Assembly (NCBI RefSeq): GCF_000498495.1
Contig: NZ_AVCS01000002.1
Coordinates: forward strand, 62,001 to 126,000
DNA length: 64,000 nucleotides
Direction of reading: 5' to 3'
Source of the DNA: Flavobacterium enshiense DK69
Lineage (GTDB): Bacteria > Bacteroidota > Bacteroidia > Flavobacteriales > Flavobacteriaceae
The notes under the pieces were generated by a model. It was not told the DNA's origin and made no database searches. It saw only the letters and a program-made list of their open reading frames with translations. The translations under genes and the position numbers were made by a program. Below, piece by piece: positions 1-64,000 of this stretch (within the stretch, counting starts at the first letter, position 1; each line of letters starts with the position of its first letter).

Positions 1-1278
1 AAGCATGCGGTTAATTTCGTTGGTACCCTCATAAATACGGGCAATACGCGCATCTCTCCAGGCAGCTTCCATCGGAGTGTCTTCAGAGAATCCCATTCCT
101 CCAAATACTTGGATACCTTCGTCGGTACAGTTTTGAATATCTTCAGAAACAGCAACTTTAAGGATGGAACATTCTATAGCAAATTCTTCAACTCCTTTTA
201 ATTCGGCTTCCTGATGTGAATTTCCTTCGGCTTCACGTGCATTGATTCTTTCTTCGATACTGCCAGTGGCGCGGTATGTTGCACTTTCGCCGGCATAACA
301 TGAAGCAGACATCTCTGCAATTTTAGAACGGATCGCTCCGAAATTAGCAATAGGAGTATTAAACTGCAGTCTTTCGTTAGCGTATTTAACAGCTCCGGAT
401 ATAGTTCGGCGCTGTGCATCCAAACAAGCGGCAGCCAATTTAATACGACCAACGTTTAAGGCGTTCATGGCAATTTTGAAACCTTCTCCGCGACCGGCCA
501 ACATATTCTCAACAGGAACTACCGTGTCACTGAAAAATACCTGACGGGTAGAAGAGGAACGGATTCCCAGTTTGTGCTCTTCCTCGCCAAGGGTAATCCC
601 GTTTGGATTGGCAGGATCGTATTCCACTATGAAACCAGTAATGTTTTTGTCGTGTTCGATGCGTGCAAAAACAATCATCAGGCGACAGAAACCGGCATTG
701 GAAATCCACATTTTCTGTCCGTTGATTTTATAGCTTTTACCATCGGCTGAAAGTTCTGCTCTCGTTTTTCCGGAATTAGCATCCGAACCGGCATCCGGCT
801 CTGTCAGACAGTAGGAACCAAACCATTCCCCGCTGGCTAATTTCGGAATATATTTTTGTTTTTGCTCTTCGGTTCCATATAAAGTAATAGGCAATGTACC
901 AATCCCGGTATGTGCTCCAAAAGCGGTCGAGAACGAACCTGTTGCACCGGAGATATAATCACAAACCAATACCGTATTGGTGAATCCCATGCCTAATCCA
1001 CCGTATTCTTCCGGAACGGCTATACTCAGAAAACCTAGTTCTCCGGCTTTCTTCATGCACTCTTCGGTATAGGCATAATCTTTTTGTTCAAATTTATCTT
1101 TATGGGCCCAAAGTTCTTTATCAACAAACTCTTTTACCGAGTCCCGCATCATAATCTGATCTTCTGTGAAATCTTCCGGCGTGAAAACAGTTTCACATTT
1201 TGTTTCTTTGACAAGGAATTGACCTCCTCTGGTGATATCTTCCATGGTTTTTTTGTTTTGTATTAGAATATCTTCCAT
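1..1278 (-). CDS. fadE: Acyl-CoA dehydrogenase, C-terminus cut by window edge
   Basis: FAD-dependent acyl-CoA dehydrogenase, first step of beta-oxidation (acyl-CoA to trans-2-enoyl-CoA). 426 codons are visible from the N-terminus and the frame is open to base 1. Related proteins are about 600 residues, so roughly a third is missing. Seen: an N-terminal helical region, the YCLTEPDAGSDA loop and KMWISNAG segment typical of the middle domain, and the C-terminal helical domain up to GMGFSEDTP and YEGTNEINR near the edge. Two in-frame ATGs (1278 and 1245) begin the near-identical repeats MEDI and MEDI; either could be the start. It is the last visible gene of the marR-fadN-fadA-fadE row, the same order as the Bacillus fadNAE operon. 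Symbol given by that analogy. Confidence 0.9.
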   Translation of the reverse strand, partial: MEDILIQNKKTMEDITRGGQFLVKETKCETVFTPEDFTEDQIMMRDSVKEFVDKELWAHKDKFEQKDYAYTEECMKKAGELGFLSIAVPEEYGGLGMGFTNTVLVCDYISGATGSFSTAFGAHTGIGTLPITLYGTEEQKQKYIPKLASGEWFGSYCLTEPDAGSDANSGKTRAELSADGKSYKINGQKMWISNAGFCRLMIVFARIEHDKNITGFIVEYDPANPNGITLGEEEHKLGIRSSSTRQVFFSDTVVPVENMLAGRGEGFKIAMNALNVGRIKLAAACLDAQRRTISGAVKYANERLQFNTPIANFGAIRSKIAEMSASCYAGESATYRATGSIEERINAREAEGNSHQEAELKGVEEFAIECSILKVAVSEDIQNCTDEGIQVFGGMGFSEDTPMEAAWRDARIARIYEGTNEINRML

Positions 1279-1305
1279 AGTTTTTAATTTTTTTTTCTCA
1301 AACTT

Positions 1306-1393
1306 GTCATTTCGACGAAAGAGAAATCACGTTATACAATAGTTTTACTTTATCAGATTGCTTTATCCTGGAGTCCCCTTTCGTCAGAAAGAC
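1306..1393. repeat. Intergenic element with imperfect terminal inverted repeats
   Basis: Between the thiolase and acyl-CoA dehydrogenase genes. The left end GTCATTTCGACGAAAG (1306-1321) matches the reverse complement of the right end CTTTCGTCAGAAAGAC (1378-1393) at 13 of 16 positions. The interior includes GAGAAATCAC and GATTGC. From memory, elements of this type (GTCATTTCGAC...GAGAAATC...) are scattered between genes in Flavobacterium; I could not search for copies. It sits inside an operon, so it is transcribed and may fold. Confidence 0.5.
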
Positions 1394-1411
1394 AGAAAGA
1401 AGAAGCGTTTA

Positions 1412-2593
1412 TTATAATAACTCGTAAATTCCAGCAGTTCCTTGTCCTGTTCCCACACACATGGTTACCATTCCATATTTGTTACCGCGGCGTTTCATTT
1501 CGTCGAATAACTGAACAGAAAGTTTAGCGCCGGTACAACCCAGAGGATGCCCTAAGGCAATAGCGCCACCGTTTACGTTTACGATATCGGGATTTAATCC
1601 CAATTCACGGATAACGGCTAAAGATTGCGATGCAAATGCTTCGTTAAGTTCGATTAATTCGATGTCTTTTAATTGCATGCCGGCCTGTTTTACGGCTTTC
1701 GGAATGGCTTTTACAGGGCCGATTCCCATAATTCTTGGCTCTACACCAGAAGAAGCGAAGTTGACTAATCTTGCAATCGGTTCAAGGTTTAATTCTTTTA
1801 CTAATTCTTCCGACATTACCAGTACGAATGCCGCACCGTCGCTCATTTGTGAAGAGTTTCCTGCTGTAACCGAACCATCGGCAGCAAAAACAGGTTTCAA
1901 TTTTGATAATGCATCTTTATTTGTATCCGCTCTCGGACCTTCATCTTTAGTGACAACATAAGATTTGGCTGCTTTTTTACCATTCTCATCGATATAAACC
2001 TGTTCAACGGTAATTGGTGCGATTTGTTTATCGAACTTGCCTTCTGCTTGGGCTTTAAGCGCTTTTTGGTGCGAGTTGTACGCAAACTCATCCTGATCAT
2101 CGCGGGAAACATTGAATTGTTTGGCAACCGCTTCGGCTGTCAGTCCCATTCCCCAGTAGTAATCTTCATGTCCTGCAGCTGCGGCTTTATAATCCGGAGT
2201 GGGTTTGTAACCTCCCATCGGAATATAACTCATGCTTTCGGCCCCACCGGCAATGATACAATTCGCCATTCCGGCCTGGATTTTAGCAGTCGCCATCCCG
2301 ATTGTTTCAATTCCTGATGCACAATAACGGTTTACGGTCACGCCCGGAACATCATCGATTTTTAATCCCATCAAAGAGATTAATCGACCCATGTTTAAAC
2401 CTTGTTCGGCTTCCGGCATGGCATTTCCAACCATCACATCATCGATTCGGGTTTTGTCGAAATCTGGCAGTTCGTTCATCATGTGCTCGATGGTTTCGGC
2501 TGCCAGTTCATCAGGTCTTTTAAAGCGGAACACTCCTTTTGGCGCTTTACCAACGGCGGTTCTGTATGCTTTTACTATATACGCTGTTTTCAT
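1412..2593 (-). CDS. fadA: Acetyl-CoA C-acyltransferase (3-ketoacyl-CoA thiolase)
   Basis: Thiolytic cleavage of 3-ketoacyl-CoA to acetyl-CoA and a shortened acyl-CoA, the last beta-oxidation step. 393 residues, the usual thiolase length. Both catalytic cysteines are visible: Cys91 in VNRYCASG (acyl acceptor) and Cys379 in CVGTGQG. The GHP motif with His349 is in ALGHPLGCTGA and the NEAFA motif precedes it. It starts with MKTAYIVKAYRTAVGK, the normal N-terminus. It lies 92 bases downstream of the FadN-like gene and upstream of the acyl-CoA dehydrogenase, so all three probably act on the same acyl chains and share transcription from the marR promoter. Confidence 0.95.
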   Translation of the reverse strand: MKTAYIVKAYRTAVGKAPKGVFRFKRPDELAAETIEHMMNELPDFDKTRIDDVMVGNAMPEAEQGLNMGRLISLMGLKIDDVPGVTVNRYCASGIETIGMATAKIQAGMANCIIAGGAESMSYIPMGGYKPTPDYKAAAAGHEDYYWGMGLTAEAVAKQFNVSRDDQDEFAYNSHQKALKAQAEGKFDKQIAPITVEQVYIDENGKKAAKSYVVTKDEGPRADTNKDALSKLKPVFAADGSVTAGNSSQMSDGAAFVLVMSEELVKELNLEPIARLVNFASSGVEPRIMGIGPVKAIPKAVKQAGMQLKDIELIELNEAFASQSLAVIRELGLNPDIVNVNGGAIALGHPLGCTGAKLSVQLFDEMKRRGNKYGMVTMCVGTGQGTAGIYELL

Positions 2594-2685
2594 TATTTTA
2601 GATTTTAAATTTTAAATCATTTGTATTGATTTTTAGTTGTTTTATCAAAAATCAACGCGAATAATTCAACCTATTATGTACGTAA

Positions 2686-5076
2686 TTAATTGCGAAGTGG
2701 TTTTCCTTTGGTTAACATAAATTGGATTCTTTCCAGTGTTTTTCTTTCGGTACAAAGCGATAAGAAAGCTTCCCGTTCTAAATCCAATAAATATTGTTCG
2801 GTTACTAATGTTGGTTCGGATAAATCACCTCCAGCCATTACATAAGCCAGTTTATTGGCAATTTTCTGGTCGTGCTCAGATATATACTGACCGGCAACCA
2901 TACTGTCTGTTCCAACCAGGAACATTCCTAATGCCTGTTTTCCTAAAACTTTAATGTCTTTGCGTTTCACGGGTTGTGTGTAGCCGGCTTCTGCCATTAG
3001 CAGCGCGTGTTTTTTAGCTTCAGCAATCTGGCGGTCTTTGTTAACCACGACAATATCCCTGCCTTTTTGAAGTACTCCTATATCAAAGCCTTCATAAGCC
3101 GATGTAGCCACTTTCGCCATACCAATCGAAAGGAAATATTCCTGCAACACGTTTAATTCGACGTCGTTTTTTCGGAAGGTATCCGAAGCACGAAGCGCCA
3201 TTTCTTTTGAGCCACCACCGCCCGGAATTACACCGACGCCAAATTCAACTAAACCAATGTAGGTTTCGGCTGCCACCACGGCTTTATCTGCGTGCATGGT
3301 TAGCTCACAACCACCTCCTAACGTCATTCCGTGAGGCGCTGCAATTACTGGGATTGCTGAATATCGTAAACGCATCATGGTGTCCTGGAACATTTTGATG
3401 GCCATGTTTAATTCGTCATATTCTTGTTCAACCGCCATCATGAAAATCATGCCTATATTGGCTCCAACCGAGAAATTGGCTGCCTGATTTCCGATAACCA
3501 AGCCCTGAAAATCTTTTTCGGCTAAATCGACGGCTTTGTTAATACCTTGAATTACACCTCCACCAATAGTATTCATTTTGGACTGGAATTCTAAATTCAA
3601 AATTCCATCTCCCAAATCCTGAATAACGGCTTCGCTGTTGCTCCACACTTTTTTGCTTTCGCGGATGTTATTTAAGATGATAAATGCGTCTTGTCCCGGA
3701 ACTTTTACCTGAGATTTTGAAGCAATATCATAATAGTGAGTAGCACCTTCCTTAACCGTATAGAATGATTTGTTTCCGGAAGCAAGCATATCGATTACCC
3801 AGGCTGAAGGAACCAGTCCTTCCGCTTTCATCAGTTCGATTCCTTTTTCCACCCCGATGGCATCCCAGATTTCGAACGGACCGTTTTCCCAACCGAAACC
3901 AGCTTTCATGGCATCGTCAATTTTGTAGAAATCATCGGTGATCTCAGGAACTCTGTTTGAAACGTAAGCGAACATGGCAGTGAAATTCTTTCTGTAGAAT
4001 TCACCTGCTTTGTCGGTCCCTTTTACTAATACTTTGAAACGATCAATAGGTTTGTCAATCGTTTTGGTCATTTCCAAAGTGGCAAAAGATGCTTTTTTAG
4101 CCGCTCTGTATTCTAAAGTATCTAAATCTAAGGAAAGTATGTCTTTATCAACTTTTTTGTAGAATCCTTGTCCTGTTTTGCTTCCGAACCAGTTGTTTTC
4201 CAACATTATTTTAATAAAATCAGGAAGTTTGAACAATTCGTGTGCTTCGTCGTCCAGGCAGTTTTCGTATAAACCATTGGCAACGTGGACCAAAGTATCC
4301 AGACCAACAACATCCACGGTTCTGAAAGTCGCTGATTTTGGTCGGCCTATTACCGGTCCGGTTAGTTTATCGACTTCTTCAATGGTTAATCCCATTTCTT
4401 TTACCAGATGGAACAAACTCATAATGCCGAAGATTCCGATTCGATTTCCGATGAAAGCAGGCGTATCTTTGGCAACAACTGAAGTTTTTCCAAGGAATTT
4501 TTCGCCATATTCATTTAAGAAATCCAGTACTTCTGTTGATGTTTGAGGACCTGGTATGATTTCGAATAATTTTAAATAACGTGCAGGGTTAAAGAAGTGT
4601 GTTCCGCAGAAATGTTTCTGGAAATCCTCGCTTCTTCCTTCGCTCATAAAATGAATCGGAATACCGGAAGTGTTGGAAGTAATCAGTGTTCCCGGTTTTC
4701 TGTATTTTTCAATCTGTTCGAAAACAGATTTTTTGATGTCTAATCGTTCAACAACAACTTCGATGATCCAATCACAGTCTTTGATTTTTTCTAAATCGTC
4801 AGTAGTGTTTCCTGTTGTGATACGACTTGCAAATTTCTGATCGTAAATAGGAGAGGGCTTCGATTTTAGAGCATTGGTTAAATGATCGTTTACAATTCGG
4901 TTGCGAACTGCTTTACTTTCCAAAGTCAGACCCTTCTTTTGTTCCATTTCGGTAAGCTCTCGCGGAACAATATCGAGAAGAAGTACTTCAACACCGATAT
5001 TGGCAAAGTGACAAGCAATTCCGGATCCCATAATTCCGGATCCTACCACCGCTACTTTTTTGATAAGTCGTTTCAT
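2686..5076 (-). CDS. fadN: 3-hydroxyacyl-CoA dehydrogenase / enoyl-CoA hydratase (FadN type)
   Basis: Bifunctional beta-oxidation enzyme: hydration of enoyl-CoA and NAD-dependent oxidation of 3-hydroxyacyl-CoA. The dehydrogenase domain comes first (VAVVGSGIMGSG Rossmann loop, then SNTSGIPI and HFCGTHFFNPA). The crotonase domain comes second (GMTLGGGCEL oxyanion region, then GLVEFGVGVIPGGGGS with the acidic residue). That order is FadN-like, opposite to proteobacterial FadB. I start it at MKRLIKKVAVVG (796 residues), because that puts the Rossmann strand at the N-terminus as the family has it. An extension to 5217 is open but would overlap marR and adds unconserved-looking sequence. Second gene of the operon. 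Confidence 0.92.
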   Translation of the reverse strand: MKRLIKKVAVVGSGIMGSGIACHFANIGVEVLLLDIVPRELTEMEQKKGLTLESKAVRNRIVNDHLTNALKSKPSPIYDQKFASRITTGNTTDDLEKIKDCDWIIEVVVERLDIKKSVFEQIEKYRKPGTLITSNTSGIPIHFMSEGRSEDFQKHFCGTHFFNPARYLKLFEIIPGPQTSTEVLDFLNEYGEKFLGKTSVVAKDTPAFIGNRIGIFGIMSLFHLVKEMGLTIEEVDKLTGPVIGRPKSATFRTVDVVGLDTLVHVANGLYENCLDDEAHELFKLPDFIKIMLENNWFGSKTGQGFYKKVDKDILSLDLDTLEYRAAKKASFATLEMTKTIDKPIDRFKVLVKGTDKAGEFYRKNFTAMFAYVSNRVPEITDDFYKIDDAMKAGFGWENGPFEIWDAIGVEKGIELMKAEGLVPSAWVIDMLASGNKSFYTVKEGATHYYDIASKSQVKVPGQDAFIILNNIRESKKVWSNSEAVIQDLGDGILNLEFQSKMNTIGGGVIQGINKAVDLAEKDFQGLVIGNQAANFSVGANIGMIFMMAVEQEYDELNMAIKMFQDTMMRLRYSAIPVIAAPHGMTLGGGCELTMHADKAVVAAETYIGLVEFGVGVIPGGGGSKEMALRASDTFRKNDVELNVLQEYFLSIGMAKVATSAYEGFDIGVLQKGRDIVVVNKDRQIAEAKKHALLMAEAGYTQPVKRKDIKVLGKQALGMFLVGTDSMVAGQYISEHDQKIANKLAYVMAGGDLSEPTLVTEQYLLDLEREAFLSLCTERKTLERIQFMLTKGKPLRN

Positions 5077-5176
5077 CTGTTTGAGTTTGTTGTTTATTGA
5101 AAGGGGCTCAAATCTTTGATTTTGGTCTACGGGTGAAGCAAAGGTTGTATCCATTCGTTTAAGATTGTTAGTTTTT

Positions 5177-5626
5177 CTATTCGTTGTTTTCTGTATGGAA
5201 TATGTTTTTATCAGCAATCAATTCATTTATAATTTCCGCCACTTCCATGAAACTGTTCAATTGTTCATCGGTTATATGATTTTTTACGGTTTCATTAAAT
5301 TTTAATACGGTTGATTTTGACAATTCTCTCTTTTCTTTTCCGAGTCTGGTCAGATGAATAATAACACCACGACCGTCTGTCGGATTTTTTTTTCGCTGAA
5401 TCAATCCCTTTTCTTCCATCGACTTTAAAGTACGGGTCAGACTTGTTGCTTCCATTCCCATTCTGGTTCCAATTGCCGTTGAAGGCGTTCCTTTTTCCTT
5501 GTCGATACTCAGCAGGGCAAATCCTGTAGCCATTGTAGCGCCATATTTTGTGGCTTCTTCATTATACATTCTTGCTACTGCCTGCCAGGTGGCTCTTAAA
5601 ACATAATCTATGGTTTTGTCTTTCAT
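5177..5626 (-). CDS. MarR-family transcriptional regulator
   Basis: 149-residue winged helix-turn-helix protein. The recognition helix region reads TSLTRTLKSMEEKGLIQR and the wing carries the characteristic NPTDGRGVIIHLT. It heads the beta-oxidation operon and a long perfect palindrome lies 34 bases before its start codon. The likely role, by inference, is autorepression and control of fatty-acid degradation, with an acyl-CoA or fatty acid as inducer; nothing in the sequence shows the ligand. 100 bases separate its stop from the chosen fadN start. Confidence 0.92.
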   Translation of the reverse strand: MKDKTIDYVLRATWQAVARMYNEEATKYGATMATGFALLSIDKEKGTPSTAIGTRMGMEATSLTRTLKSMEEKGLIQRKKNPTDGRGVIIHLTRLGKEKRELSKSTVLKFNETVKNHITDEQLNSFMEVAEIINELIADKNIFHTENNE

Positions 5627-5659
5627 ATTTTGTTTAAAAGGAATTCAAATATACAAATA

Positions 5660-5681
5660 TTTATTATGCATGCATAATAAA
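5660..5681. promoter_or_regulatory. 22-base perfect palindrome, candidate MarR operator
   Basis: Core TTATTATGCATGCATAATAA, extended by one T/A pair on each side, with centre between 5670 and 5671. It lies 34 bases upstream of the marR start codon, where the operon promoter must be. MarR dimers typically bind palindromes of about this length. The binding partner is inferred from position only. Confidence 0.6.
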
Positions 5682-5703
5682 ATTATATTATTTTTAAGTT
5701 TGT

Positions 5704-5734
5704 TAAAAAAAAACTCCTCAAGTGAGAGGAGTTT
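5704..5734 (-). terminator. Intrinsic terminator of the acyl-CoA ligase gene
   Basis: Perfect 9-pair stem (AAACTCCTC 5711-5719 with GAGGAGTTT 5726-5734) around a 6-base loop. On the minus strand it is followed by a run of T (complement of 5705-5713). It separates the ligase gene from the marR promoter. Confidence 0.8.
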
Positions 5735-5743
5735 GAGTCTTTT

Positions 5744-7522
5744 CTATGCGTTATTATAGATTTTATCATAAAGATGTTGATATTTTTCTTTTATGATTTT
5801 GCGTTTTAATTTCATTGTTGGTGTTAAATGTCCTCCGTCAATTGACCAGATATCAGGGGTAAGTTCAAATCTTTTAACCTGTTCCCAACTTCCGAATTTT
5901 TTGTTCAATCCTTCTATTTCTTCGTCTATACGCTGTTTTACTTCCGGATTGGATGAAATTTCAGCTGTAGTTGTTCCGATATTTATGCCTTTTAATTTTG
6001 CCCACTCTTTTATAAAATCAAAATTAGGCTGGATGAATGCGCCTGGCATTTTTTCGCCATCGCCAACAACCATAATCTGTTCGATGAAGCGCGATTGCTT
6101 AAAGGTGTTTTCCAGTACTTGAGGTGCTACATATTTTCCACCAGAAGTTTTGAACATTTCTTTTTTGCGATCGGTTATTTTTAAGAAGCCGTCAGCGTCC
6201 ACCTCGCCGATGTCTCCAGTATGGAAATATCCTCCTCTAAGCGCTTCCTCTGTCTGAGTTTCGTCTTTGTAATAGCCCATCATAATATTCGGACCTTTGC
6301 AAAGGATTTCGCCGTCTTCAGCAATTTTAACTTCAACACCTTCCAATACGCGTCCCACGGTTCCTATTTTAAATCCTCTGTTGTTTTGGTCGTTTACCGA
6401 AATTACAGGGGATGTTTCTGTTAAGCCATAACCTTCCATAATCGGGATACCGGCTGCGGCAAACACTCGGGTAAGTCTTGGTTGTAAGGCAGCGCTTCCG
6501 GAAACCATCAATTCCAATTGTCCGCCAAGTCCTTCTTTCCATTTGCTGAAAATAAGTTTACGGGCAATCTTTAATTGAAATTCATACCACCAGCCGTTAG
6601 CTTCATAAGGTTCATATTTCAGGCCTAATTCAATAGCCCAAAAGAAAAGTTTCTTTTTGATTCCGGTTAAATCAGCTCCCTTGGCGTATATCTTATCGTA
6701 TACTTTTTCCAAAAGTCTTGGAACCGCAGTCATTACATTCGGTTTTACTTCTTTCAGGTTATCGCTCATTTTCTCGATACTTTCCGCGAAGTAGATTGAA
6801 ATACCATAATATTGGTAGAGGTACAAAATCATTCTTTCGAAAATGTGACAAACAGGTAAAAAGCTTAATCCACGGCAATCACCTGCTCTTAATGGTACAC
6901 GTGGAGCGCTCATCAATACGTCGGATACTATATTGTTATGACTCAGCATGACGCCTTTAGGACGCCCTGTAGTTCCGGAAGTGTAGATTATTGTAGCCAG
7001 ATCATTTGTCGTAATGCTGTTTTTTCTGTCTTCAACTTCGTTTTGATTGCTTTCGTCTGTTCCTAATTGCAGTACTTCTTTCCAGCTTTTGCTGCCGGAA
7101 ATATCATTATAGGAATAAATTTCCTTTAGTGAAGGAACATTATGTTTAATCGAATTTATTTTGGCAAAAACTTCACTGTCTGAAACGAAGCAGTACTTGG
7201 ATTCAGAGTGTCTTAGTATGTATTCGTAATCTTCGGCCGAAATGGTCGGATAAATAGGTACCGTTTGTGCGCCTGTTTGTAAAACGCCTATATCTGTAAT
7301 ATTCCACTCGGTTCTGTTGTTGGAAGATATAATGGCTATCTTGTCATTTTTCTGAACTCCCATTCGAAGCAACCCACGCGAAATGGTATTCGCCTTGTCT
7401 ACATATTCTTTTGTGGAAGTTTTGACCCATTCTCCGTTTTGTTTGGTTACCAAAGCATCGGACAAATTGTATTTTTCCAACTGATAATATGGGAAATCAA
7501 AAAGACGTGTTATTTGATTCAT
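5744..7522 (-). CDS. Long-chain fatty acyl-CoA ligase (AMP-binding)
   Basis: ATP-dependent activation of fatty acids to acyl-CoA through an acyl-adenylate, which supplies the adjacent beta-oxidation operon. 592 residues, typical for FACS-type enzymes. Seen: P-loop IIYTSGTTGRPKGVMLSH, the adenylation motif YGLTETSPV, and the hinge/C-terminal motifs GYFHTGDIGEVDADGFLKITDRK followed by the conserved Lys-rich segment. Start at MNQITRLFDFPYYQ, the usual N-terminus in this branch. It carries its own terminator and is a separate transcription unit from marR-fadN-fadA-fadE, although the pathway is shared. No TANNTTTG box is clear upstream. Confidence 0.93.
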   Translation of the reverse strand: MNQITRLFDFPYYQLEKYNLSDALVTKQNGEWVKTSTKEYVDKANTISRGLLRMGVQKNDKIAIISSNNRTEWNITDIGVLQTGAQTVPIYPTISAEDYEYILRHSESKYCFVSDSEVFAKINSIKHNVPSLKEIYSYNDISGSKSWKEVLQLGTDESNQNEVEDRKNSITTNDLATIIYTSGTTGRPKGVMLSHNNIVSDVLMSAPRVPLRAGDCRGLSFLPVCHIFERMILYLYQYYGISIYFAESIEKMSDNLKEVKPNVMTAVPRLLEKVYDKIYAKGADLTGIKKKLFFWAIELGLKYEPYEANGWWYEFQLKIARKLIFSKWKEGLGGQLELMVSGSAALQPRLTRVFAAAGIPIMEGYGLTETSPVISVNDQNNRGFKIGTVGRVLEGVEVKIAEDGEILCKGPNIMMGYYKDETQTEEALRGGYFHTGDIGEVDADGFLKITDRKKEMFKTSGGKYVAPQVLENTFKQSRFIEQIMVVGDGEKMPGAFIQPNFDFIKEWAKLKGINIGTTTAEISSNPEVKQRIDEEIEGLNKKFGSWEQVKRFELTPDIWSIDGGHLTPTMKLKRKIIKEKYQHLYDKIYNNA

Positions 7523-7923
7523 TTTCTCAAATTTTATTACTGCAAAATAGGAAAAATTAAATTTTATTGCAAAAAAAAAGAAAATTACATGGATGGTTTT
7601 TGGATTTCGATGTGTTTTTGTGAAAAATAATGAATAACTCGTTGATATATATAGCTTTGGGTTTTACGGTGAATACCATTTTTGTTCTGAATCTCTCTGA
7701 TTTGCCCTGTTTTTCGATGTCATTTGTTATGAAAATGGAAGGGGTGTGAATCGAAATATGATTTTGAAAAGTAAAATAGTATGCTTTCATAGTATTTTTT
7801 GTCGTTGACAAAGAATTTAATTTATGAATTTAAGAGTTTACTAATGTTTTCACAATGAAGGGTTTTTGTCCTCCGTATTTTGTAATTTTGGGCGCTAAAA
7901 AAAATGATTTTCATTGGTTTAAT
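7523..7923. other. Gene-free divergent spacer
   Basis: AT-rich spacer between the minus-strand ligase and the plus-strand sulfatase-fold gene. It must hold both promoters. On the plus strand TAATTTTG (7883-7890) fits the Bacteroidota -7 box and lies 33 bases before the ATG at 7924; the nearest TTG upstream (7866) is only 14 bases away, shorter than usual. I see no credible gene here. Confidence 0.5.
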
Positions 7924-9852
7924 ATGAAAAATTTCTTCCGTATAAGCGAATATAAAGCGCTGTTGTATAGATTGTTGCTGGTATATTTCTTTTATTTCAT
8001 TGCCCGAGCCTTATTTTTTGTTTACAATTACAGTTTGCTGAAAGTCAATTCTGTGGGTGAATTTTTCAGGCTGGCTTATCACGGATTAACATTTGACACT
8101 ACTGCGATTCTTTATATCAACGGCTTATTTATCCTGTTTTCGGTTTTACCGTTTTGGGTTAATACCAAAGCGGGTTATCAGAAATTCTTATTTTATCTGT
8201 ATTTCGTTACTAATCTGATAGCGTACGCAACGAATTTCATTGATCTGATTTATTACAAATTCATCTACGCCCGTACCACAATTGCCGTTTGGGATTCCCT
8301 GGAGCATGAAAAAGATAAAGGTTCTATGATGTTCCGTTTCCTGATAAGCTACTGGCACGTTTATATGCTGTTTTTTCTTTTGGCTGCGTTGTGGATTTAC
8401 CTGTATAAAAAAGTAAGGGTCGATCATGAACCGGTTACTCACAGTAAAATGAAGTATTTTCCTTTTTCCGTCATCGGTTTATTGGCGGTTGCTTTTTTAA
8501 CTGTTGGAGGTATACGAGGTGATTTTAAAAAGAGTACGCGTCCTATAAATTTAATAGATGCTAATAGGTATGTAGGGCAACCGCAACATGCCGATATCGT
8601 TTTAAATACTCCGTTTGCTATTATAAGGACTGCTGGAACAACAAGTTTCAAAAAAATAAATCTGGTAGATGAAAATGTAGTAGAAGCTAATTTTCAGCCG
8701 ATTAAACACTACGATAACAATCCGAAATCTACTCCGAATGTGGTGCTGATCATCACTGAAAGTTTTGGAAGGGAATATTGGGGATCTTTCAATAAGGATA
8801 TGAAAATCCCAGATTATGTTGGCTATACGCCGTTTTTGGATTCTTTGGCGCAACACAGTATGATTTATACCAACGGCTTTGCCAACGGAAGCAAGTCAAT
8901 TCATGGAATGTCATCGATTATAGCGGGTGTTCCTTCGTTCAGGGATGCATTTACATCCTCTCCGTATCCGAAACAGAAAATACAATCTTTGGTTTCCTGC
9001 CTGAAAGAGATGGGATATGATACTTCATTTTTCCACGGAGCGCCAAACGGATCAATGGGCTTTCTCGGTTTCGGAAATATCTTGGGTTTTGATCATTATT
9101 ACGGTAAAACGGAATTTAATAACGATGCTGAGTTTGACGGCGTGTGGGGAATCTGGGATGAACCTTTCCTGCAGTTCATGAAACAGACGTTGGATAAAAA
9201 GCAAAAACCGTTCTTCAGTACGATATTTACGGTTTCCTCACACGAGCCTTATATTGTTCCTGAAAAATATAGGAACAAGTTTCCTAAAGGGCATGTGCCA
9301 ATGCACCAATGTGTTGGATACACCGATTATTCGTTTAAAAAATTCTTCGAGGAAGCTAAAAAACAGCCTTGGTTTAAAAATACCATTTTTATTATCACGG
9401 CCGATCACGGAAACCAAACGTATTATAATGAATATGAAAAAGTGGTCAACCGAACGGCTACTCCGATTCTCATTTATAAACCTGACGGAAGCCTGAAAGG
9501 TGTCAATAAAGAATTGGCACAACAAATAGATATTTATCCGACCATCTTAGATATTGTGGGTTATGACAAACCATTCAGAAGCTGGGGAAGAAGTTTAATC
9601 GGAGACAAAAAGATAAAGCCGTATACAATTAACTTTAACGGAAACCTGTATCAGTTTCAGCGTGGTAATTATATTTGTACTTTCGACGGTAAGGAAATAG
9701 TCGGATATTATGATATAAATGATAAAGCGCTTGAGCGAAATTTAATAGCTAAACCCAACAAAGAGATGTTGGAAAACGCTGAAGCTTGTAAAGCAATTAT
9801 TCAGGATTACTTCGAAAGAATTATTGATCAGAAATTATATTATAAAAAATAA
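7924..9852 (+). CDS. LtaS-like sulfatase-fold membrane enzyme
   Basis: Membrane protein of the alkaline phosphatase/sulfatase superfamily, LTA-synthase-like branch. These transfer phosphoglycerol or phosphoethanolamine groups outside the inner membrane. The first ~200 residues hold about five hydrophobic helices; the rest is an extracytoplasmic catalytic domain. Thr278 in IITESFGREYWG is at the nucleophile position of LtaS, and ADHGNQ carries distal metal ligands. I start at MKNFFRIS: the upstream in-frame ATG (7855) would place the likely -7 box inside the coding sequence. A Gram-negative does not make lipoteichoic acid, so the acceptor is unknown. 11 bases separate it from the next gene, so the two are co-transcribed. 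Confidence 0.85.
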   Translation: MKNFFRISEYKALLYRLLLVYFFYFIARALFFVYNYSLLKVNSVGEFFRLAYHGLTFDTTAILYINGLFILFSVLPFWVNTKAGYQKFLFYLYFVTNLIAYATNFIDLIYYKFIYARTTIAVWDSLEHEKDKGSMMFRFLISYWHVYMLFFLLAALWIYLYKKVRVDHEPVTHSKMKYFPFSVIGLLAVAFLTVGGIRGDFKKSTRPINLIDANRYVGQPQHADIVLNTPFAIIRTAGTTSFKKINLVDENVVEANFQPIKHYDNNPKSTPNVVLIITESFGREYWGSFNKDMKIPDYVGYTPFLDSLAQHSMIYTNGFANGSKSIHGMSSIIAGVPSFRDAFTSSPYPKQKIQSLVSCLKEMGYDTSFFHGAPNGSMGFLGFGNILGFDHYYGKTEFNNDAEFDGVWGIWDEPFLQFMKQTLDKKQKPFFSTIFTVSSHEPYIVPEKYRNKFPKGHVPMHQCVGYTDYSFKKFFEEAKKQPWFKNTIFIITADHGNQTYYNEYEKVVNRTATPILIYKPDGSLKGVNKELAQQIDIYPTILDIVGYDKPFRSWGRSLIGDKKIKPYTINFNGNLYQFQRGNYICTFDGKEIVGYYDINDKALERNLIAKPNKEMLENAEACKAIIQDYFERIIDQKLYYKK

Positions 9853-9863
9853 ATTATACATAT

Positions 9864-10439
9864 ATGAAAAAGAAAATTGGATTATTAGTCCTTTTAATAG
9901 TTTTGGCCGGAGTGGGGAAATATGTTTACGATATGAACATCAACCACAACTTCGAAACCATCACAGAAGGAAAAGTGTATAAAAGTGGTGTGATCCCTCC
10001 AGATGAAATAGAGGAGTATGTAAACAAGTATCATATTAAAAGTATCGTGGATTTACGTTTTCCGGGTACGGGCGATGATGTAAATAATCCTGAAATTCCT
10101 GCTGAATTGATTGCGGAAAGAGAAGCTATAGCTAAAATCCCTGGAGTGAATTATTTTAACAACGGTTCTGATCAGGTTCCGCAGCAACATAATTTGGACA
10201 CGTTTTTTAAAATTATGGATGATCAGAAAAACTATCCTGTTTTAATCCACTGTTATCATGGTGTTGGTCGCGCGGAAATGTACTCGGCATTGTATCGTAT
10301 TGAATATGAAGGAATGGATAGGGATGAAGCAAGAACCTCTACTCGTTTCCTAACCAAATGGAGTTCATTCGATCTGGGCAAGCCTAAAGGAGATTATTTA
10401 CATAGTTATAAAAGCAGAAAAGAGAAGGAAACAAAATAA
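9864..10439 (+). CDS. Membrane-anchored dual-specificity/tyrosine phosphatase-like protein
   Basis: 191 residues with an N-terminal hydrophobic anchor (IGLLVLLIVLAGVGKYV), so the catalytic part faces the periplasm or the membrane surface. The P-loop motif HCYHGVGRAE gives Cys130 and Arg136 in the CX5R arrangement. The conserved IVDLRFPGTGDD segment earlier is typical of Siw14/DSP-like phosphatases that act on phosphoinositides or phosphorylated small molecules. Coupling to the LtaS-like gene suggests that the pair handles phosphorylated head groups in the envelope; this is inference. It ends before a clear terminator. Confidence 0.8.
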   Translation: MKKKIGLLVLLIVLAGVGKYVYDMNINHNFETITEGKVYKSGVIPPDEIEEYVNKYHIKSIVDLRFPGTGDDVNNPEIPAELIAEREAIAKIPGVNYFNNGSDQVPQQHNLDTFFKIMDDQKNYPVLIHCYHGVGRAEMYSALYRIEYEGMDRDEARTSTRFLTKWSSFDLGKPKGDYLHSYKSRKEKETK

Positions 10440-10460
10440 GAATCCTTAATTAGGTAATAG

Positions 10461-10498
10461 AAAAAAGCCGTTTTTGATTTCAAAAATGGCTTTTTTAT
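10461..10498 (+). terminator. Intrinsic terminator
   Basis: GCCGTTTTTG (10467-10476) pairs with CAAAAATGGC (10481-10490), including one G-U, around a short loop, followed by TTTTTT. It ends the LtaS-like/phosphatase unit. Confidence 0.8.
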
Positions 10499-10667
10499 GC
10501 CTTCTTCTGAAAGATCAAGCCAAAGTTATTCCTGATTCAACAAAAAAACAATCATGATTTCATTGTTTGAGGTCTTGAAATTTAACCGGATATAGTTGTG
10601 TTGGTCGGATATATTTGATTAAAAGTGATTATTGTCGTAAATTCAATAAAAACTAATTGACTGAATT

Positions 10668-12914
10668 GTGAAACACATCAATAGAGCAGGAGATGGTTTA
10701 CTTATAAACGCAGGTTTAAAATCTTCGCTATGGTGTTTAGGGTATTTGCTCTTTTTTCTTCTAATTTCATCGTCCATATTTTCACAACAGTCATCCATAG
10801 ATACTGCTTATTTAAAAGAATTAGAAAAAGCCAAAAAGTTAATCTCCCAGAACAATTATGAATTGTATCAGCAGGGAACTCAAATCTTAAACGATTTAGA
10901 AAATAAGTTAATCACCAAAAAAGACTATGATCAGCTCTTATACTTATATTTAAAAATCTCCTATTTTCATTTAAGGCAATATGATTATAACTCCAGTAAA
11001 AAAATACTGGATAAAGCGGGCAAGTTATTGCAAAAACATAACAATAACAGCATTCGCGGAGAATATTATGAGCATTTGGCGGTGTTTTATAATGCTCAGG
11101 GAAATAGGGTTCTCGATGAAAAATATACGCTTTTATCTGAAAAGTATCTGACCAAATATGCTCCGAAAATAAAGCAGGTTGACATGTACTATAATCTCAC
11201 CCTTTTGTATTTAAAAAGGGAAGATTGGAATAAGATGCTGATCAATTCCCTTAAGTTTTTAAAGATAAACGAAGAAACCGGAGGCGACCCGGATCAGCCT
11301 GAAATGAATTTATTGGTTGCCGAAAGTTATCTGCATCAGAATCAGTTTGATAAGGCTTCTCAGTATTTGGAAAAAGTAAAAAACTCAGATATCTTTTTAA
11401 ACCACGATGATGATTTTTTATTAAAATCCAGATATCATTCTATACAAGGTCAGTTGTATGAAAAACAAAACCAATATAAACTGGCGGCAGACAATTTAAA
11501 AATTGCAAATGACTATTATAAAAAAAGATTGGTTTACCGAGTGGAAAAAACGAATCATTCGTTAAATCAAAAAAGGGAACTAGAAGTAAAGAATATTGAA
11601 TTTCAGTCTGTCATAAAGCAAAATCTACTTAAAAGTGAAAATGTCAAGTATAAAAATTACTTGCTTATTCTCTGTTTCATAACCATAATCAGTTTATTGG
11701 TACTGCTGTATATTCAATACTGGAATGCCAAATTTAAAAGTTCTACAAACCAGCTCCTAAATGAAAAGAACGAGCTGCTTCATAAAGCCAATTCTGATCT
11801 GGAAGCGGCTTTAAACATCAGAAAGAAGTTATTGGATACAATTTCCCATGAATTGCGAACACCAATTTATACTTTAAACGGACTCCTTCATCTGATGAAA
11901 GAGGACAAAACTAATTTGGAGAAAAATATAGACCAGTTACAAGCTTCCGTTCAAAACCTCTATAATTTGTCTGGAAATATCATCGAGATTAATGTGTTGG
12001 ACAGTTTTGATAACGATTACATACCTAAGAAGGATGTGGTTTCATTGCAAGAATTGCTCTCGAAAATGCTTACTTCGGTGAAAAAAAGTAGAAACAACAG
12101 CAATAGCGGCTCATTGTTGTTTGATGAAATGATACCAGAAAAATTGATATTCGACGAAGCAAAATTGTATCAGGTATTATTTAGTCTGATTGATAATGCT
12201 TTTAAATTTACAAAAAACGGAAGTATTGTTGTTGAAGTAAAAAAAGTATCTGAAACAGAAGAAAAAACACAGATTAAATTTATAATTAGCGATACCGGCA
12301 TTGGGATAGCTCCCGAAATCAGGGATAAAATATACGATTTGTTTTTTCAGGGTTCTGATAAAATCAATTATGAATATGGAGGAACCGGGCTGGGATTGAC
12401 CTTAGTTAAAAAAACGCTGGATTTATTTGATAAAACCATCACAATAGATTCGGAGCCCAACTTAGGTACAACTATTTCTTTTTCACTGGATTTTGAAAAT
12501 TATATGGAATCGGATGAGCCTGAATTGTCAAAATCAAAACGAATAAAAGAACCTTCAGAAATAAGGATTTTACTGGTGGAAGACAATAAAACCAATCAAC
12601 TCATCACAAAAAGAATCATTACGAAGAAAGGCTATATATGTGATGTTGCCGATAACGGATTTGAAGCCTGTAATATGGTTGGGCTGGCCAATTATTCTTT
12701 GGTTTTAATGGATATTATGATGCCGATTATGGATGGTTTTGAAGCATCGGATTATATTTCAAAGTTCAAACCGGATATCCCGATTGTAGCTTTAACAGCT
12801 ATTTCGGAAGATGTTAATAAGGAATTGTTTTCAGCTTCAAAAATCAAAAAGGTTTTAAGTAAACCGGTAGATGTTGAAGAATTGTACAAGACAATCAGCT
12901 TTTATTGTGAATAG
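10668..12914 (+). CDS. TPR hybrid sensor histidine kinase / response regulator
   Basis: 748 residues. A signal/anchor segment (LWCLGYLLFFLLISSSIFS), then a roughly 270-residue helical region with TPR-like spacing, a transmembrane helix at about 331-352, a coiled linker, HisKA (His394 in DTISHELRTP), HATPase_c (N box SLIDNAFKFTKNG, G boxes SDTGIGIAPE and GGTGLGLTLVKK) and a C-terminal receiver with Asp682 in LVLMDIMMP. The start codon is GTG at 10668. It is chosen because it keeps the signal sequence in frame and no ATG occurs for over 160 codons. No output domain or neighbouring response regulator is visible, so the phosphorelay partner is unknown. TATATTTG at 10610-10617 is a likely -7 box. 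Confidence 0.88.
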   Translation: MKHINRAGDGLLINAGLKSSLWCLGYLLFFLLISSSIFSQQSSIDTAYLKELEKAKKLISQNNYELYQQGTQILNDLENKLITKKDYDQLLYLYLKISYFHLRQYDYNSSKKILDKAGKLLQKHNNNSIRGEYYEHLAVFYNAQGNRVLDEKYTLLSEKYLTKYAPKIKQVDMYYNLTLLYLKREDWNKMLINSLKFLKINEETGGDPDQPEMNLLVAESYLHQNQFDKASQYLEKVKNSDIFLNHDDDFLLKSRYHSIQGQLYEKQNQYKLAADNLKIANDYYKKRLVYRVEKTNHSLNQKRELEVKNIEFQSVIKQNLLKSENVKYKNYLLILCFITIISLLVLLYIQYWNAKFKSSTNQLLNEKNELLHKANSDLEAALNIRKKLLDTISHELRTPIYTLNGLLHLMKEDKTNLEKNIDQLQASVQNLYNLSGNIIEINVLDSFDNDYIPKKDVVSLQELLSKMLTSVKKSRNNSNSGSLLFDEMIPEKLIFDEAKLYQVLFSLIDNAFKFTKNGSIVVEVKKVSETEEKTQIKFIISDTGIGIAPEIRDKIYDLFFQGSDKINYEYGGTGLGLTLVKKTLDLFDKTITIDSEPNLGTTISFSLDFENYMESDEPELSKSKRIKEPSEIRILLVEDNKTNQLITKRIITKKGYICDVADNGFEACNMVGLANYSLVLMDIMMPIMDGFEASDYISKFKPDIPIVALTAISEDVNKELFSASKIKKVLSKPVDVEELYKTISFYCE

Positions 12915-12924
12915 AAAAGTTCTA

Positions 12925-13119
12925 TTAACCTTTTGAAACAATATCAATTTTACGATTGATATTTAATATATCCGATTCAAAATGCCACACACCATGCAAA
13001 ACATCATGCATGATGAAATGTTTGAACGTGATTCGATGTGTATCTGTTTTTTGTCCGCAATTCGAACAAAATTTACCCGATAAAGAAGTGTCACAGTTTA
13101 AGCAATTGGTATGATGCAT
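12925..13119 (-). pseudogene. Truncated DUF3667 protein remnant
   Basis: 64 codons from an ATG at 13119. The N-terminus is a zinc ribbon (CLNCDTSLSGKFCSNCGQ) followed by THRITFKHFIMHDVLHGVWHFE, the start of a DUF3667 membrane protein. After HFES the sequence diverges and stops, and all membrane helices are missing. A full-length relative of the same family is encoded at 25578-26654. The truncation point abuts the 3' end of the histidine kinase gene, suggesting deletion or rearrangement. No promoter is apparent and a purL terminator lies directly upstream. Probably a dead fragment; a short zinc-ribbon protein is the alternative. Confidence 0.6.
12940..12963. terminator. Hairpin at the end of the hybrid kinase gene
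   Basis: AATATCAAT (12940-12948) pairs perfectly with ATTGATATT (12955-12963). The T-run is poor on either strand, so terminator function is uncertain. It overlaps the 3' end of the DUF3667 remnant. Confidence 0.35.
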
Positions 13120-13150
13120 ATTAAAGCAAGATAATTTCTTACAATAACAC

Positions 13151-13182
13151 AAAAAAAAGCACCCTAAAATCAGAGTGCTTTC
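13151..13182 (-). terminator. Intrinsic terminator of purL
   Basis: AAAGCAC pairs with GTGCTTT around an interior with a further CT/AG pair. On the minus strand a run of eight T follows. It sits 23 bases after the purL stop. Confidence 0.75.
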
Positions 13183-13204
13183 TTTCAAAATTTATTTTAA
13201 AATC

Positions 13205-16200
13205 TTATTTGTTCTTTGCTTCAATCCATTTTCTGGCATTCACAAAAGCTTCGTGCCATGGAGTTACTTCGTTTTTCTCTCCGTTTTCCGGGTAATGTGC
13301 CCAGTTCCAAGGGAAAGTAGAACGCTCAATGTGTGGCATGGTTACCAAATGACGTCCTGTTTTGTCGCACATCATAGCTGTGTTGAAAGCAGAACCGTTT
13401 GGATTCGCCGGATAACCTTCGTAAGCGTATTTTCCAACGATGTTGTATTTGTCTTCAGAATACGGTAACTTGAATTTACCTTCACCGTGAGAAATCCAAA
13501 CTCCTAAAGTAGCACCTTCCAAAGAAGAAAGCATTACCGAATTGTTTTTCTGAACCGTTACCGAAGTAAAGCCGCTTTCGTGTTTGTGTGAATTGTTGTG
13601 AAGCATTTTTCCGTGTACTTCATGTTCCGGGTTAATCAATTCCAATTCCATGAACAACTGACAACCGTTACAGATACCTACTGATAAAGTGTCTTCGCGT
13701 TTGAAGAAATTCTCTAAAGCGGTTTTTGCTTTTTCGTTGTATAAGAATGCTCCGGCCCAACCTTTAGCAGAACCTAATACGTCCGAATTCGAGAAACCTC
13801 CAACAGCTCCGATGAACTGAATGTCTTCCAACGTTTCGCGACCCGAAATCAAATCCGTCATGTGAACGTCTTTTACATCGAATCCTGCCAAGTACATGGA
13901 GTTTGCCATTTCACGCTCGGAGTTACTTCCTTTTTCACGGATGATAGCTGCTTTTGGTCTTGGCTTACTATTGTCTATAATCGGTGCTTTTCCATCAAAA
14001 TGAGATGGGAAAGTGTAAATAAGCGGTTGGTTTTTATAGTTGTTGTAACGCTCTAAAGCGGTTCCGTTTTTAGATTGTTTTGAATCTAAAAGGAAAGATG
14101 TTTTGTACCAGGTATCTCTTAAATCCGATACATTGAATGTGAACGAATCTGCGTTGTTTTTAATGGTAACTGAATTTCCTTCCGCTACTGAACCGATGTT
14201 GAAAATTTCGATGCTGTTCTGAGCAAAAATAGCTTCAACAGATGAATCTGCCTGGAAAACCACTCCGATGTTCTCGTTGAATAATGCTTTTACGGTGTCT
14301 TTTTCGCCAAGAGAAGTCAAGTTGAAAGAAGCTCCTAAATTCACATCTGCAAAACACATTTCCAATAAAGTAGTGATTAAACCACCGCTTCCTACGTCGT
14401 GTCCGGCATTTATTTTACGATCCTTAATTAAGTCTTGTAAAACGTTGAAGGCTTTTTTGAAGAATTCCGCATTGGTAACGGTCGGCACTTCAGAACCTAC
14501 TTTGTTTAAAACCTGAGCAAAGGAAGAACCTCCTAATTTGAAAGTATCCTGCGATAAATTGATATAGTAGATGTTTCCGCCGTTTCTTTTCAAAACAGGT
14601 TCCACAACTTTAGTAATGTTCGAACAGTTTCCGGCTGCCGAAATAATAACCGTTCCCGGCGCGATTACTTCTTCATTTGGATATTTCTGTTTCATTGAAA
14701 GTGAATCTTTTCCGGTTGGAATGTTGATTCCTAATTCGATAGCAAAATCCGAACAACCTTTAACTGCTTCGTATAATCTTGCGTCTTCGCCTTCGTTTTT
14801 ACAAGCCCACATCCAGTTTGCAGAAAGGGAAACCGATTTTAAATTATCTTTTAATGGCGCCCAAACAAGATTACTTAGCGCTTCTCCAATTGCGTTTCTG
14901 GAACCTGCAACCGGATCAACCAATGCCGAAACTGGCGAGTGTCCGATAGTTGTAGCAATTCCTTCTTTTCCTTTGAAATCCAAGGCCATAACCCCAACAT
15001 TGTTCAATGGCAATTGTAATGGTCCGGCACATTGCTGTTTTGCTACGCGTCCACCCACACAACGGTCAACTTTGTTGGTTAACCAGTCTTTACAAGCAAC
15101 AGCTTCTAACTGTAATACTTGGTTTAAATAGGTTGGTATATTCTCAGTTGTATAATTTAAATCCGAATAATTAGCAGCAACTGTTTTGTCGGTCATGATA
15201 GTTTTTGGTGAACTTCCGAAGAAATCTTCCAAAGCATAATCCATCGGCTTAGCACCAGTTGTTTTTGATTCGAACGTAAAACGGTGATCCGAAGTTACAT
15301 CACCCACCTGATACATAGGCGAACGCTCTCTGTCTGCAATTTTCTGAAGAGTGCCAATGTTTTCTTCTCCAATAACCAATCCCATTCTTTCCTGAGATTC
15401 GTTTCCGATGATTTCTTTAGCAGAAAGGGTAGGGTCACCCACCGGTAATTTATCTAAATCGATTAAACCTCCTGTATCTTCCACTAGTTCAGAAAGACAG
15501 TTCAAATGTCCTCCAGCTCCGTGATCGTGAATAGATACGATTGGGTTGTTATCGCTTTCCACCAAACCACGAATGGCGTTGGCAGCACGTTTTTGCATTT
15601 CTGGGTTGGAACGTTGGATCGCATTCAATTCAATTCCTGAACCGAAAGCTCCGGTATCTGCAGAAGAAACCGCAGCGCCACCCATTCCAATTCTATAATT
15701 TTCACCACCTAAGATTACGATTTTATCGCCTTCCTGTGGTTTCTTTTTAATCGCTTGATCTAATTTTCCGTAACCGATTCCACCAGCCTGCATGATTACT
15801 TTGTCGTAACCTATTTTACGGTTGTTTTCCTCATGCTCGAAAGTTAAAATAGAACCTGTAATTAACGGTTGACCGAATTTATTACCGAAATCAGAAGCTC
15901 CATTGGAAGCTTTGATTAGGATATCCATTGGTGTTTGGTATAACCAAGGTCTTTCGTTCATAGCTTCTTCCCAATTTCTGCCGTTTTCTAGACGAGAATA
16001 AGAAGTCATGTAAACGGCTGTTCCCGCTAATGGCAATGAACCTTGTCCACCTGCCAAACGGTCACGAATTTCTCCTCCTGAACCTGTTGCTGCTCCACTG
16101 AATGGCTCAACCGTAGTAGGGAAGTTGTGTGTTTCTGCTTTTAGGGAAAGTACTGAATCAAATTCTTTTTCCTGGTAAAAATCAGGTTTGTCAGCACTTT

Positions 16201-16873
16201 TTGGTGCGAATTGTGTCACTTTTGGTCCTTTAACAAAAGCGACGTTATCTTTATACGCCGAAACAATATCGTTAGGATTTGTCTCCGATGTTTTCTTGAT
16301 TAATTTGAATAAGGAAGTCGGTTTTTCTTCACCATCCACAACAAAAGTTCCATTGAAGATTTTGTGACGACAGTGTTCAGAATTGGCTTGAGAGAAAGCA
16401 AAAACTTCAGAATCCGTTAGTTTTCTTCCAAGTTTGGTTGCTAAATTATTCAGATAGTCTACTTCTTCATCACTTAAAGCTAAACCTTCCTGTTTGTTGT
16501 ATGTAGCGATATCATCAATATCCAGAATTGCTTCCGGCTCAATGTTGATGGTGAAAATATCTTGATTTAATTCTGCATATTTTTGTGAAATCATCGGGTC
16601 GAAAGTATTGAAATCAGCCGAAACTTTTTCAAATTCTTCAATTCTGATAATTCCCGAAATACCCATATTCTGAGTAATTTCAACAGCATTGGTACTCCAA
16701 GGTGTTACCATGGCGGCACGAGGTCCAACAAAAAAATCCGCAAGTACGGATTTCTCTATTTTATGTGCGTTGCCGAAAAGCCAGTTTAATTTTGAGATGT
16801 CTTCAGTCGATAATTCGTTTTGCGTTTGGACTGCAAAAACAGTGTTCGTTTGGTTTCCGAAGAAATGAATCAT
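13205..16873 (-). CDS. purL: Phosphoribosylformylglycinamidine synthase (large PurL)
   Basis: Fourth step of purine synthesis: FGAR + glutamine + ATP to FGAM. 1222 residues, the single-chain form that joins the N-terminal PurS-like part, tandem ATP-binding FGAM synthase halves and a C-terminal class I glutaminase. Seen: the FSQANSEHCRHKIF motif, NFPTTVEPFSGAATGSGGEIRD, the linker HDVGSGGL, and the glutaminase nucleophile in VGICNGCQ (about residue 1070) with PHIERS near the end. The start MIHFFGNQTNTVF is chosen over an ATG 30 bases upstream, because the latter lies in the repeat-like 5' element. It stands alone with its own promoter and terminator; other pur genes are not in the window. Confidence 0.96.
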   Translation of the reverse strand: MIHFFGNQTNTVFAVQTQNELSTEDISKLNWLFGNAHKIEKSVLADFFVGPRAAMVTPWSTNAVEITQNMGISGIIRIEEFEKVSADFNTFDPMISQKYAELNQDIFTINIEPEAILDIDDIATYNKQEGLALSDEEVDYLNNLATKLGRKLTDSEVFAFSQANSEHCRHKIFNGTFVVDGEEKPTSLFKLIKKTSETNPNDIVSAYKDNVAFVKGPKVTQFAPKSADKPDFYQEKEFDSVLSLKAETHNFPTTVEPFSGAATGSGGEIRDRLAGGQGSLPLAGTAVYMTSYSRLENGRNWEEAMNERPWLYQTPMDILIKASNGASDFGNKFGQPLITGSILTFEHEENNRKIGYDKVIMQAGGIGYGKLDQAIKKKPQEGDKIVILGGENYRIGMGGAAVSSADTGAFGSGIELNAIQRSNPEMQKRAANAIRGLVESDNNPIVSIHDHGAGGHLNCLSELVEDTGGLIDLDKLPVGDPTLSAKEIIGNESQERMGLVIGEENIGTLQKIADRERSPMYQVGDVTSDHRFTFESKTTGAKPMDYALEDFFGSSPKTIMTDKTVAANYSDLNYTTENIPTYLNQVLQLEAVACKDWLTNKVDRCVGGRVAKQQCAGPLQLPLNNVGVMALDFKGKEGIATTIGHSPVSALVDPVAGSRNAIGEALSNLVWAPLKDNLKSVSLSANWMWACKNEGEDARLYEAVKGCSDFAIELGINIPTGKDSLSMKQKYPNEEVIAPGTVIISAAGNCSNITKVVEPVLKRNGGNIYYINLSQDTFKLGGSSFAQVLNKVGSEVPTVTNAEFFKKAFNVLQDLIKDRKINAGHDVGSGGLITTLLEMCFADVNLGASFNLTSLGEKDTVKALFNENIGVVFQADSSVEAIFAQNSIEIFNIGSVAEGNSVTIKNNADSFTFNVSDLRDTWYKTSFLLDSKQSKNGTALERYNNYKNQPLIYTFPSHFDGKAPIIDNSKPRPKAAIIREKGSNSEREMANSMYLAGFDVKDVHMTDLISGRETLEDIQFIGAVGGFSNSDVLGSAKGWAGAFLYNEKAKTALENFFKREDTLSVGICNGCQLFMELELINPEHEVHGKMLHNNSHKHESGFTSVTVQKNNSVMLSSLEGATLGVWISHGEGKFKLPYSEDKYNIVGKYAYEGYPANPNGSAFNTAMMCDKTGRHLVTMPHIERSTFPWNWAHYPENGEKNEVTPWHEAFVNARKWIEAKNK

Positions 16874-16888
16874 GTTAATTTGTTTTAT

Positions 16889-16923
16889 TCCGCTACGCTC
16901 CAAATAGTTAGGCTCGCCTCGGG
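16889..16923 (-). repeat. GC-rich 5'-leader element, copy A (before purL)
   Basis: On the minus strand it begins CCCGAGGCGAGCC, continues AACTATTTGGAGCGTAGCGG, and ends 15 bases before the purL ATG. It falls between the predicted promoter (-7 box at 16945-16952) and the start codon, so it is in the transcribed leader. A near-identical copy in the same orientation precedes the ABC transporter gene (52157-52192). The CTA...TAG pair here corresponds to CTG...CAG in the other copy, which suggests a base-paired RNA. Confidence 0.65.
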
Positions 16924-16944
16924 TGTGTTGTTGTTTTTAAAGTG

Positions 16945-16974
16945 CAAATTTATTCTAAAAAAGTCAGTTGACAA
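16945..16974 (-). promoter_or_regulatory. purL promoter, Bacteroidota type
   Basis: On the minus strand TTG (16972-16974), 19 bases, then TAAATTTG (16945-16952). This matches TTG-N17..23-TANNTTTG exactly and predicts a leader of about 65 bases. Confidence 0.65.
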
Positions 16975-16987
16975 AGTTTGTTTTCAT

Positions 16988-17018
16988 AAAAAAAGCACAA
17001 GATTTACCTTGTGCTTTT
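16988..17018 (-). terminator. Intrinsic terminator of the lipoprotein operon
   Basis: Perfect 11-pair stem, AAAAGCACAAG with CTTGTGCTTTT around ATTTAC, followed on the minus strand by T residues. It ends the 19253-17040 unit. Confidence 0.85.
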
Positions 17019-17039
17019 ACAGTATTATTCATACACGAT

Positions 17040-17690
17040 TTATTTCTTTCTGGTCGAAATGATTTCCATGTTTTTGAATTCTTTCCCATCATAACCGGTG
17101 TCATACATTTCCATTTTACGGGTATTGTCATCAACTATGGTTATCGTTTCTCTCATTTTTCTGGTCTTTTTTGTTACTGGGTCCACAGCATCGCCTTCAA
17201 AACTGAACATTTTTGTTGCAGGGTCGTATTTTCCTTTCATAATCATGATTCCGGTACCCATGTTGTCAATCCAGGTAGAAATGTATTCCTGAGTGGCATT
17301 GTCGTAGGCTAGAGTACCTTTCCCTTCAAAAGGCATTCCCATGAAGTTTCCTTTATAGGTTCCTTCCTGATAACGTCCGCCCAATACCATTTTGTATTCG
17401 GCAGTGGTTGTGCTCTTCGTTGGTTTGGCATTGGCATCCATCCACATGGTCATTTCACCGGTCCACTTTCCGTCTTCCATGGCCATCAATTTTTGAGCCT
17501 CACCAACAGCGGCATATTCTGTCCAAGCTTTGTTAATTGTTGCCGAATCCGGTATTGCTGCAGCTGTTTCAGGCTCTGCGGCAGGAGTTTCCGTTGTTGT
17601 TTCAGGGGTTTCTGCTTTTTTCTCTTCTTCTTTTTTGCAGGCAATCAAACTTAAAGATGCAATTGCCAGAGTTAAAATTGTTTTGTTCAT
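17040..17690 (-). CDS. DUF1579-domain lipoprotein
   Basis: 216 residues. The signal peptide ends in the lipobox SLIACKK (Cys18), followed by a Lys/Glu/Thr/Ala/Pro-rich linker (about residues 19-50) that would space the domain from the membrane. The rest matches DUF1579: GKWTGEMTMW, YKMVLGGRYQEGTYKGNFMGMPFEGKGTLAYDN and a C-terminal METITI-type strand region, a likely beta-barrel fold. Biochemical function is unknown. It follows the beta-helix lipoprotein gene by 24 bases and shares its terminator, so the two are one unit. Confidence 0.8.
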   Translation of the reverse strand: MNKTILTLAIASLSLIACKKEEEKKAETPETTTETPAAEPETAAAIPDSATINKAWTEYAAVGEAQKLMAMEDGKWTGEMTMWMDANAKPTKSTTTAEYKMVLGGRYQEGTYKGNFMGMPFEGKGTLAYDNATQEYISTWIDNMGTGIMIMKGKYDPATKMFSFEGDAVDPVTKKTRKMRETITIVDDNTRKMEMYDTGYDGKEFKNMEIISTRKK

Positions 17691-17714
17691 AATTATTTTG
17701 GTTTTGGTTAATAA

Positions 17715-19253
17715 TTAATTTGGAAAAACAATGTGATTATAAGCGCCCATGTCTGTTGTTGGACTGTTTCTTGAATTATTTAAAATATCTTCAAATGTTG
17801 AAAATGCCGGATCTGCGGTTCCTTTTGCTGCCGAATTATCGCCAATGATTAGCTTATTTTCCGACGAATTTTTGAAATCAGGTTTATTGGTATTTGTATT
17901 TCTTGCGATAATGCAGCCCGGATAATTTGCGGTATTGGCTATCGGATACAAAGGGTCCTCCTCGAATTGCCCGAAATCAATAAACTTAATCAGACAGTTT
18001 CTGAAATTGTAATTAAAATCAGTATTGCCTTCATTTTTCAAAGAAATTCCATAGCTGCTTGAACCGTAAATGATACAATTTGTAAAGTTAGCATTGATGA
18101 GGGCGAACGGGTTTTCCAGCGTACCGTTATCAATATAAACCGGAACCTGATTCGGTCTTGGCCAGTAATTAGCAAACGTACAGTGTGTAAAATTATAATC
18201 GCCCCCTAATGAACAGGCTAATCCGGCCTGACCGCAGTTGTTGATTACCACGTTTTGTCCGTTGATTGTGGCTGTTCTGGCTAGGATTCCGAAATTCGAA
18301 CAATTGTAAATCTGAACATCCCTCATGTTAATTACGCTTGGATTATGTTCAATCAATAAGCCAACAGTAGCGTTTTTAATGGTAACATTTTTAAAACTTC
18401 CGGCACTTCCTTCGGTCATCCAAATGGTCCCCCATTGTCCGGCGATATCTGAGAAATCAGGTTCAAGACGATCGCTTTCAAAAGTGATTTCATTATCGAC
18501 TAAAATATTCCCTTCAGAATCGTAAGTGGAATAATCACCGAGTGCACTGATAGTTGCTCCGTTTCCGATAATCAAACCGGAATCGGCATGGAAGTGAATT
18601 TTTGCGCCCGGTCTAATATTTAAGGTTTCACCTGTTGGTACAGCGCCATAACCATAAACTACATAAGGTTTTTCGTTGGTCCAGTTATATTCGTCTCCAT
18701 TTACAGGGTCGTTGTGGTCTAAAAAGAAACCGTAGACTTCATCCTCTCCGATAGGGAGTGTTTCATACGTTCCGTCGGAAAAACGTTTCGGATATAAAAA
18801 ATAGGCATCTCTTACCAAAGTAACCAAATCAACCGTTTGTGGAGCGCCGCTTATATTACTAAACTCAATTTTATCAGTGTACAGGTATTCAGAATCCGGA
18901 TTGGCATATTCGCTGTAATCAATCGTGGTTTCTATGAAAATGAACATACTGTCCTTGGCCAGTAATTCTACGTTGTTAAAGACTTTACCCGGGATTCCGT
19001 CTACCATTAAACGGTATTTTGAATTTTCTCCTTGTGCCAGTTTGAGAGTCGGAATTTTAATGTCTTTGTCGCTGTTGTTGTAAACTTTAAGGGTGTAAGT
19101 ACTCGAACCGATATTAGTGAAAACAGTGTCAAGATATACCGTTTGTTTCGAAAATTGCAATCCGCCTGTGCTTGGTTCAAATTCAAAATCCTGTCGGCAG
19201 GAAGTAAGTGTCAGTATAAATCCAATAAAAAGTATATAAATGTAATGACGCAT
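17715..19253 (-). CDS. Right-handed beta-helix lipoprotein
   Basis: 512 residues. Signal peptide with lipobox LTLTSCRQD (Cys19). The first part looks like a beta-sandwich (VYLDTVFTNIGSSTYTLKVYNNSDKDIKI). From about residue 200 the sequence shows parallel beta-helix rungs: IHFHADSGLIIGNGATISALG, FKNVTIKNATVGLLIEHN, VQIYNCSNFGILARTATINGQNVVINNCGQAGLAC. The final part keeps polysaccharide-lyase-like turns. Probably a surface or outer-membrane-anchored protein that binds or processes glycans; no catalytic residues can be assigned. First gene of a two-gene unit. Confidence 0.8.
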   Translation of the reverse strand: MRHYIYILFIGFILTLTSCRQDFEFEPSTGGLQFSKQTVYLDTVFTNIGSSTYTLKVYNNSDKDIKIPTLKLAQGENSKYRLMVDGIPGKVFNNVELLAKDSMFIFIETTIDYSEYANPDSEYLYTDKIEFSNISGAPQTVDLVTLVRDAYFLYPKRFSDGTYETLPIGEDEVYGFFLDHNDPVNGDEYNWTNEKPYVVYGYGAVPTGETLNIRPGAKIHFHADSGLIIGNGATISALGDYSTYDSEGNILVDNEITFESDRLEPDFSDIAGQWGTIWMTEGSAGSFKNVTIKNATVGLLIEHNPSVINMRDVQIYNCSNFGILARTATINGQNVVINNCGQAGLACSLGGDYNFTHCTFANYWPRPNQVPVYIDNGTLENPFALINANFTNCIIYGSSSYGISLKNEGNTDFNYNFRNCLIKFIDFGQFEEDPLYPIANTANYPGCIIARNTNTNKPDFKNSSENKLIIGDNSAAKGTADPAFSTFEDILNNSRNSPTTDMGAYNHIVFPN

Positions 19254-19403
19254 AAAAAGCTTATTTTGGTAAAAGTATTGATTTTTTTTAAATTTTGAGA
19301 AGATTATCCTATACTTTAGAACGCTTTTTAAAACAAATTAGTTTAGATTGGGGTGTTTAACTTTCGTCACATTTTATAAATTTACATTTCTAAAGAAAAA
19401 AAT

Positions 19404-19838
19404 ATGTCATTTGATAAAGATAAAGTACTGCAACGCTGCAATTCATATGGTAAAAATACTTTAATGGAAACATTGGAAATTCAATTTACCGATGCCGGTG
19501 AAGATTTTTTAACGGCCACTATGCCTGTTAACCCGCGTGTACATCAGCCGATGGGTCTCTTGCACGGTGGTGCTTCCGTTGCTCTTGCTGAAAGCGTGGG
19601 GAGTGCAGCGTCTATGATGTTTGTTAATGGGGAAAAACAGGAAGTGCGCGGGATTGAAATTTCGGCCAATCATTTAAGAAGTAAAAGGGAAGGCGTGGTT
19701 ACGGCCACCGCCAAAATTATTCACAAAGGCGCCAGTATTCATTTGTGGGAAATCAGGATTGTTGACGAACAGGAAAAACTGGTTTCATTATGCAAACTCA
19801 CAACGATGGTGCTGCCAAGAAAAAAGAAACATGACTGA
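19404..19838 (+). CDS. PaaI-type hotdog acyl-CoA thioesterase (MenI candidate)
   Basis: 144-residue single hotdog-domain thioesterase. The signature HQPMGLLHGGASVALAESVGS contains the HGG turn and the catalytic acidic residue in the long helix. The second half has RGIEISANHLRSKREGVVTATAKIIHKG. Its last 8 bases overlap the start of the isochorismate synthase gene, so translation is coupled. That context suggests 1,4-dihydroxy-2-naphthoyl-CoA hydrolysis in menaquinone synthesis, but the family also includes phenylacetyl-CoA thioesterases. Role is inference. Confidence 0.85.
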   Translation: MSFDKDKVLQRCNSYGKNTLMETLEIQFTDAGEDFLTATMPVNPRVHQPMGLLHGGASVALAESVGSAASMMFVNGEKQEVRGIEISANHLRSKREGVVTATAKIIHKGASIHLWEIRIVDEQEKLVSLCKLTTMVLPRKKKHD

Positions 19839-20895
19839 TATATTTTTAAAAGTAAAAACGCATCAGGAACAACAGCTTCCTTTTGTTTTATATTGCAAAC
19901 CGAACGCAAAAGAGATTGTAGGACTGTTTCAGCGAAATGATCATTTGTATTTTGTGGAATCATTTGAGGAGAACGGATTTGTGTTTGCACCTTTCGACGG
20001 GGAAAATTATGTTCTTTTGCCGGAAAATCATCTGGATGTTATCGTAGAGCCTTTTAAAAGTGTTCCTGCCGATGATCTTCCGGCGGTTTTTTACGAAATG
20101 GACGAAAAAGCCAAACATGATTTTGAACATCTGGTTGCGAAAGCGGTAGACGAAATTCATTCCGGGTATTTTAAAAAAGTAGTGCTTTCGAGAGAAGAAA
20201 TTGTAAATCTTGACCACTTTGATGTAGTAGACTTTTTTCAGAAACTTCTAAGTAATTACCCTCAGGCCTTTAAATACTGTTTTTTTCATCCGAAAATAGG
20301 CATGTGGATGGGAGCAACTCCAGAACAGCTTTTAAAAGTGAAAGATTTTGAAATTCACACCGTGGCACTTGCTGGAACCAAAATAAATAAAGGGAAAGAA
20401 GAAGTGGTTTGGAAGCAGAAAGAAAAAGATGAACAGCAATTGGTGACCGATTTTATATTGGAAAATCTTAAGAATCATGTTTCGGAGCAGACAGTTTCCA
20501 GTCCGTACACGGCTTATGCCGGTAATTTACTGCATATCAAAACCGATATTTCCGCAAAAATGAATGATGCCAACAGTTTAAAACCGGTATTGAAAATCTT
20601 GCACCCAACGCCCGCTGTTTGTGGTTATCCGAAATTGTTGGCCAAAGATTTTATTTTGCAGAATGAAGGATACGACCGTGAATACTATGCCGGTTTTTTA
20701 GGTGAACTGAATATGGATTTTGCTACCGGAAGAAGTGAAAATTCCGATTTGTTTGTCAATTTACGATGCATGAAAATAAAAGATAAAAAAGCACATTTGT
20801 TTGTTGGGTGCGGTATAACCAAAGACAGCGATCCGGAACAGGAATTCCTGGAAACTGTCAACAAATCAATGACGATGAAAAAAATTCTGAATTAA
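19831..20895 (+). CDS. menF: Isochorismate synthase
   Basis: Chorismate to isochorismate, entry to menaquinone synthesis (menaquinone is the respiratory quinone of the phylum). 354 residues from an ATG that overlaps the thioesterase stop. An upstream in-frame ATG at 19759 would lie wholly inside the thioesterase gene and is rejected. Chorismate-binding motifs: VVLSREEIV, GMWMGATPEQLL, TVALAGTK, HPTPAVCGYPK, REYYAGFLGE and GCGITKDSDPEQEFLET with the magnesium-binding Glu residues. No other men genes are in the window. bshB1 follows by 3 bases. Confidence 0.92.
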   Translation: MTDIFLKVKTHQEQQLPFVLYCKPNAKEIVGLFQRNDHLYFVESFEENGFVFAPFDGENYVLLPENHLDVIVEPFKSVPADDLPAVFYEMDEKAKHDFEHLVAKAVDEIHSGYFKKVVLSREEIVNLDHFDVVDFFQKLLSNYPQAFKYCFFHPKIGMWMGATPEQLLKVKDFEIHTVALAGTKINKGKEEVVWKQKEKDEQQLVTDFILENLKNHVSEQTVSSPYTAYAGNLLHIKTDISAKMNDANSLKPVLKILHPTPAVCGYPKLLAKDFILQNEGYDREYYAGFLGELNMDFATGRSENSDLFVNLRCMKIKDKKAHLFVGCGITKDSDPEQEFLETVNKSMTMKKILN

Positions 20896-20898
20896 TAT

Positions 20899-21615
20899 AT
20901 GAAATTAGATATACTCGCTTTCGGGGCGCATCCCGATGATGTTGAATTAGGCTGCGGAGCGACAATTGCCAAAGAAATCTCATTAGAAAAGAAAGTAGGC
21001 ATCATTGATTTGACGCGTGGCGAATTAGGTACGCGCGGTACTGCAGATATTCGCGATGAAGAGTCGGTGCTTGCAGCAAAAATACTGGGTGTTGCTGTTC
21101 GTGAAAACCTGAAATTCCGTGACGGATTTTTTGTGAACGACGAACAGCATCAACTGGAAATTATCAAAATGATTCGAAAATATAAACCGGAAATAGTTTT
21201 GTGCAATGCGGTAGACGATCGTCATATCGACCACGCTAAGGGAAGTAAGCTGGTTTCCGATGCTTGTTTTCTTTCCGGGTTACGCAGAATCGAGACCGAG
21301 TTGGATGGAGAGCAACAAGAAGCATATAGGCCGAATTTAGTATACCATTACATTCAGTGGAGAAACATCGAACCTGATTTTGTTGTTGATGTAACCGGGT
21401 TTATGGATAAAAAGGTCGAAGCAATTATGGCTTACAGTTCGCAATTTTATGAGCCAAATTCTACCGAGCCAATTACCCCAATAGCCACAAAAAACTTTAA
21501 AGACAGTCTAATTTATCGTGCTCAGGATCTTGGAAGGCTCATTGGAACTGATTTTGGCGAAGGATTTACTGTTGAAAGATATTTGGCTGTCAATAGTTTA
21601 GGTGATTTACGATAA
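20899..21615 (+). CDS. bshB1: Bacillithiol biosynthesis deacetylase BshB1
   Basis: Zinc-dependent removal of acetate from N-acetylglucosaminyl-malate, the second step of bacillithiol synthesis. 238 residues, usual length. The zinc motif AFGAHPDDVELGCGATI is at the N-terminus with the partner His in DRHIDHAKGSKL; LTRGELGTRGTADIRDEES is characteristic of the family. It sits at the end of a three-gene unit with thioesterase and menF, with tight spacing. BshA and BshC are not in the window. Bacillithiol contains cysteine, so it depends on the sulfur operon at the right end. Confidence 0.95.
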   Translation: MKLDILAFGAHPDDVELGCGATIAKEISLEKKVGIIDLTRGELGTRGTADIRDEESVLAAKILGVAVRENLKFRDGFFVNDEQHQLEIIKMIRKYKPEIVLCNAVDDRHIDHAKGSKLVSDACFLSGLRRIETELDGEQQEAYRPNLVYHYIQWRNIEPDFVVDVTGFMDKKVEAIMAYSSQFYEPNSTEPITPIATKNFKDSLIYRAQDLGRLIGTDFGEGFTVERYLAVNSLGDLR

Positions 21616-21632
21616 TTTTTTCAAAATTTTAT

Positions 21633-21662
21633 TTGCGAAAGCCGATAAATGCACTATATTTG
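21633..21662 (+). promoter_or_regulatory. tRNA-His promoter, Bacteroidota type
   Basis: TTG (21633-21635), 19-base spacer, TATATTTG (21655-21662), 16 bases before the tRNA. Exact consensus match. Confidence 0.65.
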
Positions 21663-21678
21663 CACCCGTAATCAAATG

Positions 21679-21752
<74 letters not shown>

Positions 21753-21762
21753 CTTACTACTG

Positions 21763-21797
21763 AAAAGCTTCGAGGAAACTCGGAGCTTTTTTATTTT
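21763..21797. terminator. Terminator between tRNA-His and the opposing lipoprotein gene
   Basis: AAAAGCTTCGAG pairs with CTCGGAGCTTTT (one G-U) around a GAAA tetraloop, then a T-run on the plus strand. It probably ends the tRNA transcript and can also serve the minus-strand gene ending at 21791. Confidence 0.8.
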
Positions 21798-22270
21798 TTC
21801 TTGATGCTAGCTACTTTGTCGATTGATTTGTCAAGTTCTTCCAACTGTTTTTCAAGTTCTCGTTTAAAATCTTCCCAATCATTTTCGCTACTAATTGTGT
21901 AACTGTCTACTTTCACGAGTATATCGGCATTTGTCTTTTCAATCTGATTGACATTTTCTAAAAGTGCCTGATCGGACTTTTTAGCTTGCGTTTTCAAATT
22001 TTTGATGAGTTTTTTGTTGATTTCTATCTCAGTCTTAACTTCTTTTTTATAGGCGTTCCATTCTATGCTGTCATTTTTGGCGATATTTATCGTATTGATA
22101 GAATCTATCAACTCTTCCTCTTCCATTTCCATTTTCCTGTGTTCAGTCGCTTCTTGCTCTATCCGAGCTTCTTCAGTAGTCATTTCTGAATCTGCATCCG
22201 ATTTACAACTTGTTCCGAGAATTCCTGCCACAAAATTTGATATGGCCAGGACAAATATTGATTTTCTCAT
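21791..22270 (-). CDS. Coiled-coil lipoprotein of unknown function
   Basis: 159 residues. Signal peptide with a lipobox-like GTSCKSD (Cys22). The rest is almost entirely charged helix, rich in Glu, Lys, Ile and Asn with heptad-like spacing (for example IEINKKLIKNLKTQAKKSDQ). I recognise no family. Likely a periplasmic or outer-membrane-anchored coiled coil. Convergent with tRNA-His; its stop lies at the foot of the shared terminator. Confidence 0.7.
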   Translation of the reverse strand: MRKSIFVLAISNFVAGILGTSCKSDADSEMTTEEARIEQEATEHRKMEMEEEELIDSINTINIAKNDSIEWNAYKKEVKTEIEINKKLIKNLKTQAKKSDQALLENVNQIEKTNADILVKVDSYTISSENDWEDFKRELEKQLEELDKSIDKVASIKKK

Positions 22271-22910
22271 TGTTTTTTAGTTTAAGTTGAAACTTAAATC
22301 GATTGAATAAAATATGAACCCTTTTGGTTTTAACTATTTTGCCTAAATATGCTCATCATTTTATTTTTTGCCATCAAAAACTAAAATCTCTCTCCCTGAA
22401 ATTCGAAATTTTGTTTTAACCGTTCCTTTGTTTTTCTATCTCAATTTTGTTAAGAGTATCTATACTAAAATTTCTTGTAAAGTTAGTTATATTTTTGTTA
22501 TGTTATTGAGCATTAGGGATATACATTGTTTTATTGAAGAAAAAAAATGTTTTTTTATGAAGAATGTTACTATTGAAAGAGAAATTATAAACCGGTATTT
22601 CTATCCTTTTTAGTCTAGAGTAGCAAGCTTTGTAATTATAAGGCCGGCCACTTTATATTTGTATAAGTTGTTGATTTTTAGGCTTAATTGTTTTTAAGAA
22701 GCTTGTTTTAAAGTTTTTTCACAGCTATTTCGGCTGAAATTTCTTTCGTATATTTGTTACTGCGATAAATCTGCTTAAAAGAACTTAGCGACGGTGTGTA
22801 TTTTGTGAAAATTGAAACTGAATTCGGAATCGTCTATCAAAAAATCATTTAAAAAAATAAGTCTCAGTTGTTTAAAAGTTAAATGTAACATTGTTAAATA
22901 TCCTTTTGCT
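22271..22910. other. 640-base AT-rich spacer
   Basis: Divergent spacer. Short open frames inside have no signal peptide, domain or convincing start. TATATTTG at 22749-22756 fits the -7 box and would give a leader of about 150 bases for the lipoprotein gene at 22911; the -33 site is TTC rather than TTG. Nothing else recognised. Confidence 0.5.
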
Positions 22911-23849
22911 ATGAACAGATTTTTTAAGCTATTTATGGTTTGTTTATTTGTTTCCAATTGTGAATCACAGACAAACAGAAAACCAAAAAACGATTTTAAA
23001 ATTCAGAATAGTATTTCGGCTCCAACATACAGTTCCCGTTCTGCGATACCGTACAACCTTAGTACACCAAACAAAAAGTATCATTTACCTGCTATTCTCG
23101 AAGAAATATCAGGACTGACAGATATTGATTCGGCTCATGTAGCCTGTGTTCAGGATGAGATTGGGATGGTGTTCATTTATAACTTTCTGATAGATTCGAT
23201 TGTAGTCAGGCATAAATTTGACAGCGTTGGTGATTTTGAAGGGCTGACTTTCACCGGTAAATCCCTCTTTGTCCTGAGAAGTGACGGACGATTGACTGAA
23301 TGGGAAAATTTTAGTCCAAAAACGGGGTCTGGAAAAGTTTTACATACAATGCTGCCGCTTCAAACGACAAATAATGAGGGACTTTGCTTTGACAGCAAAA
23401 AAAACCGTCTCCTAATTGCAGCGAAAAGCAAACCGATTAATCATGACTATAAATCGGAAAGATTTATTTATGAGTTTGATTTGAACCAAAAAAAGTTGAA
23501 TAAAAGCCCTGCTTACAGTATAAATACGATTGAACTGGAGGCTGCCGCTAAAGAGTTTAAAATCGTTCAGCAAAACAGGACAGAGTCCGGAAAGCTAAGG
23601 CCGTTTAATTTTCGTCCCGCAAGTCTGGCGGTCCATCCGCAAACTTCAGATATTTATATCATATCAGCAGCGGATAAGTTGCTGTTAGTGATTAATGAGC
23701 AAGGTGAAATACGTAATATGGAACGTCTCAATGACGATTTATTCGCTAAAGCGGAAGGAATAACGTTTTTGAGTGATGGTACCATGATAATTACAAATGA
23801 AGCTGCCGGAAAAGTACCTACGTTGTTAATATTCAAGCCGACAAACTGA
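22911..23849 (+). CDS. SdiA-regulated-domain lipoprotein (YjiK-like beta-propeller)
   Basis: 312 residues from the ATG that opens a lipoprotein signal (FFKLFMVCLFVSNCESQ, Cys15). An upstream in-frame ATG at 22812 would bury the signal peptide and is rejected. The body has the repeated motifs of the SdiA-regulated family: EEISGLTDID, FEGLTFTGKSLFVLRSDGRLTEW, NEGLCFDSKKNRLLIAAK and AEGITFLSDGTMIITNEA, consistent with a beta-propeller. Function is not known. It stands alone. Confidence 0.8.
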   Translation: MNRFFKLFMVCLFVSNCESQTNRKPKNDFKIQNSISAPTYSSRSAIPYNLSTPNKKYHLPAILEEISGLTDIDSAHVACVQDEIGMVFIYNFLIDSIVVRHKFDSVGDFEGLTFTGKSLFVLRSDGRLTEWENFSPKTGSGKVLHTMLPLQTTNNEGLCFDSKKNRLLIAAKSKPINHDYKSERFIYEFDLNQKKLNKSPAYSINTIELEAAAKEFKIVQQNRTESGKLRPFNFRPASLAVHPQTSDIYIISAADKLLLVINEQGEIRNMERLNDDLFAKAEGITFLSDGTMIITNEAAGKVPTLLIFKPTN

Positions 23850-24105
23850 CGATTGTTTTAAAATTGCAAATTCAAATTAGCTTCGAAAACAGCCATATTA
23901 TAGTTTGCAATTGTAATCGGAATAACAAAAGAGAGTGCTCAGGCGAAACATTCGTGTTGTCAAGGGGTTTATACAAGGCCGGAACCCAAATGTTATGTGA
24001 AACGACTTTAGCATACTGATATTAAATTTCTTCAATTTTTGAAAAGTTAACCATAATCTTACTATTTTAGTGGTAAATCAATTACTAATCAATAAAAGAT
24101 AAATT

Positions 24106-24435
24106 ATGGGTTCATTTTTAATTACAAAAAGAGCAAATGGTGAGTTTCAGTTTGTTTTAAAAGCAGGAAATGGTCAGGTTATTTTGGCTAGTGAAGGGTA
24201 TACAACAAAAGCGGCCTGTGAAAACGGCATCGAATCGGTTAAGAAAAATTCTCAGGATGATGGCCGATTTGAGAGATTGGAATCAAAAAACGGAAAGCCT
24301 TATTTTAATCTGAAAGCATCAAACGGACAGATCATCGGAAACAGCGAAATGTACGAATCGGAGTCAGCTCGTGAAAATGGCATCGAATCGGTTAAGAAAA
24401 ATGCAGCTGAGGCAGGTGTAAAAGAAGATTTATAG
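24106..24435 (+). CDS. YegP-like protein with two DUF1508 repeats
   Basis: 109 residues made of two tandem ~50-residue repeats, each with a strand-strand-helix pattern: GEFQFVLKAGNGQVILASEGY...ENGIESVKKN and GKPYFNLKASNGQIIGNSEMY...ENGIESVKKN. The second helix motif is identical in both. This is the DUF1508/YegP arrangement; molecular role unknown. No signal peptide, so cytoplasmic. It shares a bidirectional terminator with the convergent peptidase gene. Confidence 0.88.
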   Translation: MGSFLITKRANGEFQFVLKAGNGQVILASEGYTTKAACENGIESVKKNSQDDGRFERLESKNGKPYFNLKASNGQIIGNSEMYESESARENGIESVKKNAAEAGVKEDL

Positions 24436-24447
24436 AAACAGCAATAA

Positions 24448-24485
24448 AATAAAAAAAGCTCCAAGTTAATTTGGAGCTTTTTTTA
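24448..24485. terminator. Bidirectional intrinsic terminator
   Basis: AGCTCCAA (24457-24464) pairs with TTGGAGCT (24471-24478) around GTTAAT. The stem is flanked by runs of A and T, giving a T-run on both strands. It serves the YegP-like gene and the M28 peptidase gene. Confidence 0.85.
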
Positions 24486-25514
24486 TTATTTACCGTCTTT
24501 GTCAACTACCGGTCGATTTTCGCTGTTGGCCAGTTTCCAGGCTAATGCAAAAGCCAGTTTAGCTCGTTTGGCTAGCAAATCATATTCGATTTTATCCGGA
24601 GTGTCGGTAGATTTATGATAATCGTCGTGAATTCCGTTGAAAAAGAAAATAGCCGGAATTCCTTTTTTTGCAAAGTTGTAATGGTCTGAACGATAGTAAA
24701 TCTGTTCAGGATCGTTTCTGTCGTTGTATTTGTAGTCCAAACGCAGGTTTACGGTCTCTTTATTTGCTTCTTCGTTCATTCGGTGCAAATCAGAACTTAA
24801 ACGATCCGATCCGATCACATAAATATAATTGTTATCGTTCGGATTTATGTTGTCGCGACGCCCGATCATGTCAATATTGATATCGGCTATGGTATTGGCA
24901 ATAGGGAATAACGGATTCTCTGAATAATATCTCGAACCATGAAGCCCGTGTTCTTCTCCAGTAACATGAAGAAATAAAATGGAACGTTTTGGTCCGTGTC
25001 CTGCTTTTTTAGCTTCCATAAATGCTTTAGCAATTTCCATAACCCCAACTGTTCCCGATCCGTCATCATCGGCACCGTTGTAAACTTCTCCGTTTTTCAT
25101 TCCCACGTGGTCATAATGAGCGGAAATAATCAATACTTCTTCGGGTTTTTCAGAACCTTCGATAAATGCCCAAATGTTTTCAGAATCATTTAATTTCGGA
25201 GCAAATCCTTTTTTCATGAATTCGGAAGGTACTTTTTGGTAGTAGCTGTCAGCTCCTTTCGGATAAGAGATTCCCATTTTTTTGTACTGACTGATGATAT
25301 ATTCCCCGGCTTTTTTCTGACCAGGTTCTCCGGTATTTCTGCCTTCCATTTCATCTGAAGCAATAACAAAAAGGTTTTTCTTTAAGTTTTCGGAACTTAT
25401 TGAAGTTATATAAGTATCACGTGAATTTTTAGTGGGTTCCGCCAGTTTCTGCTGTGAGGTACAGCTTAAAAAACTTAGCGAAACTGCAAAACTTAGAATG
25501 AGTATCTTTTTCAT
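24486..25514 (-). CDS. M28-family zinc aminopeptidase, lipoprotein
   Basis: 342 residues from MKKILILSFAVSLSFLSCTSQQ with lipobox Cys18. An ATG 39 bases upstream is rejected because it precedes the signal sequence. The co-catalytic zinc ligands are all visible: His in ISAHYDHVG, Asp in YNGADDDGSG, Glu-Glu in TGEEHGLHGSRYY, Asp in NIDMIGRRD and His in HDDYHKSTDTPDK. Probably a periplasmic or cell-surface aminopeptidase that removes N-terminal residues from peptides. Monocistronic by layout, with its own terminator. Confidence 0.92.
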   Translation of the reverse strand: MKKILILSFAVSLSFLSCTSQQKLAEPTKNSRDTYITSISSENLKKNLFVIASDEMEGRNTGEPGQKKAGEYIISQYKKMGISYPKGADSYYQKVPSEFMKKGFAPKLNDSENIWAFIEGSEKPEEVLIISAHYDHVGMKNGEVYNGADDDGSGTVGVMEIAKAFMEAKKAGHGPKRSILFLHVTGEEHGLHGSRYYSENPLFPIANTIADINIDMIGRRDNINPNDNNYIYVIGSDRLSSDLHRMNEEANKETVNLRLDYKYNDRNDPEQIYYRSDHYNFAKKGIPAIFFFNGIHDDYHKSTDTPDKIEYDLLAKRAKLAFALAWKLANSENRPVVDKDGK

Positions 25515-25577
25515 GGATGATGTGTTTCTCAAATTAGTAGCTAAAAAGTACATTTTGTTTCAAAAAAAGTACAGTAT

Positions 25578-26654
25578 TTAATGAATGCTCATGAAAGTGT
25601 ATAAACTATACAAGGCAAGAATGATCCAAAATGTGGTGAAATTTATTAAAAATAAAGCAGAACTTTTCAAAAATGATATTATTTTACTTTCACCGTAAAG
25701 TCTTTTATGGGCCTTATAAAAATAAATTATAGGCCAGAACATGTAAACGGTAAATAAAAGGCCCAGAATGATATCCATTGCAAGCCAGTCGCTCATATTT
25801 AATAACCACGCCAATATCATAAAGATACTTGTCAGTAAAAGAAGGAATGAAAAATAGTGGAGCGTGAAGATTCCGTGATCAAAATAATACCAGCGTTTTT
25901 TTCCATGGACCAGCCACAGCCAAAAAGCAAAAAAAGGCATGTAGAAAAAGAGAAGTTTTGGAAGATTACGGATAAAAAGTTCAACCGATTTTCGGAAGGC
26001 TTCCTGCATGGTATTGTGTTCGGCAATCATAACCAGCCTTTTGGTAAACCAGTATTGCAGTTTCGACATCCGTTTGTTTTCCGGAAGTGAATTCTGAACA
26101 GAATCGAGTTCGCGTACTGATTCACAGCCGGGAACCCACCCGTATTCATCATTTTTTGAAATTATTTTTTCAGCACTGTTTGAAATTACTTTTTCGCCGC
26201 TGTTTGAAATTACTTTTTCATCAACAGGGCTTTCTGTGGAATAGTTGATATTGATTCCTTTCTTTTTTTGAAATTCTTTTGGAGCTGTTTCATTAATGGC
26301 AACCGGATCACTCTTATCATTAACAGTCATGTCGTCCAGATTGATAAAGAAACTCGTGATGAAGAAGGTAATAAAACTTATAAAAATATACAGTTTAACA
26401 GGTACAACATAAGCTTTTCTTCTTCCGGAAAGATATTCCCGAGTGAGTCGGGCGGGGTGGAAGAGCAGGTATTTTATGGTTGTCCAAAAACCACTGTCAT
26501 AATGGACAAGGTCTTCAGCGGTATGCGTAAAAAGGTAATGGAAAGACTTTCGCGTTTCTGTGTTTTCCTGCCCGCAAAGAGGACAAAAGCGGCCTTGAAC
26601 ATAAGTACCGCAGTTTAAACAGTATTTGTCTTCACGAAGTGCACCTTTACTCAT
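25578..26654 (-). CDS. DUF3667 membrane protein with zinc ribbon
   Basis: 358 residues. N-terminal zinc ribbon (CLNCGTYVQGRFCPLCGQ), then the family signature FHYLFTHTAEDLVHYDSGFW...LLFHPARLTREYLSGRRKAYVVPVKLY. About five transmembrane helices follow (starting IFISFITFFITSF, then FFYMPFFAFWLWL and later helices). A hydrophilic loop holds an 8-residue tandem repeat (EKVISNSG/EKVISNSA/EKIIS). Function unknown. It is a full-length relative of the remnant at 12925-13119. Confidence 0.85.
   Translation of the reverse strand: MSKGALREDKYCLNCGTYVQGRFCPLCGQENTETRKSFHYLFTHTAEDLVHYDSGFWTTIKYLLFHPARLTREYLSGRRKAYVVPVKLYIFISFITFFITSFFINLDDMTVNDKSDPVAINETAPKEFQKKKGININYSTESPVDEKVISNSGEKVISNSAEKIISKNDEYGWVPGCESVRELDSVQNSLPENKRMSKLQYWFTKRLVMIAEHNTMQEAFRKSVELFIRNLPKLLFFYMPFFAFWLWLVHGKKRWYYFDHGIFTLHYFSFLLLLTSIFMILAWLLNMSDWLAMDIILGLLFTVYMFWPIIYFYKAHKRLYGESKIISFLKSSALFLINFTTFWIILALYSLYTFMSIH
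26158..26219. repeat. 24-base in-frame tandem repeat in the DUF3667 gene
   Basis: About 2.6 copies of a 24-base unit starting GAAATTA(T/C)TTTTTC, at 26158, 26182 and 26206. It encodes eight residues per unit (EKVISNSx). Unit length keeps frame, so copy number can vary without breaking the protein. Confidence 0.8.
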
Positions 26655-26752
26655 GGTTGAAATGATGTTTACCGTAAATAAAGTTATGAAAATTTTTTTA
26701 AAGAAGTACTTTTCTTATTTTTCGATTCCGATTTATCTGTCTGATTTTAAAT

Positions 26753-26777
26753 AAAAAAGCCTCCAAAATGAGGCTTG
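26753..26777 (-). terminator. Intrinsic terminator of the LOG-family gene
   Basis: AAGCCTC pairs with GAGGCTT around a six-base loop; on the minus strand TTTTTTAT follows. Confidence 0.75.
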
Positions 26778-26783
26778 TGACTT

Positions 26784-27518
26784 TTAGAAGTTCGGACTGA
26801 GATTGTATTTTTTATAGAATGTATCAAGCACTTCGAGCACTTCATCTTCGGTATCTACAACCTTAATCAGGTTCATGTCTTCAATATCTGCATTTTTTTC
26901 TTCGTCAATCAGTACGTTTTTGATCCATTCCAATAATCCGGACCAAAAACTCCTTCCAACCAATATGATAGGGAATTTGCCTATTTTCTTGGTTTGGATA
27001 AGGGTAACTGCTTCAAAAAATTCGTCTAAAGTTCCAAAACCTCCCGGCATAACTACAAAGCCCTGAGAATATTTCACGAACATTACTTTACGAACGAAGA
27101 AATAATCGAAATTAAGGTTCTTGTCTTTGTCAATATACGGGTTGTGATGTTGCTCAAAGGGTAAATCAATATTTAAACCCACCGAAATTCCGTTGCCTAA
27201 ATGGGCTCCTTTGTTTCCGGCTTCCATGATCCCGGGACCTCCACCGGTAATTACACCATAACCCGACTGACTGAGTTTATAGGCAATCTTTTCTGCCAAA
27301 ATGTAATATTTATTATCCGGCTGTGTTCTTGCGGATCCAAATATGGTAACGCAGGGACCAATTCTCCCCATGGATTCATAACCATTAACGAATTCCGACA
27401 TAATTTTAAAGATAGCCCACGAGTCGTTAGCACGAATCTCGTTCCAGGTTTTTCTTTTAAATTTATCATGAATTCTGTCTTCGTCATTTAAATAATCATC
27501 TTTCATCATCTTTTCCAT
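26784..27518 (-). CDS. LOG-family (TIGR00730) nucleotide phosphoribohydrolase-like protein
   Basis: 244 residues. Rossmann-like fold with the LOG signatures GGGPGIMEAGNKGA and PGGFGTLDEFFEAVT (the PGGxGTxxE motif). Family members hydrolyse the N-glycosidic bond of nucleoside 5'-monophosphates, such as cytokinin ribotides or AMP. Cytoplasmic. Several ATGs lie close together at the N-terminus (codons 1, 4 and 5), so the exact start is uncertain by a few residues. It lies 26 bases downstream of uvrA's stop side and may be co-transcribed with uvrA. Confidence 0.87.
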   Translation of the reverse strand: MEKMMKDDYLNDEDRIHDKFKRKTWNEIRANDSWAIFKIMSEFVNGYESMGRIGPCVTIFGSARTQPDNKYYILAEKIAYKLSQSGYGVITGGGPGIMEAGNKGAHLGNGISVGLNIDLPFEQHHNPYIDKDKNLNFDYFFVRKVMFVKYSQGFVVMPGGFGTLDEFFEAVTLIQTKKIGKFPIILVGRSFWSGLLEWIKNVLIDEEKNADIEDMNLIKVVDTEDEVLEVLDTFYKKYNLSPNF

Positions 27519-27544
27519 TAAGTAAAAGTTAGTCTTTAGTCTTA

Positions 27545-30376
27545 CTAAGATAACTCTTTTTTCAGGAATTGTGCGGTGTAACTACGTTTATTTTTAATGA
27601 TTTCTTCAGGTGTTCCCTTGGCAATTAATTCACCTCCGCCTTTTCCTCCTTCATATCCGATATCGATTATGTAATCGGCAAGTTTAATTACGTCCATGTT
27701 GTGTTCGATAATCAAAACGGTATTTCCTTTGTCAACGAGTTTATTGATTACGTCCATCAATACGCGAATATCTTCAAAGTGCAATCCGGTTGTAGGTTCA
27801 TCAAGGATGTAAAAGGTGTTTCCGGTATCTTTTTTGGATAATTCGGTTGCCAGTTTGATTCTCTGGGCTTCGCCTCCCGAAAGTGTTGTACTTTGCTGTC
27901 CCAGTGTGATATACCCCAATCCAACATCTTGTATCGTTTTGATTTTACGATAGATTTTCGGAATGTTTTCAAAGAACGGAACCGCTTCATCCACAGTCAT
28001 TTCCAATACATCCGAAATCGATTTTCCTTTATAACGGATTTCCAGTGTCTCCCTGTTAAAACGCTTGCCCTGACAAGTTTCGCATTCCACATAAACATCC
28101 GGAAGGAAACTCATTTCAATGGTTCTAACGCCCGAGCCTTCGCAGGTTTCACAACGCCCGCCCGAAACATTAAAACTGAAACGTCCCGGTTTGTAGCCAC
28201 GGATCATCGCTTCAGGAGTTTGGGTATATAAACTTCTGATTTCGGAGAAAACATCGGTATATGTGGCCGGATTGGAGCGTGGTGTACGTCCGATCGGACT
28301 TTGATCGATGTCGATTACCTTGTCGATATGTTCAAGCCCTTCAATTTTTTTATAAGGCTGCGGTTTTTTTACGGCGTTGAAGAAATGGGTATTCAGGATC
28401 GGATAAAGCGTTTCATTAATCAATGTCGATTTTCCGCTTCCTGAAACCCCCGTAACGCAAATAAGCTTGCCTAACGGTAATTCTACCGTAACATTTTTCA
28501 GGTTGTTTCCTGTGGCGCCCGATAATTTCAAGACTTTTCCATTGCCTTCTCGACGTGTTTTCGGAACAGCAATTTCCATTTTACCATTCAGGAACTGTGC
28601 TGTGATGGTGTCTTCTTTGAGTAACTCGGCTGGTGTCCCTATGCTAATAATTTCTCCTCCAAAACGTCCGGCTTTCGGACCAATGTCAATTACATAATCA
28701 GCACGTTCAATCATGTCTTTGTCATGTTCTACCACGATAACCGAATTCCCGATATCGCGTAATTGCTCTAACGAATGGATCAGTTTTTCATTATCGCGCT
28801 GATGCAAACCGATACTCGGCTCATCCAGAATGTAAAGCACACCAACTAATTGCGAACCAATCTGAGTTGCTAATCTAATACGTTGAGCTTCACCGCCGGA
28901 AAGAGATTTTGAACTTCGGTGCAATGCCAGATAATTAAGTCCCACATCCACCAAAAACTGAAGGCGGGCTTTAATTTCTTTAACCACTTCGACTGCAATG
29001 GCTTTTTGTTTTTCTGATAAATGAGCGTCCAGATTTTTAAACCATCCGCTCAGTTCATCAATATCCATAGACGATAAATCGCCAATGTTTTTTTCGTTTA
29101 TTTTAAAATATAAGGATTCTTTTCTCAAGCGGGTTCCATGACATTCCGGACATTCGATTTCATCCATGAATTCTTTGGCCCAGCGTTTTATGGAAGCCGA
29201 ATCGCTTTCCTCATATTGATTTTTGATGAAATTAGAAATCCCTTCAAAATCGATTTTATAATCTTTTGTAATGCCCATCACTTTGGAAACCACTGAGAAT
29301 TTCTCGTTTCCACCATTTAAAATCATGTCCATGGCCTCAGCTGGAATGGATTCGATGGGGTCGGTCAGTTTAAAACCGAATTTTTCACCAATAAATTCCA
29401 ATTGCTTGAAAATCCATGTACTTTTCTGTTCGCCCAACGGTGCAAAACCACCTTGTTTGATGGATAGTTTCGTGTTAGGGATAATCTTGTTCTGATTGAT
29501 TTCATTTACGGATCCCAGTCCGTTACAATGCGGGCAGGCTCCTTTTGGGGAGTTGAACGAGAAGTTGTTCGGCTCCGGATTCGGATAGGAGATTCCTGTG
29601 GTAGGGCACATTAAATTTCTACTGAAATAACGAACTTCCTGACTTTCCTGCTCGATAACCATCATGATGCCGTCTCCGTGGTACATGGCCGTTTTGATGC
29701 TTTCCGTCAGACGTTTGTCTACTTCTTCCGTTGAATCAATTGCCATTCTGTCGATAACCGTTTCGATATCGTGGGTTTTGTAGCGGTCGACTTTCATTCC
29801 GTATTCCAAATCGCGGATTTCTCCGTCGACACGCACTTTTACAAAGCCCTGTTTGGAGATTTGTTCAAACAATTCACGATAATGTCCTTTACGCGAACGG
29901 ATTATCGGTGCTAATATGTTGATGCGTTTTCCGTTGAAGTTTTCAAAAATAAGTTCCTTAATCTGATCATCGGAGTAGGAAACCATTTTCTCACCAGTGT
30001 TGTAACTGTAAGCTTCTCCTGCTCTGGCGAATAACAATCGGAGGAAATCGTAAATTTCGGTGATGGTTCCCACGGTGGAACGCGGACTTTTGCTTGTCGT
30101 TTTCTGCTCAATTGCAATTACCGGGGAAAGTCCGTCTATCTTGTCGACGTCCGGCCGTTCCAGACCGCCCAAGAACTGGCGGGCGTAGGCGGAAAACGTC
30201 TCAATGTAACGGCGTTGACCTTCGGCGTAAATGGTATCAAAAGCCAATGACGATTTACCGGAACCCGAAAGCCCCGTAATCACCACAAGTTTTTCACGCG
30301 GAATGACAACATCAATATTTTTCAGGTTATGAGCGCGGGCGCCGATAACTTCAATAGTATCCTCGGTATTTAGCAT
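27545..30376 (-). CDS. uvrA: UvrABC excinuclease subunit A
   Basis: Damage-recognition ATPase of nucleotide excision repair. 943 residues, close to the E. coli length. Two ABC ATPase halves: Walker [10 protein letters not shown] (about residue 35) and GVSGSGKST in the second half, each with LSGGEAQRI signature and EHDKD/EHNMD regions. The C-terminal zinc module CETCEGSG...CETCQGKRF is intact. The insertion-domain zinc finger reads CPTT...CPHC, lacking one of the four expected cysteines. A -7 box TACCTTTG lies at 30403-30410 on the minus strand. UvrB and UvrC are not in the window. Confidence 0.96.
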
Positions 30377-30725
30377 AATTTATTTTGTAATTGTGCAAAA
30401 CGCAAAGGTACGATTTTGAAGTGAAATTGAAGAGTGGAATGGGAAAGGTTTTGTTTTGATGCAGCTCCAATATTGTTTCAAATAATAAATTGTTATGATT
30501 ATCAAGAAAAGCAATTAATAACATATCTTTTTTTGCTTTTTTCTCTTTTTAACTATTTTATTATCACGTGTTAACGATTTTTAATACCGTTAATCATATT
30601 TTTTTTTTGCTTCGAAGTTTTGTGTTCAAATTTGTCTTAACTAATCCACGAAAAACAAATTAGGTTGTATTTTTCTCCGACTGCCTATTCGCTTTTTTCG
30701 AATTATTAACCAAATTAAGATATTT
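30377..30725. other. 349-base divergent spacer with two promoters
   Basis: Minus strand: TACCTTTG at 30403-30410 fits the -7 box for uvrA. Plus strand: TTG at 30607-30609, 17 bases, then CAAATTTG at 30627-30634 (one mismatch to TANNTTTG) for the lipoprotein at 30726. An inverted repeat TTAACG-N11-CGTTAA lies at 30571-30593, just upstream of that promoter. No gene seen. Confidence 0.5.
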
Positions 30726-31457
30726 ATGAGAAACATTAAATTGTTAGCAGTTGTTGCACTGGCAGCAATGCTAGGTGTGATTAGCTGTACAAAAGAAGAT
30801 GCTGTTGCATCAGAAGCTGATGAAAATTCAACAGCCATAGTTAGTGAAAATTCGCTTGTGGGAGACCCACCACCAGATCCTCCTTATTACGATTTAAACA
30901 TTATCGGAATTCCACAAGGAGGATCTATACCCTCCTCGCTTCCACAAGGAGGTATTGCTCCTGGTACAATTACATATCAGAATACTATTTTTGTTCCCTT
31001 AGAAGGAAGGCCGAAAATCCTGCTTGGTAAAGGTGATCCATTTAGTGCGTTATCTGATAATTTGGCTACCGATGGCTCTGCAAAGTTTACACTGCCACCT
31101 TCGGATATTGATAAAGACGGGACTTCTGCCTATGGCATTTATGCAAAATTAGTGGGAACAAATGGAGGAATTTTTACCTGCGATGGTGATAATTCAGACG
31201 GAGGCACTGGTTTCTATGAAGTATGTTCTGCCGGTGAATTAACCTTCCGTGTTAGTGGAAGTACTAGGTATGCAAGTGTGAGCAGTCAATTACTTTCTAT
31301 AGTTGTACCAAGAGGCAGAACTATAAATCTGGACAATGGTACTATAACATCTGGAAGGTACCCCATTTTTGATGATCGTTTCGAAGGTCATTATTGGGAA
31401 CTATATGATGAGAATGAGGGTTTAAGAATAGTGAAATTACGATTTATTGGAAGATAG
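30726..31457 (+). CDS. Secreted lipoprotein of unknown function
   Basis: 243 residues. Signal peptide with lipobox MLGVISCTKED (Cys21), an acidic linker, then a proline-rich stretch (GDPPPDPPYYD). The following region repeats IPQGG/LPQGG and is predicted mostly beta by composition. A pair of cysteines (FTCDGD and YEVCSAG) could form a disulfide. I recognise no family. Its leader of about 85 bases and solitary position suggest independent control. It ends in a strong terminator. Confidence 0.75.
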   Translation: MRNIKLLAVVALAAMLGVISCTKEDAVASEADENSTAIVSENSLVGDPPPDPPYYDLNIIGIPQGGSIPSSLPQGGIAPGTITYQNTIFVPLEGRPKILLGKGDPFSALSDNLATDGSAKFTLPPSDIDKDGTSAYGIYAKLVGTNGGIFTCDGDNSDGGTGFYEVCSAGELTFRVSGSTRYASVSSQLLSIVVPRGRTINLDNGTITSGRYPIFDDRFEGHYWELYDENEGLRIVKLRFIGR

Positions 31458-31487
31458 TTTTATATATTTAGCTACAATACATTTATA

Positions 31488-31521
31488 AATAGCCTGTCAA
31501 TTTGTGACGGGCTATTTTATT
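31488..31521 (+). terminator. Intrinsic terminator
   Basis: AATAGCCTGTCA pairs with TGACGGGCTATT (one G-U) around five bases, followed by TTATT. It ends the lipoprotein gene. Confidence 0.75.
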
Positions 31522-31550
31522 AAAAGTAATTTGCAGTAGTAGAGATAAAG

Positions 31551-33371
31551 CTATTCTATTCGGAACGATTTCAGTTTTTCGCGATAAGTATCCAGAATGT
31601 CCACTTTGGTAACATAGCCCAGACATTTGTTGTCTTTTAAAACAAACAACTGCTTGGCATTTGAGGTTTCAAATTTTTCAATGACTGTTTCCATGACTTC
31701 ATCGTAAGAAATGGTTGCTGACGGCCTTTCGATAATGTCACTGAGCAAAGAATACTTCACCTGAAACGAATTGAAAATAATGTGGCGGATGGAATCAAAA
31801 TGAATGACGCCTACAAATGAATCCTGTTCGTTGACCACAGGGAAAACAGACAGTTTTGTTTCAGAAAGCAGTTTCACTACCTCGTCGAGTTTTGAAGAGG
31901 ATTTAATAGGTACAAAATCAGTTCTGATGAGTTTTGATAATTCGATGGACGAAAGGATATTTTTGTCTTTATCGGAGGTGAAAACGGTTCCGGTATTGGC
32001 AAGGTTTTTAATGTCCATTGAGTGGCCTTCCAGGTTTTTTGAGATGGCAAAACTGATGGAAGACACAATTAAAAGCGGAACCATCAAGCCATAGCCTCCC
32101 GTAATTTCGGCAATGAGGAAGATGGCTGTTAAAGGCGAATGGAACAAACCACTTAAAACACCGGCCATACCCACAACGGAAAAATTGCTGATGGGTAAAT
32201 CACGGTCGATTCCGGTAAGCCTGAAAAATTGGGCCACAAAAAAACCAAGATACGACCCCACAAAAAGGGAAGGGGCAAAGTTACCCCCATTACCGCCGCT
32301 GCCTAATGTCAGTCCGGTCGCTATCGATTTTATCATTAATGTCAAACCGATGAAAAACAGTAAGATCCATTGGTTTGATTTGTGTTCATCGAGGATGGTA
32401 TTTTCTAGTAAAACTCCTGGATTTGCTGACGACAGCGTTTTGATGCTCTCATAACCTTCGCCGAACAATGTCGGGAAAAAGAAGATGAGAATGGCTAAAG
32501 CAGTAGCCCCAACGAGCGCTTTTTTGTAGGTGGTTGATTTTGATTTGCCGAAAAAATGCTCGACTTTTCGAAAACTTCTCGCATGGTAAACCGAAACCAA
32601 TCCGGCTAAAATTCCCAGGATGATATAATAAGGGATGTTGTGGTAGTCGAAAGTAAGCTGGTTTTTAAAACTCAGCAAGATGCCTTCTTTTAAAATCACT
32701 TTAGAAACCAAAGCGCCGGTTGCTGCCGAAATCATAATTGGGATGAAGGCAGTTACGCTCATATCGGCCAAAATCACTTCAATGGAAAACAAAACACCGG
32801 CAATTGGAGCGTTGAAAGCCGCTGCAATACCAGCTGCTACCCCACAGGCCAGTAACAATGTCCGGTCTTTATAATTCAGGCGGTATTTTTGAGCGTAATT
32901 AGACCCGAAAGCCGCACCGGTAATGGTAATCGGTGACTCTAATCCGGCGGAACCTCCCAAACCAACGGTAAGGGAACTGGTTACGATTTGCGCATACATT
33001 TGCTTTTTGGGCATGATCCCTGATTTGTTGGCTACGGCAATCATGATTTGCGAGGTGCCTTTTTCTATGCTTCCGTCAAGGAATTTCTTAACAACAAAAG
33101 CAGTCAGTAAAATACCAAAAATAGGCAGGATACTGTTGGAATAAGGCAGATGAAGTATTCCGTCAATATAGTTCGCAAACCGGAAAACAGAGTGTGCAAA
33201 CGTTTTCAGTACGATCACGGCTAAAGCGGAAGAAATTCCAACTAAGACACAGGAAACGTACAAGAACTGACGGTTGGATAAAATCGATTTCAGTAAAAAC
33301 AAAAAAGCTTCAAAACGCTTTAATTGTTTGCGTAACAGCAAAATAAACGGTGAAACTTTTTTGGTGGGCAT
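31551..33371 (-). CDS. ClC-family chloride channel/transporter with CBS pair
   Basis: 606 residues from MPTKKVSPF. An ATG 60 bases further upstream is also open and cannot be excluded. The ClC core motifs are present: GLGGSAGLESPI (the Glu aligns with the gating glutamate), AGIAAAFNAPIAGVLFSIE, GSGGNGGNFAPSLFVG and LSGLFHSPLTAIFLIAEITGGYG. About residues 460-600 form two CBS domains, which usually bind adenine nucleotides and modulate transport. Inner-membrane protein for chloride or other anions, possibly as a proton antiporter given the gating Glu. Downstream of the alkD-like gene by 73 bases on the same strand. Confidence 0.9.
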   Translation of the reverse strand: MPTKKVSPFILLLRKQLKRFEAFLFLLKSILSNRQFLYVSCVLVGISSALAVIVLKTFAHSVFRFANYIDGILHLPYSNSILPIFGILLTAFVVKKFLDGSIEKGTSQIMIAVANKSGIMPKKQMYAQIVTSSLTVGLGGSAGLESPITITGAAFGSNYAQKYRLNYKDRTLLLACGVAAGIAAAFNAPIAGVLFSIEVILADMSVTAFIPIMISAATGALVSKVILKEGILLSFKNQLTFDYHNIPYYIILGILAGLVSVYHARSFRKVEHFFGKSKSTTYKKALVGATALAILIFFFPTLFGEGYESIKTLSSANPGVLLENTILDEHKSNQWILLFFIGLTLMIKSIATGLTLGSGGNGGNFAPSLFVGSYLGFFVAQFFRLTGIDRDLPISNFSVVGMAGVLSGLFHSPLTAIFLIAEITGGYGLMVPLLIVSSISFAISKNLEGHSMDIKNLANTGTVFTSDKDKNILSSIELSKLIRTDFVPIKSSSKLDEVVKLLSETKLSVFPVVNEQDSFVGVIHFDSIRHIIFNSFQVKYSLLSDIIERPSATISYDEVMETVIEKFETSNAKQLFVLKDNKCLGYVTKVDILDTYREKLKSFRIE

Positions 33372-33444
33372 TGGTTTTTTTGTGTTTTCAAACGAATGAA
33401 ATGCTAAAATAAGCCATTTCTGTGAGAACATTGTTTAAATGAAA

Positions 33445-34110
33445 TTATAAATTTCGGAGCGCTTCCCTTTTGCTGAGCGGTTTTAAGTTGGTTTTCATTA
33501 CAAAGTCCATAACACCTTTTGGGTTAAACCGACTGTAATCGCGTAAAGCCCATCCGATGGCTTTCTGGATGAAAAACTCTTTGGAATCTTTGTGTTGTTC
33601 GGAGAGGGAAAACAATAACTGGGCATCTGTTTTATCTTTGTAATCCAATTGAAAAAGGATGGCAGAACGGTTGAGCCACATGTTATCGGAATTTGAAAAT
33701 TTAGAAATAACTTTTTTTGTTTCTTCCGGAAACTGAATGAAGTAGTTTCCCAGCAGGTACTTGGCAATTATGTCCACACTGTCCCACCAGGAATGGGTTG
33801 TTATCATTTTTTCGATTAACTGTATGTCTTCTTTGACGTAGTTCTTTTTGAGTTCTTTTATTAGAATTTCGATGGAACAATAATGGAATTCCCGTTCTTT
33901 TTTCGAGAACAATTCCCAACCGGTAGTTCTTGCTTTTTGATTGACTTCTTCCTTATGGATTTTCCAGAGTTCTTTCAGGATTTCTCTTCTCTGATTGGTT
34001 TTGATTCCGAAGAAAGGGAAATTGTTTTTCATGTAAGCTTCCATTGGGCCCGCCGTTTCAGTTGAGGCATTTTGTTGGAAAGCTGTTTCGAGTTCACTAA
34101 CAAAATACAT
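33445..34110 (-). CDS. DNA alkylation repair protein (AlkD-like)
   Basis: 221-residue all-helical HEAT-like repeat protein. Recognisable features: MKNNFPFFGIKTNQRREILKELW at the N-terminus, then WWDSVDIIAKYLLG, IQKAIGWALRDYSRFNP and LKPLSKREALRNL. AlkD enzymes excise N3- and N7-alkyl purines without base flipping. The start codon overlaps the stop of the preceding ACP phosphodiesterase gene by one base (TAATG), so translation is coupled. Confidence 0.88.
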   Translation of the reverse strand: MYFVSELETAFQQNASTETAGPMEAYMKNNFPFFGIKTNQRREILKELWKIHKEEVNQKARTTGWELFSKKEREFHYCSIEILIKELKKNYVKEDIQLIEKMITTHSWWDSVDIIAKYLLGNYFIQFPEETKKVISKFSNSDNMWLNRSAILFQLDYKDKTDAQLLFSLSEQHKDSKEFFIQKAIGWALRDYSRFNPKGVMDFVMKTNLKPLSKREALRNL

Positions 34111-34694
34111 TATAAAATGGATAGTTTTTGTTGTACATGAACGCGTAAATCTTCAAAAAAAGCAGTGAATTCAGATTCGAATTGAGGATAGTATTGTTCA
34201 AGTTCTTTTATGGCGTTTTGCATGGAAACCCGGTTTTTGGTGCGATGGTCCATCTGAAAAAGGATCATTCCGATTCCTTCCACAGTGGCATAACTTGCCA
34301 GCCAGTTCCTGCCAATCATCGACGGCATCATACTTTGGGTTTTTGAAGTAAGCCAGTCGTAATTTTCCCTGAGCGAATTATAAAAACGATTGGCGTACTC
34401 TTCCAGGTTTTCATCGGAATATTGGGCCCAGTTTTTTGCCAGGAAATGATCATAGAAAATATCCATAATCACACCGGAATAATGTCCGTAAGCATCATGT
34501 AATCTGTGTTTACTCTGCCTGAAAATAGGATGGGCATCTGTAAATGTGTCAATGGCGCGGTGCAGTAAAATTCCTTTTTGTACATCCAGTGGAAACTGCT
34601 CATAGTCATGCCCACGAATACCGTCCGCCATGAAATTTCCGATTTTTATTAAATCGTTTTCGCCGGAAAGATAGATATGTGCTAAAAAGTTCAT
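34110..34694 (-). CDS. Acyl carrier protein phosphodiesterase (AcpH-like)
   Basis: 194 residues of the DUF479/AcpH family, an HD-type fold that removes 4'-phosphopantetheine from holo-ACP. Conserved residues appear in MNFLAHIYLSG, GNFMADGIRG, GILLHRAIDTFTDAHP and YGHYSGVIMDIFYDHFLAKNW. Coupled to the AlkD-like gene by a one-base overlap; no functional link between the two is evident. The divergent glmM gene starts 124 bases away. Confidence 0.85.
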   Translation of the reverse strand: MNFLAHIYLSGENDLIKIGNFMADGIRGHDYEQFPLDVQKGILLHRAIDTFTDAHPIFRQSKHRLHDAYGHYSGVIMDIFYDHFLAKNWAQYSDENLEEYANRFYNSLRENYDWLTSKTQSMMPSMIGRNWLASYATVEGIGMILFQMDHRTKNRVSMQNAIKELEQYYPQFESEFTAFFEDLRVHVQQKLSIL

Positions 34695-34737
34695 ATTACT
34701 AATATAATAATTTTAAATGATGATTTTTAAATTTTAA

Positions 34738-34771
34738 TTGATTTTCTCAAAACCACAATTCGCTATATTTG
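34738..34771 (+). promoter_or_regulatory. glmM promoter, Bacteroidota type
   Basis: TTG (34738-34740), 23 bases, TATATTTG (34764-34771), then a leader of about 40 bases containing the direct repeat CATTTAAAATTTA/ACATTTAAAATTTA (about 34779-34804). Confidence 0.55.
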
Positions 34772-34818
34772 TCACTGCATTTAAAATTTAACATTTAAAA
34801 TTTAGAATAACCCTTTAT

Positions 34819-36207
34819 ATGACTTTAATAAAATCCATTTCTGGAATCCGCGGAACCATCGGTGGTAAAGTGGGCGATAATCTGACGCCGGTTGATGCCG
34901 TTAAATTCGCATCGGCTTACGGCACTTTTCTGAAGCAAAATATAAATAAAGAGAGATTGACCGTGGTTATTGGCCGTGATGCCCGTATTTCCGGACCGAT
35001 GATTCACAATCTTGTGGTAAATACGCTTGTTGGGCTTGGGATTGACGTAATCGATTTAGGTTTGTCAACAACACCGACAGTAGAAGTGGCTGTTCCTTTG
35101 GAAAAAGCTGATGGCGGAATTATTTTAACGGCATCGCATAATCCGAAACAGTGGAATGCTTTGAAGTTATTAAACGCAAAAGGTGAGTTTTTAAGCGGTG
35201 CTGATGGCACTAAAATCCTTGAAATTGCCGAAGCTGAAGCTTTTGATTTTTCGGATGTGGACAGTTTAGGAACAGTAACTGAAAATGATGCTTATATGGA
35301 CATTCATATTGATGAGGTGTTGAATTTGCCTTTAGTGGATGTGGATGCTGTAGCGAAAAGAAAATTCAAAGTTGTTGTTGACGGCGTGAATTCTTCGGGA
35401 GGAATCATTATTCCGAAGCTATTGGAGCAAATGGGCGTGGAAGTAGTAAAATTATACTGCGAACCAAACGGTCATTTCCCTCACAATCCGGAACCTTTGA
35501 AAGAACATCTTGGTGATATTTGTAAATTGGTTGTGGAAGAAAAAGCCGATTTTGGAATTGTAGTAGATCCGGATGTAGACCGTTTGGCCTTCATTTCAAA
35601 CGATGGCGAAATGTTTGGGGAAGAATATACTTTGGTGGCTGTTGCCGATTATGTATTGAGTAAAACTCCGGGAAATACGGTTTCTAATATGTCTTCTTCA
35701 CGAGCTTTACGAGATATTACCGAAAAACACAACGGAAGCTATCAGGCGAGTGCGGTAGGTGAGGTGAATGTGGTGGAACTGATGAAATCATCCAATGCGA
35801 TTATCGGGGGAGAAGGGAATGGCGGTATCATCTATCCGGAAATCCATTACGGACGCGATGCTTTAGTTGGTGTAGCTTTGTTCTTGACTCATTTGGCTAA
35901 CCAGACACAAACCGTTGCCGAAATGCGTGCGGCATATCCTCAGTATTTCATGAGTAAAAACAAAATCGAGTTGACTCCGCAGATTGATGTGGATGCAGTT
36001 TTGAAAACGATGACTGAAAAATACGCTTCGGAAAATATTTCAACGATAGACGGAGTGAAAATCGATTTCCCAACGGAATGGGTTCATTTAAGAAAATCAA
36101 ATACTGAACCGATTATCCGAATTTACACGGAAGCTCCGACACAAAACGCTGCCGATGTTTTAGCGGAACGATTTGTAGGGGAGTTGAAGCAAATCGCCGG
36201 TATATAA
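34819..36207 (+). CDS. glmM: Phosphoglucosamine mutase
   Basis: Alpha-D-phosphohexomutase that interconverts glucosamine-6-P and glucosamine-1-P for cell-wall and LPS precursors. 462 residues. Seen: SGIRGTIGGKVGDNLTP at the N-terminus, the phosphoserine loop LTASHNPKQWNALK, the magnesium loop DPDVDRLAF, the sugar-binding loop GEGNGGIIYPEIHYGRDALVG and the phosphate-binding RKSNTEPIIRIYTEA. Phosphomannomutase activity is an alternative in this superfamily. Monocistronic with clear promoter and terminator. Confidence 0.9.
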   Translation: MTLIKSISGIRGTIGGKVGDNLTPVDAVKFASAYGTFLKQNINKERLTVVIGRDARISGPMIHNLVVNTLVGLGIDVIDLGLSTTPTVEVAVPLEKADGGIILTASHNPKQWNALKLLNAKGEFLSGADGTKILEIAEAEAFDFSDVDSLGTVTENDAYMDIHIDEVLNLPLVDVDAVAKRKFKVVVDGVNSSGGIIIPKLLEQMGVEVVKLYCEPNGHFPHNPEPLKEHLGDICKLVVEEKADFGIVVDPDVDRLAFISNDGEMFGEEYTLVAVADYVLSKTPGNTVSNMSSSRALRDITEKHNGSYQASAVGEVNVVELMKSSNAIIGGEGNGGIIYPEIHYGRDALVGVALFLTHLANQTQTVAEMRAAYPQYFMSKNKIELTPQIDVDAVLKTMTEKYASENISTIDGVKIDFPTEWVHLRKSNTEPIIRIYTEAPTQNAADVLAERFVGELKQIAGI

Positions 36208-36233
36208 TTTTAAACTGTTTCAGTTTTTAATAT

Positions 36234-36266
36234 AAAAAGAACCCTGAGCACTTACTCAGGGTTTTT
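36234..36266. terminator. Bidirectional terminator
   Basis: AACCCTGAG (36240-36248) pairs perfectly with CTCAGGGTT (36255-36263) around CACTTA, flanked by A and T runs. It serves glmM and the convergent cupin gene. Confidence 0.85.
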
Positions 36267-36274
36267 GTATTTGT

Positions 36275-36763
36275 TTATTTCTTAGCTAACCGCGGATCAT
36301 CGGCAGGATTGACATAGGTTATTCCCCATGGTCCCATGCCGTGAATCTGTACAATGACATCGCCTTTAGTAAATGCATAGTGAACTGTACCAACTTTCAT
36401 TACAGCAAATGCTCCCACAGGCATTGTTTTTGCGGCTTTTTCATCATACGTTGCACCCAGACCCATATTAAAAGTTCCTTGGATGACGGTAATATGCTCA
36501 TCTGCCGGATGTGTATGTGGTTTTATTTTATAATTAGATGGTAATTTAACGCGTATTGTGAACAAGCCAACAGCGCTTGGATCACCTTCTAATACGGCAA
36601 TTTTACTGCCTGGCGGTAATCCGGCCGGGCCATCAGTCCATTTAATATCTTTAGGCATTACCATGATATGATCGGACATCATATGATCCTGTGCCTGTAG
36701 ATTCATAACGACGCTGCAGATGCAAAACAGTATCAAAGCAGCAATTTTTTGTGTTGTTTTCAT
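36275..36763 (-). CDS. Secreted cupin-domain protein
   Basis: 162 residues with a Sec signal peptide (ALILFCICSVVMNLQAQ). A single cupin barrel: KIKPHTHPADEHITVIQGTF carries the two His and the Glu of metal motif 1, and the partner His is in KVGTVHYAFTKGDVIVQIHG. Probably a periplasmic metal-binding protein of the ChrR/DUF4437-like group. Substrate unknown. Stands alone, convergent with glmM. Confidence 0.82.
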   Translation of the reverse strand: MKTTQKIAALILFCICSVVMNLQAQDHMMSDHIMVMPKDIKWTDGPAGLPPGSKIAVLEGDPSAVGLFTIRVKLPSNYKIKPHTHPADEHITVIQGTFNMGLGATYDEKAAKTMPVGAFAVMKVGTVHYAFTKGDVIVQIHGMGPWGITYVNPADDPRLAKK

Positions 36764-37085
36764 TTTTCCATCTTTGTTTTTCAGCAGTTATTATAATTGA
36801 TTTACAATTGATAATTACTCGTAGCATCTGCAGGCAAAGAATGGTTTAATTAAATGGGGTTTATGTTTTGTAGCATCTATTGTAAAGACTGCGTTTTGAA
36901 CCAATAAAGTTAAGAATTAAACTTAGGTTATAATTGCGAAAAGAAGTAAAATATACTATCAACAATCAAAATATCAGGGAAATTGAATTACCGGTGCTTA
37001 AAATCAAAATTTTCAAAGATTGAATTCGGGAACTAGCTTCTTCATTAATACTGTTCTGCAGATTTAGGATTGGAATCCAAACAAT
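36764..37085. other. 322-base spacer
   Basis: AT-rich. An imperfect inverted repeat TTATAATTG...CAATTGATAA at 36791-36814 lies about 30 bases before the cupin start and could be an operator. Otherwise nothing recognised. Confidence 0.35.
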
Positions 37086-37874
37086 CTATTTTCCTTTTCG
37101 TTTTTTATCCTCTGATTTCTTTTTGGAGATGACTTCCGTAAAGTTCTTCGCCGCATTGGTAAAATCGGAAGGGATCAAAACAATGGTAGTGGTGTTATTA
37201 TCGATACCGATTTCGGATAGCATCTGCATTCTTCTTAATTCCAGAGCTATGGGACTTTCCGCCATTTTTGTTGCTCCTTGCGTGAGTTTGATGGAAGCGT
37301 CGAGTTCGGCTTCGGCTTTGACAATTCGGGCTCTTTTTTCCCGAATGGCTTCTGCTTCACGTGCCATGGCTCTTTGCATGCCTTCGGGGATTTCCACGTC
37401 TTTCATTTCCACCATTTCAATTTTAATTCCCCAGGGTTCCGTTGCCGAATCCACAATCCGTTGCAGCGTTCCGTTTATTTTTTCCCTTTCCCTTAATACT
37501 TCATCCAACGAGTGTTGTCCGATGATATTTCGTAATGCAGTTACTGAAAACTGATAAACGGCTTTATTGAAATCGGCGACTTTGATGATGGCATCTTCCG
37601 GATTGGTGATTTTGAACCAGAGCACCGCGTTTACTTTTATGGTTACGCTGTCTTTTGTAATGGTTTCCTGTTGCTCAAGATCGACGGTTTTTGTTCTGAT
37701 GTCAACTCGTTGTTGCCAGTCTATTAAAGGAATGTTATAGTATAGTCCCGGGCCTTTTACCTTATAAAACCGCCCGAGCCTGAAAACAATGCCTCGCTGA
37801 TATTCCTGTGCTATGCGAAATCCTGAAAGAAGGAGGATCACAAAGATGATTCCTATGATTTGAATAGTTGTCAT
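37086..37874 (-). CDS. Slipin / stomatin-like SPFH protein
   Basis: 262 residues. One N-terminal membrane anchor (IIGIIFVILLLSGF), then a stomatin-type SPFH domain: EYQRGIVFRLGRFYKVKGPGLYYNIPLID, VNAVLWFKITNPEDAI, TALRNIIGQHSLDEVL and a helical MAREAEAIREKRARIVKAEAELDAS segment that mediates oligomerisation. Such proteins scaffold membrane microdomains. The NfeD-like membrane protease often paired with slipins is not next to it. Confidence 0.9.
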   Translation of the reverse strand: MTTIQIIGIIFVILLLSGFRIAQEYQRGIVFRLGRFYKVKGPGLYYNIPLIDWQQRVDIRTKTVDLEQQETITKDSVTIKVNAVLWFKITNPEDAIIKVADFNKAVYQFSVTALRNIIGQHSLDEVLREREKINGTLQRIVDSATEPWGIKIEMVEMKDVEIPEGMQRAMAREAEAIREKRARIVKAEAELDASIKLTQGATKMAESPIALELRRMQMLSEIGIDNNTTTIVLIPSDFTNAAKNFTEVISKKKSEDKKRKGK

Positions 37875-38124
37875 AATTTTTTGTGCTAAAATTTGTCCAT
37901 TATTGCGTTGTTGATTTTGTTTGCAATCAACCTATAAATTTACGACTAATGTTTGCAATAAAAGAATTTTTTTGTAAATAAATTCAGTGAGTTATATGCG
38001 AATTGGATGTGATGTTTTACAAACGAAATCATTTTTATCAATATTCAAATCGGTACAATCAATTCAGTCGTATATGGATTTATGATTGGAATTTGTACTT
38101 TTGAAAACCATTAAAAAACAAAGA

Positions 38125-38883
38125 ATGAAAATCGTTATTTCCCCGGCTAAGTCATTGGATTTTGAAAAAGAACTGCCAACACCTCAATTTACCGAAGCCT
38201 GCTTTTTAAAAGAGGCTAATTCGGTCCATAAAGTGTTGAAGAAAAAGAAGCCCAAACAGCTGATGGAATTAATGGATATTTCGGATAAGCTGGCCGATCT
38301 GAACTGGCAGCGCAATCAGGAGTGGGCTACTCCTTTTACTCCCGAAAATGCGCGTCCTGCAGTTTATGCATTTAATGGAGATGTTTATCACGGTTTGGAT
38401 GCTTATAACCTACCGGTTGAAAAATTAGACGTTTTGCAGGATAAACTACGAATTCTCTCCGGTTTGTATGGCCTTCTGAAACCATTGGATTTAATCCAGC
38501 CCTACCGTCTGGAAATGGGTACTCATATGCCAATCGGTAAAAACAAAAACCTTTATGAATTCTGGAAAACGAAAATCACTAAAGAGCTGAATAAGGAGCT
38601 TAAAAAGGAAGATTTATTCCTTAATCTTGCCAGCAATGAGTATTTTTCGGCTGTAGATGTAAAAGCATTGAAAGTGCCTGTAATTACCCCTGAGTTCAAA
38701 GATTACAAAGACGGAAAACTTAAAATGATAAGTTTCTTCGCCAAGAAGGCCAGAGGAATGATGGTGCGTTACATTATTGATACAAATGCAGAAACCCTCC
38801 AGGATTTGAAGGATTTCAATTATGAGGGTTATAAGTTCGACGAAAACCTGAGCAAGGGCAATACTCTGGTTTTTACGCGTTAA
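38125..38883 (+). CDS. yaaA: Peroxide stress protein YaaA
   Basis: 252 residues of the YaaA/DUF328 family, starting MKIVISPAKSLDFEKELPTP. Conserved NGDVYHGLDAY, LRILSGLYGLLKPLDLIQPYRLEMGT, NLASNEYFSAVD and FFAKKARGMMVRYI are present. E. coli YaaA lowers free iron during peroxide stress and binds DNA. An upstream ATG at 38086 is rejected because TACTTTTG (38096-38103), a good -7 box, would lie inside the gene. Its stop overlaps the stop of the convergent gene by four bases. Confidence 0.92.
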   Translation: MKIVISPAKSLDFEKELPTPQFTEACFLKEANSVHKVLKKKKPKQLMELMDISDKLADLNWQRNQEWATPFTPENARPAVYAFNGDVYHGLDAYNLPVEKLDVLQDKLRILSGLYGLLKPLDLIQPYRLEMGTHMPIGKNKNLYEFWKTKITKELNKELKKEDLFLNLASNEYFSAVDVKALKVPVITPEFKDYKDGKLKMISFFAKKARGMMVRYIIDTNAETLQDLKDFNYEGYKFDENLSKGNTLVFTR

Positions 38884-39233
38884 TATCCTAAATGTAAATA
38901 TTCTTCATAATCGCGGAACGTGTCGCGTGTCATTTTGCGCTGATCGCGAGATATCTCACGTAGAGCTTCAACACCTTTGCGGGCACAATGTTTAACTCTT
39001 GTCAATCTTGAGGAGAATTCCATCAGTTTATTCGCATCGGAAGGATGAAGTTTTTCGCGAAGTTCGTTTACGAACTCAGAAAATTCATTCATTATATAAC
39101 TGTTTTCATCATATTCCGCTTGTAAGTCTACTAGAAACTCATCAATTTCCTTCTCGATATCGTGACAATTATGTTCACTTTTCATTAAAAATTCTTTTAG
39201 AATTCTTCTGTCTCCGTTAGTAAAGATGCCCAT
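38880..39233 (-). CDS. Hypothetical helical protein
   Basis: 117 residues, soluble, mostly charged amphipathic helices (DIEKEIDEFLVDLQAEYDE, VKHCARKGVEALREISRDQRK). No signal peptide or recognised domain. The coding sequence is clean and uses the same codon style as its neighbours. It converges on yaaA with a four-base overlap of the stop regions, so transcripts of the two genes are antisense at their ends. Confidence 0.65.
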   Translation of the reverse strand: MGIFTNGDRRILKEFLMKSEHNCHDIEKEIDEFLVDLQAEYDENSYIMNEFSEFVNELREKLHPSDANKLMEFSSRLTRVKHCARKGVEALREISRDQRKMTRDTFRDYEEYLHLGY

Positions 39234-39378
39234 GATGAATGTAGTTTTGATTAATAATATGTAACTATCTGAATAACAACGAAATGAGTTTTAATTGAGT
39301 TTTAAAATTAGCTTAAATTATAGTTATTTTTTTTGCAAATCGATTAAGTGAAAAAAAAAACGACTAAGCGAAAAAACA

Positions 39379-39413
39379 ATAAAAAAACTCTGAACAATTA
39401 CTGTTCAGAGTTT
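39379..39413 (-). terminator. Intrinsic terminator of the efflux operon
   Basis: Perfect 12-pair stem AAACTCTGAACA / TGTTCAGAGTTT around ATTAC; on the minus strand a T-run follows. Confidence 0.88.
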
Positions 39414-39440
39414 CCTAATCAAATAACTACTATGTTTAAA

Positions 39441-41018
39441 TTAATGAACATTCGACATGTCTACTTTTCCGGCTCCTCGTTTGATTAAGAGCACAAACGG
39501 GATACAGATAAGGAACATGATGCCTAAATAGAGAAAGACATCCATGTACGAGAGTACAGTACTTTGTTTCATTACCGACATTTCAATGGCTTTATGAGCT
39601 TTGTCCAGCGATTCGCTTGCGCTGAAGCCTTTAGACATGAAACCCATTTGCAGTTGTTGAATGCGTTGCTGTACTTCAAATTTTGTTGAATCCAGATGGG
39701 CGATGAGGTTAACACGGTGTCCTTGCGTGAAACGGGAAATAAATGTTGTAATAATGGCAATCCCGAAGGAACCTCCCAATTGTCGCATCATCCCTGTAAA
39801 AGCGGCACCTTCTCCAATTTGTCTGCCATGTAACGTTGACAAGGCCAAAGTGGTAATAGGCACAAAGAGGAGACCGAGTCCCATACCGCGCAAAATTAAC
39901 GGCCAGAACATATGTTCCGTTCCTGTGTCCGGAGTCATTATGCTGTACATCCAAAAAGTAAATCCGAAGAAAATCATAAACCCGATAGCTACCAGATAGG
40001 CTTGCGGAACTCCTTTTTGAATCATTTTCCCGATAATCGGCATCATAATCCCAGTCATGATTGAACTCGGAATCAGCAATAATCCTGCATCAGTGGCTGT
40101 CCATCCCAAAATAGCCTGCGTGTAAATCGGGATAATGAACGTTGAGCCATACAATCCGAAACCCAAAATAAAACACATTATGGTTCCGATGCGCAGATTT
40201 CGATCCTGAAGCACGCGCAGGTTTACAATTGGGTATTTATAAGTGAGCTGTCGCCAGATGAATAAAATTAACCCAAAAAACGAAACAACTGAAAGGATGA
40301 TGATTGTAATGTCTTCAAACCAGTCGTCCTGTTGCCCGTGCTCCAAAACAAATTGCAGCGATCCGATAAAGGACGCCAGAAACACGATTCCCCACCAATC
40401 CACCTGATTAGCTTTTAGTTTTTCGCCGTATTTCGGACTCTTCACAAAGTAAAGCGTCAAAATGGTCGCAATTATTCCCAGTGGGATATTGATGTAGAAA
40501 ATATAAGGCCACGAGAAATTATCCACAAGATATCCTCCAAGAGGCGGACCTAAAGTGGGTCCCACAATTACTCCCATTCCGTAAATTGCCTGTGCCATTC
40601 CGCGTTTGGCTGCCGGATAACTTTCGGTAATAATGGTTTGAGCCGTTACCAAAAGTGCACCACCGCCCATTCCCTGAATGAATCGGAAAAATACCAATTC
40701 CCAAATGTTGGACGCATTTCCGCAAAGGAAAGAGGAAACGGTAAATATGATAATGGAAGCCGCAAAGTAATTTCTTCTTCCGAATTGTTGGGAGAGCCAA
40801 CTGGTCATCGGAATGATGATTACATTGGCAATGGCATAAGCGGTAATTACCCAGGCAACATCGGTCAGAGTGGCTCCCAAACTACCTTTCATGTCGTTTA
40901 GGGCTACGTTTACGATAGTAGTATCTACAATTTCCAGCAGTGCACAAAGTACTGCCGTAATTGTGATGATGACCCTGCGAAAGCCGTATTCTACTAAATC
41001 TTCTGCTTGTGTTGTCAT
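39441..41018 (-). CDS. MFS drug exporter, DHA2 family (EmrB-like)
   Basis: 525 residues, 14 hydrophobic helices as in DHA2 proton antiporters. N-terminal motif LLEIVDTTIVNVALNDMKGSLG (motif D1), motif A-like WLSQQFGRRNYF, and motif C-like GMGVIVGPTLGPPLGGYLVD are visible. With the HlyD adaptor one base upstream and the TolC gene before that, it forms an EmrAB-TolC-type tripartite pump that exports hydrophobic toxic compounds across both membranes. Last gene of the tetR-tolC-emrA-emrB unit. Confidence 0.92.
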   Translation of the reverse strand: MTTQAEDLVEYGFRRVIITITAVLCALLEIVDTTIVNVALNDMKGSLGATLTDVAWVITAYAIANVIIIPMTSWLSQQFGRRNYFAASIIIFTVSSFLCGNASNIWELVFFRFIQGMGGGALLVTAQTIITESYPAAKRGMAQAIYGMGVIVGPTLGPPLGGYLVDNFSWPYIFYINIPLGIIATILTLYFVKSPKYGEKLKANQVDWWGIVFLASFIGSLQFVLEHGQQDDWFEDITIIILSVVSFFGLILFIWRQLTYKYPIVNLRVLQDRNLRIGTIMCFILGFGLYGSTFIIPIYTQAILGWTATDAGLLLIPSSIMTGIMMPIIGKMIQKGVPQAYLVAIGFMIFFGFTFWMYSIMTPDTGTEHMFWPLILRGMGLGLLFVPITTLALSTLHGRQIGEGAAFTGMMRQLGGSFGIAIITTFISRFTQGHRVNLIAHLDSTKFEVQQRIQQLQMGFMSKGFSASESLDKAHKAIEMSVMKQSTVLSYMDVFLYLGIMFLICIPFVLLIKRGAGKVDMSNVH

Positions 41019-41019
41019 A

Positions 41020-42099
41020 TTATTTTACGTGAACATCTACTTCCACATTCATTCCCGGGCGTAGTAATTTTACTTTTTCCGCATCATTATTTGCGGATAA
41101 TTTTATTTTAACCGGTAGGCGTTGAATCGTTTTAACAAAGTTGCCCGTTGCGTTGTCCGGAGGCAAGATAGAGAAACGTGATCCGGTTGCTGGAGAGAAC
41201 GAGTTTACTTCACCTTCGAATTCAGTGTCAGGGTAAGCATCTACTTTGAATGTAACTTTTTGTCCTATGCGCATTTTGTTCAATTGTGTCTCTTTGAAAT
41301 TGGCGATTACCCAAGTGTCTGCATTGTTTACAATATAAAATAACGACTGTCCCGGTTGTATCATTTGGCCAGCCTGTACATCTACACTTGAAACCTGACC
41401 GTCTACAGAAGCTGTAATAACGGTATAACCTAAGTTGAGTACAGCAGCATCTAAAACAGATTGCGCACGTTTTATGTTGGCATTTGCTACGCCTATTTGC
41501 TTACTGGCTACATTAGTTTTTGAAACCACGGCTTCACGCTGGTGAGAACTTGCATTGCGTTGCTGTTGCAGAATTTCAACCTGTTTTTCAGCTTCTTGTT
41601 TAGCTGCTAAAGCCTGCTCGTATTGCTGTTTTGTAATGGAATGGTTTTTATAGAGATTCGAATAGCGTTCAAAATCGTTGTTAGCTCTTCCTAAACGTAT
41701 TTTAGCTGCTTCGATGCTTCCCAGGTTGGACTGAATCGTAGCTTCTGAAATTGAAATGTTTGCGGCTGTGGCTCCTACATCGGCTTTTGAAACTTCAAGT
41801 GAATTTTCTGCTACGGCCAACGCTGCTTTTGCTTCCTCCACTTTAACTAAAAAGTCCTTGTCGTCGATTACCAAAAGCGTATCGCCTTTTTTCACGAAGT
41901 CGTTGTCTTTGATGTAAACTTTTGATACATAACCTGCCACACGCGGGATGATCGGATTCATGTTCTGTTCGATCTGAGCGTCATCGGTTTCTTCGTGTGC
42001 CTGACCGTGCATGTATTTGAAAGTTCCGTATACACCCCCCAGAAGAACTAAAGAGCCAATTATTAGAATGAATTTTTTATTTGCTGGTTTATTTTCCAT
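41020..42099 (-). CDS. HlyD/EmrA-type membrane fusion protein
   Basis: 359 residues. One N-terminal membrane anchor (FILIIGSLVLLGGVYGTFKYM), then the split biotinyl-lipoyl domain (IIPRVAGYVSKVYIKDNDFVKKGDTLLVIDD and its partner TASVDGQVSSVDVQAGQMIQPGQ), a long coiled-coil hairpin rich in Ala, Glu and Gln, and a beta-barrel domain (WVIANFKETQLNKMRIGQKV). Periplasmic adaptor between the MFS pump and TolC. One base separates it from the pump gene. Confidence 0.93.
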   Translation of the reverse strand: MENKPANKKFILIIGSLVLLGGVYGTFKYMHGQAHEETDDAQIEQNMNPIIPRVAGYVSKVYIKDNDFVKKGDTLLVIDDKDFLVKVEEAKAALAVAENSLEVSKADVGATAANISISEATIQSNLGSIEAAKIRLGRANNDFERYSNLYKNHSITKQQYEQALAAKQEAEKQVEILQQQRNASSHQREAVVSKTNVASKQIGVANANIKRAQSVLDAAVLNLGYTVITASVDGQVSSVDVQAGQMIQPGQSLFYIVNNADTWVIANFKETQLNKMRIGQKVTFKVDAYPDTEFEGEVNSFSPATGSRFSILPPDNATGNFVKTIQRLPVKIKLSANNDAEKVKLLRPGMNVEVDVHVK

Positions 42100-42115
42100 G
42101 ATGAGTGATGTTAAT

Positions 42116-43435
42116 TTAGTTTTTGGTTGGTAATACTGTTGATGAGGTTAATTTGCCGGAAGCCGCTAAGATTTCATAATATTTCTCAACGATATCGGCT
42201 CTTGAAGAGGATTCGTTGATTTTTGAAAGCAACTGCTGTACGTCTGCTTCCAATAATTCGTCTGTGTCGGCCAAACCGTTGTCGTGTTTGTCTTTTACAA
42301 TTCTGAAATTTTCAGCGGCCTGTGCAACGGCTTCTTCGTAAACTTTGTTTTGCTTCTGGGCCAGAACGTAATTTTCATTGGCCTGCTGAATCTGTATTTT
42401 TGCCTGATCGGTCATTATGTCCAATGATTGTTCTGTTTCTTTTGCTTTGCTTTTAGCGGCTTTGACATCTTTTCCGTTTTTGAAAACGGAAGACAAATCA
42501 TAAGAAAGCCCCGCACCAAAGTTCATTGCATTGGTAACGGTTACAGTGTTCTGCAAATCAAAACCAATGTAACCTCCCATAAGGGTTAAAGCAGGGTAGT
42601 AGTTCCCTTTTGCTATTTTTACGTTGGTTTCCGCGGCCTTTTGCTGCAAACGGATTGCATTTAAATCGTTTCTGCCGGAAATATCGTCTGAAGGCGTATC
42701 AAAACCAGTTTCTTTCTTAAAAGTGTCAGAATCGGGATTTATGATCGTTCCTTCGGGTAATTTCAAAAGAGTTGCCAATTGGTAATTTATGGTACTCATA
42801 TTTTTTCTGGCTTCTTCAAGGGCAATCTGATAATTGGAAACCTGTAATTGTGCTCTCAACAAGTCGTTTCGGGCAATCAGTCCGTTTTCTTCCATCGCTT
42901 TGAAATCGACCACACGCTGTTCGGCTCTTTTGATGTTTTCCTGAATCAGTTTTTCATTTTCCTGAGCTTTGTATAACGTTACGTAAAGTTTTACAGCCTG
43001 TAGCGCGACATCTTCTTTAGTTTGTTTAGAATAGAATTGCTCCGCTTCATACAGACTTTGTGAGGCTTTGATGCTGTTTTGGATTTTAAAACCGGCAAAT
43101 ACCGGAACAGTTGCCATCGCGTTGCCTAAAATAAGCTGGTGCACATCTGGAGTACTTCCGCCTTGCGATTGGTTTCCTAATTTGAAATCCACATCCGCAT
43201 TGGTAAGGCGTTGGTATTGCCCGTTGATTTTTACATCGGGATATTGCTTGTTTTTAACCGTCTGCATTTCGAATTCTTTTGTTGCCACTTTGGTGTCTGA
43301 CAACTTGGCTTCAGTGCTCTGTGTTGTCGCCATTTGAATAGCTTCTTCAAGAGTCATGTTTTTTTTCTCCTGCGCTAATGCTGAAGATATGCCAAGCAGG
43401 AAGAAAATTCCCAGCTTGATAAAGTTAATTTTCAT
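42116..43435 (-). CDS. TolC-family outer membrane efflux protein
   Basis: 439 residues with a signal peptide (GIFFLLGISSALAQ) and the duplicated TolC architecture: helical coiled-coil hairpins (MTLEEAIQMATTQSTEAKL, LQAVKLYVTLYKAQENEKLIQENIKR) interleaved with two beta segments. Forms the trimeric outer-membrane duct of the adjacent pump. Its start overlaps the tetR stop region by 11 bases, so translation is coupled to the regulator. Confidence 0.92.
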   Translation of the reverse strand: MKINFIKLGIFFLLGISSALAQEKKNMTLEEAIQMATTQSTEAKLSDTKVATKEFEMQTVKNKQYPDVKINGQYQRLTNADVDFKLGNQSQGGSTPDVHQLILGNAMATVPVFAGFKIQNSIKASQSLYEAEQFYSKQTKEDVALQAVKLYVTLYKAQENEKLIQENIKRAEQRVVDFKAMEENGLIARNDLLRAQLQVSNYQIALEEARKNMSTINYQLATLLKLPEGTIINPDSDTFKKETGFDTPSDDISGRNDLNAIRLQQKAAETNVKIAKGNYYPALTLMGGYIGFDLQNTVTVTNAMNFGAGLSYDLSSVFKNGKDVKAAKSKAKETEQSLDIMTDQAKIQIQQANENYVLAQKQNKVYEEAVAQAAENFRIVKDKHDNGLADTDELLEADVQQLLSKINESSSRADIVEKYYEILAASGKLTSSTVLPTKN

Positions 43436-44048
43436 AGGTAAGTAGAGCTTTAATTGTTTGTTTGATATGACGTGTAAGTTCTGTGTTAACGTAGTTGTCG
43501 ATATCTTCCGGCGTATTTAAATTCAGAATGTCTTTAAAATAGGGTTTGTTCATCTGGAAATGAAAATATGTTCCCATGATGGTAGTAGGAATCAAAATGG
43601 TATTGACATCTTTCCGGAAAAAACCTTTGTCCTGACCTTCAGCAATAATATTTTTCAAAATCTCCAGATTGTGTTTTTTTATTTCATTGAAAGCATCGCA
43701 ATTGATGATTCTTTTTCCGGATGAAATTTCAAAGTGGATAATCTGATACATGCTTTTATTTCGATTGATGCGCTTGATGTATAATTCGATTAAGCGATCA
43801 ATTTTTTCTAAAGGGGTGAGGTCTTCGCGATACAAATTTTCCATCTGCAGACGCATATCCGAAATGCGGTAAATAATTAACGCTTCGAGCAACTTTTCTT
43901 TAGAACCGAAATAGTAGGAGATCATCGCGATATTGACGTTAGCAACTTTGGCAATATCGCGTACCGAAGTTCCGTCAAAACCTTGTTCGGCAAAAAGCTT
44001 TTCAGCCGCCTGTAAAATTTCAATTTGCTTGTCGTTAAAATCAGTCAT
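43425..44048 (-). CDS. TetR/AcrR-family repressor of the efflux operon
   Basis: 207 residues. N-terminal TetR helix-turn-helix (ILQAAEKLFAEQGFDGTSVRDIAKVANVNIAMISYYFGSKEKLLEALI), then an all-helical ligand domain. First gene of the operon it presumably represses, with two operator-like palindromes over its promoter. Ligand unknown; substrates of the pump are the usual inducers in such systems. Confidence 0.93.
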   Translation of the reverse strand: MTDFNDKQIEILQAAEKLFAEQGFDGTSVRDIAKVANVNIAMISYYFGSKEKLLEALIIYRISDMRLQMENLYREDLTPLEKIDRLIELYIKRINRNKSMYQIIHFEISSGKRIINCDAFNEIKKHNLEILKNIIAEGQDKGFFRKDVNTILIPTTIMGTYFHFQMNKPYFKDILNLNTPEDIDNYVNTELTRHIKQTIKALLTYEN

Positions 44049-44073
44049 TTTAATTTGATTTTGGAATCGGATG

Positions 44074-44111
44074 CAAAATTAAACACTTGTTTAAATTAAA
44101 CGTTTGTTTAA
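44074..44111 (-). promoter_or_regulatory. Tandem TetR operators over the efflux promoter
   Basis: Two palindromes with TTAAAC/GTTTAA arms, 44079-44094 (TTAAACA-CT-TGTTTAA) and 44096-44111, centres 17 bases apart, within a 17-base direct repeat. The minus-strand -7 box TAATTTTG (44074-44081) overlaps the first site. Repression by TetR is inferred. Confidence 0.6.
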
Positions 44112-44277
44112 ATTAATTTTAACATTTTTTTTAACAATGTGGATTTGATTGATTTTTGATGATTTTCAGATGGAGTAGGCGAGTGAAAATTAAGTGGTAT
44201 GAATCCTTTTTTGAGTCAATAATTTGTTTAGTTTTATCAAATGAAAAATTGATGATCTTAATAGATCGTGGGGAACG

Positions 44278-44316
44278 AAAAACCACTTTTTAAGCCTTTA
44301 AAAAGTGGTTTTTTTG
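44278..44316. terminator. Terminator of the trp operon
   Basis: Perfect 13-pair stem AACCACTTTTTAA / TTAAAAAGTGGTT around GCCT, flanked by A and T runs, 60-100 bases after the trpA stop. The rest of the 44049-44377 spacer shows no gene. Confidence 0.85.
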
Positions 44317-44377
44317 TATATAAACAAAATCTATAGTGATTATTTAAATTATTAATAACCAGTTGTTTGTGTGAATT

Positions 44378-45142
44378 TTATTGAATTAAAGGTTTAATAT
44401 ATTTTTCAATACTTCTTATTTCGTTGTTTTTAAGGTAATTTACGAATGAGCTTCCGATAATGGCTCCTTTTTGATGCTTGGTTGCCTCTGAAAACGTTTC
44501 TTTATTTGAGATTCCGAAGCCGACAATTTGCGGATTTTTTAGGTTCATTTTCGCGACTTTATCGAAGTAGTTTTGCTGTGTTTTTCCAAACGAATTTTGG
44601 CTTCCGGTAGTGTTTGAACTGCTTACCATATAGATAAAACTATCGGACAAATTATCAATTTTCCGTATCCTTTCTTCTGATGTTTGAGGTGTGATCAAGA
44701 AGATGTTTTTGAGATTATGGTGCTCAAAAATCACCTTAAATTCATCCTCGAAAACCTCCAAAGGAAGGTCTGGAATGATCAGTCCGTCGATGCCAATTTC
44801 GGCACATTTTTGACAAAATTCTTCTACTCCAAACTGCAAAATCGGGTTGAAATAACCCATAATAAGGAGCGGAATTTTGACTGTTTTTCGGATGTTTTTG
44901 AGCTGTTCGAAAAGCAATTTTGTGGTCATTCCGTTCTCCAAAGCGATGGTTGAACTATCCTGAATTGTCGGTCCGTCTGCCAACGGATCACTGAAAGGCA
45001 AGCCGATTTCAATCATGTCCACACCACTTTTTTCGAGTTCCTCAATAATTGAAACCGTATCGTTGAGGTTAGGGAATCCGGCTGTAAAATAGATGGAAAG
45101 CAGCTTCTTTTTCTCTTGTAATTTGATGTTTATTCTGTTCAT
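44378..45142 (-). CDS. trpA: Tryptophan synthase alpha chain
   Basis: Cleaves indole-3-glycerol phosphate to indole and glyceraldehyde-3-P; indole is channelled to TrpB. 254 residues, TIM barrel. Catalytic Glu45 and Asp56 are in MIEIGLPFSDPLADGPTIQ. The phosphate-binding GFGISNKE and IIGSSFV segments are present. Last gene of trpEGDCFBA, separated from trpB by an 111-base spacer that holds a repeat element. Confidence 0.95.
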   Translation of the reverse strand: MNRINIKLQEKKKLLSIYFTAGFPNLNDTVSIIEELEKSGVDMIEIGLPFSDPLADGPTIQDSSTIALENGMTTKLLFEQLKNIRKTVKIPLLIMGYFNPILQFGVEEFCQKCAEIGIDGLIIPDLPLEVFEDEFKVIFEHHNLKNIFLITPQTSEERIRKIDNLSDSFIYMVSSSNTTGSQNSFGKTQQNYFDKVAKMNLKNPQIVGFGISNKETFSEATKHQKGAIIGSSFVNYLKNNEIRSIEKYIKPLIQ

Positions 45143-45161
45143 TTTTTAGTGTTTTTTACCT

Positions 45162-45250
45162 GCGTTAGGGATGGGAACGACATCCTTTTTTGTGGCTTTT
45201 TCAGGCACAAAAAAGATATAGTGTACAGCCCGACCCTTGTGGTAACGCCC
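45162..45250. repeat. 89-base intergenic repeat element between trpB and trpA
   Basis: Ends GCGTTAGGG (45162-45170) and GGTAACGCCC (45241-45250) share an inverted GCGTTA core. Inside, CTTTTTTGTG (45185-45194) pairs perfectly with CACAAAAAAG (45206-45215). Its wording (GGGCGTTACC..., GGGTCGGGCTGTAC..., CATCCCTAACGC on the minus strand) matches, from memory, a repeat scattered through Flavobacterium genomes; copy number not checked. Confidence 0.6.
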
Positions 45251-45253
45251 AAA

Positions 45254-46435
45254 TTAATAGTTAAAATAGTCGATATAGGTATTCAAATCCTTGTCGCCCC
45301 GGCCCGATAAATTGATGATTACGATGTCGTTTTTGTCAAATGTTTTCTGGTCTAAAACCGCCAAAGCATGCGAACTTTCGATAGCCGGAATGATGCCTTC
45401 TGTTTTACAGAGATTTAGACCAGCTTGCATTGCTTCATCGTCTGTAATAGCAGCAAATTCAGCCCTTTTTGATGTATGCAGATGCGCATGTAATGGTCCG
45501 ACACCTGGGTAATCCAATCCCGCGGAAATCGAGTAAGGCTCTGTGATTTGACCGTCTTCCGATTGCATCAATAAGGTCTTGCTTCCATGGATAATCCCTA
45601 TTTTTCCCAATACTGAAGTAGCTGCACTTTCTCCTGAATCAAGCCCCTTTCCGGCTGCTTCGACTGCAATGAGTTGCACGTTTTCTTCCTCCAGAAAATG
45701 ATAAAATGCCCCGGCAGCGTTACTTCCGCCACCAACGCAAGCGATGACATAATCAGGGTTTTTACGGCCTTCTTTTTCCGATAATTGCTTCTTAATCTCC
45801 TGAGAAATAATGCTTTGAAAACGTGACACCATGTCCGGATAAGGATGCGGACCCACTACAGAACCGATGATGTAGAAAGTATCTATCGGGTTATTGATCC
45901 AATCCCTAATCGCTTCATTGGTAGCGTCTTTCAGGGTTTTCGAGCCTGAATTGGCTGAACGAACTTCTGCACCGAGCATTTTCATTCGGGCCACGTTTGG
46001 CGCTTGTCGTTGGATGTCGATTTCTCCCATATACACTATGCATTGTAAGCCCATTAGTGCACAGACCGTTGCGGTGGCTACTCCATGTTGGCCGGCACCA
46101 GTTTCGGCGATGATTCGGGTTTTGCCCAATCGTTTGGCCAATAGGATCTGCCCAATGGTATTGTTGATTTTATGCGCACCAGTATGACACAAATCTTCAC
46201 GTTTTAGGTAGATTTTGGTATTATATTTTTGAGACAAACGCTCGGCAAAATAGAGCGGCGTAGGGCGTCCGACATAATCTTTCAGTAATTGTTGGAACTC
46301 GGTTTGAAAGCTTTCTGTCTGAATGATTTCAAGGTAATTTTGACGCAATGCTTCTACGTTCGGATAAAGCATTTCGGGGATAAATGCACCTCCGAATTCG
46401 CCGTAAAATCCTTTTTCGTTAACTTGATATGACAT
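45254..46435 (-). CDS. trpB: Tryptophan synthase beta chain
   Basis: PLP enzyme that condenses indole with serine to tryptophan. 393 residues, the TrpB1 form. The PLP lysine is Lys89 in [25 protein letters not shown] binds the cofactor phosphate and the EDGQ and [14 protein letters not shown] motifs are typical. Its first 17 bases overlap the end of trpF, indicating coupled translation. Confidence 0.97.
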
Positions 46436-47024
46436 GTTGTAATTGTTTTAAAAGTTGTGTGTTTTTTAATCCGGGTTCGATTTCAAATTTGCTGTTGACA
46501 TCAATTGCGTGAATGGGTAAATTCATTTGTTGTATGGTTTTAACTTCTTCCAAACCAATACCTCCGCTTAAAAAGAAAGGCTTTTGAGAAGGATAGTTTT
46601 TCAGAATCTGCCAGTTAAAAGTTGTTCCGTTGCCGCCATGATATTGCCCTTTAGTATCGAATAAGAAATAATCACAAACATTTTCGTAGGGTGTAATGGT
46701 TTGAAAATCAAAGTTGTCATCAATTGAAAATGCCTTGATCACTTTGATATTTATATGTTTCAGCAGATAACAGAATTCAGGTGATTCATTGCCATGTAAC
46801 TGAACGAGCTGTAAATTATATCGTCGTATTTTGTCTAGTATATCATCCAAATAAGCATCAACAAAAACGCCTACTTTTTGTGTCGATTTGGGCAAGATCG
46901 GGATTTCTTTATTGAAAAACCTTGGTGATTTCTCATAGAAGATGAAGCCCAGGTAATCAGGTTGTAATTTTGCAACTTCCTCAATATTAGACGAATATTT
47001 CATTCCGCAGATTTTTGTTTTCAT
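46419..47024 (-). CDS. trpF: Phosphoribosylanthranilate isomerase
   Basis: Amadori rearrangement of PRA to CdRP. 201-residue TIM barrel. N-terminal [10 protein letters not shown] has the catalytic Cys; [40 protein letters not shown] (catalytic Asp) and FFLSGGIG (phosphate binding) follow. It overlaps trpC by four bases at its start and trpB by 17 bases at its end. Confidence 0.95.
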
Positions 47025-47812
47025 GGTTTTATAAGTAAAGCGTTGATAAAAGATTTTGCAGCTATTCCCGGATTCTCAGTTTTCATGAAATGTTCGCCGA
47101 TTAAAAATCCCTGATAACCAAATTGTTGCAATTCTATGATTGCTTCTGTAGAACTGATGCCGCTCTCGGAAACTTTTATGAATTCATCCGGAATATGTTG
47201 TGCTAGCTCTTTGCTGTATTCCAAACCGACTTCAAAGGTTTTCAGGTTGCGGTTATTTACGCCGATCATGTCTAGGCTTGGCATAACGGCTTTGTCCAAT
47301 TCTTTGCGATTATGTACTTCCAATAATACTTCGAGGCCTAAGGAATGTGCGAATTCTGAAAGCTGTTTGATTTCTGTACGAGTTAAAATAGCAGCAATCA
47401 GTAAGATAACATCGGCGCCGTGGGCTTTGGCTTCCAGAATCTGGTATTCGTCGATGATGAATTCTTTTCTTAGCAATGGAATATTTACGGAAGCTCTGGC
47501 AAACAATAAATCATCCAGAGACCCCCCGAAATATTTACCATCGGTCAAGACAGAAATCCCTGAAACTCCGGCATTTTGGTAACCAATTGCCACTTCTTCA
47601 ACTGAAAAATTGTTGTTCATTAATGATTTAGAAGGGGAACGACGTTTGTGTTCTGCTATGATTCCCACCAAATTGTTTCGTAAATTCTTGCTTAACGAAT
47701 GGGTTTGGCTTCCAAATAAAGCTGAATTCTCAAGTTGTGAAACCGGAATAAGTTGTTTTTTGAGTGTGACTTCTCTTTTTTTATCGGATATGATTTTATC
47801 TAGAATGGTCAT
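47021..47812 (-). CDS. trpC: Indole-3-glycerol phosphate synthase
   Basis: CdRP to indole-3-glycerol phosphate. 263 residues. Catalytic Lys/Glu are in VGIIAEHKRRSPSKS and LLRKEFIIDEYQI; LEVLLEVHNRKEL, IGVNNRNLKTF and KVSESGI complete the barrel. Not fused to TrpF, unlike E. coli. Its ATG is preceded by a 14-base tandem repeat that reaches back over the trpD stop codon. Confidence 0.95.
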   Translation of the reverse strand: MTILDKIISDKKREVTLKKQLIPVSQLENSALFGSQTHSLSKNLRNNLVGIIAEHKRRSPSKSLMNNNFSVEEVAIGYQNAGVSGISVLTDGKYFGGSLDDLLFARASVNIPLLRKEFIIDEYQILEAKAHGADVILLIAAILTRTEIKQLSEFAHSLGLEVLLEVHNRKELDKAVMPSLDMIGVNNRNLKTFEVGLEYSKELAQHIPDEFIKVSESGISSTEAIIELQQFGYQGFLIGEHFMKTENPGIAAKSFINALLIKP

Positions 47813-47816
47813 TTGA

Positions 47817-47872
47817 GTTATGAATTATAAGTTATGAATTATAAGTTATGAATTATAAGTTATGAATTATAA
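47817..47872. repeat. Four exact copies of a 14-base tandem repeat
   Basis: Unit GTTATGAATTATAA at 47817, 47831, 47845 and 47859. It fills the whole trpD-trpC spacer and covers the trpD stop codon (TTA on the plus strand at 47867-47869). Identical copies point to recent slippage. Confidence 0.95.
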
Positions 47873-48862
47873 ATTGCTCAAAAGCTGTAGTTTTTTGAGT
47901 TTTTCTAGTGCTTTTCCGCTCAGTAAGCTTTCTTTAGCCAATTCAAATCCTTCTGAAATGGAACAATATTTTACTGTAGCGATGGCCATTCCAGCATTGG
48001 CACATACTACATTGTTTTGGGCTTCCGTTCCGCTTCCTTTTAATATGTTTAGGAAGATTTCAGCCGATTTTTCAACGGTTATTCCGCCTATAATTTCGGT
48101 TTCATAGAGTTTTTTTGTTTGAAAATCTTCAGGTTTCAAGATTTGCTCTGTGTTTTTGGAAATGATTTTGGTATTTCCTGTTAGCGAGATTTCGTCATAG
48201 CCATCCAGACTGTGCAGAATCGTGAAGTTTGTTTCGGTATTCTGATACAAATAAGCATACATTCGTGCCAATTCCAGACTGAAAACGCCTACCATCTGAT
48301 GCTTAGGAAAACTCGGATTTACCATCGGGCCCAACATGTTAAAGAACGTTTTTACGGCCAGTTCCTTACGAATCGGTGCAACATTTTTCATAGCGGGATG
48401 GAAGAGCGGGGCATGCAGCACACAGATTCCGGCTTCCTCGATACATTTCTTTAAAAAGTTCTCTTCATTACTGAATTTCACACCTAAGTTTTCCATGACA
48501 TTGCTCGATCCTGAAATGGAAGAAACCCCATAATTACCATGTTTGGCAACCTGAATTCCTGCTCCGGCAGTTACAAACGAAGCCAAAGTTGATATGTTGA
48601 ATGTGTTTTTTCCGTCGCCACCGGTTCCGCATAAATCTATGGTATCATAGTCGCTTAAATCAATGGCGACGCAGAGTTCTAGTAGGGCTTCTCGAAATCC
48701 GGACAATTCCTCAATGGTAATGCTTCGCATCATGTAAACGGTCAGGAAACTGGCAATCTGGCTAGGGTTGTACAATCCATTGGAGATGTTTTTGAGTACG
48801 GTTTTAGCTTCTTCTTTGGTAAGCGTTTCGTGTTGTATAAGTCTGTTTAGTATTGTTTTCAT
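47867..48862 (-). CDS. trpD: Anthranilate phosphoribosyltransferase
   Basis: Joins anthranilate to PRPP. 331 residues. PRPP-binding DLCGTGGDGKNTFNIST and KHGNYGVSSISGSSNVMENLG, HPAMKNVAPIRKELAVKTFFNMLGPMVNP are all typical. Not fused to TrpG. Its stop lies inside the last copy of the 14-base tandem repeat. Confidence 0.96.
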   Translation of the reverse strand: MKTILNRLIQHETLTKEEAKTVLKNISNGLYNPSQIASFLTVYMMRSITIEELSGFREALLELCVAIDLSDYDTIDLCGTGGDGKNTFNISTLASFVTAGAGIQVAKHGNYGVSSISGSSNVMENLGVKFSNEENFLKKCIEEAGICVLHAPLFHPAMKNVAPIRKELAVKTFFNMLGPMVNPSFPKHQMVGVFSLELARMYAYLYQNTETNFTILHSLDGYDEISLTGNTKIISKNTEQILKPEDFQTKKLYETEIIGGITVEKSAEIFLNILKGSGTEAQNNVVCANAGMAIATVKYCSISEGFELAKESLLSGKALEKLKKLQLLSNL

Positions 48863-48948
48863 GGTGTCTGAATTAGGTATGAGTTGTGCCAGGTCTTAAG
48901 TTTTTTCAACTTAAAACTGATTGATATTTTCGATAAAAGAGTTGCTAG

Positions 48949-49518
48949 TTAGCTATTCACCCAATTCTCAAGAATCTTCTTTCCGTCGGGAGTAAGAACG
49001 CTTTCCGGATGGTATTGTACCCCACGGACATCGTAGGTTTTGTGACGGAGCGACATGATTTCTCCGTTTTCATCGGTTGAAGTGACTTCAAGGACATCAG
49101 GGAAATCGCCTGAATTTACTACCCAGGAATGGTAGCGTCCAACTTCAATTTCATTAGGTAAACCTTGATAAAGAATCTCATCGGGAACGGTAATCTTAAC
49201 TTTGGTGGAAACACCATGATAGACTTTTTCAAGGTTAGTCAGGCTTCCTCCAAAAACTTCCCCAATCGCTTGTTGGCCAAGGCAAACGCCGAGAATGCTT
49301 TTGGTAGGCGCATAGGTTTTGATGACTTTTTTTAATAATCCGGCTTCATCAGGGATTCCTGGCCCAGGAGAAAGGAGGATTTTATCGAAGTCTTTGAGCT
49401 CATCAATATAGAATTCATCATTTCGGAAAACGGTTACTTTGCAATTTAAATCTTCCAGATAATGCACTAAATTATAAGTGAAACTATCGTAATTGTCTAT
49501 GACTACTATCTTTTTCAT
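48949..49518 (-). CDS. trpG: Anthranilate synthase component II (glutaminase)
   Basis: Supplies ammonia from glutamine to TrpE. 189 residues, class I amidotransferase: oxyanion LLSPGPGIPDE, nucleophile Cys79 in LGVCLGQQAIG, and the His/Glu pair in VQYHPESVLTPDG. Dedicated to the trp operon by position; a shared role in aminodeoxychorismate synthesis is possible. Confidence 0.95.
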   Translation of the reverse strand: MKKIVVIDNYDSFTYNLVHYLEDLNCKVTVFRNDEFYIDELKDFDKILLSPGPGIPDEAGLLKKVIKTYAPTKSILGVCLGQQAIGEVFGGSLTNLEKVYHGVSTKVKITVPDEILYQGLPNEIEVGRYHSWVVNSGDFPDVLEVTSTDENGEIMSLRHKTYDVRGVQYHPESVLTPDGKKILENWVNS

Positions 49519-49526
49519 GTTTTTAA

Positions 49527-49560
49527 AGTTGCTAAGTTGCTGAGCACCTGAGTTGCTAAG
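49527..49560. repeat. Octamer repeat between trpE and trpG
   Basis: Four tandem 8-base units: AGTTGCTA, AGTTGCTG, AGCACCTG, AGTTGCTA, then AG. The third copy has diverged. Lies 9-42 bases upstream of the trpG start on the coding strand. Confidence 0.7.
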
Positions 49561-49590
49561 TTTTGTTTTTCTGTTAACTGTGATTGAAAG

Positions 49591-50991
49591 CTATATTTTT
49601 TCGGCTAAATCTAACGCTCTGTTTAGTGCTCCTAATTTATTGTAGACTTCCTGCATTTCGCTTTCTTCATCTGAATTTGCTACAATTCCGGCCCCAGCCT
49701 GATAATGCAGCTGATGATTTTTGCTTAAAAATGTCCGAATCATAATGGCGTGGTTAAAGTTACCATCAAAATCCATAAATCCAATGGCGCCTCCATAGAA
49801 ATTCCGATTAGTGTTTTCAATGGTTTCAATCAGTTGTAAGGCTTTGTGTTTCGGGGCGCCAGACAAAGTTCCGGCTGGAAATGTATCGCTAACAACTTGC
49901 ATGGTGGAAGCCTTTTCGTGCATTTGTCCGCTAACTTTCGAAACCAGATGAATTACATGCGAAAAAAACTGAACTTCCCTGTATTTTTCAACTTCAACAT
50001 TGTAACCGTTTCTGCTTAAATCGTTTCTCGCCAAATCCACTAGCATCACGTGTTCACTATTTTCTTTTGGGTCTTCAGATAATTGTTTGGCCAAAAGCGC
50101 GTCTTGTTCATCATTGCCTGTTCGTTTGAACGTTCCGGCAATCGGATGGATTTCTGCTTTTCGGTTCTTGACAACCAATTGTGCTTCAGGAGAGGAACCC
50201 ATGATTTTGAAATTTCCGTAATCGAAAAAGAACAGATAAGGCGATGGATTGATGCTTCGTAAAGCACGATAAACATTGAATTCGTCTCCTTTGAACCCCT
50301 GAGTAAACCGTCTGGACAAAACCAATTGAAACACATCACCACGGTAACAGTGTTTTTTGGCTAAAACTACATTGGCTTTGAAATCGTCATCGGATAGATT
50401 GGAAACCGAATTACCTTCTTTTGAAAACGAATAGGAAGTAAAATTTTTCGACTGAATCAGTTGTTCGATTTCGGCAATATTGTTTTGATTTTCAATACTG
50501 TGACAGAAAATATAGGCTTCGTTTTTAAAGTGATTGATGGCGATGATATTTTGATACACCGCATAGTACAAGTCGGGAATTTGTAAATCAGCAGCTTTCT
50601 TTTCAATGCTTGCTTTTTCAAAATAACGTACCGCATCATAGCTCGTAAATCCGAATAATCCGTTGGTGATGAATTTGAAATCATTTTTTTCGGACTCAAA
50701 GCATGATACGAATTTTTCAATACCTTCGATTACATTTTTCTGATTTTCAATGTTTTTATTGATTAATGTGCCATCAGGAAAAGTCATTGTGATTTCCTCG
50801 CTTTCCACTTTGATGCTGGAAATAGGGTTGCAGCAGATATACGAAAAACTATTGTTGTTGCCTTGGTAATCATTGCTTTCCAGCAAAAGGCTATTCGGAA
50901 ATTTGTCTCTGATTTTCAGATAAACGCTCACCGGTGTAATGGTATCGGCAAGGATTTGTTTGTAGTGAGTATGTAATTTATATTTTTTCAT
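49591..50991 (-). CDS. trpE: Anthranilate synthase component I
   Basis: Chorismate to anthranilate, the committed step of tryptophan synthesis. 466 residues. The N-terminal LLLESND matches the LLES-type tryptophan feedback site. The chorismate-binding core has MGSSPEAQLVV, HPIAGTFKRTGND, DLARNDLSRNGY and GAPKHKALQLIE. First enzyme gene of the operon, directly behind the leader attenuator, so the pathway appears controlled both by attenuation and by end-product inhibition. Confidence 0.96.
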   Translation of the reverse strand: MKKYKLHTHYKQILADTITPVSVYLKIRDKFPNSLLLESNDYQGNNNSFSYICCNPISSIKVESEEITMTFPDGTLINKNIENQKNVIEGIEKFVSCFESEKNDFKFITNGLFGFTSYDAVRYFEKASIEKKAADLQIPDLYYAVYQNIIAINHFKNEAYIFCHSIENQNNIAEIEQLIQSKNFTSYSFSKEGNSVSNLSDDDFKANVVLAKKHCYRGDVFQLVLSRRFTQGFKGDEFNVYRALRSINPSPYLFFFDYGNFKIMGSSPEAQLVVKNRKAEIHPIAGTFKRTGNDEQDALLAKQLSEDPKENSEHVMLVDLARNDLSRNGYNVEVEKYREVQFFSHVIHLVSKVSGQMHEKASTMQVVSDTFPAGTLSGAPKHKALQLIETIENTNRNFYGGAIGFMDFDGNFNHAIMIRTFLSKNHQLHYQAGAGIVANSDEESEMQEVYNKLGALNRALDLAEKI

Positions 50992-51011
50992 AAAGCTTCA
51001 GTTTTGGGAAT

Positions 51012-51044
51012 AAAAAAAGGCTTGTCGTGATTGACAAGCCTTTT
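51012..51044 (-). terminator. trp leader attenuator (terminator hairpin)
   Basis: On the minus strand AAAAGGCTTGTC pairs perfectly with GACAAGCCTTTT around AATCAC, followed by seven T. It lies 21 bases before trpE and after the leader peptide, so it stops transcription before the structural genes. A competing fold is described under findings. Confidence 0.9.
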
Positions 51045-51082
51045 ATCTATGTAGTTTTTAAAAATACAGATAGGAGGATTCG

Positions 51083-51139
51083 CTCACGATTTTCGACGTA
51101 AGTTAATCCACCACCAAGTATTGTTTAAAATGTTGTTCA
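51083..51139 (-). CDS. trpL: trp operon leader peptide
   Basis: 18 codons, MNNILNNTWWWINLRRKS, with three consecutive Trp codons at positions 9-11 (51115-51107) and stop TGA at 51085-51083. It sits between the operon promoter and the terminator hairpin. The segment TCGTGA formed by its last sense codon and stop is complementary to TCACGA in the terminator loop region. A ribosome stalled at the Trp codons would leave it free; a ribosome at the stop would cover it. This is the classic architecture of ribosome-mediated trp attenuation. Confidence 0.88.
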
Positions 51140-51158
51140 TTTTGTGTTTTTGTTTGAT

Positions 51159-51191
51159 GCAAAGTTATAGAAATGATTTTCGAATACACAA
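51159..51191 (-). promoter_or_regulatory. trp operon promoter, Bacteroidota type
   Basis: On the minus strand TTG (near 51189-51191), about 22 bases, then TAACTTTG (51159-51166), placing transcription start roughly 10-15 bases before the leader ATG. Confidence 0.6.
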
Positions 51192-51264
51192 GCTTTTTTG
51201 CTAAAAAATTTTTATGCAGAAAATAATGAAGATCCTGTAATTATAAAAATATGATAATAAATTA

Positions 51265-51294
51265 TTGTATAACGATAATTAATTATTACATTTG
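51265..51294 (+). promoter_or_regulatory. Promoter of the DUF2975/XRE pair
   Basis: TTG (51265-51267), 19 bases, TACATTTG (51287-51294); ATG follows 26 bases later. Confidence 0.6.
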
Positions 51295-51320
51295 CTTTGT
51301 AGAATTTAAATTTCGGATAT

Positions 51321-51836
51321 ATGAAATTAGTTAGAATTATAGCTTCTTATTTGCATATAGTGGTAAAAATTGTAGCTGTTGCTTATTTGTTAACGGCGTT
51401 TTATACTTTGATTAATTGCGTTTTTGGAGGTCCGTTTTTTGAAATAATGGAGGAAAATCGTTTTGCAATAAACTTTCCGTTTACCAATCAGCATTTTCTT
51501 TTAGGTTCAGAATTTACATTGGAATATGTTTCGGAAATGGTTTTAGGTTTGGCTTTATATGGTTTGTTCTTTTGGGTGTTGGGCAATGTTTTTAAAACCT
51601 TTAAACAGGAACGTTTGTTTACCAAAGACGGATTGAAAAACTTGAAGCAGTTTTATCAGTTCAATTTGTTGTTGTATCCAATCGCTGCTGTACTTTGGTC
51701 TGTTATCAGTATTGAAGATTTTCCTTTTTTTGCCATGATTGTGGCTCATGCGATTATGGGAGTCTTTATCTTTTTTATGGCTGCTATTTTTCAACAGGGG
51801 GTAAGTCTTCAAAACGAACAGGATTTATATATTTAG
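51321..51836 (+). CDS. DUF2975 membrane protein
   Basis: 171 residues with four transmembrane helices: IIASYLHIVVKIVAVAYLLTAFY, VSEMVLGLALYGLFFWVLG, LLLYPIAAVLWSVIS and AMIVAHAIMGVFIFFMAAIF, plus the cytoplasmic loop FKQERLFTKDGLKNLKQF typical of DUF2975. Function unknown. Four bases upstream of a small XRE-type regulator, a pairing also seen in Gram-positive bacteria, where the membrane protein may regulate the DNA-binding partner. Confidence 0.82.
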   Translation: MKLVRIIASYLHIVVKIVAVAYLLTAFYTLINCVFGGPFFEIMEENRFAINFPFTNQHFLLGSEFTLEYVSEMVLGLALYGLFFWVLGNVFKTFKQERLFTKDGLKNLKQFYQFNLLLYPIAAVLWSVISIEDFPFFAMIVAHAIMGVFIFFMAAIFQQGVSLQNEQDLYI

Positions 51837-51840
51837 AAGT

Positions 51841-52047
51841 ATGCCAATTATAGTAAATGTGGATGTGATGCTGGCTAAGCGCAAAATGCAGTCCAAGGAA
51901 TTGGCGGAAATTCTGGGTATTACCCCGGCAAATTTGTCAATCCTGAAAACGGGAAAAGCGAAAGGTATCCGGTTTGAAACCCTCGAAGCGATTTGTAAAG
52001 CGTTGGATTGTCAGCCAGGGGATGTTTTAGAATACGTCAGCGAATAA
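51841..52047 (+). CDS. Small XRE-family (Cro/CI-type) regulator
   Basis: 68 residues that are nearly all helix-turn-helix: VDVMLAKRKMQSKELAEILGITPANLSILKTGKAKGIRFETLEAICKALDCQPGDVLEY. YozG-like. Four bases after the DUF2975 gene, so co-translated. Target unknown, perhaps its own promoter. Confidence 0.9.
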   Translation: MPIIVNVDVMLAKRKMQSKELAEILGITPANLSILKTGKAKGIRFETLEAICKALDCQPGDVLEYVSE

Positions 52048-52156
52048 ATTCAGTCATTTTAGTAAAATATAAAATATCGGTTTTTTAACCGACAAGGATT
52101 TTTTTGCCCAAATTTTTCCAATTGGAATTCATGAAAATTAATCAGTAATCATCAAA

Positions 52157-52192
52157 CCCGAGGCGCAGCCGAACTGTTTGGAGCGCAGCGGA
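52157..52192 (+). repeat. GC-rich 5'-leader element, copy B (before the ABC exporter)
   Basis: Begins CCCGAGGCGCAGCC and continues AACTGTTTGGAGCGCAGCGG, ending 16 bases before the ATG at 52209. Copy A precedes purL in the same relative orientation and distance. Possible short pairs: CCG/CGG closing, GGC-GCA-GCC, and CTG...CAG (CTA...TAG in copy A). Confidence 0.65.
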
Positions 52193-52208
52193 AAAAAATC
52201 AATCAAAA

Positions 52209-53090
52209 ATGAACAGTTTAATCATTAAAAATCTCCAAAAAACCTATGGAAACGGAGTAAAAGCCATTGAAGGCATTTCGCTTGAAATCGGAAATGGAAT
52301 GTTTGGGTTATTAGGCCCAAACGGAGCAGGAAAATCATCATTGATGCGCACTATTGTCGGTTTACAATCTGCTGATAGCGGCGAGATTTTCTTCAATGAT
52401 GTCAATGTTTTGGAGCGTCCGGACTTCATTAAGAAACAATTGGGTTTTTTACCGCAGGATTTTGGTGTCTATCCTAAAGTGTCCGCCTACGATTTGTTGA
52501 ATCATTTGGCGGTTTTGAAAGGAGTAAGTGATTCAAAAGAGCGGAAAGAGCAAGTACTGTCGTTGCTTGAAAAAGTGAATTTGTTCTCCCAGCGAAAAAA
52601 AGAAGTTCACACTTTCTCAGGCGGTATGCGTCAACGGTTTGGTGTGGCTCAGACGTTATTGGGGAATCCGAAAATCATTATCGTGGATGAACCAACCGCA
52701 GGTCTTGATCCGGAAGAACGCAACCGATTCAACAGTCTTTTAAGCGAAATAGGCGAAGACCGGATTGTTATTTTATCCACGCATTTGGTAGAAGATGTCC
52801 GTAATTTATGTTCAAAAATGGCAATTATGGATGGAGGTAAAGTACTTCTTCTCGGTAATCCAACAGATTTAATTCAATCTTTAGAAGCTAAAATCTGGAG
52901 AAAGCAGATCCAGAAAGAGGAGCTGACTCATTACAAAAGCGAATATTCTGTGATTTCTTCCCAGTTTACGGCCGGAAAAATGAATATTCACGTGTTTTCT
53001 GAGCAGCAGCCAGCTGACTTTCTGAAAGTAAATCCAACGCTGGAAGATGTTTATTTTACTGCGCTTAACCAAAAATCATTTGTGTTATGA
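52209..53090 (+). CDS. ABC transporter ATP-binding protein
   Basis: 293 residues. Walker A LLGPNGAGKSSLM, Q-loop LGFLPQDFG, signature TFSGGMRQRFGVAQTLL, Walker B IIIVDEPTAGLDPEE and the switch STHLVEDV. ABC-2 type exporter ATPase with an extended C-terminal region. It overlaps the permease/peptidase gene by four bases, so the two subunits are made together. Substrate unknown. Confidence 0.94.
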   Translation: MNSLIIKNLQKTYGNGVKAIEGISLEIGNGMFGLLGPNGAGKSSLMRTIVGLQSADSGEIFFNDVNVLERPDFIKKQLGFLPQDFGVYPKVSAYDLLNHLAVLKGVSDSKERKEQVLSLLEKVNLFSQRKKEVHTFSGGMRQRFGVAQTLLGNPKIIIVDEPTAGLDPEERNRFNSLLSEIGEDRIVILSTHLVEDVRNLCSKMAIMDGGKVLLLGNPTDLIQSLEAKIWRKQIQKEELTHYKSEYSVISSQFTAGKMNIHVFSEQQPADFLKVNPTLEDVYFTALNQKSFVL

Positions 53091-56000
53091 AAACAGTTTT
53101 CCGGTTCGACCTTCAGGGGTATTTCAAAAGATGGGGTTTTTATGTTGTACTACTATTGATTTTTTCTTTCGGAGTTTTTGGCGGACAAAATGCCCGTTTT
53201 TCAGTTAGTGAAAATGTGTTTTTCAATTCGCCTTACCAAGTTGGTTTCATAACGGCTTTTATCAGTTTGACCACTATTTTTTTCAGTACGCTTTTCGTTG
53301 CTCAACTCGCCATTAAAGAGGTTGATAATCGGTTTGAACAGATTTATTTCAGTACTCCGATTCAAATGAAAAAGTTTCTTTCAGGCCGATATGCTTCGGT
53401 TTTTGTATTGAGTCTTTTGTTTACAATTGTTTTGACCATCAGCTTTTTTATCGGTCAGGCCACAAACTCACGAATTTTAGAAAGCGGTCATTTCAATTTG
53501 ATGCACTACCTCGTTCCGATGCTTTATTTTACGGTCATCAACACGATTTTTGTAACCGCTGTTCTGTGCGTGGTGGCTTGGTTTACTAAAAGTAAAATGC
53601 CCATTTATGTGAGTGGTTTGCTGCTTTATATTTTGTACATGGTTGCGCTATTGTTTTCCAGTTCTCCCTTCATAGCCCAGAGTTTACCTCAATCGGAGCA
53701 AACGAAATTCATTTCGGGAATTTTGGACCCTTTCGGACTGTCGGCTTTTTTTAATCAGACGGCACAATGGACGGTAGTGCAAAGAAATTCGGCAATAATA
53801 GGCTTGGATGGTGTTTTTTTGGGCAATCGTGCAGGTGTTTTGATGATAGCTTTTGTTCTGCTTTATATTGCTTTCAGAAAGTATTCTTTTACAACAAAAA
53901 TCAAACATAAAAAGGTTAGCTTATCAGAAGAAAATCAGGAACTTATTGCTGGTCCTTTTACATTCGTAAGTACAAAAGAAGGTTTAAAAGTTAAGTTGAT
54001 GGCCTTATTGTCATTCGTAAAAATAAACCTGATTTACATTTTTAAAAGTATTCCGTTTGTACTGATTGTTTTGGCACTCCTTTTTGCTGTTGGGATGGAA
54101 ATGTACGCCGAAATTGAAAAGGGTATCCGGATTCCACAGAAATATGCCACTTCAGGATTGATGACCTCTGCAATCATTCAGAATTTTTACGTGTTGGGCG
54201 TTATTGTGGTGCTTTTTTATATCCATGATGTTTACTGGCGCAGCAGGAATGTTAACTTTAATTTGATCGAAGGCAGCACTCCTAATGCTAAAACGCAATT
54301 CTGGGCACATTGGATAACCTTACTCTTGGTAATCACAACCTTTTCCACAGTATTGATTTTTGAAGGAATCGTTTTTCAATGCTTCTATGAGTATACTATT
54401 TTAGAGGGATTTGTGTACGCACGGGTTTTCCTGTTTACCACATTGCCGTTATTTCTTTTAAGCGGTTTTCTGTTGCTTGTCCAAAAAATGGTCAATCAGA
54501 AATATGTTGCTTTTGGCGTTTCGGCTTTATTCGCTTTTGTTATGGCAACGCCTTTAGGAAGAAAATTAATTACTAATCCATTGTTCAAATTTCTTTACAG
54601 CATCAATTTCGATTATAGCGACATGAATGGCTTTAGCAGTTATGAAACCGCGTTCGTATTCCGATTGCTTTTTGGAGCAGTTTTACTGTCCGCTTTGCTG
54701 TATGCCACCCATCTTAGGAAACCTCATTTAAAGAAGGTCTATCCCTATTTGGCGTTAGTTTTTTTGAGTGTAAGTGCGTATGGTTTGGCACAGAAAATCA
54801 AGACGGATTATTTGCCTAAAGATGAAAATTCAGAATGGCAGGCACAAGCTGATTATGAAAAACAATTTCGTAGTTATCAGAAGCTTCCTCAACCTACCAT
54901 TATCGATGTAAAAACTACAGTAGAATTATTTCCGGAGCGTAATTCGTATACGATTGAGGGAACTTATATTCTGGAAAATATGACAGCAAAGAATATTGAA
55001 AAAGTTTTGATCGGCTTTTCAGATGGTTTTATGGTCGCCAACGCTGATTTTCAGTTTAAGGACGACGCACAAACAGTTGCTGGTCAGCATCAAATTCTGA
55101 ATTTGAAGCAGTCGATGTTACCGAAAGAGAAAGCGAAATTTACATTTAAGCTATCCTATAGATGGCAGCCTGTAAACGGTCATCAGTCGTTTAATGCCAT
55201 AGTGGAAAACGGTTCCTTTATGAGAATTAGCCGCTATTATCCGCAAATAGGGTATAACTCGGATGATGAAATTCAGGAGGATAATATCAGAAAGCAATTC
55301 GGATTGGCAGAAAAAACGCAATCCAAGTCTTTTGATGCACCCAAATCACCCAACAATGATTTTGTCAATTTGGAAATGACTATTGCAACTTCCGAAAACC
55401 AAATTGCGATTGGAACGGGAGAATTGGTTAAAAACTGGAAGCAGGGAAAACGAAATTGGTTCCGATATCAGGCAAATCAAATTCCTTTCCGGTTTGCTGT
55501 TTCATCTGCGAAATATGCTTTAAAAAGAGAACAATACAAAGACAAGACTTTTGAAGTGTATTATCATCCTTCCCATCATGAAAATGTACAGCATTTGCTA
55601 ATGAACGCCAAACAGACGATGGATTACTGCGAAGAGAATTTCGGTCCATATCCTTATAAAACGATTCGTTTTGCCGAAGTTTCAGGTTTTACAAAAGGTT
55701 TTGCGGCTACGGCTTATCCAACAACAGTTTACATGACAGAGGATATGATTTTTCACAGCAATATCAAAGCCGATGAGCAGCAAGATGTAATCAATGAATT
55801 GGCCGGTCATGAATTGGCGCATTTGTGGTGGGGTAGTAATCAGATTGTTCCTGACGACAGGGATGGAGCCTCCATGCTCACGGAAACCTTAGCGATGTAT
55901 ACCGAAATGATGCTTTTGAAGAAAATGTACGGGAAAGAAGCAATGCTGAAACGTGTTCAGATGCACATGGATATTTACAATAATGAGAGAGGTTTTTCAA

Positions 56001-56281
56001 ATGAAATGCCTTTGTATCAAGTAAAATCCGATGCAACTCATATTTCGTATTCGAAAGGAGCAGCCGTGATGTGTCTTTTAAGTGAAATAATAGGGGAAGA
56101 CAAGATGAATTTGGCTTTAAAGCGATTTTTGCAAAACAATAAATTTCCAAATCCTAAACCGGTTTCTACGGATTTCATTGCAGAATTATACAAAGTTTCG
56201 GATAAAAAGTATCATGCAAAGATTGAATCACTTTTTACAAGAATTGAGCCTTTAAAAGAGACCGATTTGAGAATGCAGTGA
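53087..56281 (+). CDS. ABC-2 permease fused to an M1-family peptidase domain
   Basis: 1064 residues. About residues 1-560 hold two ABC-2-like membrane blocks with some 12 helices. From about residue 600 an extracytoplasmic M1-aminopeptidase-like region begins (TTVELFPERNSYTIEGTYILENMTAKNIEKV). The zinc motif is His908-Glu909-x-x-His912 in GHELAHLWWGS. The third ligand is probably Glu933 in LTETLAMY, 20 residues after the second His rather than the classic 18. No GAMEN exopeptidase motif is visible. The fusion is known in Bacteroidota; whether it exports and cleaves a peptide is inference. Confidence 0.88.
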   Translation: MKTVFRFDLQGYFKRWGFYVVLLLIFSFGVFGGQNARFSVSENVFFNSPYQVGFITAFISLTTIFFSTLFVAQLAIKEVDNRFEQIYFSTPIQMKKFLSGRYASVFVLSLLFTIVLTISFFIGQATNSRILESGHFNLMHYLVPMLYFTVINTIFVTAVLCVVAWFTKSKMPIYVSGLLLYILYMVALLFSSSPFIAQSLPQSEQTKFISGILDPFGLSAFFNQTAQWTVVQRNSAIIGLDGVFLGNRAGVLMIAFVLLYIAFRKYSFTTKIKHKKVSLSEENQELIAGPFTFVSTKEGLKVKLMALLSFVKINLIYIFKSIPFVLIVLALLFAVGMEMYAEIEKGIRIPQKYATSGLMTSAIIQNFYVLGVIVVLFYIHDVYWRSRNVNFNLIEGSTPNAKTQFWAHWITLLLVITTFSTVLIFEGIVFQCFYEYTILEGFVYARVFLFTTLPLFLLSGFLLLVQKMVNQKYVAFGVSALFAFVMATPLGRKLITNPLFKFLYSINFDYSDMNGFSSYETAFVFRLLFGAVLLSALLYATHLRKPHLKKVYPYLALVFLSVSAYGLAQKIKTDYLPKDENSEWQAQADYEKQFRSYQKLPQPTIIDVKTTVELFPERNSYTIEGTYILENMTAKNIEKVLIGFSDGFMVANADFQFKDDAQTVAGQHQILNLKQSMLPKEKAKFTFKLSYRWQPVNGHQSFNAIVENGSFMRISRYYPQIGYNSDDEIQEDNIRKQFGLAEKTQSKSFDAPKSPNNDFVNLEMTIATSENQIAIGTGELVKNWKQGKRNWFRYQANQIPFRFAVSSAKYALKREQYKDKTFEVYYHPSHHENVQHLLMNAKQTMDYCEENFGPYPYKTIRFAEVSGFTKGFAATAYPTTVYMTEDMIFHSNIKADEQQDVINELAGHELAHLWWGSNQIVPDDRDGASMLTETLAMYTEMMLLKKMYGKEAMLKRVQMHMDIYNNERGFSNEMPLYQVKSDATHISYSKGAAVMCLLSEIIGEDKMNLALKRFLQNNKFPNPKPVSTDFIAELYKVSDKKYHAKIESLFTRIEPLKETDLRMQ

Positions 56282-56420
56282 TGAAAAAAGAAGTTTTAAT
56301 TTAAAAAAAAATGATTGTTTTTCTTGAATTTTCCACATTCTGCAAAGGTTTTGTTTTTGTTATATATGCAGAAAAATAAAGGCTTTTGTTGATATTAATA
56401 ACAATTTTGCAAAAATATAT

Positions 56421-56449
56421 TTGATTAATAAAAAAACTTTATACATTTG
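56421..56449 (+). promoter_or_regulatory. Promoter of the sulfur assimilation operon
   Basis: TTG (56421-56423), 18 bases, TACATTTG (56442-56449), 24 bases before the first leader ATG. The palindrome TTTTGCAAAA (56405-56414) directly upstream could be a regulator site. Confidence 0.65.
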
Positions 56450-56473
56450 CAGAGTTCAAAAGAACCGACAAAA

Positions 56474-56548
56474 ATGAAAAACCAAGTTTTAAATATGATG
56501 ATGTGTATGTGCTGCTCAGACAATGAGGAGGGCTTTGCTATTCGTTAA
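56474..56548 (+). CDS. Leader peptide 1 of the sulfur operon (Met/Cys-rich)
   Basis: 24 codons. Starts MKNQVLN, then MMMCMCC at positions 8-14 (ATGATGATGTGTATGTGCTGC), then SDNEEGFAIR and TAA. The Glu-Glu codons GAGGAG (56525-56530) and following TTTGC (56534-56538) are complementary to CTCCTC (56578-56583) and GCAAA (56571-56575), which form and flank the 5' arm of the terminator behind it. Stalling at the Met/Cys run would free this segment to form an antiterminator. No protein function is expected. Confidence 0.8.
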   Translation: MKNQVLNMMMCMCCSDNEEGFAIR

Positions 56549-56576
56549 TATTTAAAATCAAAAATATTCGGCAAAA

Positions 56577-56606
56577 ACTCCTCAAGCAATTGGGGAGTTT
56601 TTTTTT
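56577..56606 (+). terminator. Attenuator 1 of the sulfur operon
   Basis: ACTCCTCAA (56577-56585) pairs with TTGGGGAGT (56590-56598), one G-U, around a GCAA tetraloop, followed by a run of nine T. It lies between leader peptides 1 and 2. Confidence 0.88.
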
Positions 56607-56640
56607 ACTCTGGATTTTAACAACAATAAGAAACACAAAA

Positions 56641-56754
56641 ATGAATACAGTAACAATCATAACGGCCATCTCAATAACATCTGCAACTTGTATGATGATG
56701 ATGTGTTGTATGCGAAACTTCGCAAGAGGCCGTCTGTTGTATTATTTGAAGTAA
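56641..56754 (+). CDS. Leader peptide 2 of the sulfur operon (Met/Cys-rich)
   Basis: 37 codons from ATG at 56641. Positions 17-24 read CMMMMCCM (56689-56712), followed by RNFARGRLLYYLK and TAA. The Ala-Arg-Gly codons contain CAAGAGGC (56723-56730), perfectly complementary over eight bases to GCCTCTTG (56777-56784) in the 5' arm of the next terminator. A small hairpin TGCGA...TCGCA (56711-56724) right after the last Met codon could act as the competing 1:2 stem. No promoter is visible between terminator 1 and this peptide, so the two attenuators are in series. Confidence 0.8.
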   Translation: MNTVTIITAISITSATCMMMMCCMRNFARGRLLYYLK

Positions 56755-56770
56755 AGAATAGTATATGAAA

Positions 56771-56803
56771 ACACAAGCCTCTTGATTTCAAGGGGCTTTT
56801 TTT
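56771..56803 (+). terminator. Attenuator 2 of the sulfur operon
   Basis: AAGCCTCTTG (56775-56784) pairs with CAAGGGGCTT (56789-56798), one G-U, around ATTT, followed by TTTTT. It ends 27 bases before cysH. Confidence 0.88.
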
Positions 56804-56829
56804 ATTTCTAATCGTTAATTAACTCACCA

Positions 56830-57525
56830 ATGAATATCGAAATTTTAAATAAACTAACGCAAAATCAGGATATCGCACAAAACCTGAAAGTTTTGTCCGA
56901 AAACGCAACGGGAAAGATTGTGTTTTCAACCAGTTTCGGAATTGAAGACCAATTGATTACTGATGTTATTTTCTCTCAGAAATTGAAAAATATTGAGGTT
57001 TTTACTTTGGATACGGGACGACTTTTTCAGGAAACCTATGCTACATGGCATAAAACGGAATTGCATTACAACCAAAAGATTAAGTCGTTTTATCCGAATA
57101 CTGAAGACCTTGAAATCTTCATTAATGAACGCGGAATCAATCCTTTTTACGAGAGTCAGGAATTACGAAAGCAATGCTGTTACATCCGAAAAGTGGAACC
57201 GTTGCAACGGGCTCTAAAAGATACGAAAGTATGGATAACAGGGCTAAGGGCAGAACATTCGCCGAACAGGAACTCAATTGAAACAGTGCAATGGGATGAA
57301 CAATATCAGCTTTACAAATACAATCCCTTACTGCATTGGACAAGCGACGAAGTCAAGGAATATGTAAACAGCAAAGGAATCCCATATAATGTTTTACACG
57401 ACAAAGGATTCATAAGTATCGGCTGCGCGCCTTGTACCAGAGCTGTCAAGGAGGGAGAGGATTTCAGGGCAGGCCGCTGGTGGTGGGAAGATGCTTCTAA
57501 AAAAGAATGCGGATTGCATGGTTAG
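56830..57525 (+). CDS. cysH: Assimilatory adenylyl-sulfate (APS/PAPS) reductase
   Basis: Reduces activated sulfate to sulfite. 231 residues. PP-loop-like start FSTSFGIEDQLITD, Arg-rich loop TGLRAEHSPNR, and the C-terminal redox Cys in KKECGLHG. It also has the paired cysteines CCYIRKVEPL and CAPCTRAV that ligate a 4Fe-4S cluster. That is the APS-reducing type, which fits the absence of an APS kinase (cysC) gene in the cluster. First structural gene after the two attenuators. Confidence 0.93.
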   Translation: MNIEILNKLTQNQDIAQNLKVLSENATGKIVFSTSFGIEDQLITDVIFSQKLKNIEVFTLDTGRLFQETYATWHKTELHYNQKIKSFYPNTEDLEIFINERGINPFYESQELRKQCCYIRKVEPLQRALKDTKVWITGLRAEHSPNRNSIETVQWDEQYQLYKYNPLLHWTSDEVKEYVNSKGIPYNVLHDKGFISIGCAPCTRAVKEGEDFRAGRWWWEDASKKECGLHG

Positions 57526-57591
57526 TTTTTAATCACAGTATTTAGACACAGAAACAGTATTCAGTTTATAACTCATAATTCATTATCTAAA

Positions 57592-58497
57592 ATGAGCAAT
57601 ACAATAAATTATTTAAATCAATTGGAAGACGAAGCAATTTATATTCTTCGCGAAACCGCTGCTCAGTTCGAAAAACCGGCTTTGTTGTTTTCAGGAGGAA
57701 AAGACTCTATCGTATTGGTACATCTGGCTTTGAAAGCCTTTCGTCCGGGTAAATTTCCGTTTCCGTTAGTACATATCGATACCGGGCATAATTTTCCGGA
57801 AGCCATTGCCTTCAGGGATTATCTGGTAAACAAAATCGGTGAAAAACTGATTGTGGGTTCGGTGGAAGAAAGTATCAAAAAGTACAACCTGAAAGAAACC
57901 CAAGGTCGATTTCCATCACGGAATGCTTTACAAACTTATGCTTTATTAGATGTAATTCAGGAAAATGAATTTGATGCCTGCATCGGCGGAGCTCGACGTG
58001 ACGAGGAAAAAGCCAGAGCCAAAGAACGTATTTTTTCTGTTAGGGATGATTTCGGGCAATGGGATCCAAAGCTACAACGCCCTGAATTGTGGGATATACT
58101 GAATGGAAAGGTGCAAAAGGGTCATAATGTCCGAGTGTTTCCAATCAGCAATTGGACAGAATTAGACGTGTGGAATTACATCCAAAAGTACAATATCGAA
58201 TTGCCGAGTCTGTATTTCACACACGAACGGGAATGTATTCTGCATCAGGACAAACTGGTGGCAACCTCTGAATTTATTCAGCCTCTGACAACTGACACGG
58301 TCGTGGTTGAAAAAGTACGCTATCGGACCGTTGGCGATATGACTTGTACAGCAGCCGTTCCTTCCGAAGCAGATTCTGTTCAGGATATTATTGATGAAAT
58401 CATTCAGACGCGAATCAGCGAAAGAGGACAAACCCGACTGGACGATCAGCTTTCTGAAGCGGCAATGGAGGACCGAAAGAAGCAGGGATATTTTTAG
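57592..58497 (+). CDS. cysD: Sulfate adenylyltransferase subunit 2
   Basis: Small catalytic subunit of ATP sulfurylase: sulfate + ATP to APS. 301 residues of the PP-loop family, with FSGGKDSIVLVHLA, HIDTGHNFPEA, GGARRDEEKARAKER, and a C-terminal RYRTVGDMTCTAAVPS. Works as a heterodimer with CysN, encoded 46 bases downstream. Confidence 0.96.
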   Translation: MSNTINYLNQLEDEAIYILRETAAQFEKPALLFSGGKDSIVLVHLALKAFRPGKFPFPLVHIDTGHNFPEAIAFRDYLVNKIGEKLIVGSVEESIKKYNLKETQGRFPSRNALQTYALLDVIQENEFDACIGGARRDEEKARAKERIFSVRDDFGQWDPKLQRPELWDILNGKVQKGHNVRVFPISNWTELDVWNYIQKYNIELPSLYFTHERECILHQDKLVATSEFIQPLTTDTVVVEKVRYRTVGDMTCTAAVPSEADSVQDIIDEIIQTRISERGQTRLDDQLSEAAMEDRKKQGYF

Positions 58498-58498
58498 A

Positions 58499-58517
58499 GA
58501 ACAAGGGACAAGGGAAT
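58499..58517. repeat. Short direct repeat between cysD and cysN
   Basis: GAACAAGGGACAAGGGA contains two copies of ACAAGGG at seven-base spacing. Minor. Confidence 0.5.
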
Positions 58518-58543
58518 TAGCCACTAACTAAAAAATTAAAAAA

Positions 58544-59776
58544 ATGAACACATTAAAATTTATAACTGCGGGAAACGTTGACGACGGAAAAAGCACTTTG
58601 ATTGGCCGTCTGCTTTACGATTCCGACAGTATACATACCGATCAACTGGGCGTATTGCAAAAGCAAACGAAACAGGAGGGTGTCGACATAGATTTGTCAT
58701 TAATCACTGACGGATTGCGAGCCGAACGCGAGCAAGGAATTACCATAGATGTAGCTTACAAATATTTCTCGACAAAAAAGCGAAAGTTCATCATAGCCGA
58801 TGCGCCGGGACACGAGCAATACACCCGTAACATGATTACCGGAGCTTCGAATTCCGATTTAATTATCATTTTGGTAGATGCCCGAAAAGGAATCACAACA
58901 CAAACTAAAAGACATGCCAGCATAGGTTCGTTAATGGGAATTAAGAAAGCCATAATTGCTGTAAATAAAATTGATCTGGTAAATTATTCAGAAGATGTTT
59001 TTACCACTATTAAAAATGATTTCGAGACCATTAAAGGGGAGTTGAATTATGATGAAGTGGTGTACATCCCTGTGAGTGCGCTGGTAGGAGACAATATAGT
59101 AGCTAAATCCGAAAAAACGCCTTGGTTTGAAGGTGATACGTTATTGAGTACGTTGGAACATATCGTGATTTCTTCAAAAGAAAATCTGGCTTCCCGTTTT
59201 CAGGTACAGTGGGTAATCCGTCCGAAAGATGAAGAAAACCACGATTATCGAGGTTATGCAGGACAGGTGCTAAGCGGTAATTACAAAACAGGTGATACAG
59301 TAAAAATTTTTCCATCAGGAATTGAATCGACCATCGTTCGTATAGAAAAACATCAGGAAACTGTTGAAAGAGCTATTGCCGGGGAAAATGTAGTTTTCCA
59401 TCTGACGGATAATATCGACATCAGCCGTGGTGACAGCATTGTCAAAACTGATTATCAGCCAACTGTTTCCAATGAACTGAAAACCTGGGTTTGCTGGCTG
59501 GATAATTCGCCTTTGCAGATTGGGAAAACCTACCTGCTGCAGCATCGTTTCAGAACCGTTCGCGTAAAAATTCAGGGAATCGATCGGAAATGGGACATCA
59601 ATGAGTGGCAGTTCAATGATTCAAATGAAGTAAGACTCAACGATATTGGACAAATTTCAGTCAGAACGAACCAGCCTTTGTTTTTTGATGCTTTTACAGA
59701 AAATTCGAAAAACGGAAATGCGATATTAATAGATGAGACCAATTTCAGTACTGTCGGGGCCTTAATGTTCCTGTAA
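58544..59776 (+). CDS. cysN: Sulfate adenylyltransferase subunit 1 (GTPase)
   Basis: GTPase that drives APS formation with CysD. 410 residues, shorter than E. coli CysN and without a fused APS kinase domain. EF-Tu-like motifs: GNVDDGKSTLIGRL, REQGITIDVAY, ADAPGHEQYTRNM and NKIDL, then two beta-barrel domains. Lack of CysC again agrees with direct APS reduction by CysH. Confidence 0.96.
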   Translation: MNTLKFITAGNVDDGKSTLIGRLLYDSDSIHTDQLGVLQKQTKQEGVDIDLSLITDGLRAEREQGITIDVAYKYFSTKKRKFIIADAPGHEQYTRNMITGASNSDLIIILVDARKGITTQTKRHASIGSLMGIKKAIIAVNKIDLVNYSEDVFTTIKNDFETIKGELNYDEVVYIPVSALVGDNIVAKSEKTPWFEGDTLLSTLEHIVISSKENLASRFQVQWVIRPKDEENHDYRGYAGQVLSGNYKTGDTVKIFPSGIESTIVRIEKHQETVERAIAGENVVFHLTDNIDISRGDSIVKTDYQPTVSNELKTWVCWLDNSPLQIGKTYLLQHRFRTVRVKIQGIDRKWDINEWQFNDSNEVRLNDIGQISVRTNQPLFFDAFTENSKNGNAILIDETNFSTVGALMFL

Positions 59777-59787
59777 AATATATAAAA

Positions 59788-60603
59788 ATGAAACATAGCA
59801 TCTATAAAACAAATAGTCTGAGCGAAAAAATATTGCCTGACAAAGCAAAAACTGAAACCTGGACAGAAGAAATTTTTAAGTGGCTCTTTTCGATAGGAGA
59901 GGATTATGCCAATTACAGTTTCTTCCTGAAAAAAGAAGCCCAACTTTGGTCGGAATTAACTGAATTACTGGATAATGTTCTTACAGATAATGAAAACAGG
60001 TTCGAAACGGCAAATCGCTTTTTTGACAAACTGGAAACGATTCACATCCAATTGGAAGCTGATCTTGAAGCGGTATTTAATTTCGATCCGGCAGCCAAAT
60101 CAGTGAGCGAAGTCTTGATTGCTTATCCTGGTTTTTTTGCCATAGCGGTATACCGATTAGCACACGAGCTTTGGATTGACAACGTACCGATTCTTCCGAG
60201 AATAATGGCGGAATATGTTCACAGTAAAACAGGAATCGACATTCATCCCGGAGCGAAAATAGGAGAACGTTTTTTTATCGATCACGGAACCGGAATCGTA
60301 ATTGGGGAAACGTCGGTAATTGGGAACGATGTGAAAATATATCAAGGCGTTACACTTGGAGCGTTGACGGTCAGTAAAGACAAAGCTAAAATAAAACGTC
60401 ATCCGACCATTGGGAATAATGTTACGCTTTATACCAATGCGACTATTTTGGGAGGAAATACGATTATTGGCGATAATGCCGTAATCGGAGGAAATGTCTG
60501 GATTACACAATCGATTCCCGCAAAGTCACTAGTGTATCATAAAAGTGAAATCGTCATTAAGAGTAAAGCTGAATTTCCGGAGCCTCTGAATTTTGTTATC
60601 TAA
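59788..60603 (+). CDS. cysE: Serine O-acetyltransferase
   Basis: Serine + acetyl-CoA to O-acetylserine. 271 residues: N-terminal helical domain, then a left-handed beta-helix of hexapeptide repeats (IDIHPGAKIGERFFIDHGTGIVIGETSVIG, HPTIGNNVTLYTNATILGG). Catalytic His/Asp pair is in FIDHGTG. The C-terminus ends in NFVI, consistent with the tail that binds CysK in the cysteine synthase complex. Eleven bases after cysN. Confidence 0.94.
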   Translation: MKHSIYKTNSLSEKILPDKAKTETWTEEIFKWLFSIGEDYANYSFFLKKEAQLWSELTELLDNVLTDNENRFETANRFFDKLETIHIQLEADLEAVFNFDPAAKSVSEVLIAYPGFFAIAVYRLAHELWIDNVPILPRIMAEYVHSKTGIDIHPGAKIGERFFIDHGTGIVIGETSVIGNDVKIYQGVTLGALTVSKDKAKIKRHPTIGNNVTLYTNATILGGNTIIGDNAVIGGNVWITQSIPAKSLVYHKSEIVIKSKAEFPEPLNFVI

Positions 60604-60731
60604 AGAGATAAGAATAGAAATCTGATTAATCTGCGAGAAAAAATAAATGATAACAAAAAAAAATAAATACAATGGCTCGAGCCTGCAGGGCGAACAGCAT
60701 CGAACACCTATAACAAATAAAATTTAGTGAG

Positions 60732-61643
60732 ATGAAAAAAACTACCATTTTGGAAACCATTGGAAACACACCCGTGGTAAAAATCAATAAACTCTTCGGA
60801 GCAAATAAAAACGTGTGGATTAAACTGGAGAGAACCAATCCGGGTAACAGTATCAAAGACCGAATTGCTTTGGCGATGATTGAAGATGCCGAGCGCAAAG
60901 GAATATTAAAACCCAACAGTGTGATTATCGAACCAACCTCAGGAAATACTGGTATTGGTCTGGCTTTGGTAGCGGCCGTAAAAGGATACGAAGTAATCCT
61001 GGTAATGCCCGAATCGATGAGCGTTGAGCGCAGAAAACTGATGGAAATCTACGGAGCGCAATTCGAATTGACGCCACGCGAAAAAGGAATGAAAGGAGCC
61101 ATCGAAAAAGCAAACGAACTGACTAGTCAAATCCCGAATGCCTGGTCACCACAGCAGTTTGACAATCCCGCAAATGTGGAAGTTCATGAAAAAACAACTG
61201 CTCAGGAGATTATAGCCGATTTCCCAGAAGGATTGGACTACTTGATTACAGGCGTGGGTACCGGTGGGCACATTACGGGAACGGCAAGGGTTCTGAAAAA
61301 GAAATTCCCCAATCTGAAAGTAATTGCGGTCGAGCCGGAATTGTCGCCTGTTTTGAGTGGAGGAGCTCCATCTCCACACCCTTTGCAAGGTATCGGGGCA
61401 GGTTTTGTTCCGACTATTTATGGTAATGATTTAATTGACGAAGTGATTCAGGTAGGCCGAGACGAAGCTTTTGAAAACGCCCGAAAGATTGCCAAAGAGG
61501 AAGGTATTTTGGTTGGAATTTCAACAGGAGCATCCTTATCGGCGGTAGCTAAAAAAATCAATGAAATTCCTGATGGCGCGACGGTGCTTACCTTTAATTA
61601 CGATACTGGGGAACGTTACCTTTCCATAGAAGGGTTGTTCTAA
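60732..61643 (+). CDS. cysK: Cysteine synthase (O-acetylserine sulfhydrylase)
   Basis: PLP enzyme that makes cysteine from O-acetylserine and sulfide. 303 residues. PLP lysine in [11 protein letters not shown], substrate loop [13 protein letters not shown], phosphate loop [11 protein letters not shown] and STGASLSAV. 128 bases behind cysE. CysM is an alternative name in this family, but the motif spacing is that of CysK. Confidence 0.94.
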
Positions 61644-61722
61644 AAATCTAATAACATACTGTATGATTTTCCTTGCTTTTTTAAGTGAGTAGGGGATTCT
61701 CATGCCTAAATTTTAAGTAAAT

Positions 61723-62538
61723 ATGAAAATTTTAAATAAAGGAAAAGTGATTTTGGCAGGCGCAGGTTCGGGCGATCCGGATTTGATTACCCTGAAAGCA
61801 CTCAAATATCTTCAGAGTGCCGATGTGATTTTAACCGACCGTTTGGTTTCTCCTGAATTGATTGAAGCGCACGCCAATAAAGATGCAATTGTGATTTATG
61901 CGGGTAAACAATGTTCCAAAGGAATCCATACGCCACAGCAGGACATCAACGAACTGATGGTTGAATTTGCCTTGCAGAACAAATTGGTTCTTCGTTTAAA
62001 AGGCGGCGATTCGATGCTGTTTTCCAATATTCTGGATGAATTGCAGGTGCTTAAAGCCAATGGTATTGATTATGAGATCATTCCCGGAATCTCTGCGGCT
62101 TTCGGTGCTGCTTCTTATACCGGAATCCCGCTCACGGCAAGGGGCTATTCAAGTGGTGTCCGGTTCTTGACATTGTATGATTTGAAAACCGTTGCGCCAA
62201 GTCAATGGAAAGATTGGGCAACAACGAGTGATACATTGGTTTTTTACATGAGCGGACAACGATTGGACGCTTTAACGGAATCATTGCTGGAAAACGGCAT
62301 CAGTGCTTTAAAAGGAATTGCCGTGGTTCAGCAGGCTACGACTCCGAACCAAAAAACGACGGTCTTTTCTTTTGAAGAATTGCAAACCAAGATATTGCCC
62401 GAGTTTGAATACGTACCCACACTCATTATTGTAGGTAATGTGGTTCAGCTTCATGAACAATTTAACTGGATAAAAGAGAAAAACGGTACTGAATCCTATT
62501 TCGATAATCATAAAAACACCTACCAAAATGCTATCTGA
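61723..62538 (+). CDS. cobA: Uroporphyrinogen-III C-methyltransferase
   Basis: SAM-dependent methylation of uroporphyrinogen III to precorrin-2, the first step to siroheme, the cofactor of sulfite reductase. 271 residues, not fused to HemD or to the CysG oxidase/chelatase. Motifs: VILAGAGSGDPDLITLKA, VIYAGKQ, LRLKGGDSMLF, PGISAAFGAASYTGIPLT and YMSGQRLD. Overlaps the sulfite reductase flavoprotein gene by 11 bases. Confidence 0.94.
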   Translation: MKILNKGKVILAGAGSGDPDLITLKALKYLQSADVILTDRLVSPELIEAHANKDAIVIYAGKQCSKGIHTPQQDINELMVEFALQNKLVLRLKGGDSMLFSNILDELQVLKANGIDYEIIPGISAAFGAASYTGIPLTARGYSSGVRFLTLYDLKTVAPSQWKDWATTSDTLVFYMSGQRLDALTESLLENGISALKGIAVVQQATTPNQKTTVFSFEELQTKILPEFEYVPTLIIVGNVVQLHEQFNWIKEKNGTESYFDNHKNTYQNAI

Positions 62539-64000
62539 AATTAAATTAACGCTATTGCAACAACTGGTCCAGCAAGCTTCCAAAGAAGAAATCATCTGGA
62601 CGAAAGGTTACCTGGCCGGTTTTCTGGACAGTAATCAGATTGCTCTTAAGCCTGCGGAAACTCCGGTTGCGGTGACAGTAAAACCATTGATTGTATATGG
62701 TACCGAAACCGGTAATGCCAAAAAAATTGCTTCTCAATTACTGGGTAACTTTAAGAAAAGCAAAATTCAGGCAAAATCTATCGATATTTTTCAGCTGGAC
62801 GTTGTAAAACTGGCCAAAGAAAGTCTGGTGCTTTTCATCGTGAGTACGCAGGGCGAAGGCGAATTTCCGCAGAATGCCGTTGCCTTTTATGAAAAACTGA
62901 AAGCTTCAGAAACCGATTTAAGCCATCTGAATTTCGCTGTTTTGGGATTGGGCGACACGTCCTATCCGCTTTTCTGTAATGCCAGTGTATTGTTGGATGA
63001 GGTTTTGGAACAGAAAGGAGCCAAACGCTTATTATCCTTGGTGAAAGCCGATGTCGATTTTGCTGAAACCGTGACAAATTGGGAAAACGATCTGCAGCAG
63101 GTGTTTTCGAAAAATGTTTCTTCAGCTTCGGTTCCGACAGAAAAAAGTACGAGAGCTTCGGTAAGTCACAAGAAGAATTACAAAGGCATCGTTTCGCATA
63201 AAGTTGTTTTGAACGACAGAGGTTCGAACAAGGAAACCTATCATATCGAAATCACGCCAAACGAAGAAGTGATTTACGAACCCGGCGATGCCATCGGATT
63301 TTATCCAAAAAATAATGAGCTTGAAATTGATGAAATTATTTCATTTTTTGATGAAAATGATAAAAAAGAAGTGCTTTTTGATAAAAATATACGCGGATTG
63401 GGTAAAAAATCAATTCAGTCGATTTCCGGATTATTTGAAACCGATATTGAAGAAGAGAAAGCCGATTTGTTGGATATCCTGAAAAAATATCCCAAACCTG
63501 GCTCAGTTTCCTTCGACGATATCGTTGCTGTACTTCATCCAATTGCGCCGCGATTGTATTCAATTTCATCGGCTGCCAATGCTCACGACGGCGAAGTACA
63601 TGTAACGGTTAACCTGAACACGTTTTCAGTTGACGGAACAATTAAAACAGGGTTATGTTCCCAGTTTTTGGCAGATTTCCCCAACGATTCGGAAATCGAA
63701 TTCTACATCCATAAAAACAACAATTTCAAACTTCCATCAGACGATGCGGATATTATCATGATTGGTCCGGGAACGGGAATAGCTCCCTTCCGAAGTTTTC
63801 TTGCTCATCGCGATGCAGAGGGTACAGAAGGCAGGAACTGGTTGTTCTTTGGGGAACAGCATTTTGTGTTGGATTTTTATTATCAGACCGAAATTCAGGA
63901 ATGGTTGGCCACGGGCTCGCTGACCAAATTAGACACGGCCTTTTCACGTGACCAGCAAAAGAAAATCTACGTGCAGGACCGCATACGGGAAAAGGCAAAA
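62528..64000 (+). CDS. cysJ: Sulfite reductase flavoprotein subunit, 3' end beyond window
   Basis: NADPH-dependent electron donor for sulfite reduction to sulfide. 491 codons are visible from an ATG that overlaps the cobA stop. Order: N-terminal helical extension (~50 residues), flavodoxin domain with FMN loops VYGTETGNAKKIA, VSTQGEGEFPQNA and LGLGDTSYPLFCNA, FAD domain with RLYSISSA and GLCSQFL, then the NADPH part MIGPGTGIAPFRSFLAHRD, still open at the edge near KIYVQDRIREKAK. The hemoprotein subunit is expected downstream. Confidence 0.94.
   Translation, partial: MLSEIKLTLLQQLVQQASKEEIIWTKGYLAGFLDSNQIALKPAETPVAVTVKPLIVYGTETGNAKKIASQLLGNFKKSKIQAKSIDIFQLDVVKLAKESLVLFIVSTQGEGEFPQNAVAFYEKLKASETDLSHLNFAVLGLGDTSYPLFCNASVLLDEVLEQKGAKRLLSLVKADVDFAETVTNWENDLQQVFSKNVSSASVPTEKSTRASVSHKKNYKGIVSHKVVLNDRGSNKETYHIEITPNEEVIYEPGDAIGFYPKNNELEIDEIISFFDENDKKEVLFDKNIRGLGKKSIQSISGLFETDIEEEKADLLDILKKYPKPGSVSFDDIVAVLHPIAPRLYSISSAANAHDGEVHVTVNLNTFSVDGTIKTGLCSQFLADFPNDSEIEFYIHKNNNFKLPSDDADIIMIGPGTGIAPFRSFLAHRDAEGTEGRNWLFFGEQHFVLDFYYQTEIQEWLATGSLTKLDTAFSRDQQKKIYVQDRIREKAK

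Follow-up and report, generated by a model that had tools for sequence, protein, structure and literature searches.

Two Leader Peptides with Methionine and Cysteine Codons, Each Followed by a Terminator, Before the cysH Operon of Flavobacterium enshiense: Probable Attenuators in Series

Why should a bacterium place two short open reading frames (ORFs), both crowded with methionine and cysteine codons and each followed by an intrinsic terminator, between a promoter and its genes for sulfate assimilation? This is the arrangement that can be read in the 64-kb window analysed here (64,000 nucleotides of Flavobacterium enshiense DK69; all positions are those of the window, and features lie on the forward strand unless stated otherwise). 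The two ORFs stand between a promoter motif and cysH-cysD-cysN-cysE-cysK, and the 5′ arm of each terminator is complementary to the 3′ part of its own leader ORF. An earlier note on this DNA had proposed that the two units are ribosome-mediated attenuators acting one after the other, and all of its coordinates match the sequence, base for base.

The genes concerned are readily named. The operon's first gene, cysH (56830–57525), encodes an APS/PAPS reductase (PF01507, with NF002537, TIGR02055, and TIGR00434 above their cut-offs). It is followed by cysD (57592–58497), for a sulfate adenylyltransferase subunit (NCBIfam TIGR02039), the gene of a cysN-type GTPase subunit (58544–59776; Pfam PF00009, the name being taken from its position beside cysD), cysE (59788–60603), for serine acetyltransferase (Pfam SATase_N; TIGR01172 below and NF041874 above cut-off), and cysK (60732–61643), for cysteine synthase (NCBIfam TIGR01139). 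Next comes a gene for uroporphyrinogen-III C-methyltransferase (61723–62538; NCBIfam TIGR01469), which would supply siroheme for sulfite reductase. The ORF after the methyltransferase gene runs off the window and, on reading, resembles a sulfite-reductase flavoprotein.

Within the window the two leaders are exceptional. Among its 733 short ORFs (ATG-started, 7–59 codons, six frames, whole window), they rank first and second for Cys/Met clustering; their best 8-codon stretches hold 8 and 7 Cys/Met codons, and those of the next-best ORFs hold 4. An 8-codon stretch with at least 6 Cys/Met codons occurred in none of 100 first-order Markov versions of the window. The strong terminator that the earlier note placed after each leader was recovered both times by an independent scan of 56000–57200, which found two terminators against a mean of 0.5 in shuffles: terminator 1 (56573–56602; 13 pairs, then a T run) and terminator 2 (56775–56798; 10 pairs, then a T run), both of them present in relatives. 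The leader RNA also folds better than its shuffles (z −4.6 for leader 1, z −2.8 for leader 2). No Rfam family matches the cysH leader at the gathering score or at E up to 5, the riboswitch and T-box models (SAM, T-box, and others) included; at 56280–56860 the best hits score 21–27 bits, against cut-offs of 42–90. Elsewhere in the window, Rfam recognises a Flavo-1 RNA at 45154–45239 (+), with 59.5 bits.

Leader 1 (MKNQVLNMMMCMCCSDNEEGFAIR, 56474–56548) begins with the ATG at 56474, stops at 56546–56548, and has counterparts in relatives. Its sensor codons, ATG ATG ATG TGT ATG TGC TGC (56495–56515), are the MMMCMCC of codons 8–14 noticed earlier, and Met-Cys-Met(-Met)-Cys is kept in leader 1 of nine sequences of the window's clade, with one additional in-frame ATG in F. 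cauense. The 5′ arm of antiterminator 1, TGAGGAG...TTTGC (56524–56538), pairs with 56571–56584. Here the complementarity already described, of GAGGAG (56525–56530) and TTTGC (56534–56538) with GCAAA (56571–56575) and CTCCTC (56578–56583), could be confirmed, and the fold places an AATATTT/AAATATT hairpin (56547–56568; arms 56547–56553 and 56562–56568) at the apex. In the nine sequences 95.2% of cells of the TGAGGAG helix are paired, with 47 of 500 shuffles equal. The minimum free energy fold also contains a protector segment over the last Cys codons (56512–56518), which can pair with 56524–56530 if no ribosome is present; its helix is paired in 96.3% of cells in the nine sequences and has one pair changed on both sides, a result that 57 of 500 shuffles equal. 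Between the end of the antiterminator pairing stretch and the stop codon lie 5 nt, and a ribosome completing leader 1 would therefore mask the antiterminator arm.

Leader 2 (MNTVTIITAISITSATCMMMMCCMRNFARGRLLYYLK, 56641–56754) likewise has counterparts in relatives. Its sensor codons, CMMMMCCM at codons 17–24 (56689–56712), are present as the earlier note had read them and can be aligned in relatives. The 5′ arm of antiterminator 2, CAAGAGGC (56723–56730), and its partner GCCTCTTG (56777–56784) lie just where that note had put them, and their pairing has a shuffle p of 0.005–0.045 in nine sequences including the window. This arm and the stop codon are about 20 nt apart, and a ribosome paused at the end of the ORF would leave the arm uncovered; the closed state of gate 2 is explained less well than that of gate 1. 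A protector pairing in leader 2 (GGCC...GGCC) is not claimed, the stretch being missing from five aligned relatives.

When a ribosome is placed on the Cys codons in silico, the antiterminators are the best fold before the 3′ arm of the terminator is made. With the RNA complete, stability favours the terminator fold, at −21.2 versus −16.6 kcal/mol for leader 1 and −23.3 versus −19.2 kcal/mol for leader 2, and read-through must therefore be kinetic, decided by timing. (The ribosome positions used for leader 2 were one base too low, without visible effect on the folds.) Each unit in the window combines a short predicted ORF with a run of pathway amino-acid codons, a mutually exclusive antiterminator starting just 3′ of the sensor codons, and, as in the relatives, an intrinsic terminator between the leader ORF and the first gene.

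Do the two units share one transcript? The window has a putative promoter of the Bacteroidota type at 56420–56449 (TTTG at 56420–56423, an 18-nt spacer, and TACATTTG at 56442–56449), and transcription would be expected to start near 56455. The motif TAnnTTTG, found at 56442 in the window, is of a type that we take to be the Bacteroidota promoter consensus. Of 31 loci, 26 have it 12–33 nt ahead of leader 1, against about 0.05 expected per 80 nt (calculated for the window), and at 24 of these 26 there is also a TTG 15–26 nt further upstream. It occurs in none of the 21 inter-leader spacers. The motif search finds both units downstream of one promoter motif, with no such motif between them. Most likely, therefore, a single transcript carries the two gates one after the other, and leader 2 would be reached only through read-through of terminator 1, barring an unrecognised promoter.

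The working of such a leader can be outlined as follows. With transcription starting near 56455, a ribosome would follow the polymerase on leader 1. If both Cys-tRNA and Met-tRNA are charged, the ribosome would reach the stop codon and cover the arm at 56524–56538, terminator 1 would form, and transcription would end near 56606. If either is short, the ribosome would stall in MMMCMCC, the arm beyond its footprint would stay free to pair with the emerging 5′ arm of the terminator, and the polymerase would read through. The same decision would be taken at leader 2 with CMMMMCCM and CAAGAGGC/GCCTCTTG, and the cys operon would be transcribed only by polymerase that has passed both gates. Charged tRNA as the signal, stalling, the termination efficiencies, the need for two read-through events, and any effect on expression are what we infer from this anatomy, as is the benefit, namely that the leak of gate 1 would be multiplied by that of gate 2 to give tighter repression and a steeper response.

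If this outline is right, its parts should recur in relatives. The DNA motif of leader 2, taken alone, is found in 3 of 150 genomes of the genus and 1 of 397 of the family (each count including the window's own genome); it is clade-specific, and the comparison was therefore turned to synteny. A CysH search of 398 Flavobacterium genomes gave 23 with a close CysH (E ≤ 1e-95), and 20 of the 23 have the order ORF1-terminator1-ORF2-terminator2-cysH. With a stricter leader score 19 are tandem, the twentieth (L191) being weaker; the remaining three comprise L091 and L195, with one leader each, and L090, with none that has a terminator. F. humi (L003), from a separate search, is also tandem. Two records were merged with others (L184 duplicates L002 and was left out, and L001 is represented by L083). 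In an alignment of six Flavobacterium intergenic regions, both leaders, both terminators, and the promoter motif are visible.

The sequences themselves diverge widely between leader families, for example CNMCCCMGKISAETTIA with the arm CCTCTGC and STSVCCACFLKKEP with the arm GCTCCTT. Leaders and terminators vary by lineage; the Cys run stays throughout, and Met in most. At greater distance, a lax score applied to 20 Flavobacterium loci with a more distant CysH found a Cys/Met ORF within 700 nt at 8 of them and none at the other 12. A family-wide CysH search matched 156 of 299 genomes, and among the matches listed, 11, including the window, have E < 1e-70. The earlier note had asked for a comparison of this kind, and its outcome is favourable: relatives have retained the tandem arrangement, the runs of Cys/Met codons, and the pairing of antiterminator with terminator despite sequence divergence.

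How specific is the pairing? For 52 leader-terminator pairs at cysH loci, pairing between the region 3′ of the last clustered Cys codon and the 5′ arm of its own terminator was computed and compared with 200 shuffles; leaders without a terminator in range were left out, and one out-of-frame duplicate ORF of L185 was excluded from the counts. Against shuffled leader regions, 39 of the 52 pairs reach p ≤ 0.05 and 13 do not. All 18 pairs of the window's clade do so, and 6 of the 12 in family B1 miss this threshold; within B1, L193 and L194 have A-U where others have G-C or G-U. The antiterminator begins 3–18 nt after the last clustered Cys codon, which is about the downstream reach of a stalled ribosome.

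Own pairs are also stronger than exchanged pairs across 11 families (double-centred mean −3.1 kcal/mol, permutation p about 1e-4), families that are not fully independent because the arms of E1, F1, and G1 resemble those of A1. Saprospiraceae and A2 contribute most to this exchange matrix, and E2, F1, and G1 nothing or little. Covariation is strong between lineages and thin inside the window's clade (leader 1 helices, nine sequences), where two-sided changes come chiefly from F. humi, where one antiterminator pair is changed on both sides, as are its counterparts in the protector and the terminator, and 39–57 of 500 shuffles are equal.

The sensor codons, for their part, fit the pathway of the genes downstream. 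Each of 43 Flavobacterium cysH leaders has at least 3 Cys, and in 16 chosen cysH leaders from outside Flavobacterium Cys predominates (means 7.0 and 5.4). Since a Cys/Met score served to select the cysH leaders, the choice itself partly determines these counts. For four leaders that precede metX-like or metB-like genes the averages are 5.2 Met and 0.2 Cys, and 17 metY leaders contain both residues. These groups are chosen examples (for metY 10 first and 7 second leaders, one of the latter entered from an internal ATG; for the terminator-less leaders described below 8 of 28; for metX/metB 4). In the window's genome a metX-like gene follows a leader with Met alone, MKRIERMMMHMMLGNYPQRMLYA. As for these gene names, the best NCBIfam matches of the metX-like protein are MetX models, at 174.7 bits and below the cut-off of 331; the metB-like proteins belong to PF01053 but do not reach the cut-offs of equivalog models; and the single metY protein tested passes TIGR01326.

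These codon counts bear directly on the alternative that survives best, in which the gates read different signals, one chiefly Met and the other chiefly Cys, and the operon integrates two amino acids. Such an arrangement would have a precedent in Salmonella mgtCBR, for which two short ORFs with attenuators are described in one leader mRNA, responding to ATP and proline (PMC3641672). In several relatives (for example L192, L088, and L193), moreover, leader 2 has Cys but no Met beyond its start, and leader 1 has both. However, in the window and eight other clade sequences both leaders contain Met and at least 3 Cys, and the means for Flavobacterium cysH are nearly the same for leader 1 (3.3 Cys and 2.6 Met, n = 23) and leader 2 (3.7 and 2.6, n = 20). 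Where mgtCBR, as so described (PMC3641672), has two signals, the two leaders of the window carry the same two residues, and we regard a division of labour between the gates as unlikely.

The tail of leader 2 raises a second alternative, arrest of the ribosome by the nascent peptide, which would sense, for example, S-adenosylmethionine or cysteine. The tail, RNFARGRL..YYL, is nearly invariant in 8 of 9 clade sequences, as an arrest motif might be. The same stretch contains the antiterminator, however, and in L186 the amino acids change to RYTGGV while the pairing with GCCTCTTG is retained through a G-U pair. In other lineages the tail is wholly different, whereas the Cys/Met run and the complementarity remain. 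Arrest is therefore a most improbable explanation.

Slightly further down the scale stand two more readings. Cys/Met clusters can bind soft metals, and the ORFs might thus be functional small proteins, with terminators that merely end a small-gene transcript; yet the peptides differ between lineages outside the cluster, the 3′ ends of the ORFs are complementary to the terminator arms of their own lineage, and Cys runs stand before cysH and Met runs before met genes, all of which leaves this reading with very little probability. Equally hard to credit is the view that the leaders are decayed or neutral relics and a transcription factor controls cysH, since retention of the complete double unit, leaders and terminators alike, in 20 of 23 genomes would not be expected of relics, even if the Rrf2-type regulator gene between leader and cysH in one Flavobacterium (L144) indicates that protein regulators may also act.

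Taken together, the anatomy, the conservation, the lineage-specific pairing, the pattern of promoter motifs, and the fit of codons to pathway make it highly probable, as judged from sequence comparison, that the cysH operon is preceded by two ribosome-mediated transcription attenuators, which act one after the other on a single transcript. The proposal of the earlier note is thereby supported, by conservation in relatives and by the placement of the promoter motif. We would have been slightly more confident had half of family B1 not failed the shuffle test and the MetX name not fallen below its cut-off.

Beyond that proposal, the cysH leader belongs to a wider set of putative Met/Cys attenuators. 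A chassis pattern (GCAGAG, a spacer, and a CCTCTG hairpin) occurs in 58 of 150 Flavobacterium genomes, and its reversed control in 0 of 150. Among 32 instances that were read, 11 precede a metY start, 7 of these with a second leader and terminator; 12 consist of a single Cys/Met leader before the start of a similar outer-membrane protein (L210, L213, L214, L218, L221, L223, L226, L227, L230, and L235–L237); and the remainder lie before metX-like, metB-like, OsmC, CpeT, and unassigned genes. The one outer-membrane protein tested has a TonB-dependent receptor plug domain, and a receptor of this type with a Cys/Met leader may import a sulfur compound.

We lean towards the view that Flavobacterium has a modular system, in which one constant antiterminator/terminator chassis recurs in front of various operons while the sensor codons are swapped, and in which two dissimilar chassis are often stacked. 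Genes like metX and metB would have a Met-rich code; metY, cysH, and the TonB-dependent receptor one of Cys plus Met; and an OsmC operon a mixed one. If this is true, stacked read-through probabilities would multiply to give a steep, low-leak starvation switch; and since the code of a unit can be altered one codon at a time, a natural sensor would be open to direct rewriting of its specificity.

Several further loci deserve mention in their own right. The window's own genome has, on contig C24, a second leader tandem (reverse complement of L205, about 9520–9854), MNSIKRYMHTCKWNISAEDAIV and MKTTIINNKFIKRMKWACKHYCLYYCCCQYRMS, each with a terminator and with mixed residues (Tyr, Met, His, Cys, Lys, and Trp). 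It precedes three similar ORFs of 58–61 aa and an OsmC-like gene. The three small ORFs lie head to tail at about 9892–10490 of the same reverse complement (MTALKNKI..IKSIVSSIENAQ..., the third MTVLENKI...), and one of them, compared with Pfam, has no match at E 0.001. At L144 a Met/Cys leader, MRINNLNMVMCMCKCFSKEE, stands before an Rrf2-family regulator gene and cysH. A Saprospiraceae metagenome-assembled genome (L056) has its own tandem of poly-Cys leaders with terminators of the GCCCTTCGG type, and the stacking there may be of independent origin (the two pairs have shuffle p of 0.020 and 0.199).

Across the phylum, a Cys-cluster leader lies within 330 nt of cysH in 37 of 79 Bacteroidota loci against 1.15 expected; the 79 were chosen by CysH similarity to the window with close relatives included, and are neither independent nor a random sample of the phylum. 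A terminator follows the leader at 9 of the 37 loci and not at 28. The terminator-less loci (between L007 and L074) include Chitinophagaceae, Rufibacter, and others, with Cys runs at or near the leader stop before cysH, and in 22 of the 28 the last codon before the stop is Cys. As the scan finds no terminator after these leaders, another mode of control (Rho or translation) is likely.

How does all this compare with known systems? The classical attenuators (trp, his, leu, ilv, and pheST) share with the cysH leader an ORF with codons for the product, an antiterminator just downstream, an intrinsic terminator, and an amino-acid operon; the cysH leader differs in its Cys and Met sensor residues, its two full serial units, and its Bacteroidota promoter. 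A predicted Cys attenuator, the uORFC-8-2 motif upstream of cysS in Rhodobacterales, resembles it in a leader ORF that contains two Cys codons and in the intrinsic-terminator stem behind that ORF, but is a single unit before a tRNA synthetase gene in another phylum, with no Met run mentioned in the description of it (PMC8632094). Leader ORFs with Cys codons also precede the cysteine-biosynthesis genes of Actinobacteria, where the Cys run is described near the stop and no conserved terminator hairpin was seen (PMC1262725). The 22 terminator-less Bacteroidota leaders that end in Cys are like these near-stop runs as described there (PMC1262725). The window, by comparison, has internal sensor codons, antiterminators, and intrinsic terminators, and neither of its leaders is of the type with a Cys run at the stop and no terminator hairpin. 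Canestrari in 2020 is said to have dealt with mycobacterial polycysteine short ORFs.

Nearer home, Bacteroid-trp (Rfam RF01692) is a peptide-leader RNA of Bacteroidota, of which the window has a copy at 51033–51160 (−; 60.7 bits), followed by ORFs that on reading resemble trpE and trpG; it differs in sensing Trp, in being a single unit, and in having no match to the cysH leader. In F. psychrophilum, amino-acid operons are reported to show clues of leader-peptide attenuation upstream (PMC9723704). The comparison also took in PMC2965389, PMC7366714, PMC13236596, PMC2864571, and PMC4833913. The statement in the earlier note that no tandem Met/Cys attenuator has been characterised in this phylum agrees with the titles and abstract openings of the open-licence papers listed, among which no same-signal tandem of amino-acid leader-peptide attenuators was found either. 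Mechanism and anatomy would be those of classical attenuation, and the tandem Cys/Met form is what appears to be new.

For the organism, the fact that the double layout is kept in relatives suggests that the cell makes the enzymes leading from sulfate to cysteine only when it is short of sulfur amino acids. The Bacteroidota would gain an RNA-level control mechanism for sulfate assimilation and methionine synthesis, and with it a codon-based route to naming a regulon, for example where a TonB-dependent receptor has a Cys/Met leader. The arrangement also raises a testable question, namely what the stacking of two attenuators buys, be it less leak, a steeper response, or less noise.
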